A model generated the notes under the pieces. It searched no databases and was not told the DNA's origin. It was given only the letters and a program-made list of their open reading frames with translations. A program made the position numbers and the translations under genes. A stretch of 64,000 nucleotides of DNA from Polynucleobacter sp. MWH-Berg-3C6 (GTDB lineage Bacteria > Pseudomonadota > Gammaproteobacteria > Burkholderiales > Burkholderiaceae): the NCBI RefSeq assembly GCF_018881855.1, contig NZ_JACVPN010000001.1:682001-746000 (forward strand). The letters are read 5' to 3'. This document shows, piece by piece, positions 1 to 64,000 of this stretch. Numbering within the stretch: the stretch's first letter is position 1; every line of letters starts with the position of its first letter.

Positions 1-604
1 AGCCCTTCATCCCTTTTTCCAGAATGTAGCCGCGGATGACACCTTCATCATTCTTTGCCCATACTACAAATACATCAGCAATTGGGGAGTTGGAGATCCA
101 CATCTTAGATCCCGTTAAAGAAAATCCGCCAGGAACTTTTTTGGCTCGGGTGATCATGCCACCAGCATCGGATCCGTAGTTAGGTTCAGTCAACCCAAAA
201 CAACCAATCCATTCGCCAGTAGCTAATTTAGGTAGGTATTTTTGTTTTTGTGCTTCACTACCAAATTCATTAATCGGCACCATCACTAATGAGGATTGCA
301 CGCTCATCATCGAACGATATCCAGAATCAACACGCTCAATCTCGCGAGCAATCAGACCATAAGAAACATAGTTCAGGTTAGCGCCGCCGTACTCCTCCGG
401 AATGGTGATTCCCAAAAGACCAAGTTCGCCCATTTCGCGGAAGATTGCAGGGTCAGTCGTTTCATTTCGAAAGGCATCATGAATGCGCGGCATGAGTCGG
501 CCTTGAGCGTACTCAGCAGCCGCATCACGGATCATGCGTTCCTCTTCAGTTAATTGTGTATCGAGGAGGAGGGGGTCCGCCCAATTAAAGCTAGCTTTAC
601 TCAT
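1..604 (-). CDS. gcdH: Glutaryl-CoA dehydrogenase, N-terminal part (runs off window)
   Basis: Acyl-CoA dehydrogenase family flavoenzyme; the glutaryl-CoA member oxidises and decarboxylates glutaryl-CoA to crotonyl-CoA in lysine/tryptophan breakdown and passes electrons to ETF. Reading the minus strand from the ATG at 604 gives about 201 residues. They include the family helix around [12 protein letters not shown] and the substrate/FAD-binding stretch [14 protein letters not shown], with SKMWISNSP a little further on. The C-terminal part, with the catalytic Glu, lies outside the window. Assignment to glutaryl-CoA rather than another acyl-CoA rests on the N-terminal style ([13 protein letters not shown]). 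The ETF-QO gene at 4985-6655 would complete its electron path. Confidence 0.85.
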
Positions 605-695
605 TACTTAGTCATCCTATTGTTAAATTACATGCTTCCTGCGAATTTTCAGGAATGCAGATATTCTTGTTTCTATTATCCATTTTTCCAGGCTT

Positions 696-1406
696 ATGGA
701 CTCACCTAGACGACACCATCGCTATTACGACCTGATTTTGGCGGCCTTTGTGGTGGTCTTGCTCTGCTCGAACTTTATCGGCGCTGGTAAAGCAGCCGTT
801 ATTGACTTGCCTTATTTTGGAACCGTTGTATTTGGCGGTGGAATTTTGTTCTTTCCAATTGCCTATTTCTTTGGAGATATTCTCACGGAGGTTTACGGTT
901 ACGCCTATGATCGCCGTGCTGTTTGGGCCGGGTTTGCTGCCTTGGCATTTGCAGCGATCATGGCGCAAATTGTGATTGCACTGCCGGTGGCGCCCGGTGA
1001 CTACATGGCGAGCTATCAGCAGGGCCTAGAAACTGTCTTTGGCAACTCCTGGCGCATTGCTTTGGCTTCAATGTTTTCATTTTGGTGCGGCAGTCTGGTC
1101 AATAGCTACGTTCTGGCCAAAATGAAAATTTGGACTGAAGGACGCTTTCTGTGGATGCGCACTATTGGTTCAACAGCGGTAGGTGAGCTGGTTGACTCCT
1201 CTTTCTTTTATCTATTAGCTTTCTATGGCATATGGCCTATCCACGAACTAATACAGGTAGCCTTGGCACAGTACGTCCTGAAAACTTCCTGGGAGGTCTT
1301 AGCTACCCCAATGACTTATTGGGTCATCAATTTCCTAAAGCGTAAGGAAAATGAGGATTATTACGACATCCATACGAATTTCACCCCATTTAGGGTCAAA
1401 GTCTGA
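696..1406 (+). CDS. VUT/YhhQ family queuosine-precursor transporter
   Basis: A 236-residue integral membrane protein of the vitamin uptake transporter (VUT, DUF165, YhhQ/QueT-like) family, whose characterised members import queuosine precursors (preQ0/preQ1, queuine) for tRNA modification. Hydrophobic segments occur from about residue 10 to 215, consistent with six or so membrane helices. The conserved stretch FPIAYFFGDILTEVYGYAY near residues 50-70 is the family hallmark. The ATG at 696 has only a weak AGG upstream. The gene is divergent from gcdH and followed at about 100 bases by an ABC-F gene. Family assignment is confident; the exact substrate is inferred. Confidence 0.88.
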   Translation: MDSPRRHHRYYDLILAAFVVVLLCSNFIGAGKAAVIDLPYFGTVVFGGGILFFPIAYFFGDILTEVYGYAYDRRAVWAGFAALAFAAIMAQIVIALPVAPGDYMASYQQGLETVFGNSWRIALASMFSFWCGSLVNSYVLAKMKIWTEGRFLWMRTIGSTAVGELVDSSFFYLLAFYGIWPIHELIQVALAQYVLKTSWEVLATPMTYWVINFLKRKENEDYYDIHTNFTPFRVKV

Positions 1407-1428
1407 ATTAGACCTTTCTGTGCTGAAC

Positions 1429-1465
1429 CCGTTAAAATAACGGTCTTTGCCCCCAAAGCTGGGGG
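1429..1465 (+). promoter_or_regulatory. Two adjacent short hairpins between the transporter and ABC-F genes
   Basis: CCGTTA (1429-1434) pairs with TAACGG (1438-1443) across an AAA loop, and CCCCC (1450-1454) pairs with GGGGG (1461-1465) across a six-base loop. Neither is followed by a T-run, so they do not look like intrinsic terminators. The first contains TAAAAT, which could be a -10 box. A role as mRNA leader structure or promoter for the ABC-F gene is inference. Confidence 0.3.
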
Positions 1466-1504
1466 TATCTGTTGAATTAATTTTCAGAAAGCTAGAAACC
1501 ATCC

Positions 1505-3112
1505 GTGTTGTCCGCATCTAATATCACCATGCAGTTTGGGGCAAAGCCCCTGTTTGAAAACATTTCCGTGAAGTTTGGCGGCGGTAATCGTTATGGCCTT
1601 ATTGGTGCAAACGGTTGCGGTAAATCTACCTTCATGAAAATCCTTGGCGGTGAGCTTGAGCCTACTAGCGGTAACGTGAGCTTAGATCCAGGCATTCGTC
1701 TCGGTAAGTTGCGTCAAGATCAATTTGCTTATGAAGACGTACGTGTACTTGATGTAGTAATGATGGGTCACGAAGAGATGTGGAAGGCTGCTGCGGAGCG
1801 TGATGCAATTTATGCGAATCCAGAAGCCACAGATGAAGATTACATGAAGGCTGCTGAACTCGAAGGCAAGTATGCTGAGTATGGCGGTTACACAGCAGAA
1901 GCAAAAGCAGGTGAGTTGTTATTAGGGATTGGTATTCCGACTGAGCAGCACGATGGCCCAATGAGTAACGTTGCTCCAGGCTGGAAGCTCCGTGTATTGC
2001 TAGCGCAAGCATTGTTTTCTGACCCGGACGTACTTTTACTTGATGAGCCAACCAATAACTTGGATATTCACTCCATTCATTGGCTTGAAGACATCCTCAA
2101 TCAAATTAAGAGCACCATCGTCATCATTTCCCATGATCGCCACTTCCTCAATGAAGTCTGTACGCATATGGCCGACATGGACTATGGAACCTTGAAGGTC
2201 TATCCAGGTAATTACGATTCCTATATGTTGGCATCTGTGCAGGCCCGTACCCAACAGTTAAGTAATAACGTGAAAGCCAAAGAAAAGATTGCTGAATTAG
2301 CAGCATTCGTGGCGCGCTTCTCTGCGAATGCTTCCAAAGCCCGTCAAGCTACTTCACGTCAGCGTCAGTTGGAAAAAATTGAGATTGTTGAAGTGAAGCC
2401 TTCTTCACGTCAAAATCCATTTATTCGTTTTGATACTGAGAAAAAACTTCACAACATGGCAGTCGAGTGCAATGCACTTACCAAAGCCTATGACCGCGTG
2501 ATTTTTAAGAACTTTAAGCTTGGCGTTCGTGCTGGCGAGAAGATTGCCATCATTGGACAAAACGGCGCTGGTAAGACCACCTTACTCAAATCCATTCTCA
2601 GCAAACGTTTTGACGGTATTGCAGTCGATAGCGGTGATGTGAAGTGGGCTGAGAATGCGAAGGTCGGCGTAATGCCTCAAGACAATACCGAGATGTTCGC
2701 TAAAGACGAATTACTCATGGACTGGATGAATTGGTGGCGTAATACTGGCGATGATGATCAAGTGATTCGCGGAACCTTAGGGCGCCTACTGTTCTCTGGC
2801 GATGACATTGGCAAATCCGTCAAAGTCTTATCTGGTGGTGAAAAGGGCCGAATGATTTGGGGTAAATTGATGCTCCAAAAATATAACGTCCTAGCAATGG
2901 ATGAGCCGACCAATCACATGGATATGGAATCGATTGAAAGTTTGCAGATTGCCTTAGAGAAATTCGATGGCACTTTGATTTTCGTATCCCATGACCGTGA
3001 ATTTGTATCTGCATTGGCCAATCGCATCTTAGAGGTCAAGATGGATGGTACGGTGGTAGATTACTCAGGTACCTATGAAGAGTATTTGCGTAGTCAGGAG
3101 TTGACTGGCTAA
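1505..3112 (+). CDS. ybiT: ABC-F family ATPase, YbiT type
   Basis: Cytoplasmic ABC-F protein of 535 residues with two nucleotide-binding domains and no membrane segment. Members act on ribosomes, either rescuing stalled translation or tuning elongation. Walker A of domain 1 is GANGCGKS (residues 34-41), with Walker [12 protein letters not shown]. Domain 2 has GQNGAGKTT, signature LSGGEKGR and Walker [11 protein letters not shown]. Between them is the charged linker with RQATSRQRQ and [11 protein letters not shown], which is characteristic of the YbiT branch. The GTG at 1505 gives [11 protein letters not shown], which aligns with the usual YbiT start; a TTG follows at 1508. The gene ends in a bidirectional terminator shared with the opposing DUF1289 gene. 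Confidence 0.92.
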
Positions 3113-3149
3113 ATTACTAGCTAAGCAATACTCTAGGTAGAAAAAATAT

Positions 3150-3178
3150 AAGCCTGCGAATTACGCAGGCTTATTTTC
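3150..3178. terminator. Bidirectional intrinsic terminator
   Basis: AAGCCTGCG (3150-3158) and CGCAGGCTT (3164-3172) form a perfect 9-bp stem with a five-base loop, followed by ATTTTCTT on the plus strand and an A-rich tract before it. It serves the ABC-F gene. Its loop and distal arm contain the stop codon and last codons of the opposing DUF1289 gene. Confidence 0.85.
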
Positions 3179-3424
3179 TTTGGCCTGCCGCTGAAAGCGC
3201 ATCGCAGTTCCGTCTTCGCGAATACGTTTCCAAACGGACAGTTTCTCTTCATCGGAGAGAAAAACCCAATTACTCACCTCAGATAAAGTGCGACCACAGC
3301 CTTGGCAGATTTCGTCATAGAGGGTCGTGCAAACTCCAATACAAGGTGAGTCAGATGCATCGTCCCCTGTAGAGAGTGAATGTGAGCCATCTTGAGTTTG
3401 CGGGTTGACGCTATCAGAATTCAT
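3161..3424 (-). CDS. DUF1289 family small cysteine-rich protein
   Basis: An 87-residue protein of the DUF1289 family. The domain at about residues 25-68 has four cysteines (SPCIGVC, then ICQGCGRTL), likely binding a metal ion, followed by the family WVFLSDEEKLSVWKRI segment. Molecular function is not established. The start ATG overlaps the stop of the upstream FemAB-like gene by 4 bp (ATGA), so the two are translationally coupled. The polar N-terminal 25 residues have no recognisable motif. The stop codon lies within the intrinsic terminator at 3150-3178. Confidence 0.85.
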   Translation of the reverse strand: MNSDSVNPQTQDGSHSLSTGDDASDSPCIGVCTTLYDEICQGCGRTLSEVSNWVFLSDEEKLSVWKRIREDGTAMRFQRQAKENKPA

Positions 3425-4593
3425 AGCTGTACTTTAGTCGATTTCAGTGGACTATGCTCGGCAAGCTCATCGACATAGGCGCCGATACCTTGGTGTTCAC
3501 GATCGAGAAAATGTTCAATTGCCTTCGCAAATCTAGGGTCTTTGATTAAATGTGCGGATTGGATAGTCGTTGGCAAAAAGCCGCGTGCCATTTTGTGTTC
3601 GCCTTGGGCGCCTCCCTCAAAGGTCTGGATGCCTTCAGCGATACAGTACTCAATAGCCTGGTAATACGCAGTTTCAAAGTGCAAGCAAGGAATATGTACT
3701 TTGGCACCCCAATATCTCCCAAACACTTTGCCTGATGGTCGATCTACCACTAGTAGGGAGGCTGCAATAGGGGCCTCATCCTTTTCGGCAATGATTAAAT
3801 GGAGATTGTCTGGCATCCGTTTTGCCCATAGCTTAAGGAATGATTCATTTAAGTAAGGGGCTGAATGATGCTCGAGATAAGTATTTTGATAGCAGTCATA
3901 AAAGAATTCCCAGTCTTGATTAGTTGATTCTTTTCCGGGAACGTGTCTAAACGTAATGGCTTCTCGTGCCACTTGTTCGCGTTCACGGCGAATATTCTTC
4001 CGACGCTTCATGGTGAGCACAGACAAAAACTGTTCAAAACTTTGAAAGTCTTGGTTATGCCAATGAAACTGTACAGAATCTCGGAGTAAGAAGCCTTGCT
4101 CCTTCAAATAGTTTGCTTGGACACTTGGGGGAAATAGGATGTGCGCCGAAGATAAGTTATTTTCCAACACTAAAGACTTTAATCCATTGATTAATGCATT
4201 CTGAATTTCAACGGCATTGAATTTGGGGCTGTATAAGATGCGTGCACCCTGCACGGGGGTGAAGGGGATGGCGCAAAGTACCTTAGGGTAATAGTTCATG
4301 CCTTGCTGCTCGTAAGCCTGCGCCCAAGACCAGTCAAACACAAACTCTCCATAGGAGTGCTGCTTTAAATACAGGGGCATTGCGCCGATTAATTGGCTAT
4401 CTTGCTTTAAAAGTAAATGGGCAATTTGCCATCCAGTGTTGCCGCCCACGCAACCCGTCTCTTCGAGAGCGCTTAAGAATTCATGCCTCAGAAAAGGGCC
4501 GGCATCATGGCTGAGTAGGGCGTTCCAGTCTGGAGCAGATACATCAGAGAGATGATCTAGGATGTCTATTTGGAATTTTTCAGAGCCTATCAC
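3421..4593 (-). CDS. FemAB/GNAT-like protein (DUF482, peptidoglycan-biosynthesis-recognition family)
   Basis: A 390-residue cytoplasmic protein of the DUF482 (COG3146) group, a GNAT-fold family related to FemAB aminoacyl transferases. Its function is only predicted. The characteristic segments are KRRKNIRRERE (about residue 195), GRYWGAK with HIPCLHFETAYYQAIEYCI (about 290-315) and FEGGAQGEHKMARGFLP (about 322-338), all typical of the family. The GTG start at 4593 overlaps the GloA stop codon by one base, and the 3' end overlaps DUF1289. So gloA, this gene and DUF1289 read as one minus-strand operon after the ETF-QO gene. No substrate can be read from the context. Confidence 0.85.
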   Translation of the reverse strand: MIGSEKFQIDILDHLSDVSAPDWNALLSHDAGPFLRHEFLSALEETGCVGGNTGWQIAHLLLKQDSQLIGAMPLYLKQHSYGEFVFDWSWAQAYEQQGMNYYPKVLCAIPFTPVQGARILYSPKFNAVEIQNALINGLKSLVLENNLSSAHILFPPSVQANYLKEQGFLLRDSVQFHWHNQDFQSFEQFLSVLTMKRRKNIRREREQVAREAITFRHVPGKESTNQDWEFFYDCYQNTYLEHHSAPYLNESFLKLWAKRMPDNLHLIIAEKDEAPIAASLLVVDRPSGKVFGRYWGAKVHIPCLHFETAYYQAIEYCIAEGIQTFEGGAQGEHKMARGFLPTTIQSAHLIKDPRFAKAIEHFLDREHQGIGAYVDELAEHSPLKSTKVQL

Positions 4594-4982
4594 TATCGGC
4601 GCTGGATCAATTCGATTTTGTATCCATCAGGATCGGTGACAAAGGCAATAACGGTATCGCCACCGGCAACAGGACCCGCTTCACGGGTCACATTGCCACC
4701 CGCAGACTTCATTTTCTCGCAGGCAGCATAAGCATCTGGAACCCCGATAGCGATATGTCCATAAGCACTACCTAAATCATATGAAGAAACGCCGTGGTTA
4801 TAGGTCAGCTCAATCTCTGCTTGGCCGTCTACATTGCCTTTGCCATAGCCAACAAAAGCCAGGGAGTACTTTTGCTCAGGGCGCTCAGTCGTGCGCAGCA
4901 AATTCATGCCCAGTACTTTGGTATAGAAATCAATCGAGCGATTTAAATCGCCGACGCGAAGCATAGTGTGTAGGATCATCAT
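4593..4982 (-). CDS. gloA: Lactoylglutathione lyase (glyoxalase I)
   Basis: VOC-superfamily metalloenzyme that converts the methylglyoxal-glutathione hemithioacetal to S-lactoylglutathione. The 129 residues align end to end with proteobacterial Glo[23 protein letters not shown] at the N-terminus supplies the first metal His, EIELTYNHG a metal Glu, YGHIAIGV the second His, and GYKIELIQ the last Glu. There are two consecutive ATGs (4982 and 4979); the second gives the more usual MILHTML start. The gene begins 2 bp after the ETF-QO stop codon. Confidence 0.95.
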
Positions 4983-4984
4983 AT

Positions 4985-6655
4985 TTACATGGATGCGTAG
5001 TTGGGGCCACCACCACCTTCTGGTGTAATCCAGATGATGTTTTGGCTAGGGTCTTTAATGTCGCAAGTTTTGCAGTGGACACAATTTTGTGAATTGATCT
5101 GCAGGCGGGGTTTGCCATCAGTCTCAACGTATTCATAAACACCGGCAGGGCAATAGCGTTGCTCAGGCCCGGCGTAAGTCTTTAGGTTGAGGTCAACTGG
5201 AACAGAATCATTCTTCAGAGTTAAATGAACTGGTTGATTCTCAGCATGGTTGGTGTTGGAGATAAATACCGAAGAGAGGCGATCGAAGGTGATCTTGCCA
5301 TCTGGTTTTGGATACTCAATTGGCTGATGTTTTGCCGCGGGCTCTAAGCACTCATGATCCGCATGCTTGAGATGCACCGTCCAAGGAACATTGCCGCCTA
5401 AAAGCTTTTGTTCTAAGCCAACCATCAAGGTGCCAAGGTAGAGTCCTTTAGACATCCAAGATTTGAAGTTACGAGCTTGGTTGAGTTCGGTATGTAACCA
5501 GCTATTTTGAAATGCTGTTGGGTAAGCAGATAAAACATCGGCTGAGCGATTTTCATTTAGAGCAGAAACTGCAGCTTCTGCTGCAAGCATGCCGGTCTTA
5601 ATAGCTGCATGGCTACCTTTAATGCGGGAGGCATTTAAGAAGCCAGCATCACAACCAATGAGTGCGCCACCAGGAAACACTGTTTTTGGCAGACTATTTA
5701 AACCGCCAGCAGTGAGTGCGCGTGCACCATAAGCAATACGTTTGCCACCTTCAAAGGTTTCGCGAATCTTGGGGTGCAATTTATAGCGCTGGAATTCTTC
5801 AAATGGAGAGAGATAAGGGTTCTTATACGAGAGACCCACAACAAGACCAACGGCAACTTTGTTATCTCCTAAGTGGTAGAGAAATGAACCACCATAGGTA
5901 TCGCTCTCTAAGGGCCAGCCAGCAGTGTGAACAACTAATCCAGGCTTGCTCTTGGAGGGTTCAACTTCCCAGAGTTCTTTAATGCCAATGCCATAGCTTT
6001 GTGGGTCGGCATCCTTATCTAAGGCAAACTTAGTAATCAGCTGTTTACCCAGATGGCCACGAGCACCTTCGGCGAAGAGGGTGTACTTGGCACGTAATTC
6101 CATGCCAAGCTGGAACTGATCAGTGGGCTTGCCTTCTTTATCTAAACCCATCGCCCCAGTAATAACACCACATACTGCACCTTGTTCGTTATACAAAATT
6201 TCAGCAGCTGGGAAGCCTGGGAAAATCTCTACACCCAGATTCTCAGCTTGTTGCCCCATCCAGCGCGTTACGTTTGCGAGGCTAACAATATAGTTACCTT
6301 CATTCTTAAAGCAGTGGGGCAACATCCAATTTGGAACTTGATAAGAGTTATCAGACGTTAAGAATAGAAATTGGTCTTGAGTAACTTCGGTTTCTAGTGG
6401 AGCACCCATTTTTTTCCAATCGGGAAAGAGTTCGGTGAGCGCTTTTGGATCCATGACGGCGCCAGACAAAATATGCGCACCAATTTCTGAGCCCTTTTCC
6501 AGAACGCAGACGCTAATCTCTTTGCCAGTGGAATTAGCCAATTGTTTGGCTTTAATCGCTGCTGATAGACCAGCTGGACCACCGCCTACTATGACTAGGT
6601 CATAGTCCATGGACTCTCGCGGTCCAAATTGTTCTAGCAGTTCTGCGGCGTTCAT
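4985..6655 (-). CDS. Electron transfer flavoprotein-ubiquinone oxidoreductase
   Basis: Inner-membrane-associated iron-sulfur flavoprotein of 556 residues that moves electrons from reduced ETF to ubiquinone. FAD binding is shown by [11 protein letters not shown] at residues 23-33. The C-terminal ferredoxin-like domain has [10 protein letters not shown] and [15 protein letters not shown], giving four cysteines for one [4Fe-4S] cluster. Length matches the family. The ATG at 6655 follows a GGAG ribosome site. It is the first gene of the minus-strand run with gloA and links the acyl-CoA dehydrogenase at the window edge to the quinone pool. etfA and etfB themselves are not in the window. Confidence 0.95.
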
Positions 6656-6823
6656 TCAAATTCTCCGGAATTTCTTCAAAATAGGCTTTTTAGCCCCACT
6701 AGTTTAGTGCGAATAGTCAAAAACCAAATTAGTGCCAAGGTAGTGCCTAAGCTTACTAGGCTGGACGGTCCGAGGCGTTATGATTGCTTTTTTACTCATT
6801 TTGGCAATATTAGGACAAAAGTT

Positions 6824-7525
6824 ATGAATAAAACCTACCCATCGGCAGTAGATGCTTTACGGGATATTTTGAAGGACGGACAAAAATTGGCAGTTGGTGG
6901 TTTTGGTCTGTGTGGTATCCCAGAGGCGCTTATTCAAGCGGTAAAAGATTTGGGTGCGCAGAATTTGACTGCGATTGCCAATAACGCAGGCGTAGATGGA
7001 TTTGGTTTAGGTCTTTTATTGAACTCTCGCCAAGTGAAAAAGATGGTTGCCTCTTATGTTGGTGAGAATAAAGAATTCGAGCGTCAGTTTTTAGCGGGTG
7101 AATTGGAGTTGGAATTTACACCTCAAGGCACTTTGGCGGAAAAATTACGCGCCGGTGGTTGTGGTATCCCCGCCTTCTATACAAAAACTGGTGTTGGTAC
7201 ATTGGTGGCTGAAGGTAAGGAAGTAAAAGAATTTGATGGTGAGAAATACATCATGGAGCGCTCCATCGTTTCCGATATCTCACTAGTGAAAGCTTGGAAA
7301 GCAGATAAGTCTGGTAATTTGGTTTACCGCTACACCGCCCGTAACTTCAATCCAGTGGTAGCGATGGCTGGCAAGATCACAGTGGCAGAAGTTGAAGAGA
7401 TTGTTGAGAACGGCAAATTGCATCCCGATGAAATTCATACCCCAGGCATTTATGTACACCGCTTGGTGCTGCACAAAACCCCAGAGAAGCGTATTGAGCA
7501 ACGCACATTAACTGCAAAAGCTTAA
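6824..7525 (+). CDS. scoA: 3-oxoacid (succinyl-CoA) CoA-transferase subunit A
   Basis: Subunit A (233 residues from the ATG at 6824) of the two-subunit CoA-transferase that moves CoA between succinyl-CoA and acetoacetate or another 3-oxoacid. The N-terminal CoA-binding loop is VGGFGLCGIPE at about residues 24-34, followed by NNAGVDGFGLG. The frame is open upstream to a possible start at 6707, but the ATG at 6824 has an AGGA site 8 bases before it and gives the family N-terminus. Subunit B follows at 48 bp. Divergent from the ETF-QO gene. Confidence 0.93.
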   Translation: MNKTYPSAVDALRDILKDGQKLAVGGFGLCGIPEALIQAVKDLGAQNLTAIANNAGVDGFGLGLLLNSRQVKKMVASYVGENKEFERQFLAGELELEFTPQGTLAEKLRAGGCGIPAFYTKTGVGTLVAEGKEVKEFDGEKYIMERSIVSDISLVKAWKADKSGNLVYRYTARNFNPVVAMAGKITVAEVEEIVENGKLHPDEIHTPGIYVHRLVLHKTPEKRIEQRTLTAKA

Positions 7526-7573
7526 TAACCCAATACAGAAGAGCCATAAAACAGAATATTTAGGAAGATTGAT

Positions 7574-8224
7574 ATGCCTTGGACTAGAGATGAAATGGCA
7601 GCGCGTGCTGCTAAAGAGCTAAAAGACGGTTACTACGTAAACCTGGGAATTGGAATGCCAACTTTGGTAGCAAACCATGTGCCAAAAGATATGGAAGTGT
7701 GGCTGCAATCCGAAAATGGTTTATTGGGCATTGGCCCATTTCCAACCGAAGAAACCATTGATGCTGACTTAATCAATGCGGGCAAGCAAACGATTACGAC
7801 CTTGCCTGGCTCATCCATTTTTTCTTCTGCTGATTCATTTGGCATGATTCGTGGCGGCAAAATTAATATCGCTATTTTGGGTGCGATGCAAGTCAGCGAA
7901 CATGGTGACTTGGCCAACTGGATGATTCCAGGAAAAATGGTTAAGGGTATGGGTGGTGCGATGGATTTGGTCGCCGGTGTAAAGCATGTGGTTGTCTTGA
8001 TGGAGCATGTTGCCAAAAAGAAAGACGGCACAGAAGAACTCAAGATTCTGCCTAAATGCACATTGCCATTAACTGGCGTAGGCGTGATTAGTCAAATCAT
8101 TACTGACCTTTGTGTTCTGGATATCACGCCTAAGGGTCTGAAATTGACTGAATTAGCCCCTGGCGTCACCAAAGAAGAGGTGATTGCTAAAACAGGTGCC
8201 CCTGTTGATACAGCGGGTTTCTAA
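7574..8224 (+). CDS. scoB: 3-oxoacid (succinyl-CoA) CoA-transferase subunit B
   Basis: Subunit B of the same CoA-transferase, 216 residues. The catalytic glutamate that forms the covalent CoA thioester is in [10 protein letters not shown], about residue 50. The glycine-rich [13 protein letters not shown] and the GGAMDLVAG motif are also present. It has a good AGGAAG site before the ATG. With subunit A it would let the cell use acetoacetate, or shuttle CoA during polyhydroxybutyrate turnover; the phasin gene at 46288 makes the latter plausible, though this is inference. Confidence 0.94.
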
Positions 8225-8248
8225 CAATAGTCATTGTTTAATGAAATA

Positions 8249-8274
8249 ATGGGATCACCATGTCGGGATCCCAT
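8249..8274 (+). promoter_or_regulatory. Hairpin placing the start codon of the CDF-hydrolase gene in its loop
   Basis: ATGGGATC (8249-8256) and GATCCCAT (8267-8274) form a perfect 8-bp stem with a 10-base loop that contains the ATG at 8260. The only purine-rich stretch near the start (GGGA, 8251-8254) lies inside the stem. Folding of the mRNA would therefore hide the likely ribosome site. Regulation by this element is inferred from position only. Confidence 0.4.
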
Positions 8275-10128
8275 CATTCACATTCAGCCAAGCCCAGAGC
8301 CAAAACTAGCTCTGAAGTAGACCCTTCGCTGCATGCCCACAAAAAGGGCGATGCAAGACATACTCATAGCAAACAAGTCTCAAACCAAAATCTGCTTCTA
8401 ATCGCTCTTGTCTTAACTCTCGGGTTTTCAGGAGTGGAGGGTGCTGCCGCCTATTTTGCAAATTCCTTAGCGCTGATCTCCGATGCCGGTCATATGGTGA
8501 CCGACGCTGCCGCCTTAGGTTTGGCACTCTTGGCGCAAATTATTTCTCGTCGTCCACCTTCACCAAAACATTCTTTTGGTTTTGGAAGGGCGGAAGCACT
8601 TGCCGCATTTGTCAATAGTATTGTGATGCTGGCTTTAGTTGTATGGATTGTGTTTGAGGCAATTAGTCGTTTCTATGATCCGCATAAAGTAGATGGCCTC
8701 ACTGTTACTGTAGTTGCTGGTATTGGCCTAGTCATGAATATCGTAGTGGCCTGGGTCTTGTCGCGTGATAAGAAGAGTGTGAACACTCGCGCAGCACTTG
8801 TTCATGTGATGGGTGACTTGCTGGGGTCGATTGCTGCCTTGATAGCAGGTGTTGTTATTCAGTTGACTGGCTGGATGCCCATCGATGCAATTCTATCGAT
8901 CCTAGTTTCTTTCTTAATTCTCAAATCAACCATCTCTATTCTGGGTGAGTCCTATCACTTCTTAATGGAAGGTGTGCCTTTGCACATTGATTATTTGCAG
9001 GTTGGTAAAGACTTAAGAGGTGTGCCTGGCGTCTTAGCTGTTCATGATCTCCATGTTTGGGAAATGACACCGAGTTTCCCAGCATTGATTGGCCATATTG
9101 AAATTGCAGAAATGCAAGAGTGGCCCGACATCATGTCTCGCATCAATGAGATGTTATTGGACAAGCATGGTATTGATCACGTGACCTTACAGCCTGAGGT
9201 ATTTGGCGGCATTGATGAGCATACTCATGACGAAAATTCGCAGGATGACATTCATTTACCACCAGTAACTCACCAGGGCGATACCTTTTATGTGCAGTGT
9301 GTTGATGGCGAAAGCACGCATCGCATGGCCTATCATGCTTGGGGCAATCCTAGAAATCCTAGAGTCTTATTCTGTGTACATGGCTTAACAAGACGCGGTA
9401 GCGACTTTAAGACACTTGCTGAAGTAATGTGTCAAGACTATTACGTTGTTTGCCCAGACATTGTTGGCAGAGGAGATTCAGATCGCTTGAGCAATCCAAT
9501 GCAATATGCCGTACCTCAGTATGTGGCTGATATTGCTCAACTGGTAAAAACACTGGGCGTATCGCAAATTGATTGGATTGGAACTTCGATGGGCGGCCTG
9601 ATTGGGATGGTGTATGCAGCAATGCCAAACTCCCCAATTCGAAGAATGTTGATTAATGATGTGGGCCCCAAAATTGAGCCTGATGCGATTAAGCGTTTAG
9701 GTTCATATGTTGGGCAGCCATTTTCATTTACTAATCGTAGCGAGGCGCTTAACCGACTTAACGCAATCTGCACTACCTTTGGTGAGCACACCCCTGAGGA
9801 GTGGGAGACCTATAACGGCCCTATGTTGATTGAACGCAATGGTTTGTGGATCATGCACTATGACCCTAATATATCGGTGCCATTTGCTTCGGTTAATCCA
9901 ATAATGGCTAAAGCAGGAGAGGTGGCAATGTGGCATGCGTTTAAGCAAATCCATATTCCGATGTTGATCGTGCGTGGCGCAGAATCTGACTTACTTTCTG
10001 CGGCTACTGTTGCTGAGATGTGCAAAGTCAATTCCTATGCGCGCAGTATTGAAATCCCAAATGTGGGTCATGCCCCTGCATTTGTGAAAAAAGAACAAAT
10101 TGCGTTAGCAAAAGAATTCTTCAGTTAA
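8260..10128 (+). CDS. Fusion of a cation diffusion facilitator (CDF) transporter with an alpha/beta hydrolase
   Basis: One uninterrupted 622-residue frame. Residues 1-38 are His-rich (SHHSHS, HAH, HTH), typical of Zn/Co/Cd CDF proteins. Residues 45-235 hold six membrane segments with the metal site as two HxxxD motifs, H78-D82 (SDAGHMVTD) and H182-D186, and residues 236-315 form the cytoplasmic CDF domain. A His/Asp-rich linker (about 318-338) leads to an alpha/beta hydrolase at 340-622: oxyanion loop VHGLTRRG (373), nucleophile elbow GTSMGG with S443, probable acid D577 and H604 (VGHAP). CDF proteins are usually about 300 residues. Metal efflux is likely; the hydrolase substrate is unknown. 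Both halves keep their catalytic or transport residues, so neither looks decayed. Confidence 0.9.
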   Translation: MSGSHHSHSAKPRAKTSSEVDPSLHAHKKGDARHTHSKQVSNQNLLLIALVLTLGFSGVEGAAAYFANSLALISDAGHMVTDAAALGLALLAQIISRRPPSPKHSFGFGRAEALAAFVNSIVMLALVVWIVFEAISRFYDPHKVDGLTVTVVAGIGLVMNIVVAWVLSRDKKSVNTRAALVHVMGDLLGSIAALIAGVVIQLTGWMPIDAILSILVSFLILKSTISILGESYHFLMEGVPLHIDYLQVGKDLRGVPGVLAVHDLHVWEMTPSFPALIGHIEIAEMQEWPDIMSRINEMLLDKHGIDHVTLQPEVFGGIDEHTHDENSQDDIHLPPVTHQGDTFYVQCVDGESTHRMAYHAWGNPRNPRVLFCVHGLTRRGSDFKTLAEVMCQDYYVVCPDIVGRGDSDRLSNPMQYAVPQYVADIAQLVKTLGVSQIDWIGTSMGGLIGMVYAAMPNSPIRRMLINDVGPKIEPDAIKRLGSYVGQPFSFTNRSEALNRLNAICTTFGEHTPEEWETYNGPMLIERNGLWIMHYDPNISVPFASVNPIMAKAGEVAMWHAFKQIHIPMLIVRGAESDLLSAATVAEMCKVNSYARSIEIPNVGHAPAFVKKEQIALAKEFFS

Positions 10129-10141
10129 GTCTTGGTTGCCA

Positions 10142-12163
10142 ATGGCAAATGCTCCTAGCAAATCTGTAAATGCATTCTTTACCGATGCTTGGTATGGTGA
10201 GCCAGCAGAATCTCACGCTGCTGGCGTTTTGCAAATACTGCAAATACTCAACTTAGACGATGCCACCTTAACGGCTGCTAGCAATATTGCTCGGACGCAT
10301 GGCAAAGATGCTCTAAGTAAATTAATTGGCGAAGAGCCTGCAAAGCTATTAATTGGTTATCGGGGTTTACGCCAGGCTCAGGGAAAGCTGGTTCGTGATG
10401 ATGGTGGCTTAAGTGTTGCTGGTCAAGAAGAGATGTTGCGCAAGATGCTTTTGGCCTTTGGCGATGATTTGCGAGTTGTTTTGATCTATCTTGCTTCACG
10501 TCTACAGACTCTGCGTTGGGTTGCACAAGAAAAAATGACCATGCCTGTAGCTTGGGCCCAAGAGATTCTCAATATTGATGCCTCATTGGCAAATCGCCTG
10601 GGTATTTGGCAAATGAAGTGGGAGATGGAGGACTTGGCATTTAGGGTGATGTCTCCAGATACTTATCGTGATATTGCCAAAATGTTGGATGCCAAGCGCA
10701 TTGAACGTCAGACCTTTATTGATCGGATTGTGCTGCAACTTCAAGATGAATTGAAGATAGCTCAAATTAATGGCGAGGTTCTAGGTAGGCCAAAACATAT
10801 TTATAGCATCTGGAAGAAGATGCAAGGCAAGTCACTCGATTTTGCTGATCTTTATGATGTGAGGGCATTTCGTGTTTTGGTTGCGGATGTTAAATCTTGC
10901 TATGCAGTCTTAGGCATCGTCCATAACGTATGGCAACCAGTGCCACGTGAGTTTGATGACTATATTGCACGCCCCAAGCCTAACGGCTATCAATCGCTGC
11001 ACACTGTGGTGATGAACGAGGATGGAACTGCATTTGAAATTCAGGTGCGCACACAGGAGATGCATCAGCAGGCTGAGTATGGTTTAGCAGCGCACTGGCG
11101 CTACAAAGAAGGCGCCTATATTGGGATGGCTACACCACCTAATCCGGCTAAAACGAATAAGCCCAACACCTCCCATCAACAAGGTACGCATAGCGCAGAG
11201 GTTGCTTATGAGCGGCAGATTGCTTGGGCACGGCAATTAATCTCTTGGAAGGAAGACGCTTGGGAGCAGCTTAAGCATCATGAGATCGATGATCACATCT
11301 ATGTACTCACGCCACTGGGTAAGGTGATTTCACTGGAGAAGGGGTCAACCCCGGTTGACTTTGCCTATGCAGTGCATACCAACTTAGGACATCGTTGTAG
11401 AGGTGCGCGAGTAGATGGCGCAATGGTGCCTTTGGAGACTTCATTACAAAATGGTCAGACCATTGAGATCATTGCCGTGAAGCATGGCGGCCCCTCAAGA
11501 GATTGGATTAGTCCTGATAAGAACTACTTACGCTCACATAGAGCGCGCTCTAGGGTGCGCGCTTGGTTTAATGCGCTTGACGATGAAGAGGCGGGCCTCA
11601 CTGCAAAGCCTGTAGAAAATAAAGTAGAGGTCAGCGCCGAAGAAAAAACTCCCACACCAGAAATTGTTCTGCGCAATAGCACCCGCAAGACTGGGCAGAG
11701 TGGCGATGTCTTGGTAGTCGGTGTAGATTCTTTGTTGACGCAGTTAGCGCGTTGTTGTCGGCCGGTACCTCCAGATTCAATCGCAGGTTTTGTAACTCAA
11801 GGCAGAGGCGTCTCGATTCATCGGCGCTCTTGCAAGACTTTTAGAGGTCTTTTGGAGAGAGCCCCAGAAAGAGTGATTCAGACTGCGTGGACTGCTAATG
11901 CCAAGACAGCCGCAGATAATGATCAAAAGCGGGTATTCCCAGCCGATTTAGTGGTAACTGGCTTGGACCGGCAAGATCTCATGCGCGAACTCTTTGAAAT
12001 TCTGACGCGACAAGGGGTGCATGTCATTGACCTGCGTAAATCCGCTAAAAAGGGCCTGGCTCAGATCCTTTTAACGGTTGAGGTGAAAGACTCCGAAGTA
12101 TTGCGCCTTGTTCAAAATAGCCTGGAAGAGGTCAAAGGGGTCACCCAAGTTCGTCGCCGGTGA
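10142..12163 (+). CDS. relA: GTP pyrophosphokinase, RelA type
   Basis: Stringent-response (p)ppGpp synthetase, 673 residues from the ATG at 10142; a TTG two codons upstream is the alternative. The N-terminal HD-like region (20-170) lacks the HD/ED hydrolase residues. The synthetase domain (about 205-325) carries EFDDYIARPKPNGYQSLHT at 270-288; the acidic EFDD form marks the RelA, synthetase-only branch. Next come a TGS domain (384-445), a CC-containing zinc-finger-like domain (LARCCRPVP, about 530) and a C-terminal ACT domain. It follows the CDF-hydrolase gene by 13 bp without an obvious ribosome site, so coupling is possible. SpoT is expected elsewhere. Confidence 0.93.
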   Translation: MANAPSKSVNAFFTDAWYGEPAESHAAGVLQILQILNLDDATLTAASNIARTHGKDALSKLIGEEPAKLLIGYRGLRQAQGKLVRDDGGLSVAGQEEMLRKMLLAFGDDLRVVLIYLASRLQTLRWVAQEKMTMPVAWAQEILNIDASLANRLGIWQMKWEMEDLAFRVMSPDTYRDIAKMLDAKRIERQTFIDRIVLQLQDELKIAQINGEVLGRPKHIYSIWKKMQGKSLDFADLYDVRAFRVLVADVKSCYAVLGIVHNVWQPVPREFDDYIARPKPNGYQSLHTVVMNEDGTAFEIQVRTQEMHQQAEYGLAAHWRYKEGAYIGMATPPNPAKTNKPNTSHQQGTHSAEVAYERQIAWARQLISWKEDAWEQLKHHEIDDHIYVLTPLGKVISLEKGSTPVDFAYAVHTNLGHRCRGARVDGAMVPLETSLQNGQTIEIIAVKHGGPSRDWISPDKNYLRSHRARSRVRAWFNALDDEEAGLTAKPVENKVEVSAEEKTPTPEIVLRNSTRKTGQSGDVLVVGVDSLLTQLARCCRPVPPDSIAGFVTQGRGVSIHRRSCKTFRGLLERAPERVIQTAWTANAKTAADNDQKRVFPADLVVTGLDRQDLMRELFEILTRQGVHVIDLRKSAKKGLAQILLTVEVKDSEVLRLVQNSLEEVKGVTQVRRR

Positions 12164-12181
12164 TAAACTCTATGGCTGTAT

Positions 12182-12258
12182 AGGCTCGTAGCTCAGCTGG
12201 TTAGAGCACCACCTTGACATGGTGGGGGTCGTTGGTTCGAGTCCAATCGAGCCTACCA
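12182..12258 (+). tRNA. tRNA-Val (GAC)
   Basis: A 77-base cloverleaf: acceptor AGGCTCG pairs with CGAGCCT, then discriminator A and an encoded CCA. D arm GCTCAGCTGGTTAGAGC; anticodon stem CCACC/GGTGG with loop TTGACAT, anticodon GAC at 12216-12218; T loop TTCGAGT. It starts 18 bp after the relA stop and is followed by its own terminator. Confidence 0.96.
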
Positions 12259-12284
12259 ACGAATAAGACCCAGTGGGGAAACCC

Positions 12285-12322
12285 AAGGCGCGGATGCCCA
12301 TAAGCTGCCGCGCTTTATTTTT
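12285..12322 (+). terminator. Intrinsic terminator after tRNA-Val
   Basis: AAGGCGCGG (12285-12293) pairs with CCGCGCTTT (12308-12316), including one G-T pair, across a 14-base loop and is followed by ATTTTT. It separates tRNA-Val from the thrS operon. Confidence 0.75.
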
Positions 12323-12369
12323 AGGTCATAGTAGTAAAACGAAAGTTCAGTAAATAAGATGGAGTCATC

Positions 12370-14292
12370 ATGCTTGTAGTTACTCTGCCCGATGGATCAA
12401 AACGTGAGTTTGAGGCCCCAGTTCGCGTAGCGGATGTTGCTCAAAGTATCGGTAGCGGTCTTGCTAAGGCAGCACTAGGTGGAATTGTTGATGGCAAGAT
12501 GGTTGATACCAGTTTTGTAATCAACAAAAATAGTCAACTCGCCATCATTACTGACAAGAGTCCCGAAGCACTCGAGATCGTGCGTCACTCTACAGCGCAT
12601 TTATTAGCATACGCTGTCAAAGAACTATTTCCAGAAGCACAGGTGACTATTGGTCCAGTTGTGGAGAATGGTTTTTACTATGATTTTTCTTATCACCGTC
12701 CATTTACACCGGATGACTTAGTTGCTCTTGAAAAGAAAATGACTGAGCTTGCTAAAAAAGATGAGCCAGTAATTCGTACAGTGATGCCACGCGATCAAGC
12801 CGTTCAATTCTTCAAAGATCAGGGCGAGAAGTACAAAGCAGAATTGATTGCTGCTATTCCGCAGGGTGAGGATGTTTCTTTGTATGCGGAAGGCAAGTTC
12901 ACTGATTTATGTCGTGGCCCCCACGTTCCGTCTACTGGCAAGCTCAAAGTATTTAAGCTTATGAAGCTTGCTGGCGCTTACTGGCGTGGCGATAGCAAGA
13001 ATGAGATGTTGCAGCGTATTTACGGGACAGCTTGGTTGCGTAAAGAAGATCAAGACGCCTATTTGCATATGCTAGAGGAGTCTGAGAAGCGCGATCATCG
13101 CCGCCTAGGCAAACAGCTTGATCTATTCCATTTTCAAGAAGAAGCACCTGGTTTGATTTTCTGGCATCCAAAAGGATGGTCCATTTGGCAAGAGGTTGAG
13201 CAATACATGCGTCGCGTGTATCAGCAAGAAGGCTATCAAGAAGTCAAAGCTCCCCAAATTTTGGATCGTGCGCTTTGGGAAAAATCAGGTCACTGGGAAA
13301 ACTACAAAGAAAATATGTTCACGACTGAGTCGGAGAATCGTGCCTATGCATTAAAGCCGATGAACTGTCCTGGACATGTACAGATTTATAACTCCGGTTT
13401 ACATAGTTATCGTGAGTTGCCATTGCGCTTTGGTGAGTTTGGTCAATGTCACCGTAACGAACCATCTGGCGCATTGCATGGCTTAATGCGCGTGCGGGGT
13501 TTTACGCAAGATGACGGACATATTTTCTGTACTGAAGATCAAATTCAGTCTGAAGTGGCTAACTTTGATAAAGCAGTCCGCGCCGTGTACCAAGATTTTG
13601 GCTTTACTGAAGTCGCTGTGAAGCTTGCCTTACGTCCGGCAAAACGCGTTGGTGACGATGCGATTTGGGATAAAGCAGAAGAGGCCCTTCGAGGAGCTTT
13701 GAAGGCTTCCGGCCAAGAATGGGAAGAATTACCAGGCGAAGGTGCTTTTTACGGCCCTAAGATCGAATATCACCTCAAAGACTCTATTGGGCGGACTTGG
13801 CAGTGCGGCACGATTCAGGTGGATTTTTCGATGCCAGCCCGTTTAGGCGCTGAATACGTAGCGGAAGACAATAGCCGTAAGACCCCGGTCATGCTCCATA
13901 GGGCAATTGTGGGCTCTTTAGAGCGTTTTATCGGTATTTTGATCGAAAACCACGCTGGAAACATGCCAGTTTGGCTTTCTCCTACCCAGGCAATAGTGCT
14001 CAATATCTCCGGAAATTCTGCTGCATATGCACAACAAGTGCAGCAATCGCTGAAAAAACAAGGGTTTAGAGTCGAATCGGATTTGCGGAATGAGAAAATT
14101 ACGTATAAAATACGCGAGCACGCATTACAGAAGATCCCATTTTTGCTAGTTGTAGGTGATAAAGAATCTGAAAGTAATACGGTGGCCGTTCGTGCCCGTG
14201 GCGGAGTGGATTTAGGTGTGATGCCTCTTGATGCCTTCGTTGCCCGACTCCAGCAGGATATATCCCAGAAAGTCGGACCCGAGCCTAGCTAG
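12370..14292 (+). CDS. thrS: Threonyl-tRNA synthetase
   Basis: Class II aminoacyl-tRNA synthetase, 640 residues, normal length. It has an N-terminal TGS domain (1-62), the editing domain with [16 protein letters not shown] (about 73), catalytic core with [10 protein letters not shown] (zinc Cys), [11 protein letters not shown] and [12 protein letters not shown], and a C-terminal anticodon-binding domain from about 535. The ATG has GGAG 6 bases upstream. It heads the conserved thrS-infC-rpmI-rplT-pheST-ihfA series. There is no T-box and no clear operator-like structure in the 48 bases between the terminator and the start. Confidence 0.97.
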
Positions 14293-14334
14293 GGGTAGAG
14301 CGGTTTTTATTGTTTTTTTAAAGGAATTAAGAAG

Positions 14335-14859
14335 ATCGCTACTGAAAAATTGCAGCGCATTAACCGGGAAATTACTGCTCCTGAAGTGCGTTTGATTGGA
14401 ATTGATGGAGAGCCCATCGGTGTAGTTAAGTTGAGTGAAGCCTTGGCTGCAGCAGAAGAGAAAGAGACCGATCTGGTTGAAATTGCTCCGACAGCTGAAC
14501 CACCTGTAGTCCGCATCATGGACTTCGGCAAATTCAAATACCAAGAAGCCAAGCGTCAGCATGAAGCCAAGCTGAAGCAAAAAGTGATTCAGGTGAAGGA
14601 AGTGAAATTCCGTCCCGGCACAGATGATGGTGACTATGGTGTGAAGCTACGCAATCTAATCCGCTTTTTGGAAGATGGCGATAAGACAAAGATTACGTTG
14701 CGGTTTCGGGGTCGTGAAATGGCCCATCAAGAAATCGGAGCAAGAATGTTGGAGCGTTTGAAGTTGGATTTGCAAGAGCATGGCCAAGTTGAACAGTTTC
14801 CAAAAATGGAAGGCCGCCAGATGGTGATGGTATTGGCCCCCATTCGTAAGGCTAAGTAA
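14335..14859 (+). CDS. infC: Translation initiation factor IF-3, with a rare ATC start codon
   Basis: IF-3 binds the 30S subunit and proofreads initiator tRNA and start codons. No ATG gives a full N-terminus. Starting at ATC (14335) yields 174 residues that begin [20 protein letters not shown], as in other betaproteobacterial IF-3, with AAAGGA at 14320-14325 as ribosome site. A TTG at 14350 would remove only five residues. An AUU/AUC start is the known basis of IF-3 autoregulation, since the factor rejects its own non-canonical codon. Domains: N-domain to about 80, linker [12 protein letters not shown]-domain with [10 protein letters not shown] and [10 protein letters not shown]. Confidence 0.93.
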
Positions 14860-14986
14860 CTAGGTTCTACCTGGTTCTTATGTAGGGAGGCACTGAAAGG
14901 TGCTGGTAGTGAGAAGTGCTTCTGGGTACAGGAAGAGTAACCGTCGGTTACCACCTATGTTGCACAAGTAAATGAAGGGGTGCTTT
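14860..14986 (+). promoter_or_regulatory. Structured leader between infC and rpmI
   Basis: 127 bases without a gene, longer than other gaps in this operon. It contains a perfect hairpin GTAACC-GTC-GGTTAC (14937-14951) and a weaker AGGCACTGAAAGGTGCT stem-loop about 14887-14904. In E. coli ribosomal protein L20 represses rpmI-rplT by binding leader RNA in this position; whether this leader does so is inference. Confidence 0.35.
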
Positions 14987-15184
14987 ATGCCCAAGATGAA
15001 GAGCAAGAGTAGCGCTAAGAAGCGCTTCACGGTTCGCGCAGGCGGAACGATTAAACGAGGTCAGGCTTTCAAACGCCACATCCTCACCAAGAAGACCACA
15101 AAAAACAAGCGTCATTTGCGTGGTTCCACTGAAGTTGCGAAAGCTGACGTTAAGTCAATTCGCTCCATGCTTCCATACGCTTAA
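14987..15184 (+). CDS. rpmI: 50S ribosomal protein bL35
   Basis: 65 residues, the standard L35 length, very basic: [14 protein letters not shown] start, then [13 protein letters not shown] and TKNKRHLRG. An in-frame ATG five codons earlier (14972) would add MKGCF, which L35 proteins lack. The AAGGGG before 14987 serves as ribosome site. Followed by rplT at 25 bp. Confidence 0.96.
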
Positions 15185-15209
15185 CCTCAGACTAGATTAG
15201 GAGAATTCA

Positions 15210-15575
15210 ATGCCAAGAGTCAAACGTGGGGTTACAGCAAGAGCCCGTCATAAAAAAATCACTGATGCCGCAACAGGTTACCGCGGTCGCCGTAAAAACG
15301 TATTCCGTATTGCTAAGCAAGCGGTTATGCGTGCTGGTCAATATGCATATCGTGATCGTCGCAATAAGAAACGTGTATTCCGCGCTTTGTGGATTGCTCG
15401 TATCAACGCGGCTGTGCGTGAGCATGACATGACCTATAGCGTATTCATGAATGGCATGAAGAAGGCATCTATCGATCTCGATCGCAAGGTACTTTCTGAT
15501 ATGGCCATTGCTGACAAACCGGCTTTTGCCGCTTTGGTTACTCGGATCAAATCCGTAGTAAACGCTGCAGCTTAA
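15210..15575 (+). CDS. rplT: 50S ribosomal protein bL20
   Basis: 121 residues, typical L20: [16 protein letters not shown] at the N-terminus, [18 protein letters not shown] in the middle and the globular C-terminal domain with [21 protein letters not shown]. It binds 23S rRNA early in 50S assembly. The ATG has AGGAGA 7 bases upstream. Probable autoregulator of rpmI-rplT through the leader at 14860-14986 (inference from E. coli). Confidence 0.97.
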
Positions 15576-15603
15576 TTATTAGTTTCTAAAAAACTAAGCT
15601 GCA

Positions 15604-16650
15604 ATGGTTTCTCTCGACCAAATTGTCGAGGATGCTAAACGTGATTTCCTCGGAGCTGCCGATGCGGCGGCTCTGGAGGACGCGAAAGCCAAGTATCTCG
15701 GTAAATCAGGTGTTCTCACTGAGCGTTTGAAAGCGCTTGGTGGAATGTCGCCTGAGGAGCGCAAGAGTGCTGGCGCCCAAATTAATCAAATCAAAACTCA
15801 AGTAGAAGCTGCATTACAAGAGCGTCGCCAATCTTTGGCCGATGCCGTATTAATGCAACGTCTTGCAGCAGAGTCAATTGACGTTTCTATGCCTGGCCGT
15901 GGCCAAGCAGTAGGTAGCTTGCATCCTGTGATGCGCACCTGGGAGCGCGTTGAAGAGATCTTCCGCTCTATTGGTTTTGATGTAGCTGATGGCCCTGAAA
16001 TTGAAACTGATTGGTTTAATTTCACCGCCTTAAATAGCCCTGAGAATCACCCTGCACGCTCGATGCAGGATACTTTTTATATCGATGGCAAAGATTCCAA
16101 TGAGAAGCCTTTGTTGTTGCGTACGCATACTAGTCCGATCCAGGTTCGTTACGCGAGCGAGCATGTCAAGAAATATGCCAACGCAGATGTCATGCCTCCA
16201 ATTAAGGTCATTGCACCCGGAAGAACGTATCGTGTGGATAGTGATGCCACCCATTCACCTATGTTTCATCAAGTTGAAGGTTTATGGATTGCGGAGAGCG
16301 TTTCATTTGCCGCTCTGAAGGGTGTGTATACCGATTTCTTAAGAACCTTCTTTGAAACGAATGAGCTACAAGTACGTTTCCGCCCATCCTATTTCCCATT
16401 TACAGAGCCTTCTGCTGAGATTGACATGGCCTTTGGTAGCGGTAAGCTTGCTGGCCGCTGGCTAGAGATCTCTGGAGCAGGGCAGGTTCATCCAAATGTA
16501 TTACGCAATATGGGTATTGATCCAGAGCGCTATACCGGATTTGCCTTTGGCTCTGGCTTAGAGCGCTTAACAATGTTGCGTTACGGCGTTGATGACTTAC
16601 GCCTCTTCTTTGAAAACGATTTGCGTTTCTTAGCGCAGTTCCCTGCATAA
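15604..16650 (+). CDS. pheS: Phenylalanyl-tRNA synthetase alpha subunit
   Basis: 348-residue alpha subunit of the alpha2-beta2 class II synthetase. An N-terminal coiled coil (1-90) contacts tRNA. The catalytic domain has [14 protein letters not shown], the motif 2 region [11 protein letters not shown] and motif 3 [17 protein letters not shown] near the C-terminus. The ATG at 15604 is 28 bp after rplT, with no terminator or attenuator-like hairpin between them, so it is probably read through from the infC operon. Confidence 0.97.
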
Positions 16651-16677
16651 CAATTTTTTTAAATCTTAGATCGCGCT

Positions 16678-19134
16678 ATGCAATTTTCTGAATCTTGGCT
16701 CCGTCAGTATGTGAACCCATCGCTTGATAGCGATGCACTAGGTCATGCAATGACGATGGCTGGTTTAGAAGTGGAAGAGCAACACTCAGTAGCCCCTGCC
16801 TTTACTAAGATCGTAGTTGCACAGATTCTCTCTGCTGAGCAACATCCCGATGCAGACCGTTTGCGAGTTTGCAAGGTCGATGCTGGTACTGGCCAAGAGC
16901 TACAAATTGTTTGTGGTGCGCCTAATGCGCGTGCCGGTATCAAAATACCTTGTGCCTTAGTTGGTGCAGAGTTGCCTCCAGCGGAAGCAGGTGGCAAGCC
17001 ATTCATGATCAAAGTAGGTAAGCTGCGCGGCGTAGAAAGCCAAGGCATGCTGTGTTCTGGTCGCGAACTTGGTCTTGGTGATGATCACGAAGGCATCTTG
17101 GAGCTCCCGGCTGATGCTCCAGTAGGCAAAGACATTCGCGCATACCTTGATCTCGACGATCAAATCTTTGTTATTAAGTTAACACCCAATAAAGCCGATT
17201 GCCTCTCTCTGATGGGAATGGCAAGAGAAGTCTCAGCAATTACTGGAGCCGCACTTTGTGCTCCTAAATGGAATCCACCAGCAGTATCCATACAAGACAA
17301 GCGCACAGTCACAGTAGAGAGCAAAGAGCTCTGTGGCCGCTTTGCAGGTCGAGTGATTCGTGGTGTTAATCCACAAGCAAAAACACCTGATTGGATCGTG
17401 CAACGTTTAGCGCGTGCCGGCCAAAGAAGTATTTCAGCATTGGTTGATCTCTCTAACTATGTGATGTTAGAAATGGGTCAGCCTACCCACGTATTTGACA
17501 TTGATAAATTGAATGGTGACATGAGCGTGCGTTGGGCTAAAGCCGGGGAAACTCTGGAGTTACTCAATGGTCAAACAGTCACCTTACAAGGCCCAGACTC
17601 TGCGGGCAGGTTGCAAGATGCCGGTGTGGTTGCCGATCAATCTGGCCCAGTAGCGCTTGCAGGCATCATGGGCGGCAATCACTGTGCTGTATCTGATTAC
17701 ACCAAGAATATCTATGTTGAAGCGGCTTATTGGTTGCCTTCAGCAATTCAGGGGCGTGCCCGTCGCTTTAATTTTAGTACCGATGCGGCGCATCGTTTTG
17801 AGCGTGGCGTCGATCCACAAAATACCGTCAATTGCCTTGAGTATCTATCTTCACTAATTCTAGAGGTATGTGGTGGCCAAGCAGGCCCAGTGGATGATCA
17901 GACTTTAAATGTGCCAGAACGTAAGACAGTGAAAATGCGCTTGGCGAGAGCTGAAAAAGTAATCGGTATTCCATTGGCTAGCGACATTGTTGCCGATGTA
18001 TTTAAGCGCCTTGGTTTTGAATTCAAACAAGAAGGTGACGTTTTTGTTGTCACGCCTCCAAGTTACCGTTTTGATATTGAAATCGAAGAAGACTTGATTG
18101 AAGAAGTCGCCCGTATGTACGGCTTTGAGAGTATTCCTGATGTCCCTCCGGTTGCCTCATTAAAAATGAGCGCAAAGCCAGAGGCTAAGCGTGGTATTCA
18201 TTTGTTGCGTCAGCGTTTTGCACTCCAAGGCTATCAAGAGGCTGTCAATTTCGGATTTACCGATCTTGAAAGCGAAAAACGCCTTACTGGTGTTGCGCAG
18301 AAAGATGTTATTGCTGTACTCAATCCCATTGCTAGCCAATATGGCGTAATGCGAAGTACTTTATGGGGTGGCTTGCTCAATAACCTCAAAGCCAATTTAA
18401 ATCGTGGTGCAGGGCGTGTACGTCTGTTTGAGGCTGGCCGTGTATTTCACCGAGATTCGAGCGTTCAAGAGCAGCCTGGTAAGGTTGCCGGCTTTCATCA
18501 ACCCCAGAAAGTGGGTGGCTTAGCTTACGGTACTTTTGTGCCAGAGCAGTGGGCAAGCGCTAATCGAGCAGTCGATTTCTTTGATGTGAAAGGCGATCTC
18601 GAGAGAGTTTTAGATCCGCTCCATTTTGTTACCGAGGCTGCACAACACCCTGCATTGCATCCTGGCCGGTCTGCGCAGATCCTCCTAAAAACAAGTGCAG
18701 GAATGACTGCAGTAGGTTGGATAGGTGAGCTGCATCCAGGTTTGCAACAGTCTTATGAGTTGCCACAGGCGCCTGTTCTTTTTGAATTAGATTTAGATGC
18801 TGTCAGAGACTTAGGTTTACCTCAGCCGGAGGAACTTAGTAAGTTCCCAGCAGTACAGCGTGACTTAGCCTTGGTGGTAAAGCAAAATGTATCTGCACAA
18901 TCTTTGTTAGATGCTATGGCGGCTAGTAAGCAGAATTTTGTGCGCAGCATTGAGCTCTTTGATGAGTTCAGACCAAAGGCCGGTTCTAGCAGTATGGCGG
19001 ATGACGAGAAGAGTTTGGCTTTCCGCGTGACCCTCTTAAATTCGCAGGAAACCCTCCAGGATCCCCAAATTGATGCAGTTATGGCCGCCTTATTGGGTGC
19101 CGTAGAAAAAAAGTGCGCAGCCCGTCTGCGCTAG
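16678..19134 (+). CDS. pheT: Phenylalanyl-tRNA synthetase beta subunit
   Basis: 818 residues, full length. Domains in order: the tRNA-binding OB fold (about 40-150, with HPDADRLRVCKVDAG), the B3/B4 editing domain (about 215-400, with TDAAHRFERGVDP), B5 (about 415-485), the catalytic-like fold (490-700) and the C-terminal ferredoxin-fold anticodon-binding domain from about 722 (SKFPAVQRDLALVV). It follows pheS by 27 bp. No frameshift or missing domain. Confidence 0.97.
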   Translation: MQFSESWLRQYVNPSLDSDALGHAMTMAGLEVEEQHSVAPAFTKIVVAQILSAEQHPDADRLRVCKVDAGTGQELQIVCGAPNARAGIKIPCALVGAELPPAEAGGKPFMIKVGKLRGVESQGMLCSGRELGLGDDHEGILELPADAPVGKDIRAYLDLDDQIFVIKLTPNKADCLSLMGMAREVSAITGAALCAPKWNPPAVSIQDKRTVTVESKELCGRFAGRVIRGVNPQAKTPDWIVQRLARAGQRSISALVDLSNYVMLEMGQPTHVFDIDKLNGDMSVRWAKAGETLELLNGQTVTLQGPDSAGRLQDAGVVADQSGPVALAGIMGGNHCAVSDYTKNIYVEAAYWLPSAIQGRARRFNFSTDAAHRFERGVDPQNTVNCLEYLSSLILEVCGGQAGPVDDQTLNVPERKTVKMRLARAEKVIGIPLASDIVADVFKRLGFEFKQEGDVFVVTPPSYRFDIEIEEDLIEEVARMYGFESIPDVPPVASLKMSAKPEAKRGIHLLRQRFALQGYQEAVNFGFTDLESEKRLTGVAQKDVIAVLNPIASQYGVMRSTLWGGLLNNLKANLNRGAGRVRLFEAGRVFHRDSSVQEQPGKVAGFHQPQKVGGLAYGTFVPEQWASANRAVDFFDVKGDLERVLDPLHFVTEAAQHPALHPGRSAQILLKTSAGMTAVGWIGELHPGLQQSYELPQAPVLFELDLDAVRDLGLPQPEELSKFPAVQRDLALVVKQNVSAQSLLDAMAASKQNFVRSIELFDEFRPKAGSSSMADDEKSLAFRVTLLNSQETLQDPQIDAVMAALLGAVEKKCAARLR

Positions 19135-19179
19135 GTTTAGTATTAGGAAAATATCAAAAAGCGATAGAAGAGACTAGCA

Positions 19180-19503
19180 ATGACTGAATTAATCAATAAC
19201 GACACTGTTACCAAAAATGAGCTTTCAGAAGCACTCTTTGATCAGGTTGGCTTAAATAAGCGTGAAGCAAAAGACATGATTGATGCTTTCTTTGATCGCA
19301 TTGGCCAATCTCTTGAGTCTGGTGTTGAGGTCAAGATTTCTGGTTTTGGTAATTTTCAGTTGCGCAATAAATCGGCTCGTCCTGGCCGAAATCCAAAAAC
19401 AGGTCAAATGATTCCGATAGCGGCAAGACGTGTAGTTACTTTTCATGCAAGTCAAAAGCTTAAAGATGTAGTGGAGTCACATGCTCGAGAAAACCGAGTT
19501 TGA
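19180..19503 (+). CDS. ihfA: Integration host factor alpha subunit
   Basis: 107-residue DNA-bending protein of the HU/IHF family. The beta-arm [12 protein letters not shown] around residues 70-82 and [17 protein letters not shown] are the DNA-binding signature, and the N-terminus [21 protein letters not shown] is typical of IhfA rather than HU. Its position directly after pheT is the usual location of ihfA. The 3' end overlaps the MerR-type gene by 23 bp. Confidence 0.95.
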
Positions 19504-19831
19504 TGCTAGCTCGGCGTTACCGAGCTCTCAACTTCCTCCTATACCGGCAAAGCGTTATTTCACTATTGGTGAAGTAGCTGAGTTGTGTGGCGTACGTTCA
19601 CATGTATTGCGTTACTGGGAGCAGGAGTTTACGCAACTGAGCCCTCAGAAACGGCGTGGTAATCGCCGCTACTACCAGCACCATGAAGTAGTGTTGATTC
19701 GTAAAATCAGAGCGCTTCTTTATGAAGAGGGCTTTACCATCAGTGGCGCCAGAAATCGCCTTGATGAGGTCCGCGGCGAACTCCGCCTCCGTGATGAATT
19801 GCAAGCTGTTCTGCAAATTCTGTCTAAATAG
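19481..19831 (+). CDS. MerR family transcriptional regulator
   Basis: 116 residues. The winged HTH of the MerR family is at about 25-95: [27 protein letters not shown], with the NRRYY wing. Only a short stretch follows, with no room for a metal- or drug-sensing domain and no conserved Cys pattern. This MerR next to ihfA is a recurring arrangement in beta- and gammaproteobacteria; the target is not known. The start lies inside ihfA, so translation is probably coupled. Confidence 0.88.
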
Positions 19832-19856
19832 TTACTGATACAATTTTGTCTCTTGT

Positions 19857-19933
<77 letters not shown>

Positions 19934-19960
19934 TCAATCTATAGCGTTTTAATTCTTTTC

Positions 19961-20383
19961 ATGATGAGCACAGAAAATCACCCGCCTCAAAAACATGAAC
20001 GAACCAGTTTCTTTGGTTTGGATATTCCATTTCTGGATCATTTGGGGGTTGTCCCAGAATATGCCCAGGACGGTAAGTCACGCATTAGTCTTGAATTAAA
20101 GCCGGAACTTACCAATAGCTTTCAGGTTGCCCATGGCGGTCTCATCATGACTTTGTTGGATTTTGCGATGGCCGCCGCGGCACGAAGTGCTGCTAAACAT
20201 CCTTTGGGGGTGATTACGATCGATATGACTACGAGCTTCTTGCGACCCAGTGTTGGCAAAATCCTATTGGAGGGCACTGTTTTAAAGGCTGGCAAAACCA
20301 TTCATTACTGTGAGGCAGTGGTTTTGAATGATGCAGGGGAGATAACCGCGAAAGCCAGCGGTACATTCACGCTGAGAAAGTAG
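19961..20383 (+). CDS. PaaI-type hotdog thioesterase
   Basis: 140 residues from the ATG at 19961; an earlier start would run into the tRNA. Single hotdog fold of the PaaI/YdiI group, which hydrolyses acyl-CoA or aroyl-CoA thioesters. The hallmark VAHGGLIMTLLDFAMAAAA (about residues 55-73) forms the active-site helix, followed by TIDMTTSFLRPS. The ATG is followed immediately by a second ATG (19964). Substrate cannot be told from the sequence. It has no operon partner: tRNA-Pro upstream, an AT-rich spacer downstream. Confidence 0.87.
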   Translation: MMSTENHPPQKHERTSFFGLDIPFLDHLGVVPEYAQDGKSRISLELKPELTNSFQVAHGGLIMTLLDFAMAAAARSAAKHPLGVITIDMTTSFLRPSVGKILLEGTVLKAGKTIHYCEAVVLNDAGEITAKASGTFTLRK

Positions 20384-20400
20384 TATTTCTAATAGGTTTT

Positions 20401-20570
20401 CTATAATCAATAATAATATTTATAACGATTATCCTGATTAATCTAATTTAAGAAACTTTAAGCCTTTAAATTAAAGGTTAATAATATATTTACCATCTAA
20501 TTAATTTATATATAATTAATCTTTAATAAGCTTAATTAAATCATCCTAATTTAACAATTATTCGGAGAAA
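20401..20570 (+). promoter_or_regulatory. Very AT-rich leader of the H-NS-like gene
   Basis: By hand count only 29 of 170 bases are G or C (about 17%), far below the flanking genes, with repeated TTAATTA and TATAAT-like words and many A/T tracts that should be curved. CTTTAA-gcc-TTTAAATTAAAGG also gives a small inverted repeat. Position and composition suggest the promoter plus an H-NS autorepression site. This is inference; no single promoter can be picked out among the many AT hexamers. Confidence 0.6.
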
Positions 20571-20576
20571 ATATAC

Positions 20577-20861
20577 ATGTCTTCCTATAAAGACCTATTA
20601 GCTCAGCGTGAGCAGCTGGATAAACAGATTAAAGAAGCAATTGCCCGTGAAAAAGCAGACGGTATTGTTAAGGCTAAGGCAATTATTGAGCAGTATGGTC
20701 TAAGCGCTTCAGATTTATTCAGCCGTAAAGCGGGCGCTAAAAGTGGGGGTGGCAAGGTTGCCCCTAAATACCGCAACCCTTCAACAGGTGAAACCTGGAC
20801 AGGTCGTGGGAAGGCTCCAAAGTGGATTGATGGCAAAGATCGTGGTAACTATTTGATCTAA
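20577..20861 (+). CDS. H-NS family nucleoid protein
   Basis: 94 residues: an N-terminal oligomerising coiled coil (about 1-55, KDLLAQREQLDKQIKEAI), a short basic linker with RKAGAKSGGGKVAPKY, and the C-terminal DNA-binding motif YRNPSTGETWTGRGKAPKWI (about 62-85). That last block is the betaproteobacterial (BpH3/HvrA-like) form of the H-NS motif. Likely silences AT-rich DNA. The ATG has a CGGAG site. A strong terminator follows, so it is monocistronic. Confidence 0.93.
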   Translation: MSSYKDLLAQREQLDKQIKEAIAREKADGIVKAKAIIEQYGLSASDLFSRKAGAKSGGGKVAPKYRNPSTGETWTGRGKAPKWIDGKDRGNYLI

Positions 20862-20883
20862 GTTATTGGTTTTATTGATATTT

Positions 20884-20913
20884 AAATAGGCCGCGTTAGC
20901 GGCCTATTTATCG
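20884..20913. terminator. Bidirectional intrinsic terminator
   Basis: AAATAGGCCGC (20884-20894) and GCGGCCTATTT (20899-20909) form a perfect 11-bp stem with a GTTA loop. It ends the H-NS-like gene and, read on the minus strand, the regulator at 20925-21623. Confidence 0.85.
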
Positions 20914-20924
20914 TCAGCGGGCTA

Positions 20925-21623
20925 TCAGGCACATTTCTTGGCCAGTGCCTCTATAAATATGGGCTCTAATAGCTCATGCCGACCTCCCTGGGGCCAAGAC
21001 TGATCGTCTTCGATATCGGTGGCAGGATAGCCAATAATCAGAGGATTGTGGTCAATGAGGCCATTTTCTAGTTCTTCCACAATATTCTCCGTAAAGTGTG
21101 CTCTGTGCCCATTGTTCTCATCTGCAAGAGCAACAACGCCAGGATGAAGCTTAATAAAACCTTCATCTACTAGTATAGGAATGCGCTGTGTGTCCTTGTT
21201 TTTACTAAGATAATGGATTAAGTGAACCTGTTCAACCGGCGGAATTAGGGCGTCCAGAAAGATAAGGTCTGGGGCAATCGAGACTGCCTTCATTAAGCCC
21301 TCCAGGCTATCTATAGCCACCTCCATTTCCACCTTGAGTTGCCAGTCTTGAATTGACTCTAGAAGGTCCTGGCTATTCTCAGCTCGGCGAAATATGCCCA
21401 TGGCTATACAGTTTTGGCTGGTTTTTTGCCGCATGGCTCTTTTTCTGCGTTGTAGTTGCTGCTCAAGAGAGCTCGCCAATATCCTTCTATGGCCTCCGCG
21501 GGTTTTCCAGGCAATTAATTCACCTAATTCCACCATTTTTTGCACGGTTCCAAGGGATACCTGCAAAATCTTGGCGCTTTGTCTGGTGCTGAGATATTCC
21601 ATATCTGGGGTAACGGTTTTCAT
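20925..21623 (-). CDS. Excisionase-type HTH protein with a receiver-like domain
   Basis: 232 residues. Residues 8-60 are an excisionase/MerR-like winged helix (STRQSAKILQVSLGTVQKMV, then GGHRRIL). Residues 72-190 look like a degenerate response-regulator receiver: PDLIFLDALIPP gives a possible phospho-acceptor D124, but the N-terminal acidic pair of true receivers is absent (IAMGIFRR), and the conserved Lys near 152 is not clear. The C-terminal 40 residues are unassigned. The ATG at 21623 follows GGGAA. It is divergent from odhA across the 299-base gap, so odhA regulation is one possibility. Function unknown. Confidence 0.7.
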   Translation of the reverse strand: MKTVTPDMEYLSTRQSAKILQVSLGTVQKMVELGELIAWKTRGGHRRILASSLEQQLQRRKRAMRQKTSQNCIAMGIFRRAENSQDLLESIQDWQLKVEMEVAIDSLEGLMKAVSIAPDLIFLDALIPPVEQVHLIHYLSKNKDTQRIPILVDEGFIKLHPGVVALADENNGHRAHFTENIVEELENGLIDHNPLIIGYPATDIEDDQSWPQGGRHELLEPIFIEALAKKCA

Positions 21624-21845
21624 ATTTCCCTTAATTTCATTAATTCATTTGAAGATTTAGAGAATAAAAATCAAACCCACAGGAATCTGTCAGGAAATCT
21701 TGAAAGCAGGGTAGGAAAGTTCTTATTAACTCATTCAGATCGGGAATTGGCCCCAAAGTTCCGAAAATCAGGGAAAGCCCTTTATATAACCGTGGTCAAT
21801 CGTGTTAAATTACTGATGTAGTACCAGTATTTGCACAGATCAATT

Positions 21846-21917
21846 CGCGAAACGGTCTAGCCGCGTAACGGATGGTTTTAACCACAGTTTTTAATCGGGA
21901 AACCCGATGAAAGGTGA
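21846..21917 (+). ncRNA. Structured leader of odhA/sucA (candidate sucA RNA motif)
   Basis: The end of the gap before odhA holds three inverted repeats in a row: CGCG/CGCG (21846-21849 with 21862-21865), TGGTTTTAACCA (21873-21884) and ATCGGG-AAA-CCCGAT (21894-21908). The last ends just before the ribosome site AAGGTGA. A conserved RNA (the sucA motif) has been described from comparative genomics in the 5' leaders of sucA in Burkholderiales. The position fits, but I matched it by location and hairpins, not by a covariance model. The rest of 21624-21845 shows no gene. Confidence 0.5.
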
Positions 21918-21922
21918 GCATC

Positions 21923-24778
21923 ATGATGCAGGAATCAAGAGATAACTCTTATCTCTTTGGCGGTAACGCACCCTACGTAGAGGAACTCTACGAATCCTAC
22001 TTGCAAGATCCTGCTTCTGTAGCTGATCATTGGCGAGCTTATTTTGATAACGTGAAACAAGTCCCGGCTGTGGATGGTTCTTCACGAGCCGATATTGCAC
22101 ATGCGCCGATTGTTGCTTCTTTCGCAGAGCGCGCTAAGCAAGGGCCGATTAGAACGATTTCTGATTCAGCTGACTCAGAGCTAGGACGTAAACGCGTAGC
22201 TGTTCAGCAATTAATTGCCGCATATCGTAACGTCGGTAATCGCTGGGCAAACATTGATCCTTTGAAGCGCACTGAGCGCCAGGATATTCCTGAATTAGAT
22301 CCAGCTTTCTATGGATTTACTGATGGCGATATGGATATCGTCTTCAATACCAGTAATACCTTCTTCGGTAAAAACGAAATGACTTTGCGCGACTTGTTGC
22401 AAGCGTTGCGTGAAACCTATTGCGGCACGATTGGTGCCGAATACATGTTTATTACCGATCAAAAAATTAAAAAATGGTGGCAGGAAAAGCTGGAGTCGAT
22501 TCGCTCAAAGCCCCAATTTAATGAAGAGAAAAAACGCCACATTTTAGATCGCGTTACAGCGGCTGAAGGTCTAGAGCGCTATCTGCAGGCTAAGTATGTT
22601 GGTCAAAAACGCTTCTCCTTAGAGGGCGGCGATAGCTTTATTGCTTGTATGGATGAAGTGATTCATGAGGCAGGCGCTAAGGGTGTTCAGGAGATTGTGA
22701 TTGGCATGGCCCATCGCGGTCGACTCAACGTCTTGGTTAATACATTGGGCAAAATGCCGAAGGACTTATTTGCCGAGTTTGAGCACAAAGGTCCGGAGAC
22801 TTTACCTGCTGGTGATGTGAAGTATCACCAAGGCTTCTCAAGTGATATTTCAACACCTGCTGGCCCAGTTCACGTCTCTCTAGCATTTAACCCATCCCAC
22901 CTTGAGATTGTTAATCCCGTAGTAGAGGGTTCTGCACGGGCCCGTATGGATCGTCGCGGAGATCAACTGGGTGAGCAGGTATTGCCTGTTTTAGTTCATG
23001 GTGATGCTGCGATTGCTGGTCAAGGAGTCATGCAAGAAACTTTAGCAATGGCTGAGGTTCGTGGCTACTCAACCGGCGGCACGCTGCACATTGTGATTAA
23101 TAACCAAATTGGTTTTACAACTTCTGACCCACGGGATTTACGTTCCAGCTTGTACTGTACCGACATCATGAAAGTGATTGATGCTCCAGTACTGCATGTG
23201 AATGGAGATGATCCTGAGGCAGTGGTTCTAGCAACTCAATTAGCTATTGAGTTCCGCACTCAGTTCCATAAAGATGTTGCAGTCGATATTGTCTGCTTTA
23301 GAAAGCTCGGCCATAACGAGCAAGATACGCCTGCAATGACTCAGCCGTTGATGTACAAGATTATTGCAGCCCATCCTGGTACTCGCAAACTCTATGCAGA
23401 TAAGTTAGAGGCCCAAGGCGTTCTGCCCGCAGGTACTGGTGATCAGATGGTTAAGGATTATCGTGCGGCGATGGATGCTGGTAAGCAAACCTCTGATCCA
23501 GTGCTAAGTAACTTCAAAGGTAAGTTTGCTGTCGATTGGTCTCCTTTCTTAAATAAGAAGTGGACTGATGAGGCCGACACTGCCATTCCATTGACAGAAT
23601 GGAAACGATTGGCTGAACGGGTTTCTACCGCTCGTGAAGGCTTTAAGGTTCATCCCTTGGTAGAGAAGGTATTGAATGATCGTGCGGCCATGGGTCGTGG
23701 AGAAACCAATATTGACTGGGGTATGGGCGAGCATATGGCTTTTGCATCCCTAGTGGCGAGTGGATATCCAGTTCGCCTATCTGGCGAAGATAGTGGCCGC
23801 GGCACCTTTACCCACCGACATGCTGTTTTGCATAATCAAAATCGTGAGAAGTGGGATACCGGTGTTTATATTCCGCTCCGTCATATCGCGAAAGATCAAG
23901 CCCCATTTTTGGTAATTGACTCGATCCTGTCTGAAGAGGCTGTACTTGGTTTTGAGTATGGCTACGCTTCAGCAGAGCCAAATACTTTGACAATCTGGGA
24001 AGCCCAGTTTGGCGACTTTGCTAATGGCGCGCAAGTTGTTATCGACCAATTTATTGCCTCTGGCGAAGTGAAGTGGGGCCGCGCTAATGGCTTGGTCATG
24101 ATGTTGCCGCATGGTTATGAAGGGCAGGGACCAGAGCATTCATCGGCTCGTCTTGAGCGCTTCATGCAGTTGTGTGCTGATACCAATATGCAAGTTGTTC
24201 AGCCGACCACTGCTTCGCAAATCTTCCATGTGTTACGTCGCCAAATGATTCGTCAGTTCCGCAAGCCGCTGATCCTGATGACACCGAAATCATTGCTCCG
24301 TAATAAAGAAGCTGCATCACCTTTGTCAGAATTTACCAAAGGTGGATTCCAGACCGTGATTGGTGAGCGCGACGATACGATCGATGCCAAACAAGTAACG
24401 CGTTTGATTATGTGTTCTGGTAAGGTCTATTTCGATTTGGTTAAACAGCGTACAGAGAAGAAGATTGGTGACGCTGCAATCATTCGTTTGGAGCAGCTAT
24501 ATCCGTTTCCGCATAAAGCGCTCACTGCTGAATTGAAGAAATATCCAAAGCTGGAAGAGGTTGTTTGGTGTCAGGATGAGCCACAAAACCAAGGCGCTTG
24601 GTTCTTTGTTCAACACAACATCTTGGAAAACATGTCTGACGGTATGAAGTTGGCATATGCAGGACGACCTGCATCAGCTTCACCTGCATGTGGATATGCT
24701 CATCTCCATCAAGAACAGCAGAAGTCTTTATTGAATGCGGCATTTGCCAAACTAAAAGGTTATGTGATTACAAAATAA
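21923..24778 (+). CDS. sucA: 2-oxoglutarate dehydrogenase E1 component
   Basis: Thiamine-diphosphate E1 of the TCA-cycle 2-oxoglutarate dehydrogenase complex, 951 residues from the ATG at 21923 (MMQESRDNSYLFGG). A GTG at 21914 would overlap the ribosome site AAGG at 21911-21914. The N-terminal E2-binding segment SYLFGGNAPYVEELYESYL, the catalytic IGMAHRGRLNVL, and the ThDP/Mg motif from NGDDPEAV to FRKLGHNEQD are all present. It heads the operon sucA-sucB-lpdA-zapE. Full length, no anomalies. Confidence 0.97.
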   Translation: MMQESRDNSYLFGGNAPYVEELYESYLQDPASVADHWRAYFDNVKQVPAVDGSSRADIAHAPIVASFAERAKQGPIRTISDSADSELGRKRVAVQQLIAAYRNVGNRWANIDPLKRTERQDIPELDPAFYGFTDGDMDIVFNTSNTFFGKNEMTLRDLLQALRETYCGTIGAEYMFITDQKIKKWWQEKLESIRSKPQFNEEKKRHILDRVTAAEGLERYLQAKYVGQKRFSLEGGDSFIACMDEVIHEAGAKGVQEIVIGMAHRGRLNVLVNTLGKMPKDLFAEFEHKGPETLPAGDVKYHQGFSSDISTPAGPVHVSLAFNPSHLEIVNPVVEGSARARMDRRGDQLGEQVLPVLVHGDAAIAGQGVMQETLAMAEVRGYSTGGTLHIVINNQIGFTTSDPRDLRSSLYCTDIMKVIDAPVLHVNGDDPEAVVLATQLAIEFRTQFHKDVAVDIVCFRKLGHNEQDTPAMTQPLMYKIIAAHPGTRKLYADKLEAQGVLPAGTGDQMVKDYRAAMDAGKQTSDPVLSNFKGKFAVDWSPFLNKKWTDEADTAIPLTEWKRLAERVSTAREGFKVHPLVEKVLNDRAAMGRGETNIDWGMGEHMAFASLVASGYPVRLSGEDSGRGTFTHRHAVLHNQNREKWDTGVYIPLRHIAKDQAPFLVIDSILSEEAVLGFEYGYASAEPNTLTIWEAQFGDFANGAQVVIDQFIASGEVKWGRANGLVMMLPHGYEGQGPEHSSARLERFMQLCADTNMQVVQPTTASQIFHVLRRQMIRQFRKPLILMTPKSLLRNKEAASPLSEFTKGGFQTVIGERDDTIDAKQVTRLIMCSGKVYFDLVKQRTEKKIGDAAIIRLEQLYPFPHKALTAELKKYPKLEEVVWCQDEPQNQGAWFFVQHNILENMSDGMKLAYAGRPASASPACGYAHLHQEQQKSLLNAAFAKLKGYVITK

Positions 24779-24822
24779 TCATCTTCATAACTCAACATAC
24801 ACATATATAACTAGGATTAATC

Positions 24823-26028
24823 ATGGCTATTTTCGAAGTTAAAGTTCCACAACTCTCTGAATCAGTTGCTGAAGCAACTTTATTGCAATGGAAAAAGAAA
24901 GTCGGCGACGCTGTTGGTCAAGACGAAATCTTGATTGAAATTGAAACTGACAAAGTTGTTCTCGAGGTGCCAGCACCTTCTGCTGGTGTTTTGACTGAAA
25001 TCGTTGTTGCTGATGGCGGCACTGTTGTCGCCGAGCAATTGATTGCAAAGATTGATAGCACTGCATTAGCTTCTTCTGCTCCAGCACCCGCAAAAGTAGA
25101 AGCCCCAGCAGCTGCTCCAGCGCCTGCAAAAGCAGCAGCACCAGTTGCTAAAGCCGGTGCAGCCGCCGCTCCTTCAGCAGCGAAAATTCTGGCTGAAAAC
25201 AATATTAGCGCTGGTCAAGTTGCTGGCTCTGGTCGCGATGGTCGGATCACTAAGGGTGATGCCTTAAGCGCGGCAGCGGGTGGTGCAAAATCTGCCGCTA
25301 TTCCAAGTGCACCAATTCCAATGGGTGATCGCCCAGAAGAGCGCGTTCCAATGAGCCGCTTGCGTGCGCGTATTGCTGAGCGCTTACTTGAGTCACAAGC
25401 AAACAATGCAATTTTGACTACCTTCAATGAAGTCAATATGGCTCCAGTGATTGCAATGCGTAATAAGTACAAAGATCAGTTTGAAAAAGTTCATGGTGTG
25501 AAGTTGGGCTTCATGTCCTTCTTTGTAAAAGCTGCGACACATGCTTTGAAGAAATTCCCATTACTCAATGCTTCTGTTGATGGTAACGACATTGTTTATC
25601 ACGGTTACTTTGATATCGGTATCGCAGTGAGCTCACCACGTGGCTTGGTTGTTCCAATCTTGCGTGATGTTGATCAAATGAATTTGGCTGATATCGAGAA
25701 GAAGATTGCTGAGTTTGGCGCTAAAGCTCGCGAAGGCAAACTGTCAATTGAAGAGTTAACTGGCGGCACATTCTCTATCTCTAATGGTGGAGTATTTGGT
25801 TCCATGCTCTCCACACCAATTATCAACCCGCCACAATCTGCTATTTTGGGTATCCATGCTACTAAAGACCGTGCGGTAGTTGAAAACGGTCAAGTAGTTG
25901 TTCGTCCAATTAACTATTTAGCCTTGTCTTATGACCATCGCATCATTGACGGTCGTGAGGCTGTACTAGGCTTGGTTGCGATGAAGGATGCCTTAGAGGA
26001 TCCATCACGTCTTCTTCTAGATTTATAA
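24823..26028 (+). CDS. sucB: Dihydrolipoamide succinyltransferase (E2)
   Basis: 401 residues. An N-terminal lipoyl domain has the lipoylated lysine K44 in [10 protein letters not shown], an Ala/Pro-rich flexible linker spans about 83-118, and a peripheral-subunit-binding domain follows at about 120-155 ([15 protein letters not shown]). The catalytic acyltransferase domain runs from about 170, with the active-site block [12 protein letters not shown] near the C-terminus. It forms the core of the complex. Its linker DNA is compositionally simple (Ala/Pro codons) and gives long spurious frames on the other strand. Confidence 0.97.
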
Positions 26029-26040
26029 AAAGGGAAGATC

Positions 26041-27477
26041 ATGAGCCAAGCTTTTGATGTACTCGTAATTGGTGGTGGCCCTGGTGGTTACATCGCCGCA
26101 ATTCGTGCAGCGCAACTTGGTTTTAAGGTTGCCTGTGCAGAATCCAATGCTTATGACGATCCAAAAGGTGAGCCGCGCTTAGGTGGAACTTGCTTAAATG
26201 TGGGCTGTATTCCATCTAAAGCGTTGTTAGCTTCTTCTGAGGAGTTTGAGAAGATTGGTCATCACGCTGCTGACCATGGCATCAAAGTTGGCGCGGTCAG
26301 CATTGATTCCAAAAAAATGGTTGCCCGTAAGGATGACATCGTTACGAAAATGACCGGTGGTATTCAGTACCTTTTCCGCAAGAATAAAATTACCTTGCTA
26401 AAAGGGCATGCCTCTTTTGAAGGTAAGGGGGCTGATGGCTATCAAATTAAGATTGATGGCAAAGATAAATCCACTGTTAGTGCCAAGAACGTGATCATCG
26501 CGACTGGTTCTAAAGCACGTCATTTACCTGGTTTGCCAGTGGACAATGTCTTGATCTGTGATAACGAAGGCGCATTGAAGTTTGATGCGGTGCCTAAGAA
26601 GCTCGGTGTGATCGGTGCTGGCGTGATTGGTTTAGAGCTTGGCTCAGTATGGCGCCGTCTTGGCTCTGAAGTCACTGTGCTCGAGGCCTTACCATCTTTC
26701 CTGGCTGCTTGCGATGTGAGCATTGCTAAAGAAGCGCAAAAATTGTTTCTGAAGCAAGGCCTCAATATCAACATGGGCGTGAAGATCGGCGATGTAAAAG
26801 CAGATAAGAAGGGCATTGTCGTTAATTACACTGATAGCGCTGGTAAAGCCGCTAAACTCGAATGCGATCGTTTGATCGTGTCCGTTGGCCGTGTACCAAA
26901 TACCGATAAATTAGGTTTAGATAAGATTGGTCTTAAGGTGGATGAGCGTGGTTTCATTCCAATTGATGACCATACTTGCGCGACAGCGGCCCCAGGTGTT
27001 TATGCCGTAGGTGATGTTGTGCGTGGACCGATGTTGGCTCATAAAGCAGAAGACGAAGGTGTTCTAGCTGCTGAAGTGATTGCTGGTCAAAAGCCGCATA
27101 TCGATTACAACTGCATTCCTTGGGTGATCTATACCGATCCTGAAATTGCTTGGGTCGGCAAGACAGAGCAGGCCTTGAAAGAGGCTGGCATTGCATATAA
27201 AGCCGGTCAATTCCCATTTGGTGCTAATGGTCGCGCTTTGGGAATGGGTCGCGCAGATGGTTTTGTCAAAATATTGGCTGATGCCAAGACTGATGAAATC
27301 CTTGGCGTTCATATCATTGGTCCAAATGCTTCGGATTTAATTGCTGAAGCAGCTGTAGCCATGGAATTCAAAGCAGCAGCTGAAGATATTGCTCGTATCT
27401 GTCATCCGCATCCAAGCTTGTCAGAAGTGATGCGCGAAGCAGCATTAGCGACGGACCAACGCGCATTAAATATGTAA
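26041..27477 (+). CDS. lpdA: Dihydrolipoyl dehydrogenase (E3)
   Basis: 478-residue FAD/NAD disulfide oxidoreductase. FAD-binding GGGPGGYIAA at residues 12-21, redox-active disulfide in GGTCLNVGCIPSK (about 48-60), NAD-binding GAGVIGLELGSVW (about 197), and the C-terminal His-Glu pair region ICHPHPSLSEVM. It reoxidises the lipoyl arm of SucB. It starts 12 bp after sucB, and the next gene begins immediately at its stop codon. Confidence 0.97.
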   Translation: MSQAFDVLVIGGGPGGYIAAIRAAQLGFKVACAESNAYDDPKGEPRLGGTCLNVGCIPSKALLASSEEFEKIGHHAADHGIKVGAVSIDSKKMVARKDDIVTKMTGGIQYLFRKNKITLLKGHASFEGKGADGYQIKIDGKDKSTVSAKNVIIATGSKARHLPGLPVDNVLICDNEGALKFDAVPKKLGVIGAGVIGLELGSVWRRLGSEVTVLEALPSFLAACDVSIAKEAQKLFLKQGLNINMGVKIGDVKADKKGIVVNYTDSAGKAAKLECDRLIVSVGRVPNTDKLGLDKIGLKVDERGFIPIDDHTCATAAPGVYAVGDVVRGPMLAHKAEDEGVLAAEVIAGQKPHIDYNCIPWVIYTDPEIAWVGKTEQALKEAGIAYKAGQFPFGANGRALGMGRADGFVKILADAKTDEILGVHIIGPNASDLIAEAAVAMEFKAAAEDIARICHPHPSLSEVMREAALATDQRALNM

Positions 27478-28581
27478 TTGAAAACCATCGAGTTTTACCA
27501 GCAAGAGTTAAAAGCGCGCGGGTATCAGAGCGATCCCGCGCAGCTTCGCGCTATTGAGCGTCTTCAGCAGTGTGAAGACGAATGGATTTCTTATAAAGAA
27601 ATTCGCAGTAATAATTTCAAAAAAGCGATCTTTAAGCCTGAATTACCGCAAGGCCTTTATTTATGGGGTGGCGTAGGTCGCGGTAAATCCTTCTTGATGG
27701 ACTGCTTCTACGTAGCTTCACCATTAGAAAAGAAGATCCGCATTCATTTTCATGAGTTCATGCGTGAAGTGCATCGCGAGTTGCATGAACTTTCTGGTTT
27801 ATCAGATCCCCTGAATGAGCTGGCTAAAAGAATCTCCAATCGCTATCGTTTGATTTGCTTTGATGAGTTTCATATCAATGACATTGCTGATGCCATGATC
27901 TTGTATCGCCTACTCAGTGCGCTATTTGAGGATCGCGTGCAATTTGTGATGACATCAAACTATCGTCCGGATCAACTCTATCCCAATGGTTTACATCGCG
28001 ATCGATTAATTCCAGCGATTAAATTGCTCGAAGAAAAGTTAGAAATCTTGAATGTTGATGCAGGGAATGATTACCGACGTGTGCAAATGGCGCAGGTTGA
28101 AGCCTACCTTACGCCTGCAAGTGCAGAAACACAAGCCAAGCTTGGGCAAATGTTTCAGACGCTGATTGGTAAGCAAAAAGAGGCAGATATGCCGGTTTTG
28201 CATATTGAATCTCGCGAACTCCGTCCCTTGCATATGGCCAATGGTGTGGTCTGGTTTGATTTTCAAACCTTATGCTGTGGCCCACGCTCTCAAAACGACT
28301 ACCTGGAGATTGCTAACCAGTTTCATACGGTAATTCTCTCGGGGGTCCCCTATATGCCCCCCAGAATGACCAATGAGGCACGGCGCTTTATTTGGTTAAT
28401 CGATGTTTTATATGACCACAAGATCAAGCTGATCATCTCTGCTGAGGTTCCGGCCCCAGATTTATATACCGAGGGCCAAATTACCGCTGAATTCTCCAGA
28501 ACAGTGTCTCGCCTCATAGAGATGCAGTCCCGTGACTACCTGGATGCACCGCGCCGGGTAATTGATACCAGCTTGACCTAA
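27478..28581 (+). CDS. zapE: Cell division protein ZapE (AFG1-like ATPase)
   Basis: 367-residue P-loop ATPase of the AFG1/ZapE family; ZapE associates with FtsZ under stress, and the mitochondrial relative handles misassembled respiratory proteins. Walker A GGVGRGKS at 64-71, Walker B LICFDEFH at about 124-131, and the family segment FVMTSNYRPDQLYPNGLHRDRLIP. The start is a TTG directly following the lpdA stop (TAA-TTG), with no separate ribosome site, so it is probably coupled to lpdA. Its inclusion after the OGDH genes is typical of this group of bacteria. Confidence 0.92.
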   Translation: MKTIEFYQQELKARGYQSDPAQLRAIERLQQCEDEWISYKEIRSNNFKKAIFKPELPQGLYLWGGVGRGKSFLMDCFYVASPLEKKIRIHFHEFMREVHRELHELSGLSDPLNELAKRISNRYRLICFDEFHINDIADAMILYRLLSALFEDRVQFVMTSNYRPDQLYPNGLHRDRLIPAIKLLEEKLEILNVDAGNDYRRVQMAQVEAYLTPASAETQAKLGQMFQTLIGKQKEADMPVLHIESRELRPLHMANGVVWFDFQTLCCGPRSQNDYLEIANQFHTVILSGVPYMPPRMTNEARRFIWLIDVLYDHKIKLIISAEVPAPDLYTEGQITAEFSRTVSRLIEMQSRDYLDAPRRVIDTSLT

Positions 28582-28590
28582 AATAGGGTC

Positions 28591-29442
28591 ATGAGCAGCC
28601 TTTCCTCCATTAATGCCGATTTACATTGCCATTCAGTTGTTTCTGATGGCACTTTAACGCCTGAAGCGCTTGCAGAGCGCGCCAAAGCAAATGGGGTGAA
28701 TTTATGGGCGCTGACCGATCATGATGAGTTAGGTGGTCAGCAGCGGGCTCGAGCGGCAGCTAGCGCTCTTAATATGGACTACCTTGCTGGTGTAGAAATT
28801 TCAGTGACTTGGATGGGGCAAACCATTCACATAGTTGGGCTTGGTATTGATGCTGACCATCTCGGGATTCTGGAAGGCTTGCGTCGAACACGCGAAGGCC
28901 GAGGCAATCGTGCTCAATTGATGGCAGAACAATTGGCTAAGGTTGGCATTCCGGGTGCGTATGAGGGTGCATTACATTTCGCCGGCAATGATCAGTTGAT
29001 TTCAAGAACGCACTTCGCACGCTTTTTAGTGGAGCAGGGTGTTTGCCGGGATACGGAGCATGTATTTAAAAACTATTTGGTTGAAGACAAGCCAGGCTAT
29101 GTTCCTCATATGTGGGCAACATTGGATGATGCAGTTGCCTGGATTAAGGCAGCTGGGGGTGTAGCAGTAATTGCTCACCCAGGCCGTTATAGCCGGCTTA
29201 ATGCAATGCAGATGGATGAGCTGTATAAACATTTTAAAGATATTGGTGGTGTGGCCATTGAAGTGATTACCGGCAGTCATAGCCCAGACCAATATCAAAC
29301 TTTTGGGAAGATTGCACAGCAATATGGTTTCTTAGCCTCACGCGGATCAGATTTTCATGATCCAAATGAGAGTCATATTGACTTAGGTAATTTGCCGCAT
29401 TTACCGGATCACCTTACGCCAGTGTGGTCTGTTTTTCATTAA
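28591..29442 (+). CDS. PHP-domain phosphoesterase (RNase AM/YciV-like)
   Basis: 283 residues of the polymerase-and-histidinol-phosphatase fold. Metal ligands are in DLHCHSVVSDG (about 8-18), WALTDHDELGG (about 40), IAHPGRYSR (about 195) and SRGSDFHDP near the C-terminus. Closest in form to YciV (RNase AM, the former TrpH), a 5'-3' exonuclease that trims 5S and 23S rRNA ends and acts on 3'-phosphoadenosine 5'-phosphate-type substrates. It lies 9 bp after zapE and 29 bp before trpS, so probably the same operon. The family is sure, the exact activity is inferred. Confidence 0.85.
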   Translation: MSSLSSINADLHCHSVVSDGTLTPEALAERAKANGVNLWALTDHDELGGQQRARAAASALNMDYLAGVEISVTWMGQTIHIVGLGIDADHLGILEGLRRTREGRGNRAQLMAEQLAKVGIPGAYEGALHFAGNDQLISRTHFARFLVEQGVCRDTEHVFKNYLVEDKPGYVPHMWATLDDAVAWIKAAGGVAVIAHPGRYSRLNAMQMDELYKHFKDIGGVAIEVITGSHSPDQYQTFGKIAQQYGFLASRGSDFHDPNESHIDLGNLPHLPDHLTPVWSVFH

Positions 29443-29471
29443 TTCATTAACGATAAAGATAAAGAATAAAG

Positions 29472-30674
29472 ATGTTTGCTGAACGCGTTCTCTCTGGTAT
29501 GCGACCTACGGGTAATTTGCATCTTGGCCACTACCATGGTGTGCTCAAGAATTGGGTACGCTTGCAATCTGAGTACCCATGTTTTTTCTTCGCTGCAGAT
29601 TGGCATGCCTTAACTACCCACTATGACACTCCAGATGTGATTGAACAGTCGGTTTGGGATATGGTGATTGATTGGTTGGCAGCAGGTGTTGATCCAAACC
29701 AGGCAACTTTATTTATTCAGAGCAAAGTACCTGAGCATGCAGAGCTTTTCTTGTTGCTATCGATGGGAACCCCATTGGGCTGGCTTGAGCGGGTGCCGAC
29801 CTATAAAGATCAGATTGAGAAGTTAAAAGAAAAAGATCTACAAACCTATGGCTTTCTGGGCTATCCATTGCTTCAAGCTGCCGATATTTTGATTTATCGT
29901 GCGCAGTTTGTGCCAGTTGGGGAAGATCAAGTTCCTCACGTCGAAATGACGCGTGAAGTCGCGCGTCGCTTTAATTATTTATATGGTCGCGAACCCGGCT
30001 TTGAAGAAAAAGCCTTAGAGGCTGTAAAGAAGCTTGGAAGCAAGCGCGCCAAAATGTATGCTGAATTGCGTGTAGCATTTCAGGAGCGTGGCGATGATGA
30101 AGCGCTAGAGCAGGCAAAAGCATTGCTCCAAGAGGCGCAAAGCTTATCGATGGCTGATCGCGAAAGATTGTTTGGCTTCTTAGAGGGCTCACGCAAAATC
30201 ATTCTTCCTGAGCCGCAGGCATTACTTACCGCTGCATCACGGATGCCAGGTATTGATGGCCAAAAGATGTCTAAGTCTTATGGAAATACGATCAGTATTC
30301 GTGAGCAGCCCGAAGAAGTTGTCAAGAAGATTCGTACGATGCCAACCGATCCAGCTCGTGTGCGCAGGACCGATGCTGGTGATCCTGTGCGATGCCCCGT
30401 ATGGCAATTGCATACCGTGTACTCCAATGAAGAAACGAAGCAATGGGTCGATAAAGGATGTAAGTCTGCTGGTATCGGCTGTCTCGAGTGCAAGCAACCT
30501 GTGATTGATGCAATTCTTGCTGAGCAGCAACCGATGTTTGAGCGCGCTCAAAAGTATTTAGATGATCCAAGCTTATTGCGATCAATCATTGCGGATGGCT
30601 GCGATAAGGCCCGCAAGGTTGCGCAAGAAACAATGCGTGAGGTCCGTGAAGCAATGGGCCTTGACTACGATTAA
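29472..30674 (+). CDS. trpS: Tryptophanyl-tRNA synthetase
   Basis: 400-residue class I synthetase. HIGH-type motif GNLHLGHYHG at about 14-23 and KMSKS at about 267 (DGQKMSKSYGNT). It is longer than the ~330-residue E. coli form: an insert after about residue 180 (FQERGDDEALEQAKALLQEAQ) and a Cys-containing segment CKSAGIGCLECKQ in the C-terminal part are features of the extended TrpRS form. The 3' end overlaps the methyltransferase gene. Confidence 0.95.
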   Translation: MFAERVLSGMRPTGNLHLGHYHGVLKNWVRLQSEYPCFFFAADWHALTTHYDTPDVIEQSVWDMVIDWLAAGVDPNQATLFIQSKVPEHAELFLLLSMGTPLGWLERVPTYKDQIEKLKEKDLQTYGFLGYPLLQAADILIYRAQFVPVGEDQVPHVEMTREVARRFNYLYGREPGFEEKALEAVKKLGSKRAKMYAELRVAFQERGDDEALEQAKALLQEAQSLSMADRERLFGFLEGSRKIILPEPQALLTAASRMPGIDGQKMSKSYGNTISIREQPEEVVKKIRTMPTDPARVRRTDAGDPVRCPVWQLHTVYSNEETKQWVDKGCKSAGIGCLECKQPVIDAILAEQQPMFERAQKYLDDPSLLRSIIADGCDKARKVAQETMREVREAMGLDYD

Positions 30675-31248
30675 GGTCCTTGGTTTGCCTAGTGCGCACG
30701 ATGCGATTACGAAGCCATCCTCTTGGGTGGCGCGCTTTGCGCAACTCATACCTCAGGGTGGGGCCGTTCTTGATCTTGCCTGTGGTTCAGGGCGCCATTC
30801 AGTCTTGTTGGCTAATTTAGCTTACTCAGTCTTAGCAGTAGATCAAGACATCTCTGCAATCGAGACTATTCAATCCGCCTCCATCACCCCAAAGTGCCTA
30901 AATCTTGAACAAGATACCTGGCCTTTTGATGGCACCAGTTTTCATGGCATTGTGGTGACGAATTACTTATATCGTCCCCATATGGATCATTTGCCTGAAC
31001 TTTTAGAAGGCGGTGGGATTTTGATTTATGAAACCTTTGCCCAAGGTAATGAAAAATTCGGCAAACCATCGAACCCTAATTTCCTCCTAAATCCAGGGGA
31101 ATTATTGGCTTTTGCAGCTCGCCATGGGCTCCAAGTCCTTGCTTATGAGGATATTTATGTGGATGACCCCAAACCAGCTATGGTTCAGCGCCTTTGCGCC
31201 GTAAAAGGCACGTTAAAAGACCGCATTCCGTTACAATTTCCAGGTTAA
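30661..31248 (+). CDS. SAM-dependent class I methyltransferase
   Basis: About 195 residues. The SAM-binding motif I is [16 protein letters not shown], about residues 35-50, followed by acidic loop AVDQD. A later [23 protein letters not shown] resembles TehB/YbaJ-type small methyltransferases of unknown substrate. The start is uncertain: TTG at 30661 ([11 protein letters not shown]) and GTG at 30646 with GAGG before it are both possible, and either overlaps trpS. It is followed 25 bp later by dapA. Substrate unknown. Confidence 0.78.
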
Positions 31249-31273
31249 GACAGTCAATATTGGTGCATATCCG

Positions 31274-32197
31274 GTGACAAATACAGTTCAATCTAAAGGC
31301 AGTAAAAAGACCATTTCTGGAAGCATGCCGGCTATTGTTACGCCGATGCACGAAGATGGCAGCTTGGATTACGCTAGCTTGCGCTCTCTATTAGATTGGC
31401 ATGTTGCAGAGGGTTCTGATGGCATTGTGATTGTTGGTACTAGCGGTGAGTCTCCAACGGTCTCTGTAGAAGAGCATTGTGAATTGATTCGCGTCACCGT
31501 AGAACATATTTCTGGCCGGATTCCCGTGATTGCGGGTACTGGTGGTAACTCGACGATCGAGGCTATTGAATTAACTGAGTTTGCTAAAAAAGTCGGCGCT
31601 GATGCTAGCTTGCAAGTAGTTCCTTATTACAACAAGCCAACTCAAGAGGGTATGTACGCCCACTTCAAAAAAATTGCAGAATCAGTAGACCTTCCAGTGA
31701 TTTTATATAACGTTCCTGGTCGCACAGTTGCTGATTTGGCAGGTGATACCGTTGTTCGTTTAGCTGGTGTGCCGGGGATCATTGCTATTAAGGATGCAAC
31801 TGGTAGCTTAGAGCGAGGCACTTTGTTGCTCGCCGATTTGAAGCGTGCAGGCCATAGCGATTTCTCAGTATTTTCAGGCGATGACTTAACAGCTGCAATG
31901 CTGATGTTGATGGGCGGTAAAGGGAATATTTCAGTTACAGCCAATGTGGCACCTCGCTTGATGCATGAGCTGTGTGTTGCAGCGATGTCTGATGATGTAA
32001 AAAAGACCCGTGAGATTCAATATAAATTGCTGGCGGTTCATAAGGCAATGTTTACAGAGGCAAACCCAATTCCAGTTAAATGGGCTCTCCATGAAATGGG
32101 TAAGATCACTGCAGGCATTCGCTTGCCGTTAACCCCTTTGAGCGCGTCCTTACGTGAGCCTTTGAAGGCAGCATTAAAACAGGCTGACTTGATATGA
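31274..32197 (+). CDS. dapA: 4-hydroxy-tetrahydrodipicolinate synthase
   Basis: First committed enzyme of the diaminopimelate/lysine branch; condenses pyruvate with aspartate semialdehyde. 307 residues from a GTG at 31274; an ATG at 31325 before PAIVTPM is possible but removes the usual leader. The pyruvate Schiff-base lysine is in [10 protein letters not shown] (about 174), the catalytic tyrosine in [10 protein letters not shown] (about 146), and GTSGESPT is the substrate-binding loop. The stop overlaps the bamC start (ATGA). lysC, for the preceding step, is at 44698. Confidence 0.96.
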
Positions 32198-33339
32198 TGA
32201 GTGTGATGCAAATACTTCGCCGGTGTGCGGCAACTCTTGGTTTGATGATGATGGCTGCCCTTATCTTGACAGCCTGTAAATCGGTTACTAGCAATGACAC
32301 CGTAGATTACAAGAGCACAGGAGCGGTAAAAGGCCCTAATTTATCTTACCCACCAGATTTAATTACTGCCCAGGCGGATCGTCGTTACATTGTTCAAGAC
32401 GGCACTGCAACGATGTCGGAATATAACGCAGCGATGAAAAAATCAGTTCAGATGCGTAGTAACGTCATGACTGGTATTCCTGGTATGCGAATTGCCCGTG
32501 ATGGTGAGCGTCGTTGGTTGGTAGTTGAAAAACCTGCAACTGAGCTATATCCCCAGGTTAAGGATTTTTGGCAGGAAAATGGTTTCTTATTGGTAGTGGA
32601 TTCTCCTTCTACCGGCATCATGGAGACCGATTGGGCAGAAAACCGCAGCAAGATTCCTCAAGATTGGCTACGCTCAACAATTGGTGGTTTTTTAGATACT
32701 CTATATGACACTGGTGAGCGTGATAAATATAAAACCCGGCTAGAAGCTCCCAAGCCGAATGAGACTGAGATTTTCATCACGCAAAAAGGGGCTTTGGAGA
32801 AGTGCATCACTGATGGGGGCGCCTGTAACTCTACGGTATGGACCAGCCGTCCCAATGATCCAGAGTTAGAGGCAGTATTTTTAGCGCGCCTAATGGAGCG
32901 TCTTGGTATGACTCAAGAGCAGGCAAAGGCAATGGTTGCGGTACCTTTGGGGCCGAAAAATCCAAAAGCTAAACTTGTTCAAGATCCTAATAAGCAGGCT
33001 TATATTGAGTTGAGCTCCGGGTTTGATCGCTCTTGGCGCGATGTGGGGCTAGCCTTGGACCGCTCAAACTTTACGGTTGAAGATCGCAATCGCTCCAGCG
33101 GTATTTACTACGTGCGATATGTCAATGCTAAGGATGTTGGAGATACCAAAGGATTCTTCTCCAATCTCTTTAGTAGCAAAGATGATTCAAAGTTACAGGC
33201 TAAAAAGTATCAAGTGATCGTTAAGAGCACTGGCGAGAACTCAGCAAATGTCTACGTACAAGACGCCGAAGGAAAACCAGAGAACAGTCCGGCTGGTGTT
33301 CAGCTGTTAACATTGCTGACAGATCAGCTATCTAAATAA
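32194..33339 (+). CDS. bamC: Outer-membrane assembly lipoprotein BamC
   Basis: 381-residue lipoprotein of the BAM complex that inserts outer-membrane proteins. The signal peptide ends at lipobox LTAC (about residues 25-28); the N-terminal unstructured segment contains [19 protein letters not shown] as in BamC. Two helix-grip domains follow (about 100-210 and 265-380). The 4-bp overlap with dapA matches the dapA-bamC pairing of E. coli. Ends in a strong terminator. Confidence 0.9.
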
Positions 33340-33354
33340 ATAGTTGAGATCAAT

Positions 33355-33383
33355 AAAAAAGCCGCTCAAGAGCGGCTTTTTTT
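33355..33383. terminator. Bidirectional intrinsic terminator
   Basis: AAAAAAGCCGCT (33355-33366), loop CAAG, AGCGGCTTTTTTT (33371-33383). The T-run follows the stem on the plus strand (for bamC), and the A-run gives a T-run on the minus strand (for the small lipoprotein at 33398-33574). Confidence 0.92.
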
Positions 33384-33397
33384 CTTCAAGAAGAAGA

Positions 33398-33574
33398 TTA
33401 CTTCTTAGCGTCAGCAGCTGGTGCAGCAGGAGCGGCAGGAGCAGCAGCAGGAGCTTCAGCAGCAGGAGCGGCAGGAGCAGCAGCAGGAGCTTCAGCAGGT
33501 TTTGCTTCTTCTTTTTTACCGCAAGCGGCCAAAGCGATAGCTAACATTGCAGCGAATACGAGTGACTTCTTCAT
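33398..33574 (-). CDS. Small Ala/Pro-rich lipoprotein
   Basis: A 58-residue protein. It starts MKKSLVFAAMLAIALAACGKK, a lipoprotein signal with lipobox LAAC (Cys18); the mature part is a charged KKEEAKPAE followed by an Ala-Pro tract made of two copies of an 11-residue unit ([11 protein letters not shown]) and ending ADAKK. It has an AGGAAA ribosome site and a shared terminator, so it looks expressed. Small Ala/Pro lipoproteins of this kind are common in Burkholderiales envelopes, with a likely spacer or wall-spanning role, but no function is assigned. The opposite-strand Ser/Arg-rich frame is its shadow. Confidence 0.85.
   Translation of the reverse strand: MKKSLVFAAMLAIALAACGKKEEAKPAEAPAAAPAAPAAEAPAAAPAAPAAPAADAKK
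33426..33491. repeat. 33-bp tandem duplication inside the small lipoprotein
   Basis: Two identical 33-bp units, 33426-33458 and 33459-33491, followed by the first bases of a third (GCAGG). Each unit encodes 11 residues, so copy-number change would keep the frame. Perfect identity at the third codon positions suggests a recent duplication. Confidence 0.9.
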
Positions 33575-33683
33575 TTGTAATTTCCTCTTAAAAAATGTAA
33601 CAACAATTACCGGTAATTGTGTTGAAAATTCCTAGGGATTGCCCTTAGGGGATTTCCAGCATCAATTATATCCATCCTTGCTT

Positions 33684-34916
33684 TTAGAGCTCAAAAACGA
33701 GCCATCCCGCTAGATAGGCATCATAGAGGCTAGTCTTTTCGTTACCCGCAATTTTTTGGGGTGAAAGTGCTTTTTTGGCTGATAGGATTTGCCAGGCCCG
33801 GGCAATATCTTTACGCTGGCCTTGACTCATGTTCTCGCCATTGCAAAACACCTCATTACCAAGGCTCAGAATGCGAGTTTGAGGGTGGGCAATAAGCTTC
33901 CTTAGCCCAAGCTTTTTAGTGAACTGAGTGGAGCTTAGTGGCTTGATTGGGCCATCAAAGAATGCCTGCTGTTTGGGTTCTGAAAGGTAGGCTGTAATTC
34001 CTGGTAAAAAATGATCCACATGATCTAACTTCAATTTTCTTAGCTTTAATGTAATTTGCCTAATTAGCTCTTCTGGAAGTTGCTCTGCATTGGCAGTTGC
34101 CTTTTGCATTGGGTCTGTAAATTTCTGATCAAGCTCGGGGATATTTTCCAAGGATTCAGCTAGGCGCCATAGCCCCTCTTGGAGTAATTCTTTAAAACTA
34201 GGAGAGCGAAAACCAACCGACCAAGTTTGACAACCTGCATCTAGCGCGACACCATCATGGGCAATATGAGGCGGAAGATAAAGCATATCGCCTGGCTCCA
34301 GGACCCACTCATGCTCAGCTTTAAAGCGCTGCAAAATTTTGAGCGGTAGATTGGGCTTTAAGCTGAGATCTTTTTGCTGTGATATTTGCCACCGTCTTCT
34401 ACCAGACATCTGTATCAAAAAGACATCATAAGAATCAAAATGGGGCCCGACACCACCGCCAAGGCCAGCAATGCTAATCATTAAATCATCAAGACGTGCA
34501 TCCGGGATAAAGCGAAACCAGGAGAGAACTTTTGCAGCGGCAGGGTGATGGGCTTCCATGCCTTGTAGGAGAAGTGTCCAGTTGGGTTTGCTCAATGTAG
34601 GGATAGTTTTTTTTGTAAATGGACCAGAGCTAAGATTCCATGGCTCAGACTTTACGAGGCGAGATTCAAGATTATCTTGGCCAGCAAACTCAATTAGCTC
34701 CTCAGCTGAAATAGGGCTATCTAGACTTTCACCATTTTGTGTGGCTAGCGTAAATGCGGGAATTGCTCCACGGACTAATAATGGTTTCTTATGCCAATAT
34801 CGCTTCATGAATAAATCAGGGCTTATGCCCCCAAATAATGCCCAGGGCTCATTTAGAGGTAGGTTTTGAGGTGCCTGAGGTGGCTGATAGGGTTTGCTCA
34901 AGTAAAATGAAGTCAT
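33684..34916 (-). CDS. roxA: Ribosomal protein L16 arginine hydroxylase (cupin, JmjC-like)
   Basis: 410-residue Fe(II)/2-oxoglutarate oxygenase of the YcfD/RoxA family, which hydroxylates an arginine of ribosomal protein uL16. The N-terminal WALFGGISPDLFMKRYWHKKPLLVRGA block is the family signature. The iron site is H and D in GPHFDSYDVF (about 165-174), with the distal His in LPPHIAHDGVAL. It also has the C-terminal winged-helix region (about 285-400) typical of YcfD. Divergent from the SlyD-like gene. Slightly longer than E. coli YcfD (373). Confidence 0.88.
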   Translation of the reverse strand: MTSFYLSKPYQPPQAPQNLPLNEPWALFGGISPDLFMKRYWHKKPLLVRGAIPAFTLATQNGESLDSPISAEELIEFAGQDNLESRLVKSEPWNLSSGPFTKKTIPTLSKPNWTLLLQGMEAHHPAAAKVLSWFRFIPDARLDDLMISIAGLGGGVGPHFDSYDVFLIQMSGRRRWQISQQKDLSLKPNLPLKILQRFKAEHEWVLEPGDMLYLPPHIAHDGVALDAGCQTWSVGFRSPSFKELLQEGLWRLAESLENIPELDQKFTDPMQKATANAEQLPEELIRQITLKLRKLKLDHVDHFLPGITAYLSEPKQQAFFDGPIKPLSSTQFTKKLGLRKLIAHPQTRILSLGNEVFCNGENMSQGQRKDIARAWQILSAKKALSPQKIAGNEKTSLYDAYLAGWLVFEL

Positions 34917-34969
34917 AAAGTAAAAGCTTAGTAAAAACTCATTAAAAACGAATGTTTGACAGATTTCGC

Positions 34970-35578
34970 ATGAAGATTGAAAAAAATACCATCGTATCCC
35001 TTCGCTATAAGTTAACCGATGCGCAAAATAATGTTATTGAAGAACCAGATTCTCCGATGGTATACCTGCACGGTGGATATGAGGGAACTTTTCCGAAAAT
35101 AGAAACGCTTTTAGATGGTCAGGATATTGGTTATGAGGCTACCATTCAGCTCGAACCTAATGAGGCTTTTGGAGAGTATGACCCAGAACTTTTAAAGATC
35201 GAACCTCGTACTCGTTTTCCAGAGCCGCTCGAGGTGGGTATGCAATTTGAGGGTATACCGGATGCCGATGAGGAATCAGATGCTGCCGAAGAATCGGATG
35301 CTGATGATGAGCCGCTGATTTACACGGTTACCGATGTTGCAGATAATCAAGTGGTACTTGATGGCAATCATCCCTTAGCGGGTATGGCATTGCGTTTTTG
35401 GGTCCAAGTTGAAGATGTTCGTGCTGCTACTGAAAATGAAATCCAAAATCGTCTTCCAGAAGGCGGTGAGGGCTTTACTTTTGGGATGCCAAACGACGAT
35501 GGGGATGATGCCGATGAGGATGAATTTCCGGGAACTACATTAGGCTCAAGCAGTCCAAATCCGCGAACACTGCACTAA
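34970..35578 (+). CDS. FKBP-type peptidyl-prolyl isomerase, SlyD-like, with acidic insert
   Basis: 202 residues from the ATG at 34970 (MKIEKNTIVSLRYKL, as in SlyD); an in-frame ATG at 34952 adds six residues. FKBP fold with an inserted-in-flap chaperone domain: MVYLHGGYEGTFPKIETLLDG, NEAFGEYDPELL and VVLDGNHPLAGMALRFWVQV. Between flap strands there is an extra, highly acidic segment about residues 98-114 (DADEESDAAEESDADDEP). The C-terminal tail is also acidic (DDGDDADEDE), and the His-rich metal-binding tail of E. coli SlyD is missing. Folding helper by family; metal handling is not expected. Confidence 0.85.
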   Translation: MKIEKNTIVSLRYKLTDAQNNVIEEPDSPMVYLHGGYEGTFPKIETLLDGQDIGYEATIQLEPNEAFGEYDPELLKIEPRTRFPEPLEVGMQFEGIPDADEESDAAEESDADDEPLIYTVTDVADNQVVLDGNHPLAGMALRFWVQVEDVRAATENEIQNRLPEGGEGFTFGMPNDDGDDADEDEFPGTTLGSSSPNPRTLH

Positions 35579-35591
35579 ATAAACCTCGAAT

Positions 35592-36350
35592 TTATTCTTT
35601 AAGCCATTCTTTAATGGCATCAAGATCCCGCTTGGTATCGCTTGTACTGGAGGCATCCGCAGGTGTATTGCTTAACTTGGCTAATGCTTTTTCTAGCGCT
35701 GCAATCTTGGCCTCTTGTTCAATAGTTGCATCAATTAAACCCTTGAGAGCCATTGAGACTGGATCATCCACATTTGGTGTAACGCCATAAGCAGAAAAAT
35801 ATTCTTTTGTTTTGCTGTCCGGACTTTGTGGCAGATCTGGATGCAGAATGCGCGCAGGTATTCCGACAGCAGTAGCGCCAGCCGGAATTTCTTTTAGGAC
35901 TACTGCGTTTGATCCAACGCGCGCACCATCACCGACGGTAAAGCCACCAAGTACTTTTGCACCCGCACTCACAACTACACCCTTACCAAGAGTTGGATGA
36001 CGTTTAACGCCTTTATACAGCGAGGTTCCACCCAAGGTAACACCTTGATAGATCGTGCAATCATCGCCAATTTCGGTAGTCTCACCAATGACAATGCCAA
36101 GGCCATGATCCAGAAATACTCGGCGACCAATCTTTGCACCCGGATGGATTTCAATGCCGGTGATAAATCGTGAAATCATGGATAAGACGCGTGCAATCCA
36201 CTTGAAACCAATATTCCATAAAAAATGAGAGATACGGTGGAAGAAAACCGCATGCAGACCTTGGTAGCAAGTAATGACCTCAAGGCGATTTCTTGCTGCA
36301 GGGTCTCTAGCAATAATGGAGTCGACTTGGTCGAATAGTGAATTAAACAT
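35592..36350 (-). CDS. cysE: Serine O-acetyltransferase
   Basis: 252-residue left-handed beta-helix acetyltransferase making O-acetylserine for cysteine synthesis. Catalytic region [23 protein letters not shown] with the conserved His, followed by hexapeptide repeats [18 protein letters not shown] and [20 protein letters not shown]. The C-terminal region (about 170-252) is longer and more charged than a minimal CysE and may form a coiled coil. It lies 23 bp downstream of trmJ on the same strand. Confidence 0.93.
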
Positions 36351-36373
36351 ATTTTGATTTTAACGGGATGTGC

Positions 36374-37123
36374 TTATTTTCTCTGGAGCATCTGTTTGGC
36401 AATACCACGCAAGAGATCAATTTCTTCTTTATGTAGCCTGCTGCGAGCAAACAATGCCTGCAGCCGAGGCATGAGTTTTTTGGGGTTGATCGGATCTAGG
36501 TAGCCAATAGCCTCAAGGCCTTCGCGCCAATGCTCGAGCATAGCGGCAACTGCAGCTGGATCGGCTAATTCTGCTGATTCCTCGCGATTTATCATCATTT
36601 CTGGCTCACCAGCCTCACTAAGGGATGCTCTCAGCATATAGGCGCAGACCATGAGGGCCTGAGCTAGATTAAGAGATGGATAGTCTGGATTGGCCTCTAG
36701 CCAGACCCGATGGGTACATAAGGCCAGATGTTCATTATCAAGACCGGTTCTCTCGGGCCCGAAAATCAGTGCAACTTCTCCATGGTTCTGAACGGTTTCC
36801 TGAATTAGAGTGCGAGCCGATTCCCAATCCAGTGCTGGAGGGCCAAATTCTCGATCTCGGCTTGTAAGGCCAAGTACGAGAGGGCATCCCTGAACGGCTT
36901 GGGCCAAAGAGTCGGATTCTTGAGAGGATTCGAGGATATTGACAGCGCCGCTTGCCAAGGCAATCGCTTCAGCATGTTTGGCAACATCTTTGATTTTGGG
37001 ATTGATGAGGCGTAGGTCGCCAAAGCCCATTGTTTTCAAGGCCCGGGCTGCTGAGCCGACATTTCCAGGGTGACTGGTTTCGACTAAAACCCAGCGGATT
37101 AATTCGAATTTATCGGTGTTCAT
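36374..37123 (-). CDS. trmJ: tRNA (cytidine/uridine-2'-O-)-methyltransferase TrmJ
   Basis: 249-residue SPOUT (TrmH-type) methyltransferase that modifies position 32 of the tRNA anticodon loop. Motifs: VLVETSHPGNVGSAARALKTMGF (motif 1, about 11-33), LIFGPERTGLDNEHL (motif 2, about 118-132) and YPSLNLAQALMVCAYML (motif 3, about 148-164), which form the knotted SAM site. The C-terminal helices are typical of TrmJ rather than TrmL. Divergent from suhB across a 128-base gap. Confidence 0.9.
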   Translation of the reverse strand: MNTDKFELIRWVLVETSHPGNVGSAARALKTMGFGDLRLINPKIKDVAKHAEAIALASGAVNILESSQESDSLAQAVQGCPLVLGLTSRDREFGPPALDWESARTLIQETVQNHGEVALIFGPERTGLDNEHLALCTHRVWLEANPDYPSLNLAQALMVCAYMLRASLSEAGEPEMMINREESAELADPAAVAAMLEHWREGLEAIGYLDPINPKKLMPRLQALFARSRLHKEEIDLLRGIAKQMLQRK

Positions 37124-37251
37124 GGGCGGCTAATGGGTATCTAGGGGGCTCAAAGCGCTAATCGTTTAGAATCAGTGTATTAGCTTCGTATTGTCACGCA
37201 GTTTAGGCAATATTACAGGCTCGTTCTTATTTAATTTGTCCATCAAAACTT

Positions 37252-38040
37252 ATGCATCCCATGTTAAATGTGGCCGTAAAGGCCGCCCGTCGTGCTGGAA
37301 CTGTTATCAATCGGGCGTCTCTCAATTTAGAGCGATTGCAGGTTGATCGTAAACAGCACAATGATTTCGTAACCGAGGTGGACAAAGCCGCAGAAGCGGC
37401 AATCATTGAAACGCTCAGTGAGGCCTATCCAACTCATGGATTTTTGGCTGAAGAAACTGGCGAACACAATATCGATGCAGAGAACGTATGGATCATCGAT
37501 CCATTAGATGGCACAACTAACTTTATTCATGGCTTTCCACAATATGCGGTATCGATTGCATTGGCTGTGAATGGCGTGACCCAACAAGCAGTAGTCTACG
37601 ATCCAACTCGAGATGAGTTATTTACTGCAACTCGTGGAGCAGGTGCATATTTAGATCGCCGTCGTTTGCGTGTTGCAACTCAAGATCGCTTAGCGAGCTC
37701 TTTGATTGGTACTGGTTTTCCGTATCGCGAAGATCAAGACCTAGAAAAGTATTTAAAAATATTTGCTGAGATGACGCGTCAGTGTGCTGGACTACGCCGT
37801 CCTGGTGCGGCTTCTTTAGATCTGGCTTATGTTGCTGCCGGTCGTTACGATGGTTTCTTTGAGAGCGATCTCAAGCCTTGGGATATGGCAGCAGGGGCCT
37901 TGTTGATCACTGAATCAGGTGGTCTTGTAGGGAACTACCGTGGCGAAGAGGGTTTTCTGAAAAGCGGCGAAGTGATGGCTGCTAATCCAAGAGTCTTTGC
38001 GCAGATGGTTCAGTGCTTATCCAAATACTCTAAGACCTAA
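37252..38040 (+). CDS. suhB: Inositol monophosphatase family protein (SuhB)
   Basis: 262 residues, Mg-dependent phosphatase fold. Metal ligands in VTEVDKAAE (about 40), FLAEETGEH (about 67), [15 protein letters not shown] (about 84-98) and [14 protein letters not shown] (about 206-218). SuhB-type proteins hydrolyse myo-inositol-1-phosphate and related phosphates and in E. coli also act in rRNA transcription antitermination. Convergent with lpxH, with a 20-bp gap and no clear terminator. Confidence 0.92.
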
Positions 38041-38060
38041 GCACTAATAAAGCGATCTGA

Positions 38061-38849
38061 TTAAGTTTTAATGAGATCAAGGTAGCGCACACCCTGACTA
38101 TCGATTGATAGTGCGCTGGCCCTTGGAGTTGTCCTATCGGGATGATCCAAGTCCCAATCGGATAGAACCCAACGTTGCCAGGTTAGTGCACCGGACTGCT
38201 CTTGATGATGTGCCGGCAAGTGGGTGTGACCATGAATCAACTTATCTGCGGATTGACCTCGCATCAACGCTGCGCAAGCCTCTAAGGTCACATTAGTTCT
38301 CACGTTGTTATTTAATGGCGACTTATTTGCCTCCGCTTGGTATTGGCTATGGCTATTGCTCCGCAGATGATTGGCGATGGAGCGACGCCATTGAAGTGGC
38401 ATGCTTAGGAATAATTTTTGTATCCAGGGCTTTCTCACGATACTGCGGAACAACTGATAGCCTACATCTGCCGTACATAAGGCATCGCCATGGCTTAAAA
38501 CATATTTGTGATGAGCAATTTCAACGTAAGAAGGGTCGGCCAATAAGGTCATCCCAGTTTTTTTCAAAAAGGCGGGTCCTATTAAGAAGTCACGATTGCC
38601 GTGAATATAGTAGGTCTTTGTTTTTGTTGAAAGCTTGGCTAGCGCGTGAAGTACCTCTTGCTGAAATGGGGAGTTCGCGGCCGCATCGTCTCCGACCCAG
38701 TATTCAAATAGATCGCCAAGAATAAATACAGCCTGTGCCTCGGGTGCATCTTTTTCACAGAAGTCAAAAAAGCGTTGCGCCGTCAAGGGCATTGACGGCG
38801 TCAGGTGTATATCCGAGATGAGCAGTGCGCTCGAATATTGCGGGATCAT
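38061..38849 (-). CDS. lpxH: UDP-2,3-diacylglucosamine diphosphatase
   Basis: 262-residue calcineurin-like phosphoesterase of lipid A synthesis, which cleaves UDP-2,3-diacylglucosamine to lipid X. Metal-binding motifs: LISDIHL (about 10-16), [13 protein letters not shown] (about 44-56), HGNRDFLIG (about 83), LSHGDALC (about 117) and [11 protein letters not shown] (about 203). The ATG overlaps the ppiB stop by 4 bp (ATGA). The ppiB-lpxH pairing is common in proteobacteria. Confidence 0.94.
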
Positions 38850-39349
38850 TCCTCGAGAACGGATGCCTTCTCAATAACAACGTCTTCGCTTGGCACGTCT
38901 TGGTGAAAACCTGAGTTGCCAGTCTTTACTTTGCGAATGGTATCAACAACATCCATGCCATCGATAACCTTGCCAAAAACAGCATAACCCCAACCCTGGG
39001 CATTGGGTGCGGTGTGATTTAAAAAATCATTGTCATTTACGTTAATAAAAAATTGTGCTGTAGCAGAGTGTGGATCACTAGTACGAGCCATGGCTACGGT
39101 GTAGCGATCGTTCTTGAGGCCATTATTTGCTTCGTTCTCAATTTCTGCACCAGTGGGCTTTTGTTTCATGCCAGCAGTCATGCCACCACCTTGAATCATG
39201 AAGTTATTAATCACACGATGAAAGATGGTGCTATCGTAGTGACCGCTCTTTACATATTGCAAAAAGTTAGCAACGCTCTTAGGCGCCTTTTCAGAATCAA
39301 GACTGAGGGTGATATCACCCTGATTCGTTTTTAACAGTACTTTAGTCAT
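38846..39349 (-). CDS. ppiB: Cyclophilin-type peptidyl-prolyl isomerase
   Basis: 167-residue single-domain cyclophilin with no signal peptide, so cytoplasmic. Catalytic region [16 protein letters not shown] (about 40-55), then [21 protein letters not shown] and [18 protein letters not shown]. Starts at the stop codon of the TPR gene (TAATG) and overlaps lpxH at its end, so the three form one operon. Confidence 0.94.
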
Positions 39350-40236
39350 TATTTAGATCTACTTTCTGGAAGGTTAGTGGGTGGAGTATTGGGCTGATTA
39401 GCATCAGTTGCTTCTACAGATGGATTGCTTATGCGATTTAGCTGACGGTTTGGTGGAGGCTTCAATATATCTAATAGAGCCTTAGACCGTCTGGTGTATT
39501 GGCCTTGATTGAGCTGCGCATATTTAGCTGCATTCTCATAGGCTTGTGCCCCGAGGCGAATGTAAATTTCACCTAAGTTCGCAGAGGCAATTGCGTAGCT
39601 AGGACGCAGCTTTAGGGCGAGCTCTAAATAATCTCTGGCTTCAATCCAGTTACCCTGGTTAGCAGAGATTGCTGCCAGATTGTTGTAGGGTTCAGGCAAC
39701 TCCGGAAATTGCTGAGTAATTTCAATTAAAGTTTTTTTGGCTTGATTAAATTGACGCATCTCAATCTGTACCCGTGCTTTTACAAAACGCAATTGCACGT
39801 TACGGGGAGTTTTCTTGAGTTGAGCGTTAATTAACTCAATGGCATCTTCAAATTTCCGGGCTTTCACGAGTTTTTCAACATCGGAAGGCACTGCATTTTT
39901 CGTAATGGGATCCGGTTCAATAATCAAGAAAGACAAGAAGGGTAGCGCTACCGTCTCGGAGAGTTCTGGATTCAGTGGGTCATAAGGAGTATCGGCCGAT
40001 AGTCGCGAAGGATCATTTGGGCTGTATCCCCCTAAATAGCCTTGGGGTGCTCCGGCGTTGGATTTGATTTCCTGGGCATTTGCCACCTGAATTTCCGCAT
40101 CTGCAAGCTGTTGGGCCGGTGTGCTGCAGCCTGTGATCAATATTGCCGCAAAAACTGCAGCAATAGTCCTGATAGGGGTGAAGTGTGATGCTGGAATGGT
40201 TGCAGGCATAGGGGAAGGGGTATAAAACTGGCTCAT
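39349..40236 (-). CDS. TPR-repeat lipoprotein
   Basis: 295 residues. A hydrophobic segment at about 23-36 ends in a lipobox (LITGC), giving an outer-membrane lipoprotein; a second ATG nine codons later would give a shorter, more usual signal. Residues about 110-250 contain three or four tetratricopeptide-like repeats ([57 protein letters not shown]). The proline-rich C-terminal 40 residues are probably disordered. Function unknown; it is the first gene of the TPR-ppiB-lpxH operon and divergent from cysS. Confidence 0.85.
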
Positions 40237-40296
40237 TCGATATACTCAGCGCTCAGTCTAACAAATTGGCGCTACTTGCCCCACCTTTATAGCCAT

Positions 40297-41715
40297 ATGC
40301 TGCAAATCTATAACACCCTTAGCCGCTCTAAAGAGGTATTTAAGCCCATCGTGCCGGGTCAGGTGAAGATGTATGTCTGTGGCATGACAGTTTATGACTT
40401 CTGCCATATTGGGCACGCTAGGGTCATGATTGTGTTTGATATGGTTGTTCGTTGGTTGCGTGCCAGCGGTTACGAAGTTCTCTATGTCCGCAATATCACT
40501 GATATTGATGACAAGATTATTAACCGCGCCATAGATAATGGCGAATCCATTTCTGCGCTGACGAATCGCTTTATTGATGCTATGCATGCTGACTCCGATG
40601 AGTTGGGTTTAATGCGCCCTGATCAAGAGCCGCGAGCAACGGATTACATTTCCCAAATGCAGGGCATGATTGGCAAGCTGATTGAAAATGAGTTGGCATA
40701 TCAAGTAGACGACGGCGATGTTAATTTTGCGGTTCGTTTACTTCCAAGGTATGGTCAGCTTTCTGGCAAGTCTCTAGACGAACTCAATGCTGGTGAACGC
40801 GTAGCAATTGATAGCGGCAAAAGAGATCCTTTGGATTTTGTTCTCTGGAAGAGCGCCAAACCACAAGAGCCTGCAGACACCCGCTGGGCATCCCCATGGG
40901 GTGAGGGTCGACCAGGTTGGCACATCGAGTGCTCTGCAATGTCTTGCGACTTGCTGGGTGAGCATTTTGATATTCATGGCGGGGGTGCTGACTTGCAGTT
41001 CCCTCATCATGAAAATGAGATTGCCCAAAGTGAAGGTGCTTTGTATGGCAAAAATCGTCAAGACGACGATGCCCCATTTGTCAATTACTGGATGCATAAC
41101 GGCCACATTCGTGTGAATGAAGAGAAGATGTCTAAATCTTTGGGCAACTTCTTTTTAATTCGTGATGTTCTGAAACGCTTTGATCCAGAAGTGCTGCGTT
41201 TCTTCATGCTCAAGGCGCACTATCGAAGCCCAATCAATTACAGTGATGCACAACTGGAAGAGGCTCGTGCTGGCTTGGTGAGGCTGTACACGTCCTTAGC
41301 TCAAGCCCAGGCTAAAACTAGCCCTTTGGATAGCCACAACCCTTGGGCTAAGCGCTTTACTGATGCCATGAATGACGACTTCAATACCCCGGAAGCCATT
41401 GCCGTGCTATTTGATCTAGCAAGCGAAGTCAATCGTGCCCAGGGTGCCGAAAAACAAGCGCTAGCAAGCACCTTAAAGTCTCTTGCTGCATCGCTTCATT
41501 TCTTGCAACGTGACCCTACCGAATTCTTGCAGGCAGGGTCAAAACAAGAGAGTGGTTTAAGTCCAGCTCAAATTGAAGAACAAATTGCCCAACGCCAGGC
41601 TGCTAAGCAAGCAAAAGATTTTGCTAAGTCGGATTTGATTCGAAAAACACTGTTGGACCAAGGTGTAGTTTTGGAAGATAAGCCAGGCGGCTTGACAGAA
41701 TGGCGAAGAGCTTAG
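40297..41715 (+). CDS. cysS: Cysteinyl-tRNA synthetase
   Basis: 472-residue class I synthetase. HIGH motif in [15 protein letters not shown] in [10 protein letters not shown] (about 266), and zinc ligands in [10 protein letters not shown] and HIECSAM plus the [12 protein letters not shown] block. The ATG at 40297 gives the canonical [13 protein letters not shown] start; an upstream TTG at 40276 is open but not family-like. Overlaps alkA by 16 bp. Confidence 0.96.
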
Positions 41716-42371
41716 TGACTACGGTAAAAGAAAAATCAATCTTGCAAGAAGTTGCCCCAGAGTATTGGGAGCAAGCTTGCCGCGAGCTTATGAAGCAGGA
41801 TCGCATTCTCAAAAAGTTAATTCCTAAGTATGGTTCTGGTTTTTTGGTAACACGCGGTGATGCTTTTACAACATTAGCTAGAGCAATCGTCGGGCAACAA
41901 ATTTCTGTTGCTGCCGCACAAGCAGTTTGGGATCGGGTAGTGATTGCCAGTAAGAAAAAAATTAATCCTAAAAATATTTTGGCGCTTACCGTAGAAGAAT
42001 TGCGAGCCGCTGGTTTATCCGGTCGTAAGGTGGAATATATCCGCGATTTAGCTGATCACTTCGATTCTGGTCGCCTCCATGCCAATCAATGGAAAGATAT
42101 GGATGATGAGAGCGTTATTAAGGAATTGAGCTCTATTCGGGGTATTGGGCGCTGGACCGCTGAAATGTTCCTGATTTTCAATATGGTTCGCCCTAATATC
42201 CTGCCTTTAGACGATGTTGGTCTAATTAAGGCTATTTCCCTCAATTACTTCAGTGGTGAGCCTGTCAGCCGCCATGAGGCGCGGGAGGTAGCGGCCAACT
42301 GGGCCCCGTGGCGTACGGTTGCCACTTGGTATATGTGGAGAAGTATCGACCCCATCCCAGTTGAATATTAA
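41700..42371 (+). CDS. alkA: DNA-3-methyladenine glycosylase II (HhH-GPD)
   Basis: 223-residue base-excision repair glycosylase of the helix-hairpin-helix GPD superfamily. Helix-hairpin-helix [16 protein letters not shown] at about 141-156 and the catalytic aspartate in LPLDDVGL about 14 residues later. It lacks the N-terminal TBP-like domain of E. coli AlkA and no Fe-S Cys cluster is present, so it is the compact Mag/AlkA form. Start inside cysS; followed 9 bp later by accA. Confidence 0.9.
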
Positions 42372-42380
42372 AATCAGACT

Positions 42381-43352
42381 ATGAAAACGACTTTCCTGGA
42401 TTTTGAGCAGCAAATCGCAGAATTAGAAACAAAGATCGAAGAGCTGCGTTTTGTACAAGATGAATCATCGGTAGATATTTCCGATGAGATCAAAACGCTT
42501 TCTGAAAAAAGTCAGCAGCTTACTAAAGATGTTTACGCCAACTTAACGCCTTGGCAAGTATCCCAAGTAGCACGTCATCCACAGCGTCCTTACACTCTAG
42601 ATTATGTCAGCGCACTATTTACTGACTTTCATGAATTACATGGCGATCGTACTTTTGCTGATGACCAATCCATCATCGGCGGCCTGGCGCGTTTTGACAA
42701 TCAACCATGTATGGTCATTGGCCATCAAAAAGGTCGCGACACCAAAGAGCGCGCTCTTCGTAACTTTGGTATGAGCCGTCCTGAGGGTTATCGCAAAGCG
42801 ATGCGCCTGATGCGCCTTGCAGAAAAGTTTGGTATTCCTGTCTTTACCTTTGTGGATACTCCTGGAGCTTTTCCGGGCATTGATGCTGAGGAGCGCAATC
42901 AATCAGAAGCGATTGGCCGCAATCTCTATGTACAGGCTGAATTAGAGGTGCCCATTATTGCGACGATTATTGGCGAGGGTGGCTCGGGCGGCGCTCTAGC
43001 AATTGCCATGGGTGATGTAGTACTGATGCTGCAAAACTCTACCTACTCAGTGATCTCCCCAGAAGGATGTGCTTCAATTCTATGGAAGACGGCTGATAAG
43101 GCCCCAGAGGCTGCAGAACAATTGGGTTTAACTGCACAACGCTTAAAGGCGCTGGGCTTGATCGATAAGATTGTGGCTGAGCCAGTAGGCGGCGCTCATC
43201 GCGACTATGACACCATGATGGCCAATATGCGTAAGGCTCTTAGTGAGTCAATCAAGACTTTTGATGGCATGAAGGTAGATTCACTCCTTGAGCGTCGTCA
43301 TGATCGTCTAATGAGTTATGGCAAGTTCAAGGAAATCACAGCTAAGTCCTAG
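42381..43352 (+). CDS. accA: Acetyl-CoA carboxylase carboxyltransferase subunit alpha
   Basis: 323-residue alpha subunit of the carboxyltransferase that makes malonyl-CoA for fatty acid synthesis. The N-terminal coiled coil [16 protein letters not shown], then [32 protein letters not shown], and the oxyanion glycines in [15 protein letters not shown] are all present. accD is not in the window, as is usual. The tilS start lies 35 bp inside its 3' end. Confidence 0.96.
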
Positions 43353-44613
43353 GCTTGGAAAGCGAATTGCGGTTGCCTTAAGTGGCGGCCTCGATTCGGT
43401 TGTGCTGCTCGATACAGTTTTTAAAGCCCAAGCTAATAATAAATCTTCTGCGATCTACGTTTTTCATATTCATCACGGTTTGCAAAAACAGGCTGATGAC
43501 TGGTTGATCTTTTGTGAGAAGCTTGCAAAAAAATATCAAGTGCATTTTGATTTTCGTCTACTGCATTTAAAAGGTGAAGAGCAGGGCAATGTTGAAGCTA
43601 GGGCGAGAGCAGAACGTTACGAGGCCCTCGCAGATCTCTGCGCTGAATATGGCATTGAAGACTTGCTGCTGGCACATCACCAAAATGATCAGGCAGAAAC
43701 GACGCTCTTGCAGCTCCTGCGAGGCGCTGGTGTTGCGGGCCTAGCTGGCATGCCGGCTAGCCGCGAGCTAAATGCGAGGGAGGGCAAGGTCACCCTCTGG
43801 CGTCCTTTATTGGGGCAAAGCAGAAAAGACCTCGAGGCTTATGCAAAAGAGCACAAGCTCAAATGGATTGAAGATCCTAGCAATCAAGATGCTAAATATC
43901 GTCGTAATGCAATTCGTAAATCAATCATCCCCGCGTTAGAAAAAATTCAACCTGAAGCAATTGCTAACCTGGCGCGAAGCGCAGGATTACTTGGCGAGGC
44001 CCAAGGCTTGCTGGATCGCTTGGCTATACATGACGGTAAAACCATTCTTTTGAAAAATGGAGTCGGGCATCAGCAATTGCTTGGGTTGGCACAAAATGAT
44101 TTACCGGCCGCCAATAATGTATTGAGGTATTGGTTAAAGGCAAATGGTCTGACAATGCCATCACAAGAACGGCTAGCTGCATGGTGGCGCGATCTTCAGG
44201 CAGTAAAAGCGGGTGCTCAACTAGAGTGGGCTCATGACCAAAGCATTATTCGGCTTTGGCGTGGCATTTTGCAAGTTGAGGATGCAAAGGGTGGTGAATG
44301 GGTTTTTAAAACCATTCCTAGTTCTAGTAAAGCTCCCGGGCTTCCAAGCCAATGGATTAGAGATGCCCAGAAAAACGGTTTGATTACCCAAAAAGAGAGG
44401 TCTGGATCAGAAAAGATCCAAATTAAAGCCAATACGCCGCGCAAGACCCTCAAAAATCTCTTTCAAGAGGGTGATATTCCCCCATGGGAACGTAAGGCGC
44501 CTTTGCTGTATATCAATGGTGATTTGATCGCTGTTGCAGGGGTGGGCCTGAGCTATCCACATATGGTTCACTCTGGGCCTAGGGTGCGACCCGAGTGGCA
44601 ACAGAAGGCTTAG
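43318..44613 (+). CDS. tilS: tRNA(Ile)-lysidine synthase
   Basis: 431-residue N-type ATP pyrophosphatase that converts C34 of tRNA-Ile(CAU) to lysidine; normally essential. PP-loop [13 protein letters not shown] at about 20-32 and [21 protein letters not shown] at about 118-138. The C-terminal domain (from about 340) is the TilS-C fold, with [20 protein letters not shown]. The only start that keeps the PP-loop is the ATG at 43318, inside accA in another frame, giving a 35-bp overlap. Confidence 0.93.
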
Positions 44614-44652
44614 CAGGTTTAAAACCCTGTAAAATAAGGCCTTTTTGATCCC

Positions 44653-44670
44653 CAGGAAATTCATTTCCTG
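44653..44670. promoter_or_regulatory. Palindrome upstream of lysC
   Basis: CAGGAAAT-TC-ATTTCCTG is a perfect 8-bp inverted repeat with a two-base centre, 28 bases before the lysC ATG and next to TTATAGATAG, a possible -10. With no T-run it is not a terminator. Operator of an unknown regulator is a reasonable guess; no lysine riboswitch was seen in the 84-base gap. Confidence 0.4.
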
Positions 44671-44697
44671 TTATAGATAGTGAAATAGACGGTTTTT

Positions 44698-45948
44698 ATG
44701 GCTCTTATCGTTCATAAATATGGTGGCACCTCAATGGGCTCAACGGAGCGCATTGCGAATGTCGCTAAACGTGTTGCTAAATGGATGCGCGCTGGCCATC
44801 AGGTGGTTGTGGTGCCTTCAGCTATGTCAGGCGAAACCAATCGCCTGCTGGGCTTGGCAAAAGAAATTAATCCTGATGCCAATCCACGTGAGTTAGACCA
44901 GATTGCCTCAACAGGTGAACAAGTTAGCTCTGGCTTGCTAGCCTTGGCATTGATGCGTGAAGGTGTTGATGCGGTTAGTTATGCCGGCTGGCAGGTAACA
45001 GTTCATACCGATTCTGCTTTTACTAAAGCCCGCATTAAGAGTATTGACGACAAAAAAATTCTCAGTGATTTGAATGCTGGCAAAGCAGTAGTGGTTACTG
45101 GGTTCCAAGGTGTGGACCCTGATGGCAATATCACTACCTTGGGTCGTGGAGGTTCAGATACTTCCGCAGTTGCTATGGCTGCTGCACTAAAAGCAGACGA
45201 GTGCTTGATCTATACCGACGTTGATGGTGTTTATACAACTGACCCACGAGTTTGTGAAGATGCACGTCGACTAGACAAGATTACTTTTGAAGAGATGCTA
45301 GAAATGGCCAGCTTGGGCTCAAAGGTCTTGCAGATTCGTTCAGTTGAGTTTGCTGGTAAGTACAAAGTTAAAACCCGGGTTCTGTCTTCCTTGACAGACC
45401 CATTGATGCCTTTAGACATTGAAATGAAGTCGGGCACCTTGATTACATTTGAAGAGGACAGCACTATGGAAGCCGCAGTTATTTCCGGCATCGCCTTTGC
45501 GCGTGATGAAGCGAAGATTACCGTTTTAGGAGTTCCTGATCGCCCAGGTATTGCATATCAAATTTTGGGCCCAATCGCCGACGCCAATATTGACGTTGAC
45601 ATGATTATTCAGAATCAATCCGTAGATGGTAAGACTGACTTTACCTTTACTGTCCCGCGTGCTGATTATCAAAAAGCATTGGACCTACTCAAGAACACAG
45701 TTCAAGCACACATCGAAGCGAAAGAGATCTCAGGCGATCCTAAGGTATCTAAGGTTTCAGTAGTTGGAGTGGGTATGCGTTCGCATGTTGGCATTGCTAG
45801 CAAAATGTTCCGCACCTTGTCAGAAGAAGGTATCAATATTTTGATGATCTCTACTAGTGAGATCAAGATCTCAGTAGTAATTGACGAGAAGTACATGGAG
45901 CTGGCTGTTAGAGCGCTTCATAAGGCATTTGAGCTAGATCAGAAGTAA
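44698..45948 (+). CDS. lysC: Aspartate kinase, lysine/threonine-sensitive type
   Basis: 416 residues, monofunctional aspartokinase. Kinase domain starts with VHKYGGTSMGS (4-14) and contains TLGRGGSDTSAVAMAAAL (about 148-165) and YTDVDGVYTTDPR. Two ACT domains at about 265-340 and 345-416 (VLGVPDRPGIAYQILG; VVGVGMRSHVGIASKMF) bind feedback inhibitors. In this subclass an internal start can produce a separate beta subunit from the C-terminal part; a suitable GTG/ATG region exists near 45467 but this is unproven. Confidence 0.95.
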   Translation: MALIVHKYGGTSMGSTERIANVAKRVAKWMRAGHQVVVVPSAMSGETNRLLGLAKEINPDANPRELDQIASTGEQVSSGLLALALMREGVDAVSYAGWQVTVHTDSAFTKARIKSIDDKKILSDLNAGKAVVVTGFQGVDPDGNITTLGRGGSDTSAVAMAAALKADECLIYTDVDGVYTTDPRVCEDARRLDKITFEEMLEMASLGSKVLQIRSVEFAGKYKVKTRVLSSLTDPLMPLDIEMKSGTLITFEEDSTMEAAVISGIAFARDEAKITVLGVPDRPGIAYQILGPIADANIDVDMIIQNQSVDGKTDFTFTVPRADYQKALDLLKNTVQAHIEAKEISGDPKVSKVSVVGVGMRSHVGIASKMFRTLSEEGINILMISTSEIKISVVIDEKYMELAVRALHKAFELDQK

Positions 45949-46026
45949 GAAGGCAAAAGGGCAGTAAAAACCCCTCTGAAGCGGTTATCCGTTAAACTGT
46001 AGGGCGTTGTAAAGAGTTAGAAATAC

Positions 46027-46121
46027 GGAGACGTGGCCGAGCTGGTCGAAGGCACTCCCCTGCTAAGGGAGCATCGGGGCTAAAACTCTGATCGGAGGTT
46101 CGAATCCTCTCGTCTCCGCCA
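46027..46121 (+). tRNA. tRNA-Ser (GCT)
   Basis: 95 bases with a long variable arm. Acceptor GGAGACG/CGTCTCC, discriminator G, encoded CCA. Anticodon stem CTCCC/GGGAG with loop CTGCTAA, anticodon GCT. T loop TTCGAAT. It lies 78 bp after lysC and ends before a strong terminator. Confidence 0.95.
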
Positions 46122-46133
46122 GTATTTTCAAAT

Positions 46134-46168
46134 AAACCCAGTAAATTCAATGAGTTATTGGGTTTTTT
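46134..46168 (+). terminator. Intrinsic terminator after tRNA-Ser
   Basis: AAACCCAGTAA (46134-46144) pairs with TTATTGGGTTT (46155-46165), one G-T pair, across a 10-base loop, with the T-run continuing to 46168. Confidence 0.85.
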
Positions 46169-46210
46169 GTTGTCTATAACTTCCCTATTAAAAATAACTA
46201 TTGGTAATTT

Positions 46211-46251
46211 TGCAACTAAATGTTGCAGCACAGCATTTATATGTATACAAT
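46211..46251 (+). promoter_or_regulatory. Phasin gene promoter with overlapping inverted repeat
   Basis: TTGCAG (46223-46228), a 17-base spacer and TACAAT (46246-46251) make a good sigma-70 promoter. The inverted repeat TGCAAC-TAAAT-GTTGCA (46211-46227) overlaps its -35. Phasin genes in related bacteria are repressed by PhaR at TGC/GCA-type sites, so this is a candidate PhaR operator (inference). Confidence 0.5.
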
Positions 46252-46287
46252 GGTGCATCGCAATAAACCAACCAATTAGGAGAAGTC

Positions 46288-46863
46288 ATGTTTCAAACTC
46301 AATTAAACGATCAAATCGCTCAAGCTCAAGCTAAAGCCGTTGAAACTGCAAAACATTTGGCTCAAGTAGCTGTTGAAAGCGCCCAAGAATTGGCAGAAAT
46401 CAACCAAGCCGCTGCAAAAGATGCATTGGCTGCTGCACAAGATACAAGTTCACAGTTGTTAGCAATCAAAGATCCACAGCAATTGGCTAAGTTGGCTCAG
46501 CCAGAAGCTGCTCAAGAAGCTGCTAAGTACGCTGCTGCTTACCAAGCTAAAGTGAACCAAGTTGTTCGCAATGGCAATAAAGAAGTTGCTCAAGTAGTTG
46601 ATGCTTCAATTGATGATGCACGTGCTGATTTAGTTAAGTTTGTTAAAGAAGCTACTAAAACTGCACCAGCTGGCGCAGAAGCTTTTGTATCTGCATTCCA
46701 AACAGCATTTGATGCTTCACTCCAACAGTTTGACCAAGTTCGCGCTACAGCAACTGATGCTTTCGCAAACTTCGAGAAGAGTGTTGATGCAGCATTGGCA
46801 AACATTCAAGGCCAATACGCTGGTAAATCAAGCAAGAAGTCTGCTGCTAAATTAGCTGCTTAA
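46288..46863 (+). CDS. Phasin family protein
   Basis: 191-residue, Ala/Gln/Lys-rich, almost wholly helical protein of the Phasin_2 family, which coats polyhydroxyalkanoate granules. Family pattern: TQLNDQIAQAQAKAVETAKHL at the start, the middle AAAYQAKVNQVVRNGNKEV and the C-terminal helix FEKSVDAALANIQGQYAGK followed by a Lys/Ala tail. No signal peptide. Strong AGGAG site and its own promoter and terminator suggest a highly expressed monocistronic gene. PHA synthase is not in the window. Confidence 0.9.
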   Translation: MFQTQLNDQIAQAQAKAVETAKHLAQVAVESAQELAEINQAAAKDALAAAQDTSSQLLAIKDPQQLAKLAQPEAAQEAAKYAAAYQAKVNQVVRNGNKEVAQVVDASIDDARADLVKFVKEATKTAPAGAEAFVSAFQTAFDASLQQFDQVRATATDAFANFEKSVDAALANIQGQYAGKSSKKSAAKLAA

Positions 46864-46883
46864 TTCAGTTTTACCTGTATTGC

Positions 46884-46908
46884 AAAAGCCGCCCTCGGGC
46901 GGCTTTTT
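46884..46908. terminator. Intrinsic terminator between phasin and the SDR operon
   Basis: AAAAGCCGCC (46884-46893), loop CTCG, GGCGGCTTTTT (46898-46908). The T-run serves the phasin gene; the A-run lets it also end the minus-strand operon whose last gene stops at 46914. Confidence 0.92.
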
Positions 46909-46913
46909 ATTTG

Positions 46914-47735
46914 CTAAACATATTTACCTGTTATACCGCCATCGACAACCAGCTCAGTGCCGGTGATGTAAGAGGCTGCATCAGATACTAAAAATGCGCA
47001 GGCATGGGCGACATCCCATGCAGTTCCCATATGGCCCACTGGTACTTGACGATCACGTGCAGCGCGCGCTTCATCTAGATTATCCGTAGAAAACATTTTT
47101 GCTACAGTATTTGCAATGCGAGGGGTGTCAATGAGTCCTGGCACCACAGTATTAGCGCGAATGCCGCTACCAGCATACTGCTGAGCAATCATTCGAATAA
47201 ATTGCGTATTCGCTGCCTTGGTGACGCTATAAGCTAAATGTGGATAGCCCAAATAACGCATGGCTGCTACAGAGGAGATGGCAATAATATTGCCTGTGCG
47301 CCTAGCTTGCATCTCAGGCAGCACCTCTTGAGAGGTTAATAGAAGGCTGCGAACATTCACGTTGTGGATGCGATCAAAGTCTTCAGCACTGGTTTCCATT
47401 GGACCGCCCACTTTTCCAATGCCAACATTGTGATGCAGTACATCGATGGCGCCATAGCAGTTACGGGCTTCGGTAAACAATCTTTTGACATCTCCTTCAA
47501 TGGAGATATCACCAATAAAAGTGGAGGCAATTCCACCCTCATTCAAGATAATCGCAGTCGTTTCATCTGCAGATGTGCGGTCACAATCTACTACGCAGAC
47601 TTTGGCGCCCAGGCGTGCATACGTCACGCTTGAAGCTCGTCCAATACTCCAGCCTGGTCCAGCGGATCCGCCACCGGACACAAAAACTACTCTGCCAGTT
47701 AGATCAAGAGGGAGCGCGGGCGGATGTTTCCTCAC
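46914..47735 (-). CDS. SDR family oxidoreductase (atypical cofactor loop)
   Basis: 273 residues from a GTG at 47735 that overlaps the upstream SDR stop by 4 bp (GTGA). Rossmann short-chain dehydrogenase: cofactor loop VFVSGGGSAGPGWSIGRASS is longer than the usual TGxxxGxG, NVGIGKVGG replaces NNAG, and the catalytic pair is ISSVAAM with Y and K in YSVTKAANTQF. C-terminal TGTELVVDGGITGKYV is typical. Last gene of a five-gene operon; probably a hydroxyacyl dehydrogenase step, substrate unknown. Confidence 0.85.
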   Translation of the reverse strand: MRKHPPALPLDLTGRVVFVSGGGSAGPGWSIGRASSVTYARLGAKVCVVDCDRTSADETTAIILNEGGIASTFIGDISIEGDVKRLFTEARNCYGAIDVLHHNVGIGKVGGPMETSAEDFDRIHNVNVRSLLLTSQEVLPEMQARRTGNIIAISSVAAMRYLGYPHLAYSVTKAANTQFIRMIAQQYAGSGIRANTVVPGLIDTPRIANTVAKMFSTDNLDEARAARDRQVPVGHMGTAWDVAHACAFLVSDAASYITGTELVVDGGITGKYV

Positions 47736-48460
47736 TGTGTAAGCCCAACAGTCATGCCGCCACAAACGTAAATAACTTGTCCCGTCGTAAAGCCAGCACG
47801 TTCATCTAATAGAGATGCCACTAAGTGTGCTACCTCATCGGGTTGACCAATGCGTCCCAGAGGGACGCTTTCTAATATCCGCTGTGTAGCGGCTGCACCT
47901 GGTGGATTGGCGCTATTAAAGAGTTCTGTAGCAATGGGGCCAGGGCCAATAGCATTTACTGTAATGCCATCAATTGCAACTTCTAGCGCTAATGTCCGGG
48001 TAAAACCAAGGAGCGCAGCTTTACTGGATGAATACGCAATGCGTTCGGCTTTGCCTAATGCTGCACGACTGGAGATATTGATGATGCGACCAAAACGTGC
48101 CGCTCTCATACCAGGTAACAAGGCTTGCACACAAATAATAGCTGCTGAAAGATTGACTTTAATGACTGCGGCTAAATCCGCGCTAGTGGTTGCGTCGATG
48201 TTTGCAGGGCGAACAATCCCTGCATTATTAACAAGACGGGTAATGGGGTGCTTTGAGACCAGCTCAGTTAGCGCAGATCGCAAAGCTGTTTCATCGGCAA
48301 GATCTACCTGTACAAAGATTTCCTGGCCGAATAGCTTTTCTGGAGCCTCTTTATCTAGATTCAATACCTGCAGGCCGTCATCAATGAGGCGTTTAGCTAT
48401 TGCCCTGCCAATACCGCGACTAGCCCCAGTAATCAGAACTCTATCTTGATGACTATGCAT
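47732..48460 (-). CDS. SDR family oxidoreductase (FabG-like)
   Basis: 242 residues, classical SDR. NAD(P)-binding ITGASRGIGRAIAKRL (about 10-25), NNAGIVRPA (about 79), catalytic Ser in IINISSRAALG and Tyr/Lys in YSSSKAALLGFTR, C-terminal TTGQVIYVCGGM. Resembles 3-oxoacyl-ACP reductase and 3-hydroxyacyl-CoA dehydrogenases; with the acyl-CoA ligase upstream, a CoA-bound substrate is more likely. It starts 2 bp after the citryl-CoA lyase-like gene. Confidence 0.87.
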   Translation of the reverse strand: MHSHQDRVLITGASRGIGRAIAKRLIDDGLQVLNLDKEAPEKLFGQEIFVQVDLADETALRSALTELVSKHPITRLVNNAGIVRPANIDATTSADLAAVIKVNLSAAIICVQALLPGMRAARFGRIINISSRAALGKAERIAYSSSKAALLGFTRTLALEVAIDGITVNAIGPGPIATELFNSANPPGAAATQRILESVPLGRIGQPDEVAHLVASLLDERAGFTTGQVIYVCGGMTVGLTQ

Positions 48461-48462
48461 GC

Positions 48463-49251
48463 CTAGCCGATTTTATTTGCGCCATCCACAAAAGGAATGG
48501 CATGTTCAACGGTATCCCAAATAAACCGACCAGATGGGCTTTGCTGTTCTTCAACAATGTGTGCCACTAAGCCTGCAGATCGTGAGATTACGGCAAATCC
48601 TCGCATCACAGCGGTTGGTATTCCAATTTCCCCTAAGAGCGCAGCAACTGCACCGGTAGCATTAATGGTGATGGGTCGACCAGCCACCTCATCTACTGCC
48701 TTAGATAGAGTTTCAAGCGCTCGAATATGATCACCTTTCAATTCCTTTTCAGCGCGACCCATTTCGAGGAGCTTGTAGGCGCGGGGATCTATTGGTTTAT
48801 GCAAATGGTGTCCGAAGCCAGGTACTGCTGCTTTAATCTTTTTGTAGTGTTGCGCAATGCTTAGCGCTTCCGCATAGGGGTCTGGAGCTGCCGTAATACG
48901 ATCCAGTAGTCCCGAGCAATTTTCCATAGTGCCAATAAAGGAGCTTCCGACTGCCAATAAGCCTGCCGAAACAGCGCCTTGAAGGTTTTCAGGGGCGCTC
49001 ATATAAATAAGTCTTGTGGCAATTGCACTAGGAGTAAGACCATGCTCCATTAGAACGATGAGAACAACATCAGTGATGCGGATATCAACCCCACGTGGTT
49101 CTCTTCCTAAAATTTGCATCAACATGACTTCAGTAAAAGTCTTTTTCCCCATCAAGTCTTCAACTAAATCTGCATTTCGGTAATGCAAGCTAGTAAGAGT
49201 GTGAGTACAAAGTCCGGTGATGGGAGTCTTCTGAGAATTTTGGCTTGTCAT
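48463..49251 (-). CDS. Citryl-CoA lyase-like protein (citrate synthase superfamily)
   Basis: 262 residues, about 160 shorter than citrate synthase. It keeps the superfamily core, with MEHGLTPSAIATRLIYMSAP carrying one catalytic His and GFGHHLHKPIDPRAYKLL another; the RSAGLVAHIVEEQ block near the C-terminus is the substrate/CoA end. Proteins of this size and pattern are the citryl-CoA lyases, which split citryl-CoA to acetyl-CoA and oxaloacetate. Here the neighbours (acyl-CoA ligase, two SDRs, Bug protein) suggest C-C cleavage or condensation of another CoA ester. Function inferred. Confidence 0.8.
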   Translation of the reverse strand: MTSQNSQKTPITGLCTHTLTSLHYRNADLVEDLMGKKTFTEVMLMQILGREPRGVDIRITDVVLIVLMEHGLTPSAIATRLIYMSAPENLQGAVSAGLLAVGSSFIGTMENCSGLLDRITAAPDPYAEALSIAQHYKKIKAAVPGFGHHLHKPIDPRAYKLLEMGRAEKELKGDHIRALETLSKAVDEVAGRPITINATGAVAALLGEIGIPTAVMRGFAVISRSAGLVAHIVEEQQSPSGRFIWDTVEHAIPFVDGANKIG

Positions 49252-49266
49252 AATTTATATCGCTGT

Positions 49267-50772
49267 TCAATTTGTGGAGAGAGTATTTATCACGGCACTT
49301 TTGAGTAATTTACCGACGTTAGAGCGCGGCAGACTCTCGTAAAAATGAATATGTTTAGGTGTTTGTACTGGGCCTAGAAGATTACGCACAAAGGTAATGA
49401 GTGTAGCTTCATCAACATGTTGTCCAGGATGTAGTTGAACGGCAGCTTGTACAGTTTCACCCCATTTTTCATCTGGCAGGCCAAAGACAAGGCATTCATG
49501 GACAGCTGGGTGCTGGCTCAGCGCGTTTTCTACATCCACTGGGTAGACGTTAAACCCACCTGTGATCACGATATCCTTGAGCCTATCTTTTAGATAGAGA
49601 AACCCTCTTGAGTCAATCAGGCCACGATCGCCGGTATGAAGCCAGCCATCAATAATAGTTTCAGCCGTCTTCTCTGGCATACGCCAGTAACCATTCATTA
49701 GCAAGTCACCCCGCGCAACTACTTCACCGATTTCACCGGTTGGTAATAATTTTCCTTCTGGTGACATGATCGCCACATCACTAAACCAAGTTGGGCGACC
49801 AACCGCTGCCCAGTTATTTGGATCTTCAAAATCTTCAGGACGCATTACAGTCAAAATTTGGGGCGCTTCAGTTTGACCATACGTAGTTCCTAATACTGGA
49901 CCAAAGAAATCACGTACTTTGCGAACTTGCTCAGGAGGCATCGGTGCACCACCGTAAATGAGTCTACGCAATTTAGGGAAATCATTGCGTGATGCATTAG
50001 GCAAAGCCATTAGCATATAAACCAAAGTAGGCGGCATAAAGCAAACAGTCCCGTCACGCTCTTTAAAGGCAGATCTGACAACCTCTGCACCTTGGCCATC
50101 CAGTATTACGTGGCAACCACCTTGAGCAAGAATCGGTACGATATAGGTAGAAGTGCCATGTGTAATTGGTGCAGCGACGACATAGCGTTCATGTTCATCA
50201 AACCCCCATACATGAATCTGGTTGCTAATGTTTGCCATCCATGCTCGATAGGGCTGCATGACACCTTTAGGCGCGCCAGTAGTGCCACCCGTAAATTTGA
50301 TTGCCTGAATCGCATCTTGAGGTAGCTCAAAAGAAGGTTGTGGAGCATCCTCATGCAAGTCAATTAACTCATCCATGCTGCGAGCTGCAGAGCTTGAGTC
50401 TGGACCGGTATAAATCCAAGCCCCGGGGGCGCCCTGGAGTAGGTCTTGATTGGCGGCATCCAAAATCACGATCGATGGCTCAGTGACATTGATGATGCGC
50501 TGTATTTCAGGATGGGTGCTCTTGGGATTGAGTGGAATCCATACCTTGCCACATGCCAAAATAGCCAGCAGTGCAGTAATGTGATCAGCGCTATTGCCTG
50601 CGCAAATAGCAACCCGACTCTGCAGGGTTGGATCTAATGCAGCAAGCCCAGCCGCAAGTGCTTTAACGCGTTTTGCTAAAGACGCAAAATAAATTGGCCC
50701 TTGCGGAGTATCAATGGCAATACGATCAGGCCAACGCTGCGCGGCCCTCCAAAAAAAATCAATTGGAAACAT
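49267..50772 (-). CDS. AMP-forming acyl-CoA ligase
   Basis: 501-residue ANL-superfamily enzyme that activates a carboxylic acid with ATP and CoA. P-loop IKFTGGTTGAPKGVM (about 162-176), A5 TTYGQTEAPQ (about 294), A7 WLHTGDRGLI and A8 KDIVITGGFNVYPVDVE (about 408-424), and the catalytic lysine in SNVGKLLK near the C-terminus. Substrate class cannot be read safely; the gene sits between a Bug binding protein and a citryl-CoA lyase-like gene, suggesting the acid taken up by the first is activated here. Confidence 0.9.
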   Translation of the reverse strand: MFPIDFFWRAAQRWPDRIAIDTPQGPIYFASLAKRVKALAAGLAALDPTLQSRVAICAGNSADHITALLAILACGKVWIPLNPKSTHPEIQRIINVTEPSIVILDAANQDLLQGAPGAWIYTGPDSSSAARSMDELIDLHEDAPQPSFELPQDAIQAIKFTGGTTGAPKGVMQPYRAWMANISNQIHVWGFDEHERYVVAAPITHGTSTYIVPILAQGGCHVILDGQGAEVVRSAFKERDGTVCFMPPTLVYMLMALPNASRNDFPKLRRLIYGGAPMPPEQVRKVRDFFGPVLGTTYGQTEAPQILTVMRPEDFEDPNNWAAVGRPTWFSDVAIMSPEGKLLPTGEIGEVVARGDLLMNGYWRMPEKTAETIIDGWLHTGDRGLIDSRGFLYLKDRLKDIVITGGFNVYPVDVENALSQHPAVHECLVFGLPDEKWGETVQAAVQLHPGQHVDEATLITFVRNLLGPVQTPKHIHFYESLPRSNVGKLLKSAVINTLSTN

Positions 50773-50778
50773 TAGTAA

Positions 50779-51771
50779 TTATTCAGCTTTAGCACCAGAC
50801 GCCTTCACAACATCGCGCCAGCGTTTCACTTCAGAAGCTTCAAATGCAGCCATCTTTTCAGGGCTTCCAGGCTCTGGAGTTGCAGCTAACTCTTGCATAC
50901 GCTGACGAACTTCAGGCGAGTTGAGTGCTTTATTCAGTGCTGTATTTAATTGCGTGATGATCGGTTTTGGAGTCCCTGCTGGGGCAACCAACGCAAACCA
51001 GGACTGGACATCAAACCCTGGATAGCCTGATTCAGCAATCGTAGGCACATCTGGCAAAAATGGCGAGCGTTGAGCGCTAGTCACAGCAATCGGACGCAGT
51101 TTTCCGGCTTTAATATGGGGTAAGGCAGAAGGTGCGTTATCAAACATCGACTCAACCTGACCGCCAAGCAAATCGGTTACCGCAGGAGCGCTACCCTTGT
51201 ATGGAATATGCAGCATTTGGATTTTTGCTTGCATCTTAAACATTTCGCCGGAAAGGTGAATGGATGAACCGCTTCCCGAGGATGCAAAGGTTACGCCATC
51301 CTTTGAGTCTTTCGCATAGCGCACATAGTCTGCTACGGTTTTTACAGGCAAGCTCGGATTTACAACCAAAATATTGGGAATCTTGGCCATCATGCCAATC
51401 GGCTCAAAATCTTTAATAGGGTCATAGCTCAAATTAGGGTAAAGCGTAGCGTTGATGGTATTTGCTATAGAGAAGGCATATAACGTATAACCATCGGCAG
51501 GTGAGCGAGCCACAAGCTCAGCGCCTACGTTGCTGTTCGCACCAGGGCGATTTTCTACAACAATGGATTGGCCCAGCGTATTGCTCATGCTGACAGAAAT
51601 CAAACGCGTTAATACATCGGTTGCCCCGCCAGCAGAGTAGCCAACAATAATCTTGATTGGTTTTGTAGGCCATCCTGCAGAGGATTGCGCAAATGCCGGA
51701 ACTGAAATAGCAGTAATCAGGGCGGCAAAAATAATCAGCAAGCCTTTTTTGGGCGTGAAATGCAAAGACAT
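50779..51771 (-). CDS. Bug-family periplasmic solute-binding protein (TctC)
   Basis: 330 residues with a signal peptide (hydrophobic about 10-26, cleavage likely after AFA) and the mature start WPTKPIKIIVGYSAGGATD, the Bug/TctC hallmark. Bug proteins bind carboxylates such as citrate, glutarate or pyroglutamate through main-chain contacts. No TctA/TctB membrane genes are adjacent, so it must use a permease elsewhere or act as a sensor. Strong GGAGGAG site before the ATG. First gene of the catabolic operon 46914-51771. Confidence 0.92.
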   Translation of the reverse strand: MSLHFTPKKGLLIIFAALITAISVPAFAQSSAGWPTKPIKIIVGYSAGGATDVLTRLISVSMSNTLGQSIVVENRPGANSNVGAELVARSPADGYTLYAFSIANTINATLYPNLSYDPIKDFEPIGMMAKIPNILVVNPSLPVKTVADYVRYAKDSKDGVTFASSGSGSSIHLSGEMFKMQAKIQMLHIPYKGSAPAVTDLLGGQVESMFDNAPSALPHIKAGKLRPIAVTSAQRSPFLPDVPTIAESGYPGFDVQSWFALVAPAGTPKPIITQLNTALNKALNSPEVRQRMQELAATPEPGSPEKMAAFEASEVKRWRDVVKASGAKAE

Positions 51772-51902
51772 AGTTCTCCTCCAGTTTCTTAATTATTCAG
51801 TATTTATAACACCAAAGTAGCCCAGATGCGTTCTTGGTGCCGGCGGCATACAGGCGCTTGTAAAACCCGTTTATTAGGGTATATCACTAGTTAATTATTA
51901 AA

Positions 51903-51939
51903 CTTCACAACTTCACAACTTCACAAGTTGTGATATAGT
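51903..51939 (+). promoter_or_regulatory. Repeat-rich operator and promoter of the small HTH gene
   Basis: Three perfect tandem copies of CTTCACAA (51903-51926) run into GTTGTGA, so that TCACAACTT-CAC-AAGTTGTGA (51913-51933) is a perfect 9-bp inverted repeat. TTCACA (51912-51917) and TATAGT (51934-51939), 16 bases apart, form a plausible promoter embedded in it. The arrangement is what an autoregulated operator would look like; binding by the 59-residue HTH protein just downstream is inference. Confidence 0.6.
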
Positions 51940-51958
51940 GTAAGAACTGGGAGATGAA

Positions 51959-52138
51959 ATGAAGAGACAAATACCGAAAACACATCAAGCCTTGGAGTGG
52001 GTGGGGAAGGGCATGACTGCTGCTCAAGCAGCCAGAAAAATGCAAATTTCAGAATCCAGTGTGTATGCCGCTCTAAGAAAGACAAAGGCGAAAGAAGTGG
52101 GTTGTTGCCCAACATGTGGTCACAAAATAAGGAACTAA
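51959..52138 (+). CDS. Small HTH protein with a C-terminal zinc knuckle
   Basis: 59 residues. GGGAG (51949-51953) sits 5 bases before the ATG. Residues about 10-42 form a helix-turn-helix of resolvase/AlpA-like style (GMTAAQAARKMQISESSVYAAL) and the C-terminus has CCPTCGHKI (residues 49-57), three cysteines and a histidine able to bind a metal. I do not recognise a named family. The stop is one base from the next ATG, so the two are coupled. Likely a DNA-binding autoregulator of this operon; it may sense metal or redox state (inference). Confidence 0.75.
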   Translation: MKRQIPKTHQALEWVGKGMTAAQAARKMQISESSVYAALRKTKAKEVGCCPTCGHKIRN

Positions 52139-52139
52139 G

Positions 52140-52439
52140 ATGAAAAAGACTCTATTAGCAGCTGTATCAATTTCTGTAGCCGCATTTGCTTACGCCAATA
52201 CCAAACCATCAGATTCATCGGCATTGGTGAGTCAACAATGCCAAATTTCTGCTGAAGCCGTATCAACATTAAAAGGCTTGCGCTATGGCAATACATCAAT
52301 TAGAAAAGATGTATCTAGCCTCATTAATACCCATCTGAAAACTCCAGAGAATCGCGAGATCGCACAAAGAGCTTTAAATCTGATGATTGACGACAAATCA
52401 ACTGATGTAGCCACTCTAGAAGGCAGGTACTGCTCTTAA
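52140..52439 (+). CDS. Small exported protein of unknown function
   Basis: 99 residues with a clear signal peptide (MKKTLLAAVSISVAAFAYA, cleavage after AYA about residue 19). The mature part is mostly polar and helical, with two cysteines (SQQCQIS about 34, and GRYCS at the end) that could pair in the periplasm. No family recognised. Tandem to the small HTH gene at one base and 25 bases before the zinc-ribbon/Smr gene. Confidence 0.75.
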   Translation: MKKTLLAAVSISVAAFAYANTKPSDSSALVSQQCQISAEAVSTLKGLRYGNTSIRKDVSSLINTHLKTPENREIAQRALNLMIDDKSTDVATLEGRYCS

Positions 52440-52464
52440 TGGCAAAGGCTTTAGAGTATTAAGA

Positions 52465-52926
52465 GTGCCATCTACTGCGGAGTGTCCTGATTGCGGAAAT
52501 GTGCGGGCATTGTTTAATCAGTGTCCGCATTGTGGCTCTGATCATTTACCCACACTAAGTACCGACACAATCGAAATTAACATCAAGCAAGGTAGCCCCT
52601 ATGTTGAGGAAGCTCTGGATGAGCTCACCGAACAACTTCGTAAATGCCTAGATCTTGGAATAAAAGCAATTATTCTGATTCATGGATATGGCTCAAGCGG
52701 AGAGGGTGGTCGGATTAAATGGGCAATTCATGATGCCCTGGAAAACAACCGCTATTCAGATCGTGTCATTGAGTACTTCTTTGGCGAGAATGTGGCTTAT
52801 GGAACAGAGGCCTACCAGACGCTATTAAAAAGACGTCCAGGATTAAAGAGATACCTAAAACGCTTCAAAGAAGGTAATGCTGGTATGACGGTGTTATTGT
52901 TAGGAGCTCACCCAGGAAGTGCTTAG
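52465..52926 (+). CDS. Zinc-ribbon protein with an Smr-like domain
   Basis: 153 residues from a GTG at 52465; the frame is open upstream only to about 52420 with no other start. Residues 7-23 are a CPDC...CPHC zinc ribbon (C7, C10, C20, C23). Residues 36-148 resemble the Smr nuclease domain of MutS2: YVEEALDELTEQLRKCLDLG, then ILIHGYGSSGEGGRIKWAI (HGxG at 73-76) and GMTVLLLG. The usual LDLHG motif at the start of the domain is replaced by INIKQG, so nuclease activity is doubtful. The fusion and its place behind an HTH/zinc-knuckle gene are unusual. Confidence 0.75.
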   Translation: MPSTAECPDCGNVRALFNQCPHCGSDHLPTLSTDTIEINIKQGSPYVEEALDELTEQLRKCLDLGIKAIILIHGYGSSGEGGRIKWAIHDALENNRYSDRVIEYFFGENVAYGTEAYQTLLKRRPGLKRYLKRFKEGNAGMTVLLLGAHPGSA

Positions 52927-52956
52927 AATAGAGATATCTCAATCAGGATCATTCCC

Positions 52957-53292
52957 ATGGCAGCCAAAAAATCCAATATTGCAACAGAAGCAGCTGCAGC
53001 GAGTTCTGACCAGTTAATTGGAGAATTCAAAGCGCTCATGGCCGATGCTGAAGCATTAATAAAGGCAACAGAGGGTCATGCAGATGGCGCTCTTGGATCA
53101 ATCCGATCCAAAGCCCTTGAGACTATTGCTGGCGCTAAAGAAAGTCTTTCTGGTATTGAAGGCCAGTTGGCCGATAAGGCGAAAGCCGCCGCTGAGAGTG
53201 CGGATGACTTTGTACATCGCAATCCTTGGGAGGCAGTGGGAGTTGCCGCTGGACTAGGCTTATTAATTGGTCTATTTATTCGTCGTCGCTAG
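52957..53292 (+). CDS. DUF883 (YqjD/ElaB) family protein
   Basis: 111 residues. A long amphipathic helical region with Ala/Lys/Glu pattern (about 15-75) leads to one C-terminal membrane anchor VGVAAGLGLLIGLFIRRR (about 93-111). YqjD and ElaB are inner-membrane-anchored, ribosome-associated proteins of stationary phase. It is followed 6 bp later by a YqjE-like gene and then a YqjK-like gene, the same trio as in E. coli. Confidence 0.88.
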   Translation: MAAKKSNIATEAAAASSDQLIGEFKALMADAEALIKATEGHADGALGSIRSKALETIAGAKESLSGIEGQLADKAKAAAESADDFVHRNPWEAVGVAAGLGLLIGLFIRRR

Positions 53293-53298
53293 GCTGAT

Positions 53299-53667
53299 AT
53301 GTCCCAAGAAAATTTACTGTCATCGATTAAAAACTTAGCATCTACTGGCGCATCGATTGCGCAAACTCGCTTAGAGCTAATCTCGGTTGATGTACAAATT
53401 GCTAGATCCAAATTCATCAGCTTGCTAGTAATGATTGTGAGTGCCTTGTTTTTCTTATTCTTTGGCTTGGTCATGCTCGCATTATTCATTGTCATCTATA
53501 GCTGGGAGTCTGATCGCATGATGGCTCTCGGTGTTCTGACGAGCGCCTTTCTATTGATTGGCCTTATTCTGGCCGTACTGATCATGCAATCATTGCGTAC
53601 TATGCCCAAATTATTTGAGGCATCTATTGCTGAACTTGCTAAGGATCGTGAGGCGCTCTCCAAATGA
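53299..53667 (+). CDS. YqjE-like (phage holin family) membrane protein
   Basis: 122 residues with two membrane segments, about 37-62 (FISLLVMIVSALFFLFFGLVM) and 78-100. Preceded by an amphipathic N-terminus (LLSSIKNLASTGASIAQTRLELISVDVQ) characteristic of YqjE/DUF1469, annotated as phage-holin superfamily III by similarity. It overlaps the next gene by 4 bp (ATGA). Not evidence of a prophage: the neighbours are host envelope genes. Confidence 0.85.
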   Translation: MSQENLLSSIKNLASTGASIAQTRLELISVDVQIARSKFISLLVMIVSALFFLFFGLVMLALFIVIYSWESDRMMALGVLTSAFLLIGLILAVLIMQSLRTMPKLFEASIAELAKDREALSK

Positions 53668-53945
53668 GCGCTACCTTAAAAGATTTGGAGCTTCGTCAGC
53701 ATGAGCTTAGAGCCCAGGCTAGCCGAGAGCGCAAACAATTTTCAGAACACTTTGAGGTCTGGGAGAAACCGCTCTCTTGGGCTGACAAAGGTGTTGATAC
53801 ATTTCATTTTCTAAAAAATAATCCAATTCTCTGGACTAGTGCATTCGCAGCGCTGGCGCACTACAGACCTAAGTTAGCCAGTAAGTTCCTTGCTGTAGGT
53901 TGGGGTGCAATGAAGCTTTTGAAAAGTGCCAAGAAGCTAATCTAG
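53664..53945 (+). CDS. YqjK-like protein
   Basis: 93 residues, basic, with a charged N-terminal helix (LELRQHELRAQASRERKQF) and a mildly hydrophobic C-terminus (WTSAFAALAHYRP...FLAVGWGAMKLLKSAKKLI). The position after YqjD and YqjE and the RxELR pattern match YqjK. Its stop codon and that of the opposing apt gene share the same CTAG. Function unknown. Confidence 0.75.
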   Translation: MSATLKDLELRQHELRAQASRERKQFSEHFEVWEKPLSWADKGVDTFHFLKNNPILWTSAFAALAHYRPKLASKFLAVGWGAMKLLKSAKKLI

Positions 53946-54460
53946 CTTACCAGTACCGATTTATTGGTGATTCCATGTTGATCAAGCAGTTGCTTGCCAT
54001 TTAAGAACGAGATTTCCAGCAAGGTAATTGCGCCACACACTTCGAATCCGGCGCTACGTAATAATTTATTGGCAGCAATCAGTGTTCCGCCTGTGGCTAA
54101 TACATCATCAATCAGCAAAATCTTTGCATTATTGGGAATGCTTGACTGTTGAATCTCCAGGGAGTCAGAGCCATATTCCAGGCCGTAGAATTCTTTATGA
54201 GTGGCAAGCGGAAGCTTATTGGGTTTCCTGGCAAGAGCGAGGCCTTTATGAGCATGATGCGCAAGAGCAGAGCCAAAAATAAAGCCCCTGGATTCAATGC
54301 CTAAAATATGGGTATAGTCAAAGGACTGTGCCAGGGCCTCTATTTGAGCAATAGCCTCTTTGAAGGCTGCTGGATTAGCCAATAATGGTGAGATATCCCT
54401 AAAGAGAATTCCAGGTTTCGGAAAATTGGGCACTCCGGGTAGATAATCTAATAAATTCAT
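53942..54460 (-). CDS. apt: Adenine phosphoribosyltransferase
   Basis: 172-residue type I PRTase making AMP from adenine and PRPP. FPKPGILFRDISPLL (about 13-27), GIESRGFIFGSALA (about 55-68), and the PRPP loop ILLIDDVLATGGTLIAANKLL (about 114-134). The N-terminus is a little shorter than usual. Its ATG is only 2 bp from the ATG of the divergent nucleosidase-like gene, so promoter and ribosome site lie in that gene. No clear Shine-Dalgarno precedes the ATG. Confidence 0.94.
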   Translation of the reverse strand: MNLLDYLPGVPNFPKPGILFRDISPLLANPAAFKEAIAQIEALAQSFDYTHILGIESRGFIFGSALAHHAHKGLALARKPNKLPLATHKEFYGLEYGSDSLEIQQSSIPNNAKILLIDDVLATGGTLIAANKLLRSAGFEVCGAITLLEISFLNGKQLLDQHGITNKSVLVS

Positions 54461-54462
54461 TA

Positions 54463-55029
54463 ATGGCAGACATGAAAACAGATCTCCTCATTATCACCGC
54501 ATTGGAATCCGAGCTCAAGCGCAATGTACTCCCAACAGGGGTGGAGATTGTTTACTCGGGCCTTGGAAAAATTAATGCGGCATTAGCGAGCATGAAGGCA
54601 ATTGATCAATTTAACCCCAGTGCGATCATGAACTTTGGTACCGCAGGAAAAATTAATCCTCAATTAGATGGTTTGCTCCACATTGGTAAAGTGATTCAGC
54701 GCGATATGATGGCTGAGCCTCTTGCGCCAAGAGGCAAGACACCATTTTGCGAGAGACCGTTCGAATATCTTTCCTCCGGAAAGTACGTTTGTGGCTCCGG
54801 TGATAGCTCTGTCACTGCTTCCGATCCTTGGTTACTGAGTCAAGGGGTAGATCTGGTAGATATGGAGTTATTTGCTATAGCTTATGTTGCTAATCACCAC
54901 CAAATTCCGTGGCATTCGTATAAGTACATTACGGATGATGCAAATGAGAGCTCAGGTAATGATTGGCAGGAAAAAGTAAACCATGGACAAGATCTATTTA
55001 TCCAGAAGTTAAGACAACTGCTGAGTTAA
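54463..55029 (+). CDS. Nucleoside phosphorylase-like protein (MTA/SAH nucleosidase type)
   Basis: 188 residues, shorter than the ~230 of Pfs. The nucleoside phosphorylase fold is shown by LLIITALESELK (N-terminus), YSGLGKINAALASMKAI, IMNFGTAGKIN (about 65), the VDLVDMELFAIAYVA block (about 128-142, with the ribose-binding ME) and a D in YKYITDDAN that would be the catalytic acid. ATG at 54463 or 54472 (MKTDLL). Next to apt it probably releases adenine from methylthioadenosine or a related nucleoside for salvage; the substrate is inferred. Confidence 0.8.
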   Translation: MADMKTDLLIITALESELKRNVLPTGVEIVYSGLGKINAALASMKAIDQFNPSAIMNFGTAGKINPQLDGLLHIGKVIQRDMMAEPLAPRGKTPFCERPFEYLSSGKYVCGSGDSSVTASDPWLLSQGVDLVDMELFAIAYVANHHQIPWHSYKYITDDANESSGNDWQEKVNHGQDLFIQKLRQLLS

Positions 55030-55037
55030 GTACTGAT

Positions 55038-56714
55038 ATGGCCCTAGATACCTCTAAGCCTTGGCTAAAAAATTATCCACAAGGCGTTCCTCATGAGATT
55101 GGACCTCTAAGTCATACATCGTTGACTGAGTTAATTGATGAGTGCCTTACGCGCTTTGGCAAGCGGAAAGCTGTGGAGGCGATGGGTGGGTTTTTCTCAT
55201 ACAGAGAGCTCGACAAACTCTCCCATGACTTTGCTTCCTATTTACAAACCCTGAACTTAGAGAAGGGTGCACGTGTTGCCTTAATGTATCCTAACGTCAT
55301 AGAGTACCTAGTGGCAATGATTGGCACTCTGAGGGCCGGTTATGTAGTGGTCAATATCAATCCACTCTATACAGCGCGAGAGCTTGAGGCGCAATTACTT
55401 GATAGTGGGGCAGCAGTTCTGGTGGTAATGGAAAACTTTGCTCACATCTATCAAGAAGTAAATCCTATCAAGACTATTGTGCAAGTGATTGTGAGTAGCC
55501 CAGGTGAGTTAATGGGCCTCAAAGGTCGCCTCATTAATTGGGTTGCAAGAGATATTAAAAAGTTAATACCTTCTTGGGAGTTTGCCCACATCACTTTTAA
55601 GGATGCGCTTGATATAGGTAGTCGGCATCATTTTCAAAAGCCCAAAATTAGTCTAGATGACATTGCCTTCTTGCAATATACCGGTGGCACTACTGGAACC
55701 TCTAAAGGGGCCGTGTTGCTTCACCGCAATATTCTGTCTAATGTGGCGCAAATAGAGTATTGGTTAAATCCTGGTTTGAAACAAAAGCCAGAGCAGCAGT
55801 TGGTATTTTTGTGTGCCTTACCTATGACCCATATCTTTGCTTTAACGGCCTGTGCTTTGCTGGGTATTGCTAAAGGAAGTCTCTTAGTCCTCGTGCCTAA
55901 CCCACGCGATATCACCGGCTTTATCAAAATGCTAATCAAGCACCCGAACATCAATATTTTTCCAGGTGTAAATACACTTTTCCATGCACTGATTCACCGA
56001 CCTGAATTTAAGAAGGTAAAACTTCCCAATTTGTTGGTCACGATTGGTGGAGGTATGGCCGTTCATAAGAAAACAGCTGATCATTGGCAAGCGCTGACAG
56101 GTGTGCCAATTGCTCAAGGCTATGGTTTATCGGAGACATCGCCTGTAGTCTGCGTGAACACGCCTCTAGAAAAACATTTCACCGGGCACATTGGCATGCC
56201 TTTACCGAGTACCGATGTTGTCATTCTGGATGATGATGAAGTTGAGCTACCAAATGGAACTCCCGGCGAGATCTGTATTCAGGGGCCACAAGTGATGGCG
56301 GGCTACTGGAATAAACCAGAGGAGACGGCACATTGCATGACTACCGATGGTTTCTTTAAGTCAGGAGATATCGGCTTCATCACGGATGAGGGCTATGTAG
56401 AAATTGTTGACCGTAAGAAAGACATGATTGTGGTAGCAGGCTTTAAAGTTTTTCCTAATGATGTAGAGGATCAATTGGTTCAAATGGATGGCATTAGAGA
56501 ATGTGCTGTGATTGGTGTACCACACCGTAAGCTAGGAGAAATAGTCAAAGCTTATGTCGTCAGAGATAACCATCACTTAACTGAGGCTGATATCTTGCAA
56601 TACTGCAAAGACCATATGACCAGTTACAAACGCCCCCGGAAAGTGGTCTTTATTAACGAACTTCCCAAATCTAATGTCGGTAAGATTTTGCGCCGAGAGC
56701 TCAGAAACTTATAA
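55038..56714 (+). CDS. fadD: Long-chain acyl-CoA synthetase
   Basis: 558 residues from the ATG at 55038 (MALDTSKPWLKNYPQGVP, the usual FadD start); an in-frame start inside the preceding gene would add 25 unrelated residues. ANL motifs: YTGGTTGTSKGAVLLHRN (about 213-230), GYGLSETSPVVC (about 360), SGDIGFITDEG and DRKKDMIVVAGFKVFPNDVE (about 455-475), and catalytic lysine in KSNVGKILRREL at the end. Activates fatty acids for beta-oxidation. Convergent with the dehydratase gene, no clear terminator. Confidence 0.92.
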   Translation: MALDTSKPWLKNYPQGVPHEIGPLSHTSLTELIDECLTRFGKRKAVEAMGGFFSYRELDKLSHDFASYLQTLNLEKGARVALMYPNVIEYLVAMIGTLRAGYVVVNINPLYTARELEAQLLDSGAAVLVVMENFAHIYQEVNPIKTIVQVIVSSPGELMGLKGRLINWVARDIKKLIPSWEFAHITFKDALDIGSRHHFQKPKISLDDIAFLQYTGGTTGTSKGAVLLHRNILSNVAQIEYWLNPGLKQKPEQQLVFLCALPMTHIFALTACALLGIAKGSLLVLVPNPRDITGFIKMLIKHPNINIFPGVNTLFHALIHRPEFKKVKLPNLLVTIGGGMAVHKKTADHWQALTGVPIAQGYGLSETSPVVCVNTPLEKHFTGHIGMPLPSTDVVILDDDEVELPNGTPGEICIQGPQVMAGYWNKPEETAHCMTTDGFFKSGDIGFITDEGYVEIVDRKKDMIVVAGFKVFPNDVEDQLVQMDGIRECAVIGVPHRKLGEIVKAYVVRDNHHLTEADILQYCKDHMTSYKRPRKVVFINELPKSNVGKILRRELRNL

Positions 56715-56730
56715 ATCCACAGCAAGACGA

Positions 56731-58479
56731 TTATTTGCGTGGAGTTTTACCAACCATCTTGGCTGCTCTCAAGAAATCAAAGTCCACACCTTGATCAGCT
56801 TGGGTAACAGTATCTAAGAATAGCTTCTTGTATCCCCGTTCAGCAGTAGGTGATGTAATTGGATTTTCTTTAGCACGCTTAGCCAGCTCTTCATCAGAAA
56901 TTAATAAGCTAATCTCACGATTTTTAACGCTCAAACGAATGCGATCACCATTACGCACATGCGCTAATGGACCACCAATGGCTGACTCAGGGGTAACGTG
57001 CAACACGATTGTTCCAAATGCGGTGCCGCTCATGCGTCCATCAGAAATGCGAACGATGTCTTTCACGCCAGCGCGTGCTAGTTTCATGGGGATAGGGATG
57101 TAGCCCGCTTCAGGCATGCCAGGTGCACCTTTGGGGCCAATGTTCTTTAGAACCAAAATATCATCGGCCGTAACATCCAAATCGGGACTGTCAATGCGAG
57201 TGGCTAAATCTTCAGCATTCTCAAACACCACGGCGCGACCTTCATGCTCCATGAGTTTCTCATTTGCTGCGGATTGTTTAATGATTGCGCCACCAGGTGC
57301 CAGGTTGCCATGCAGAACGGCAATACTGCCGCGAGGATAGATTGGCTTATCAAATGGGCGAACAACATCCTGCTTGAAGCTTGGTGGTGCTGCATTAATT
57401 TCTTCGCCCAGCGTCCTGCCGGTTACGGTCATTGCATTGAGTTTTAACTGCGGCTTGAGTTCGCGCAATAAAGTGGTCATACCGCCAGCATCATGGAAAT
57501 TTTCCATGTAATGATCACCAGAGGGTTTTAGATCCACAAGTACTGGAGTTTCATTACCCATTTTGTCCAGGGCATCTAAATCAATCTCTAGGCCCATACG
57601 ACCAGCAATCGCCGCTAAGTGAACAATGCCATTAGTAGACCCACCAATAGCAAGTAATACACGAATCGCATTCTCAAACGCGTCTGCAGTCAGGATCTTG
57701 TCAATCGTTAAGCCATCTTTAGCCATTTGAACTGCACAAGTACCAGTTTCTTCTGCAACTCGGATACGGTCTGCAGTGACTGCTGGTGGGGTAGCTCCAC
57801 CGGGAACTGTCATACCCAGGGCTTCAGAGATGCAAGCCATGGTGCTGGCAGTACCCATCACCGAGCAAGTACCTACGCTAGCAACCAGTTGATCATTGAC
57901 TTCATCTTTTTCAATTTCATCGATCTCACCAGCGCGGAACTTGCCCCAGTAGCGACGACAGTCAGTACATGCACCAACACGTTCACTGCGATGTGAGCCC
58001 GTTAACATGGAGCCAGTAATGAGCTGAATGGCTGGTAAGCCTGCTGATGCAGCACCCATCATTTGCGCTGGGACAGTTTTATCGCAACCGCCAATCATGA
58101 CGACCGCATCCATTGGCTGAGCACGCAACATCTCTTCGGTATCCATCGACATGAGATTGCGCAAATACATACTAGTAGGCGCAGCAAAACTCTCATGAAT
58201 CGAGATGGTCGGAAATTCCATCGGTAGGCCACCAGCGAGCATGACACCGCGTTTCACCGCCTCAATGAGTTGCGGCATATTGCCGTGACATGGGTTGTAA
58301 GCGCTGCCAGTATTGATGATGCCGATAACAGGGCGATCTAATGCGCTATTGGTATAGCCCGCACCCTTGATAAATGCCTTACGTAAAAATAATGAGAATC
58401 CCTTATCGCCATAACTCGTTAAGCCCTTACGTAAGCCAGTCTCAGGCGCTGTTTTAGGATCTTTTGGCTTGGTGCTCAT
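56731..58479 (-). CDS. IlvD/Edd family dehydratase (sugar-acid dehydratase-like)
   Basis: 582-residue Fe-S dehydratase. Cluster cysteines: NPCHGN (about 63), IGGCDKT (about 131) and ACTDCRR (about 199). Mg/substrate segments LRNLMSMDTEEMLRA, LHGNLAPGGAI and the active-site Ser in RISDGRMSGT (about 485) are also visible. The ACTDCRR pattern and N-terminus resemble the arabinonate/sugar-acid dehydratase branch ([2Fe-2S]) more than dihydroxyacid dehydratase of valine synthesis. No other sugar-acid genes adjoin. Substrate unassigned. Confidence 0.85.
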   Translation of the reverse strand: MSTKPKDPKTAPETGLRKGLTSYGDKGFSLFLRKAFIKGAGYTNSALDRPVIGIINTGSAYNPCHGNMPQLIEAVKRGVMLAGGLPMEFPTISIHESFAAPTSMYLRNLMSMDTEEMLRAQPMDAVVMIGGCDKTVPAQMMGAASAGLPAIQLITGSMLTGSHRSERVGACTDCRRYWGKFRAGEIDEIEKDEVNDQLVASVGTCSVMGTASTMACISEALGMTVPGGATPPAVTADRIRVAEETGTCAVQMAKDGLTIDKILTADAFENAIRVLLAIGGSTNGIVHLAAIAGRMGLEIDLDALDKMGNETPVLVDLKPSGDHYMENFHDAGGMTTLLRELKPQLKLNAMTVTGRTLGEEINAAPPSFKQDVVRPFDKPIYPRGSIAVLHGNLAPGGAIIKQSAANEKLMEHEGRAVVFENAEDLATRIDSPDLDVTADDILVLKNIGPKGAPGMPEAGYIPIPMKLARAGVKDIVRISDGRMSGTAFGTIVLHVTPESAIGGPLAHVRNGDRIRLSVKNREISLLISDEELAKRAKENPITSPTAERGYKKLFLDTVTQADQGVDFDFLRAAKMVGKTPRK

Positions 58480-58551
58480 ATTTGTCTCGGTAATGATTAA
58501 TTATAAAAATACTGTTGATGACTTATTGTAGTCATGCCAGCGTTATAGTTC

Positions 58552-59454
58552 CTACAAACCGCCACCCCAGCGATATTGCCAAGAAATGCCAACGGCGTTA
58601 TAGCTCGTATCGGTGCGGGAATAAACACCCGTGCTTCCGGACAGTCGGATAGAGTTATGTTTATCAATCGGATAGGAGAGCGTGCTACCAAAGCGCCAGT
58701 TTTCTTGCGAGCCGCTTACTGGCATGCTATTGACATAGGTTTGCCCACCAAAGAAGTAGGTTGCATCAGCAGATATCCAAGCTGTATTTGGGAAGTAATA
58801 AATGACATGTGTTTCACTTGAATAGACTGGATTTTGCGACAAGGTATTGCTTCCCAGGTAGCTCGCATTGCTGGTGTAAATCGAGGCCATGCCAGCTAAT
58901 TCCAGGCGCCATGGACCCACTGCTTGCGAAGCGCCGATACCTGGCTGAATGACTGTGCGATTGCCGCCAACATTAATCATCTGATCGCTGTTGTACTTGC
59001 CCCAAGGAATGGAGGCAGCGAGGCTTGCGCCAATAATCAGGTCTTGTTGATAATTTTTGAACTCACTTACGGAGAGTGCAGGTGCGCCATATAAGTTGAC
59101 TGAGGCCTTAATCATTGGATCAGATAGACCTTCAGCGGATGCATTAATCGCTTGACCAGCTAAGGTGCCAGTGCCAGATAATTCAGAATAGGGTAGCACT
59201 AGACTAATTCGTCCCGATTGGCCCGCAACATCGAGGATATGAGTCAGGCTAATGGCTTCAGTAGTTAATTTATATGTACCGCTTTTGACTTGTGCAATAC
59301 CGCCTGTAACAAAGTTAATACCAATAGGGGCATTGGAATAAGCACGGGCTTCAATTTCTTGAGCTTGAACGTTGGCAGATATAAAACCTAAAGCAAAAAT
59401 CCAAAAAAGAGTTCTTGAGTGTAAGGTCAAAGCTTGAGACCTCAAAAAAATCAA
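58552..59454 (-). CDS. Outer-membrane protein of the phenol-degradation MetA family
   Basis: 300 residues, signal peptide about 1-32 (ending VQAQ, cleavage near NVQA), then a beta-barrel-like sequence of alternating short strands ending in W-Q-Y-R-W-G-G-G-L, an aromatic-rich outer-membrane-type C-terminus. Matches the Phenol_MetA_deg family, putative hydrophobic-compound channels seen in many genomes, mostly without proven function. Its start overlaps the preceding membrane gene by 4 bp. The next gene on the minus strand (IlvD/Edd) is further downstream. Confidence 0.75.
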   Translation of the reverse strand: MIFLRSQALTLHSRTLFWIFALGFISANVQAQEIEARAYSNAPIGINFVTGGIAQVKSGTYKLTTEAISLTHILDVAGQSGRISLVLPYSELSGTGTLAGQAINASAEGLSDPMIKASVNLYGAPALSVSEFKNYQQDLIIGASLAASIPWGKYNSDQMINVGGNRTVIQPGIGASQAVGPWRLELAGMASIYTSNASYLGSNTLSQNPVYSSETHVIYYFPNTAWISADATYFFGGQTYVNSMPVSGSQENWRFGSTLSYPIDKHNSIRLSGSTGVYSRTDTSYNAVGISWQYRWGGGL

Positions 59455-59987
59455 GCAGCAGAATCTTTTTTGCCAAAAAGGATATTGAGCGTCGTATCCT
59501 CACCCAGGGCCAATCTGATACCAACCAATACAAGATATGGCCAAACGATTAGCCAATAAACCATAGTCATGGCTAAGACATGCAGAGGATTTTTTTGGCC
59601 AAAACTGGTCATCGCATCAATAAAGTTTTTACCGTGAATCAGCCCCTCAACTCCGGCTTCAATATAGTTCAAACTCAGAACAACAAAAATATAGAAGAGT
59701 GATTCAAGAAAGAGGGATTTAATAATCCCATGGTTTTTACTGATCTTAATTGGAAAGATGGCCTGGGCTATCAACATAAACTTGGCACAAAGGCCCGCTT
59801 TGATGAGGGCAAGCCCAAAAATAGAGAAGGTAATCGGATGACCTTCTGAATTGGTGACGGCTAAAAAAGTCAGGGCACAGAACCAAGTGCCAAAATAAGC
59901 AGTCAGAACTAAAGCCTTCTTAGCTTCCCCTTCAAGCTTTTCCTTGATGCCTTCAGAATGAGTTTCAGTGCTTGAGTTTGTTTTCAT
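59451..59987 (-). CDS. Integral membrane protein, unknown function
   Basis: 178 residues, about four membrane helices (approximately 28-45, 53-75, 88-110 and 135-162). Cytoplasmic N-terminus is acidic/basic mixed (TETHSEGIKEKLEGEAKKA). Sequence otherwise uninformative; no motif recognised. It begins 3 bp after the U32 gene stop and overlaps the MetA-type outer-membrane gene, so the three could be one operon. A role with the outer-membrane protein, for example exporting or importing a small hydrophobic compound, is a guess from context only. Confidence 0.7.
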   Translation of the reverse strand: MKTNSSTETHSEGIKEKLEGEAKKALVLTAYFGTWFCALTFLAVTNSEGHPITFSIFGLALIKAGLCAKFMLIAQAIFPIKISKNHGIIKSLFLESLFYIFVVLSLNYIEAGVEGLIHGKNFIDAMTSFGQKNPLHVLAMTMVYWLIVWPYLVLVGIRLALGEDTTLNILFGKKDSAA

Positions 59988-59990
59988 TAC

Positions 59991-61310
59991 TTAAGCATTA
60001 CAGCAAGACTCGCCGCTAGAGCAGGCTGACGTGGTCTCAACCGGTGCTGGCTCATGCGTGTAGCGTGCGATGAAGGCATGCTGACTGCGTAGTGGTAGCT
60101 TGATCCACACGAAGTGACCAGATCCTGGAGCAACATCAATTGGCTCGCCGGCCATATTCCACATGGCATCTAAGACAATGTCTTGATTACCTTGAGGTTC
60201 GATGATTTCGATTTTGTCGCCAACAGAGAAGCGGTTTTTAACATCGACTTTGACTCTGCCAGAGGCTACATCGATATCCAGTGTTTCGCCAACGTACAAA
60301 CTTCTACCCGAGAGAGAGTGGCCGCGCATATAGAGTTGATATTCTTTATCGTGATGACGTTCATAAAAGCCATCGGTATAGCCACGATTTGCAAGGCCTT
60401 CTAAATTGCCAAGCAGAGTCGTATTAAAGGGCCTGCCTGCTACAGCATCATCAATAGCTGAGCGATAGGCCTGACATGTGCGTGAAACGTAATAGGGCGA
60501 TTTGGTACGGCCTTCAATTTTGAAGGAGTCAACCCCCATCTTTGTTAATCTCTCGATATGCTCAACAGCGCGCAAGTCTTTGGAGTTCATGATGTAGGTG
60601 CCGTGCTCATCTTCTTCCATGGGCATCAATTCATCTGGACGACGGGCTTCTTGGAGCAAAACAACATCACCACTAGAAGTTTGCTGCCCAGGCTTAACCT
60701 TGTAATCCCAACGACAAGCATTAGTGCAGGCACCCTGATTGGGGTCGCGATGGGACATATAACCTGACAAAAGGCAACGGCCAGAGTAGGCAATACATAA
60801 GGCGCCATGCACAAAGACTTCAAGCTCCATTTCGGGACAATCTTGACGCACTTCTTCAATTTCATCAAAAGACAGTTCACGAGATAGAATCACTCGGCTA
60901 ATGCCAACGGAGCGCCAGAATTTGGCAGATGCTCCATTAACAGTATTGGCTTGCACTGATAAATGAATCGGCATATCAGGCCATGCTTCTCTAGCCATCA
61001 TGATCAAACCAGGATCTGACATGATGAGAGCATCAGGCTTCAAATCCACCACTGGTGACATATCTTTAATATAGGTGCGAGTTTTTGCACCGTGAGGCAA
61101 TAGGTTAGAAACCAAGTAAAACTTTTTACCTAGGTTATGTGCGGTATCAATGCCTTGCTTGAGTACCTCGATCTTGCCAAAGTCATTATTGCGAACTCTT
61201 AAAGAATAGCGAGGCTGGCCAGCATAGATCGCATCGGCTCCGAATTCGAAAGCAGTTTGCAACATGGAAAGGCTGCCGGCAGGGGCTAGAAGTTCTGGGG
61301 TCTTGGTCAT
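59991..61310 (-). CDS. trhP: U32 family tRNA hydroxylation protein TrhP (YegQ-like)
   Basis: 439 residues. U32 peptidase-family fold: LLAPAGSLSMLQTAFEFGADAIYAGQ at the N-terminus, then VFVHGALCIAYSGRCLLSGYM and GACTNACRWDY (about 165-205, the conserved Cys set for an Fe-S or metal centre). DSFKIEGRTKSPYYV is also conserved. TrhP makes 5-hydroxyuridine at U34 of tRNA from prephenate-derived oxidation in E. coli. The C-terminus carries an extra Cys-rich tail (CSSGESCC) that I do not associate with the family core. Confidence 0.87.
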   Translation of the reverse strand: MTKTPELLAPAGSLSMLQTAFEFGADAIYAGQPRYSLRVRNNDFGKIEVLKQGIDTAHNLGKKFYLVSNLLPHGAKTRTYIKDMSPVVDLKPDALIMSDPGLIMMAREAWPDMPIHLSVQANTVNGASAKFWRSVGISRVILSRELSFDEIEEVRQDCPEMELEVFVHGALCIAYSGRCLLSGYMSHRDPNQGACTNACRWDYKVKPGQQTSSGDVVLLQEARRPDELMPMEEDEHGTYIMNSKDLRAVEHIERLTKMGVDSFKIEGRTKSPYYVSRTCQAYRSAIDDAVAGRPFNTTLLGNLEGLANRGYTDGFYERHHDKEYQLYMRGHSLSGRSLYVGETLDIDVASGRVKVDVKNRFSVGDKIEIIEPQGNQDIVLDAMWNMAGEPIDVAPGSGHFVWIKLPLRSQHAFIARYTHEPAPVETTSACSSGESCCNA

Positions 61311-61405
61311 GGGGTGTATTTTAAGGCTCTTGGGAGATTTTAGGTTTTGGCCTATTGCTTAAGTAAAAACACCTAAAAAAGCGGTTTTCCCTGCCTGAAG
61401 GATCT

Positions 61406-61433
61406 TTGGCAATGCTATATTGGCCCTTATAAA
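61406..61433 (+). promoter_or_regulatory. Sigma-70-like promoter of the exported hydrolase
   Basis: TTGGCA (61406-61411), 16-base spacer, TATAAA (61428-61433), followed by a GGGC-ATTA-GCCC hairpin and an AAGGAGA ribosome site before the ATG at 61468. The hexamers are decent but not perfect. Confidence 0.45.
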
Positions 61434-61467
61434 TATAAATTAGGGCATTAGCCCAAAAGGAGACGAA

Positions 61468-62511
61468 ATGAAATGGATGGCATCAGCACTAGTGGCGCTA
61501 ATTTCTTGTTTATTCGCTGGTCAAGCATTCGCGGCCGGGAAGATTCAGATGAATGAGTACATGGTGCAAAGCGATACTCCAGGCATTTCTCTCTATGTCC
61601 GCAATAAGCATTTAGCTGGCATGAAGAAATTTACTGCCGAGAAAACATTGCTTTATGTTCATGGCTCTACTTATCCAGCAGAAACTGCCTTTGATTTATC
61701 GCTAGGGGGAACCTCATGGATGGAGTACATGGCTGCAAGAGGCTACGACGTCTGGTTAGTCGATCTTCGTGGTTATGGTAAATCTACTCGCCCACCTGAG
61801 ATGGATCAGCCTGCCGATCAAAACCCCCCGATTGTCAGAACAGATACAGCAGTAAAGGACGTATCCAGTGCTGTTGATTACATCTTAAAGAAGCGCAACA
61901 TTAATAAGATGAATCTGCTTGGTTGGTCTTGGGGTACGACCATTATGGGTAAGTACACTACCGAGAATAACGAGAAGGTTAACAAATTAGTGCTCTATGC
62001 GCCGCAGTGGCTGCGGCAAGGCGGAGCGCCATTAACGGACAAAGGTGGTCAACTGGGTGCCTATAGAGTTGCCTCAATTGCAGATGCCAAAAATCGCTGG
62101 CTTACTGGCGTGCCTGAGAGTGCTAAAGCAACGCTTATTCCAGCAGGTTGGTTTGAGAAGTGGTCAGAAGCTACTTTTGATACAGATCCATGGGGAAGAA
62201 CCCAAACCCCTAAGAAGCTCAGAGCGCCAAACGGTACAGTGCAAGATGCTCGTGAGTTTTGGACTGCCGGCATTCCGGTATATGAGCCTAAAAATATTCG
62301 TGTGCCAGTCATGCTCGTTCATGCAGAGTGGGATGCAGACTTACCAAGCTACATGCTTTATGAATACTTCACAAAGCTAGAAAATGCTCCTTACAAAATC
62401 ATGCTGCAGATCAGTGAAGGCACTCACACCATCATTATGGAAAAGAATCGCATGTTGATGTTTACAGGTGTTCAGGAGTTCTTAGATGGCAATTTCAAGC
62501 CTGAGAAATAA
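61468..62511 (+). CDS. Exported alpha/beta hydrolase
   Basis: 347 residues with a signal peptide (1-23, MKWMASALVALISCLFAGQA then cleavage after AFA), so periplasmic or secreted. Alpha/beta hydrolase: LLYVHGSTYP (oxyanion, about 61-70), nucleophile S154 in LLGWSWGT, acid D in AEWDADLPS (about 288) and His in SEGTHTIIM (about 315). The family resembles extracellular lipase/esterase-type hydrolases. Substrate unknown. It is monocistronic: own promoter and terminator, with tRNA-Asn on the other strand following. Confidence 0.87.
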   Translation: MKWMASALVALISCLFAGQAFAAGKIQMNEYMVQSDTPGISLYVRNKHLAGMKKFTAEKTLLYVHGSTYPAETAFDLSLGGTSWMEYMAARGYDVWLVDLRGYGKSTRPPEMDQPADQNPPIVRTDTAVKDVSSAVDYILKKRNINKMNLLGWSWGTTIMGKYTTENNEKVNKLVLYAPQWLRQGGAPLTDKGGQLGAYRVASIADAKNRWLTGVPESAKATLIPAGWFEKWSEATFDTDPWGRTQTPKKLRAPNGTVQDAREFWTAGIPVYEPKNIRVPVMLVHAEWDADLPSYMLYEYFTKLENAPYKIMLQISEGTHTIIMEKNRMLMFTGVQEFLDGNFKPEK

Positions 62512-62527
62512 GAATTTCCCAAAAGAA

Positions 62528-62555
62528 AAAGCCCCTAGATTGCTCTAGGGGCTTT
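62528..62555. terminator. Intrinsic terminator between hydrolase and tRNA-Asn
   Basis: AAAGCCCCTAGA (62528-62539), loop TTGC, TCTAGGGGCTTT (62544-62555), a perfect 12-bp stem. The plus-strand T-run is short (TTTACTTATTT); the minus-strand side has AAAAGAAAAA before it and would end the tRNA-Asn transcript. Confidence 0.8.
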
Positions 62556-62562
62556 ACTTATT

Positions 62563-62638
62563 TGGCTCCTCGACCTGGGCTCGAACCAGGGACCTACGGA
62601 TTAACAGTCCGGCGCTCTACCGACTGAGCTATCGAGGA
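62563..62638 (-). tRNA. tRNA-Asn (GTT)
   Basis: 76 bases on the minus strand. Acceptor TCCTCGA/TCGAGGA, discriminator G, encoded CCA. Anticodon loop CTGTTAA, anticodon GTT; D arm GCTCAGTCGGTAGAGC; T loop TTCGAGC. It ends 7 bp from the terminator hairpin. Confidence 0.96.
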
Positions 62639-62659
62639 ATAAGCGGATATTATAGCAAG

Positions 62660-63544
62660 ATGCGCTCACTACTTCCTACCTCTGTACAGATCCCTAAAGT
62701 ACTGACGATTGCTGGCTCAGACAGCGGTGGCGGGGCGGGGCTTCAGGCTGACCTGAAGGTCATCACCGCCCTTGGGGCTTATGCGATGTCGGTCATCACT
62801 GCCATCACAGCTCAAAACACCCTAGGAGTCACGCGCATTCAGGATGTGGATCTAGATGTTGTGGAGGCCCAGATTGATGCAGTCTTAGTAGATATCGGGG
62901 CAGATATTGTCAAAATCGGAATGCTGGCTAGCCCAGAAATTGTTCGAACTGTAGCCCAATCATTATCTCGTCATGGGGTAAAGCGGATAGTACTTGACCC
63001 CGTCTTGCGAGCCACTTCAGGTGCAAGTCTTGGTGGTGATGACACAGCTCAAGCCATGATTGCCGAATTATTTCCGATGGCAATATTGATTACGCCAAAT
63101 ATGGATGAGGCATCCTTATTGTTAGGTCGCGACATTTTAGGTCCAGACGATTTCAAGCTTGCTGCACAACAGTTGCTGGATATGGGGCCGCAGGCCGTCT
63201 TGATTAAGGGCGGTCATCTTGATGCAACTCACACTCAAATCACTGATTTTCTGATGTGGAAAACCATTGAAGATGGATTAGAGGTGGTGCAGTCAAAAGA
63301 ATTCAAACACTATCGTGTGAATACTTCCAATACCCATGGCACAGGTTGCTCTTTAGCTTCCGCAATAGCCACTTATTTGGCTGGAGGTCATGATTTAAGT
63401 CATGCAGTAGCAAAAGCAATTGCTTACGTAGAAGCGGGCTTAGAAGCGGGTTGTTTCTTAAGTATTGGCGAGGGTCCTGGGCCCTTGTGGCATATGCATG
63501 ATTTCTATCCAACAGCTTTGTTGGACGAAAAAGGGAATTACTAA
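62660..63544 (+). CDS. thiD: Hydroxymethylpyrimidine/phosphomethylpyrimidine kinase
   Basis: 294-residue ribokinase-fold kinase that phosphorylates HMP and HMP-P for thiamine synthesis. Substrate-binding TIAGSDSGGGAGLQADLK (about 16-33), ILDPVLRATSG (about 110-120), GGHLDAT and the catalytic Asp region NTHGTGCSLASAIATYLAGG (about 226-245). The C-terminal extension (about 265-294) is longer than a minimal ThiD but shows no other domain. Convergent with thiE. No TPP riboswitch is present upstream, only the tRNA. Confidence 0.94.
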   Translation: MRSLLPTSVQIPKVLTIAGSDSGGGAGLQADLKVITALGAYAMSVITAITAQNTLGVTRIQDVDLDVVEAQIDAVLVDIGADIVKIGMLASPEIVRTVAQSLSRHGVKRIVLDPVLRATSGASLGGDDTAQAMIAELFPMAILITPNMDEASLLLGRDILGPDDFKLAAQQLLDMGPQAVLIKGGHLDATHTQITDFLMWKTIEDGLEVVQSKEFKHYRVNTSNTHGTGCSLASAIATYLAGGHDLSHAVAKAIAYVEAGLEAGCFLSIGEGPGPLWHMHDFYPTALLDEKGNY

Positions 63545-63566
63545 GAGTTTTCTGGGCGCTTACAAG

Positions 63567-64000
63567 CTATTGCATTAATTCTTGTAAATGTTTGATCGCA
63601 GCTTTTGGATCTTTGGCTTGCGTTATAGCCCTTACAACCGCTACTGAGCCAACACCACTTTTAGAAACAGCACGAATACTGTCCTGATCAATTCCACCAA
63701 TGGCCACCAAGGGATAGTGGCTCATGAGTTTGGCGTATTGATATAAGCGACCCAAACCTTGTGGCGCAGTAGGCATCACTTTTAAGTTTGTGGGGAAGAC
63801 TGCTCCCATCGCAATATAACTGGGGCAAAAGCGATCTACATAAGCCATCTCTGCGTAACCATGAGTGCTTAAACCCAAACGCAAACCAGCCACACGAATT
63901 TCATCTAAATTGGCAGTTGCGATATCTTCTTGACCAAGGTGGACGCCATAGGCGCCAGCTTCAATGGCTTGCTCCCAATAATCATTGATAAAGAGCAGAG
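63567..64000 (-). CDS. thiE: Thiamine-phosphate synthase, partial (N-terminus beyond window)
   Basis: About 144 C-terminal residues, continuing past the window end. TIM-barrel thiazole-phosphate/HMP-PP coupling enzyme: LFINDYWEQAIEAGAYGVHLGQEDI, LGLSTHGYAEM, YIAMGAVFPTN, then VAIGGIDQDSI and VGSVAVVRAI. Internal ATGs give shorter frames, but the homology extends to the window edge, so the real start lies outside. Convergent with thiD 23 bp away. Thiamine synthesis genes therefore continue beyond the window. Confidence 0.93.
   Translation of the reverse strand, partial: LLFINDYWEQAIEAGAYGVHLGQEDIATANLDEIRVAGLRLGLSTHGYAEMAYVDRFCPSYIAMGAVFPTNLKVMPTAPQGLGRLYQYAKLMSHYPLVAIGGIDQDSIRAVSKSGVGSVAVVRAITQAKDPKAAIKHLQELMQ

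Follow-up and report, generated by a model that had tools for sequence, protein, structure and literature searches.

Among the closest described counterparts of the locus reported here is the yqjCDEK operon of Escherichia coli, which has been linked to ribosome hibernation. There, yqjC encodes a predicted periplasmic protein of 122 amino acids and heads yqjDEK; the published account describes sigma-S promoters and CsrA repression for yqjC and yqjD, an own promoter of yqjD located inside yqjC, and a halt in growth when YqjD or YqjE is in surplus (PMC10746276). We analyzed a 64,000-nt stretch of DNA from Polynucleobacter sp. MWH-Berg-3C6 (hereafter “the window”) that carries a similar arrangement: as in E. 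coli MG1655 (L108), a gene for a small exported protein, here termed exp, lies ahead of yqjD, yqjE and yqjK in the same order. In the window an smr gene is inserted before yqjD, unlike in E. coli, whereas two other genomes (G039 and G040) carry exp directly before yqjD. Moreover, no helix-turn-helix (HTH) gene stands directly in front of the E. coli operon, unlike in Polynucleobacter, where exp is preceded by a small HTH gene, hth. The exp protein has no similarity to E. coli YqjC (hhalign Prob 0.8) and no Pfam match, leading us to reject its identification as YqjC (DUF1090); a search of its own genome for DUF1090 gave no match.

Two small HTH proteins are informative about how hth might act. 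ArdK is described as binding both direct and inverted repeats, with natural operators that overlap the -35 (PMC9723621), and the 68-residue BldC of Streptomyces as lacking the MerR dimerization domain and binding head to tail on tandem direct repeats (PMC5859096). Since both proteins are small, carry an HTH and recognize direct repeats, the mode of action proposed here for hth has precedent. Like the ArdK/KorA plasmid repressors, hth is a small HTH protein, and ArdK on inverted or direct repeats (Z 5.7, 5.5) was among the tied best matches to its predicted fold on a second look, the others being Tn3 resolvase and a -35-binding domain of a sigma factor (Z 5.4); Z values of 5-6 are unspecific for a small HTH. 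ArdK, as described, has a separate C-terminal dimerization domain of beta strands and a helix, for which the 59 residues of hth leave no room, and KorA/ArdK did not appear among the sequence matches of hth. BldC, in its published description, has a MerR-like winged HTH and a many-target regulon, whereas hth has one operator per gene copy and a cysteine knuckle. No MerR family occurs among the 17 Pfam matches of hth at E <=1, while the fold lists leave room for a MerR-like protein. Finally, the layout of an HTH followed by a knuckle recurs in an HTH-CPxCG protein (P0002 in G466; MW202512; IMG/VR L141) that sits in phage or prophage DNA, unlike hth of Polynucleobacter.

A six-gene locus and its predicted promoter

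Direct reading confirmed all six open reading frames between 51959 and 53945 on the plus strand, downstream of a repeat-bearing promoter (Table 1) and flanked by the minus-strand genes tctC and apt. The earlier note on this DNA had described six plus-strand genes with a triple repeat and an inverted repeat at their promoter, and an exported-protein gene coupled at one base; both descriptions were borne out. Its assignment of a zinc-ribbon/Smr protein and a YqjD-YqjE-YqjK trio agrees with Pfam: Smr (33.5 bits vs a cut-off of 25.7), DUF883 with DUF883_C, Phage_holin_3_6 and YqjK all passed their cut-offs among the six window ORFs, and the DUF883, Phage_holin_3_6 and YqjK-type genes follow one another in that order on one strand. 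Gaps of 25 nt and 30 nt separate exp from smr and smr from yqjD. The only terminator-like site found lies within yqjE, with none between exp, smr and yqjD, and no Rfam family reached its gathering score in a search for RNA elements in 49000-56000.

Table 1. Features of the hth-exp-smr-yqjDEK locus (positions in the window)
Feature	Position	Strand	Description
Upstream element TAGGGTATATCACTA	51875..51889	+	conserved in long-operator class promoters
Operator, three tandem CTTCACAA units	51903-51910, 51911-51918, 51919-51926	+	direct reading; genus-wide pattern
9-bp inverted repeat TCACAACTT-CAC-AAGTTGTGA	51913-51921, 51922-51924, 51925-51933	.	direct reading
Predicted sigma70-type promoter	51912..51939	+	-35 TTCACA 51912-51917; -10 TATAGT 51934-51939
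Shine-Dalgarno GGGAG	51949..51953	+	direct reading
hth	51959..52138	+	59 aa; helix-turn-helix, C-terminal CCPTCGH knuckle; predicted autorepressor
exp	52140..52439	+	99 aa; predicted exported; starts 1 nt past hth stop
smr (zinc-ribbon + Smr-domain protein)	52465..52926	+	GTG start, 153 aa; Pfam
yqjD (YqjD/ElaB-type DUF883 protein)	52957..53292	+	Pfam
yqjE (YqjE-type membrane protein)	53299..53667	+	Pfam Phage_holin_3_6; E. coli-like position
yqjK (YqjK-like protein)	53664..53945	+	Pfam PF13997

Because a consensus scan places the -35 at 51912 with a spacer of 16 and a TG preceding the -10, the repeats form the -35 and spacer of the predicted hth promoter: the -35 falls within the second CTTCACAA unit, and the inverted repeat abuts the -10. 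The scan performs at chance level (4 promoter-like sites vs a shuffle mean of 4.1), and support for this promoter therefore comes from its conservation. The repeats themselves are not driven by composition, since the triple-repeat 24-mer, allowing <=3 mismatches, occurs once and had no match in any of 100 shuffles, while the 9-bp inverted repeat, also found once, had a match in 1 of 100. When we searched the strain's own 1.99-Mb genome for TTCACAANTTCACAA with <=1 mismatch, this site alone was recovered, as two overlapping matches, with no second site that would indicate a wider hth regulon.

The upstream element TAGGGTATATCACTA has no other zero-mismatch copy in its own genome, and the corresponding columns, -31 to -15, are conserved across 21 promoters of the long operator class described below; by eye, an altered form also precedes some other promoters. 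It is possibly a site for another regulator. We rejected the upstream element (TAGGGT..TCACTA) as a regulon motif, as it was unenriched at <=2 mismatches (67 matches vs 109 for the reversed control).

hth, exp and their operator across the genus

The hth gene is present in 116 of 186 Polynucleobacter genomes, including 97 of the 144 of good quality (and thus absent from 47). With a median pairwise dN/dS of 0.089 across 71 sequences, it is under purifying selection, and the 59-residue frame on which the earlier note built its reading is conserved as a protein. Much of the HTH and a G-C-C-P-T-C-G motif are invariant in a 36-row alignment; Cys49, Cys50 and Cys53 do not vary, and His55 is replaced by tyrosine or glutamine in some rows. 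Since His55 varies and one knuckle alone offers too few ligands, any complete zinc site would have to draw on a second chain, in the manner of a zinc hook. In Pfam, HTH_28 and Sigma70_r4_2 fall just below their cut-offs. The predicted structure (pLDDT 86) comprises a three-helix HTH, with its last helix ending at residue 47 of 59, and a short knuckle tail; the alignments behind the structure models of this study were shallow (Neff 1.28 and 1.70).

In each of the 51 loci compared, exp comes directly after hth, in most of them 1 nt away, and its median dN/dS is 0.050 and 0.055 in two length classes (36 and 35 sequences); its frame is broken in one P. necessarius locus (L058). In a draw of 398 genomes from the family, exp and strong matches to hth fall in the same 48 genomes, and exp was found in 1 of 25 genera; one further genome (G051) carries a decayed exp fragment. 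The model of exp shows four helices behind an N-terminal stretch modeled with low confidence, which looks like a signal peptide. Sequence searches against solved structures returned weak epsin matches alone (best E 0.12), and Foldseek gave no match at E <=0.001. The exp model resembles saposin A (Z 8.2, rmsd 2.5, 72 residues aligned), at a score under the trusted level for helical bundles. The saposin fold has three disulfides; exp has two invariant cysteines, at positions 34 and 98.

We next followed the operator through the genus. The pattern TTCACAANTTCACAA-N8..25-TATAGT was found in 97 of 186 genomes, and its reversed control in none. An ATGARR lies 14-24 nt past the pattern in 95 of these genomes, including G178, in which the first hth codons stand at a contig end; the remaining two are G045, with hth 18 nt beyond the pattern, and G056, whose contig stops 19 nt past it, at the expected hth start. 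This strict pattern occurs in 95 of the 116 genomes with hth (missing from 21) and in 2 of the 70 that gave no match to hth, both times at a contig end. Across all 186 genomes we found no site away from hth, save one at a contig end where the gene would be expected to start, which is what a single-target autoregulator predicts. A regular expression placed 59 of 72 distinct loci, with promoter lengths of 30 bp (31 loci), 28 bp (6), 36 bp (21) and 38 bp (1); the remaining 13 did not fit. Mean information in the operator is 1.89 bits for the 30-bp and 1.84 for the 36-bp class, vs 0.38 and 0.90 just upstream, a comparison that is partly circular since rows were chosen by regular expression for the repeat. 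The short class consists of a direct repeat; in the long class, TTGTGA-like units of reverse orientation are present as well. As a minimal regulator, hth would have a single target for each copy of the gene, with an operator that occurs naturally in dozens of variants. Four loci from genomes of ~1.55-1.7 Mb (L094, L104, L105, L106) are decaying, with broken smr, yqjE or exp frames; in one of them (L104, genome G033) the operator is lost and the hth frame is still open.

Gene order was conserved in part. The earlier note had proposed following it as a check: hth-exp holds in every one of the 51 loci and smr comes next in 41, and other neighbors occupy the rest, namely a histidine kinase gene (5), a hydrolase gene on the opposite strand with smr behind it (4), and a contig end (1). 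Six genes as a conserved unit were not borne out; judged by gene order, the conserved unit is hth plus exp, two genes with variable neighbors. Genomes G013 and G122 possess smr-yqjDEK without the pair, and smr relatives occur in 166 of the 186 genus genomes. Since hth is missing from a third of the good-quality genomes and the downstream genes vary, control of yqjDEK by hth would not be universal. The kinase, with HisKA and HATPase domains, is not bound to the cassette, as 88 of the 186 genomes carry relatives at E <=1e-100, the strain's own among them, 223 kb from hth. The opposite-strand gene between exp and smr encodes an alpha/beta-hydrolase and appears in scattered lineages (L063 5552-6646, L068, L071 and L080, where its frame is broken up). 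In P. yangtzensis MWH-JaK3 (L046) we noted by eye a tyrosine-recombinase-like gene near hth (2769-3965), and no yqjD was found after smr.

A probable duplication of the cassette, and relatives outside the genus

We joined the hth and exp proteins of each locus, dropped duplicates (among them L082, identical to L081) and built a tree of the 79 that differed; it places the five kinase-linked rows in one clade (100/99). This clade groups (98/94) with smr-linked copies of G114, G159 and G153, three genomes that also carry a kinase-linked copy, eight rows in all. The simplest history is that the kinase-linked copies arose by one duplication. We then compared 86 distinct rows, each consisting of the hth protein and 100 bp of upstream DNA. 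Residue 34, in the recognition helix, is serine in 80 rows and glycine in six, namely the five kinase-linked rows and L082. An exact direct repeat is found in 65 of the 80 Ser34 rows and none of the six Gly34 rows, a link that amounts to one duplication and hence one evolutionary event rather than six. Among the 15 Ser34 rows lacking an exact repeat, 14 retain at least one TTCACAA unit and L104 none. In the Gly34 rows, the L078 operator has its first unit inverted (TTGTGAA-C-TTCACAA), those of L074, L076 and L077 have an inverted unit followed by a degenerate one, and L081 and L082 contain neither unit. On the history of one duplication, the kinase-linked copies exchanged Ser34 for Gly and their operator lost the direct repeat.

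The promoters of the two groups differ likewise. By script, a -10-like hexamer lies 17-20 nt ahead of the ATG in 79 of 80 Ser34 rows; in the Gly34 rows the -10 stands 7 nt from the ATG, in five of six by script and in the sixth (L078, TATAGT) by eye. At this distance, a leaderless or near-leaderless mRNA is predicted for L074, L076, L077, L078, L081 and L082. The L082 copy (G102:C4) is smr-linked and has a kinase-type promoter and HTH, as though the other copy had taken its place. Because this copy ahead of smr has both kinase-type parts, regulator and operator travel together. A tree-placed duplication in which protein and operator both changed makes a compact test case for regulator/operator co-divergence, and for how one HTH might read direct and inverted repeats alike.

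Outside the genus, relatives of hth were scarce. All 48 strong matches in the family draw fall within Polynucleobacter, and three weak ones lie elsewhere, in G466, G206 and G279. The G466 match is the small protein P0002, with an HTH and then CPCCG (hhalign Prob 98, E 3e-13, 36% identity over 53 columns). Its neighbors include terminase, portal and endolysin genes of a prophage; phage MW202512 has a related protein (48%), and an 84-kb IMG/VR contig (L141) encodes an identical one. By these comparisons it is the one clear hth relative found outside the genus. The G206 match was rejected as a chance hit, out of frame inside a longer gene. Searching 50,697 phage records yielded no hth match at E <=1, and a profile search (A3) of viral contigs yielded no confirmed relative; plasmid records gave seven weak matches, each stopping short of the knuckle. 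We accordingly discarded the idea that hth is a mobile or phage gene in Polynucleobacter. On the evidence of the one relative, a phage origin of hth is plausible.

Proposed mechanism and alternatives

Considering the locus and its conservation, we think it probable that hth-exp is a genus-specific, self-contained cassette in which hth represses its own promoter, with read-through into smr-yqjD-yqjE-yqjK. In this model, hth would bind the TTCACAA units forming the -35 and spacer of its promoter, as a dimer assembled either head to tail or via a zinc hook, and bound hth would block the promoter and hold hth and exp at a low set level. Read-through, in one transcript extending through yqjK, would place the downstream genes under the same low-level control. 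The signal may be either zinc or the oxidation of knuckle thiols. Solely by analogy to yqjCDEK of E. coli, the system could provide dosage control over growth-arresting membrane and ribosome-docking proteins, and a dedicated repressor would meet the same need for tight dosage as in E. coli. The autoregulated unit of the earlier note stands insofar as the operator overlaps the core promoter, is paired with hth and occurs at no other site in the 186 genomes, but the conserved unit is two genes rather than six; the “envelope or stress” role it suggested was not supported as stated, and what points that way is the E. coli analogy alone.

We also suggest, far more tentatively, a history in which a phage-type HTH with a zinc-hook tail was domesticated in Polynucleobacter as a one-operator repressor, was paired with the new gene exp and took over control of yqjDEK, which in E. 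coli lies with sigma-S and CsrA; after duplication before the kinase, regulator and operator would have co-diverged, from direct to inverted or degenerate repeat and to a leaderless mRNA, with no cross-talk between the copies. The titles and abstract openings listed in literature searches contained no description of this locus, and DUF883 is absent from the main text of two P. asymbioticus transcriptome papers; the combination of hth, exp and operator appears to be new. It also suggests that the yqjDEK genes, which are little understood, are wired independently beyond the enterobacteria.

How far transcription extends is the point at which a different reading has some force. The pair may form its own two-gene transcript, with smr-yqjDEK transcribed separately and their adjacency mere neighborhood, which we judge possible but less likely than read-through. 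Such an arrangement would suit the nine of 51 loci in which a gene other than smr follows exp, the wider spread of smr relatives than of hth (166 vs 116 genomes), the two genomes with smr-yqjDEK and no pair, and the promoter described for E. coli yqjD inside yqjC (PMC10746276). It sits less well with the short gaps from exp through smr to yqjD in the window and their freedom from terminator-like sites, with smr being kept next in 41 loci, and with the two genomes in which yqjDEK comes right after exp.

Repression by hth itself faces two further challenges. The operator repeats could be bound by another conserved regulator while hth acts elsewhere, and the conserved element at 51875-51889 does suggest a further input. 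We consider this unlikely, because the operator pattern tracks hth rather than the downstream genes and has no other site in 186 genomes, and because L082 joins a kinase-type promoter to a kinase-type HTH ahead of smr. Activation of the promoter by hth, which we regard as a little less likely again, would fit an imperfect -35 (TTCACA) and the presence of activators among the matched folds; against it, the units occupy the -35 and the spacer, a position from which a bound protein should obstruct polymerase, and the promoter, with its TG and TATAGT, looks self-sufficient. Overall, autoregulation by hth is the best reading of these patterns, and repression its most likely mode.
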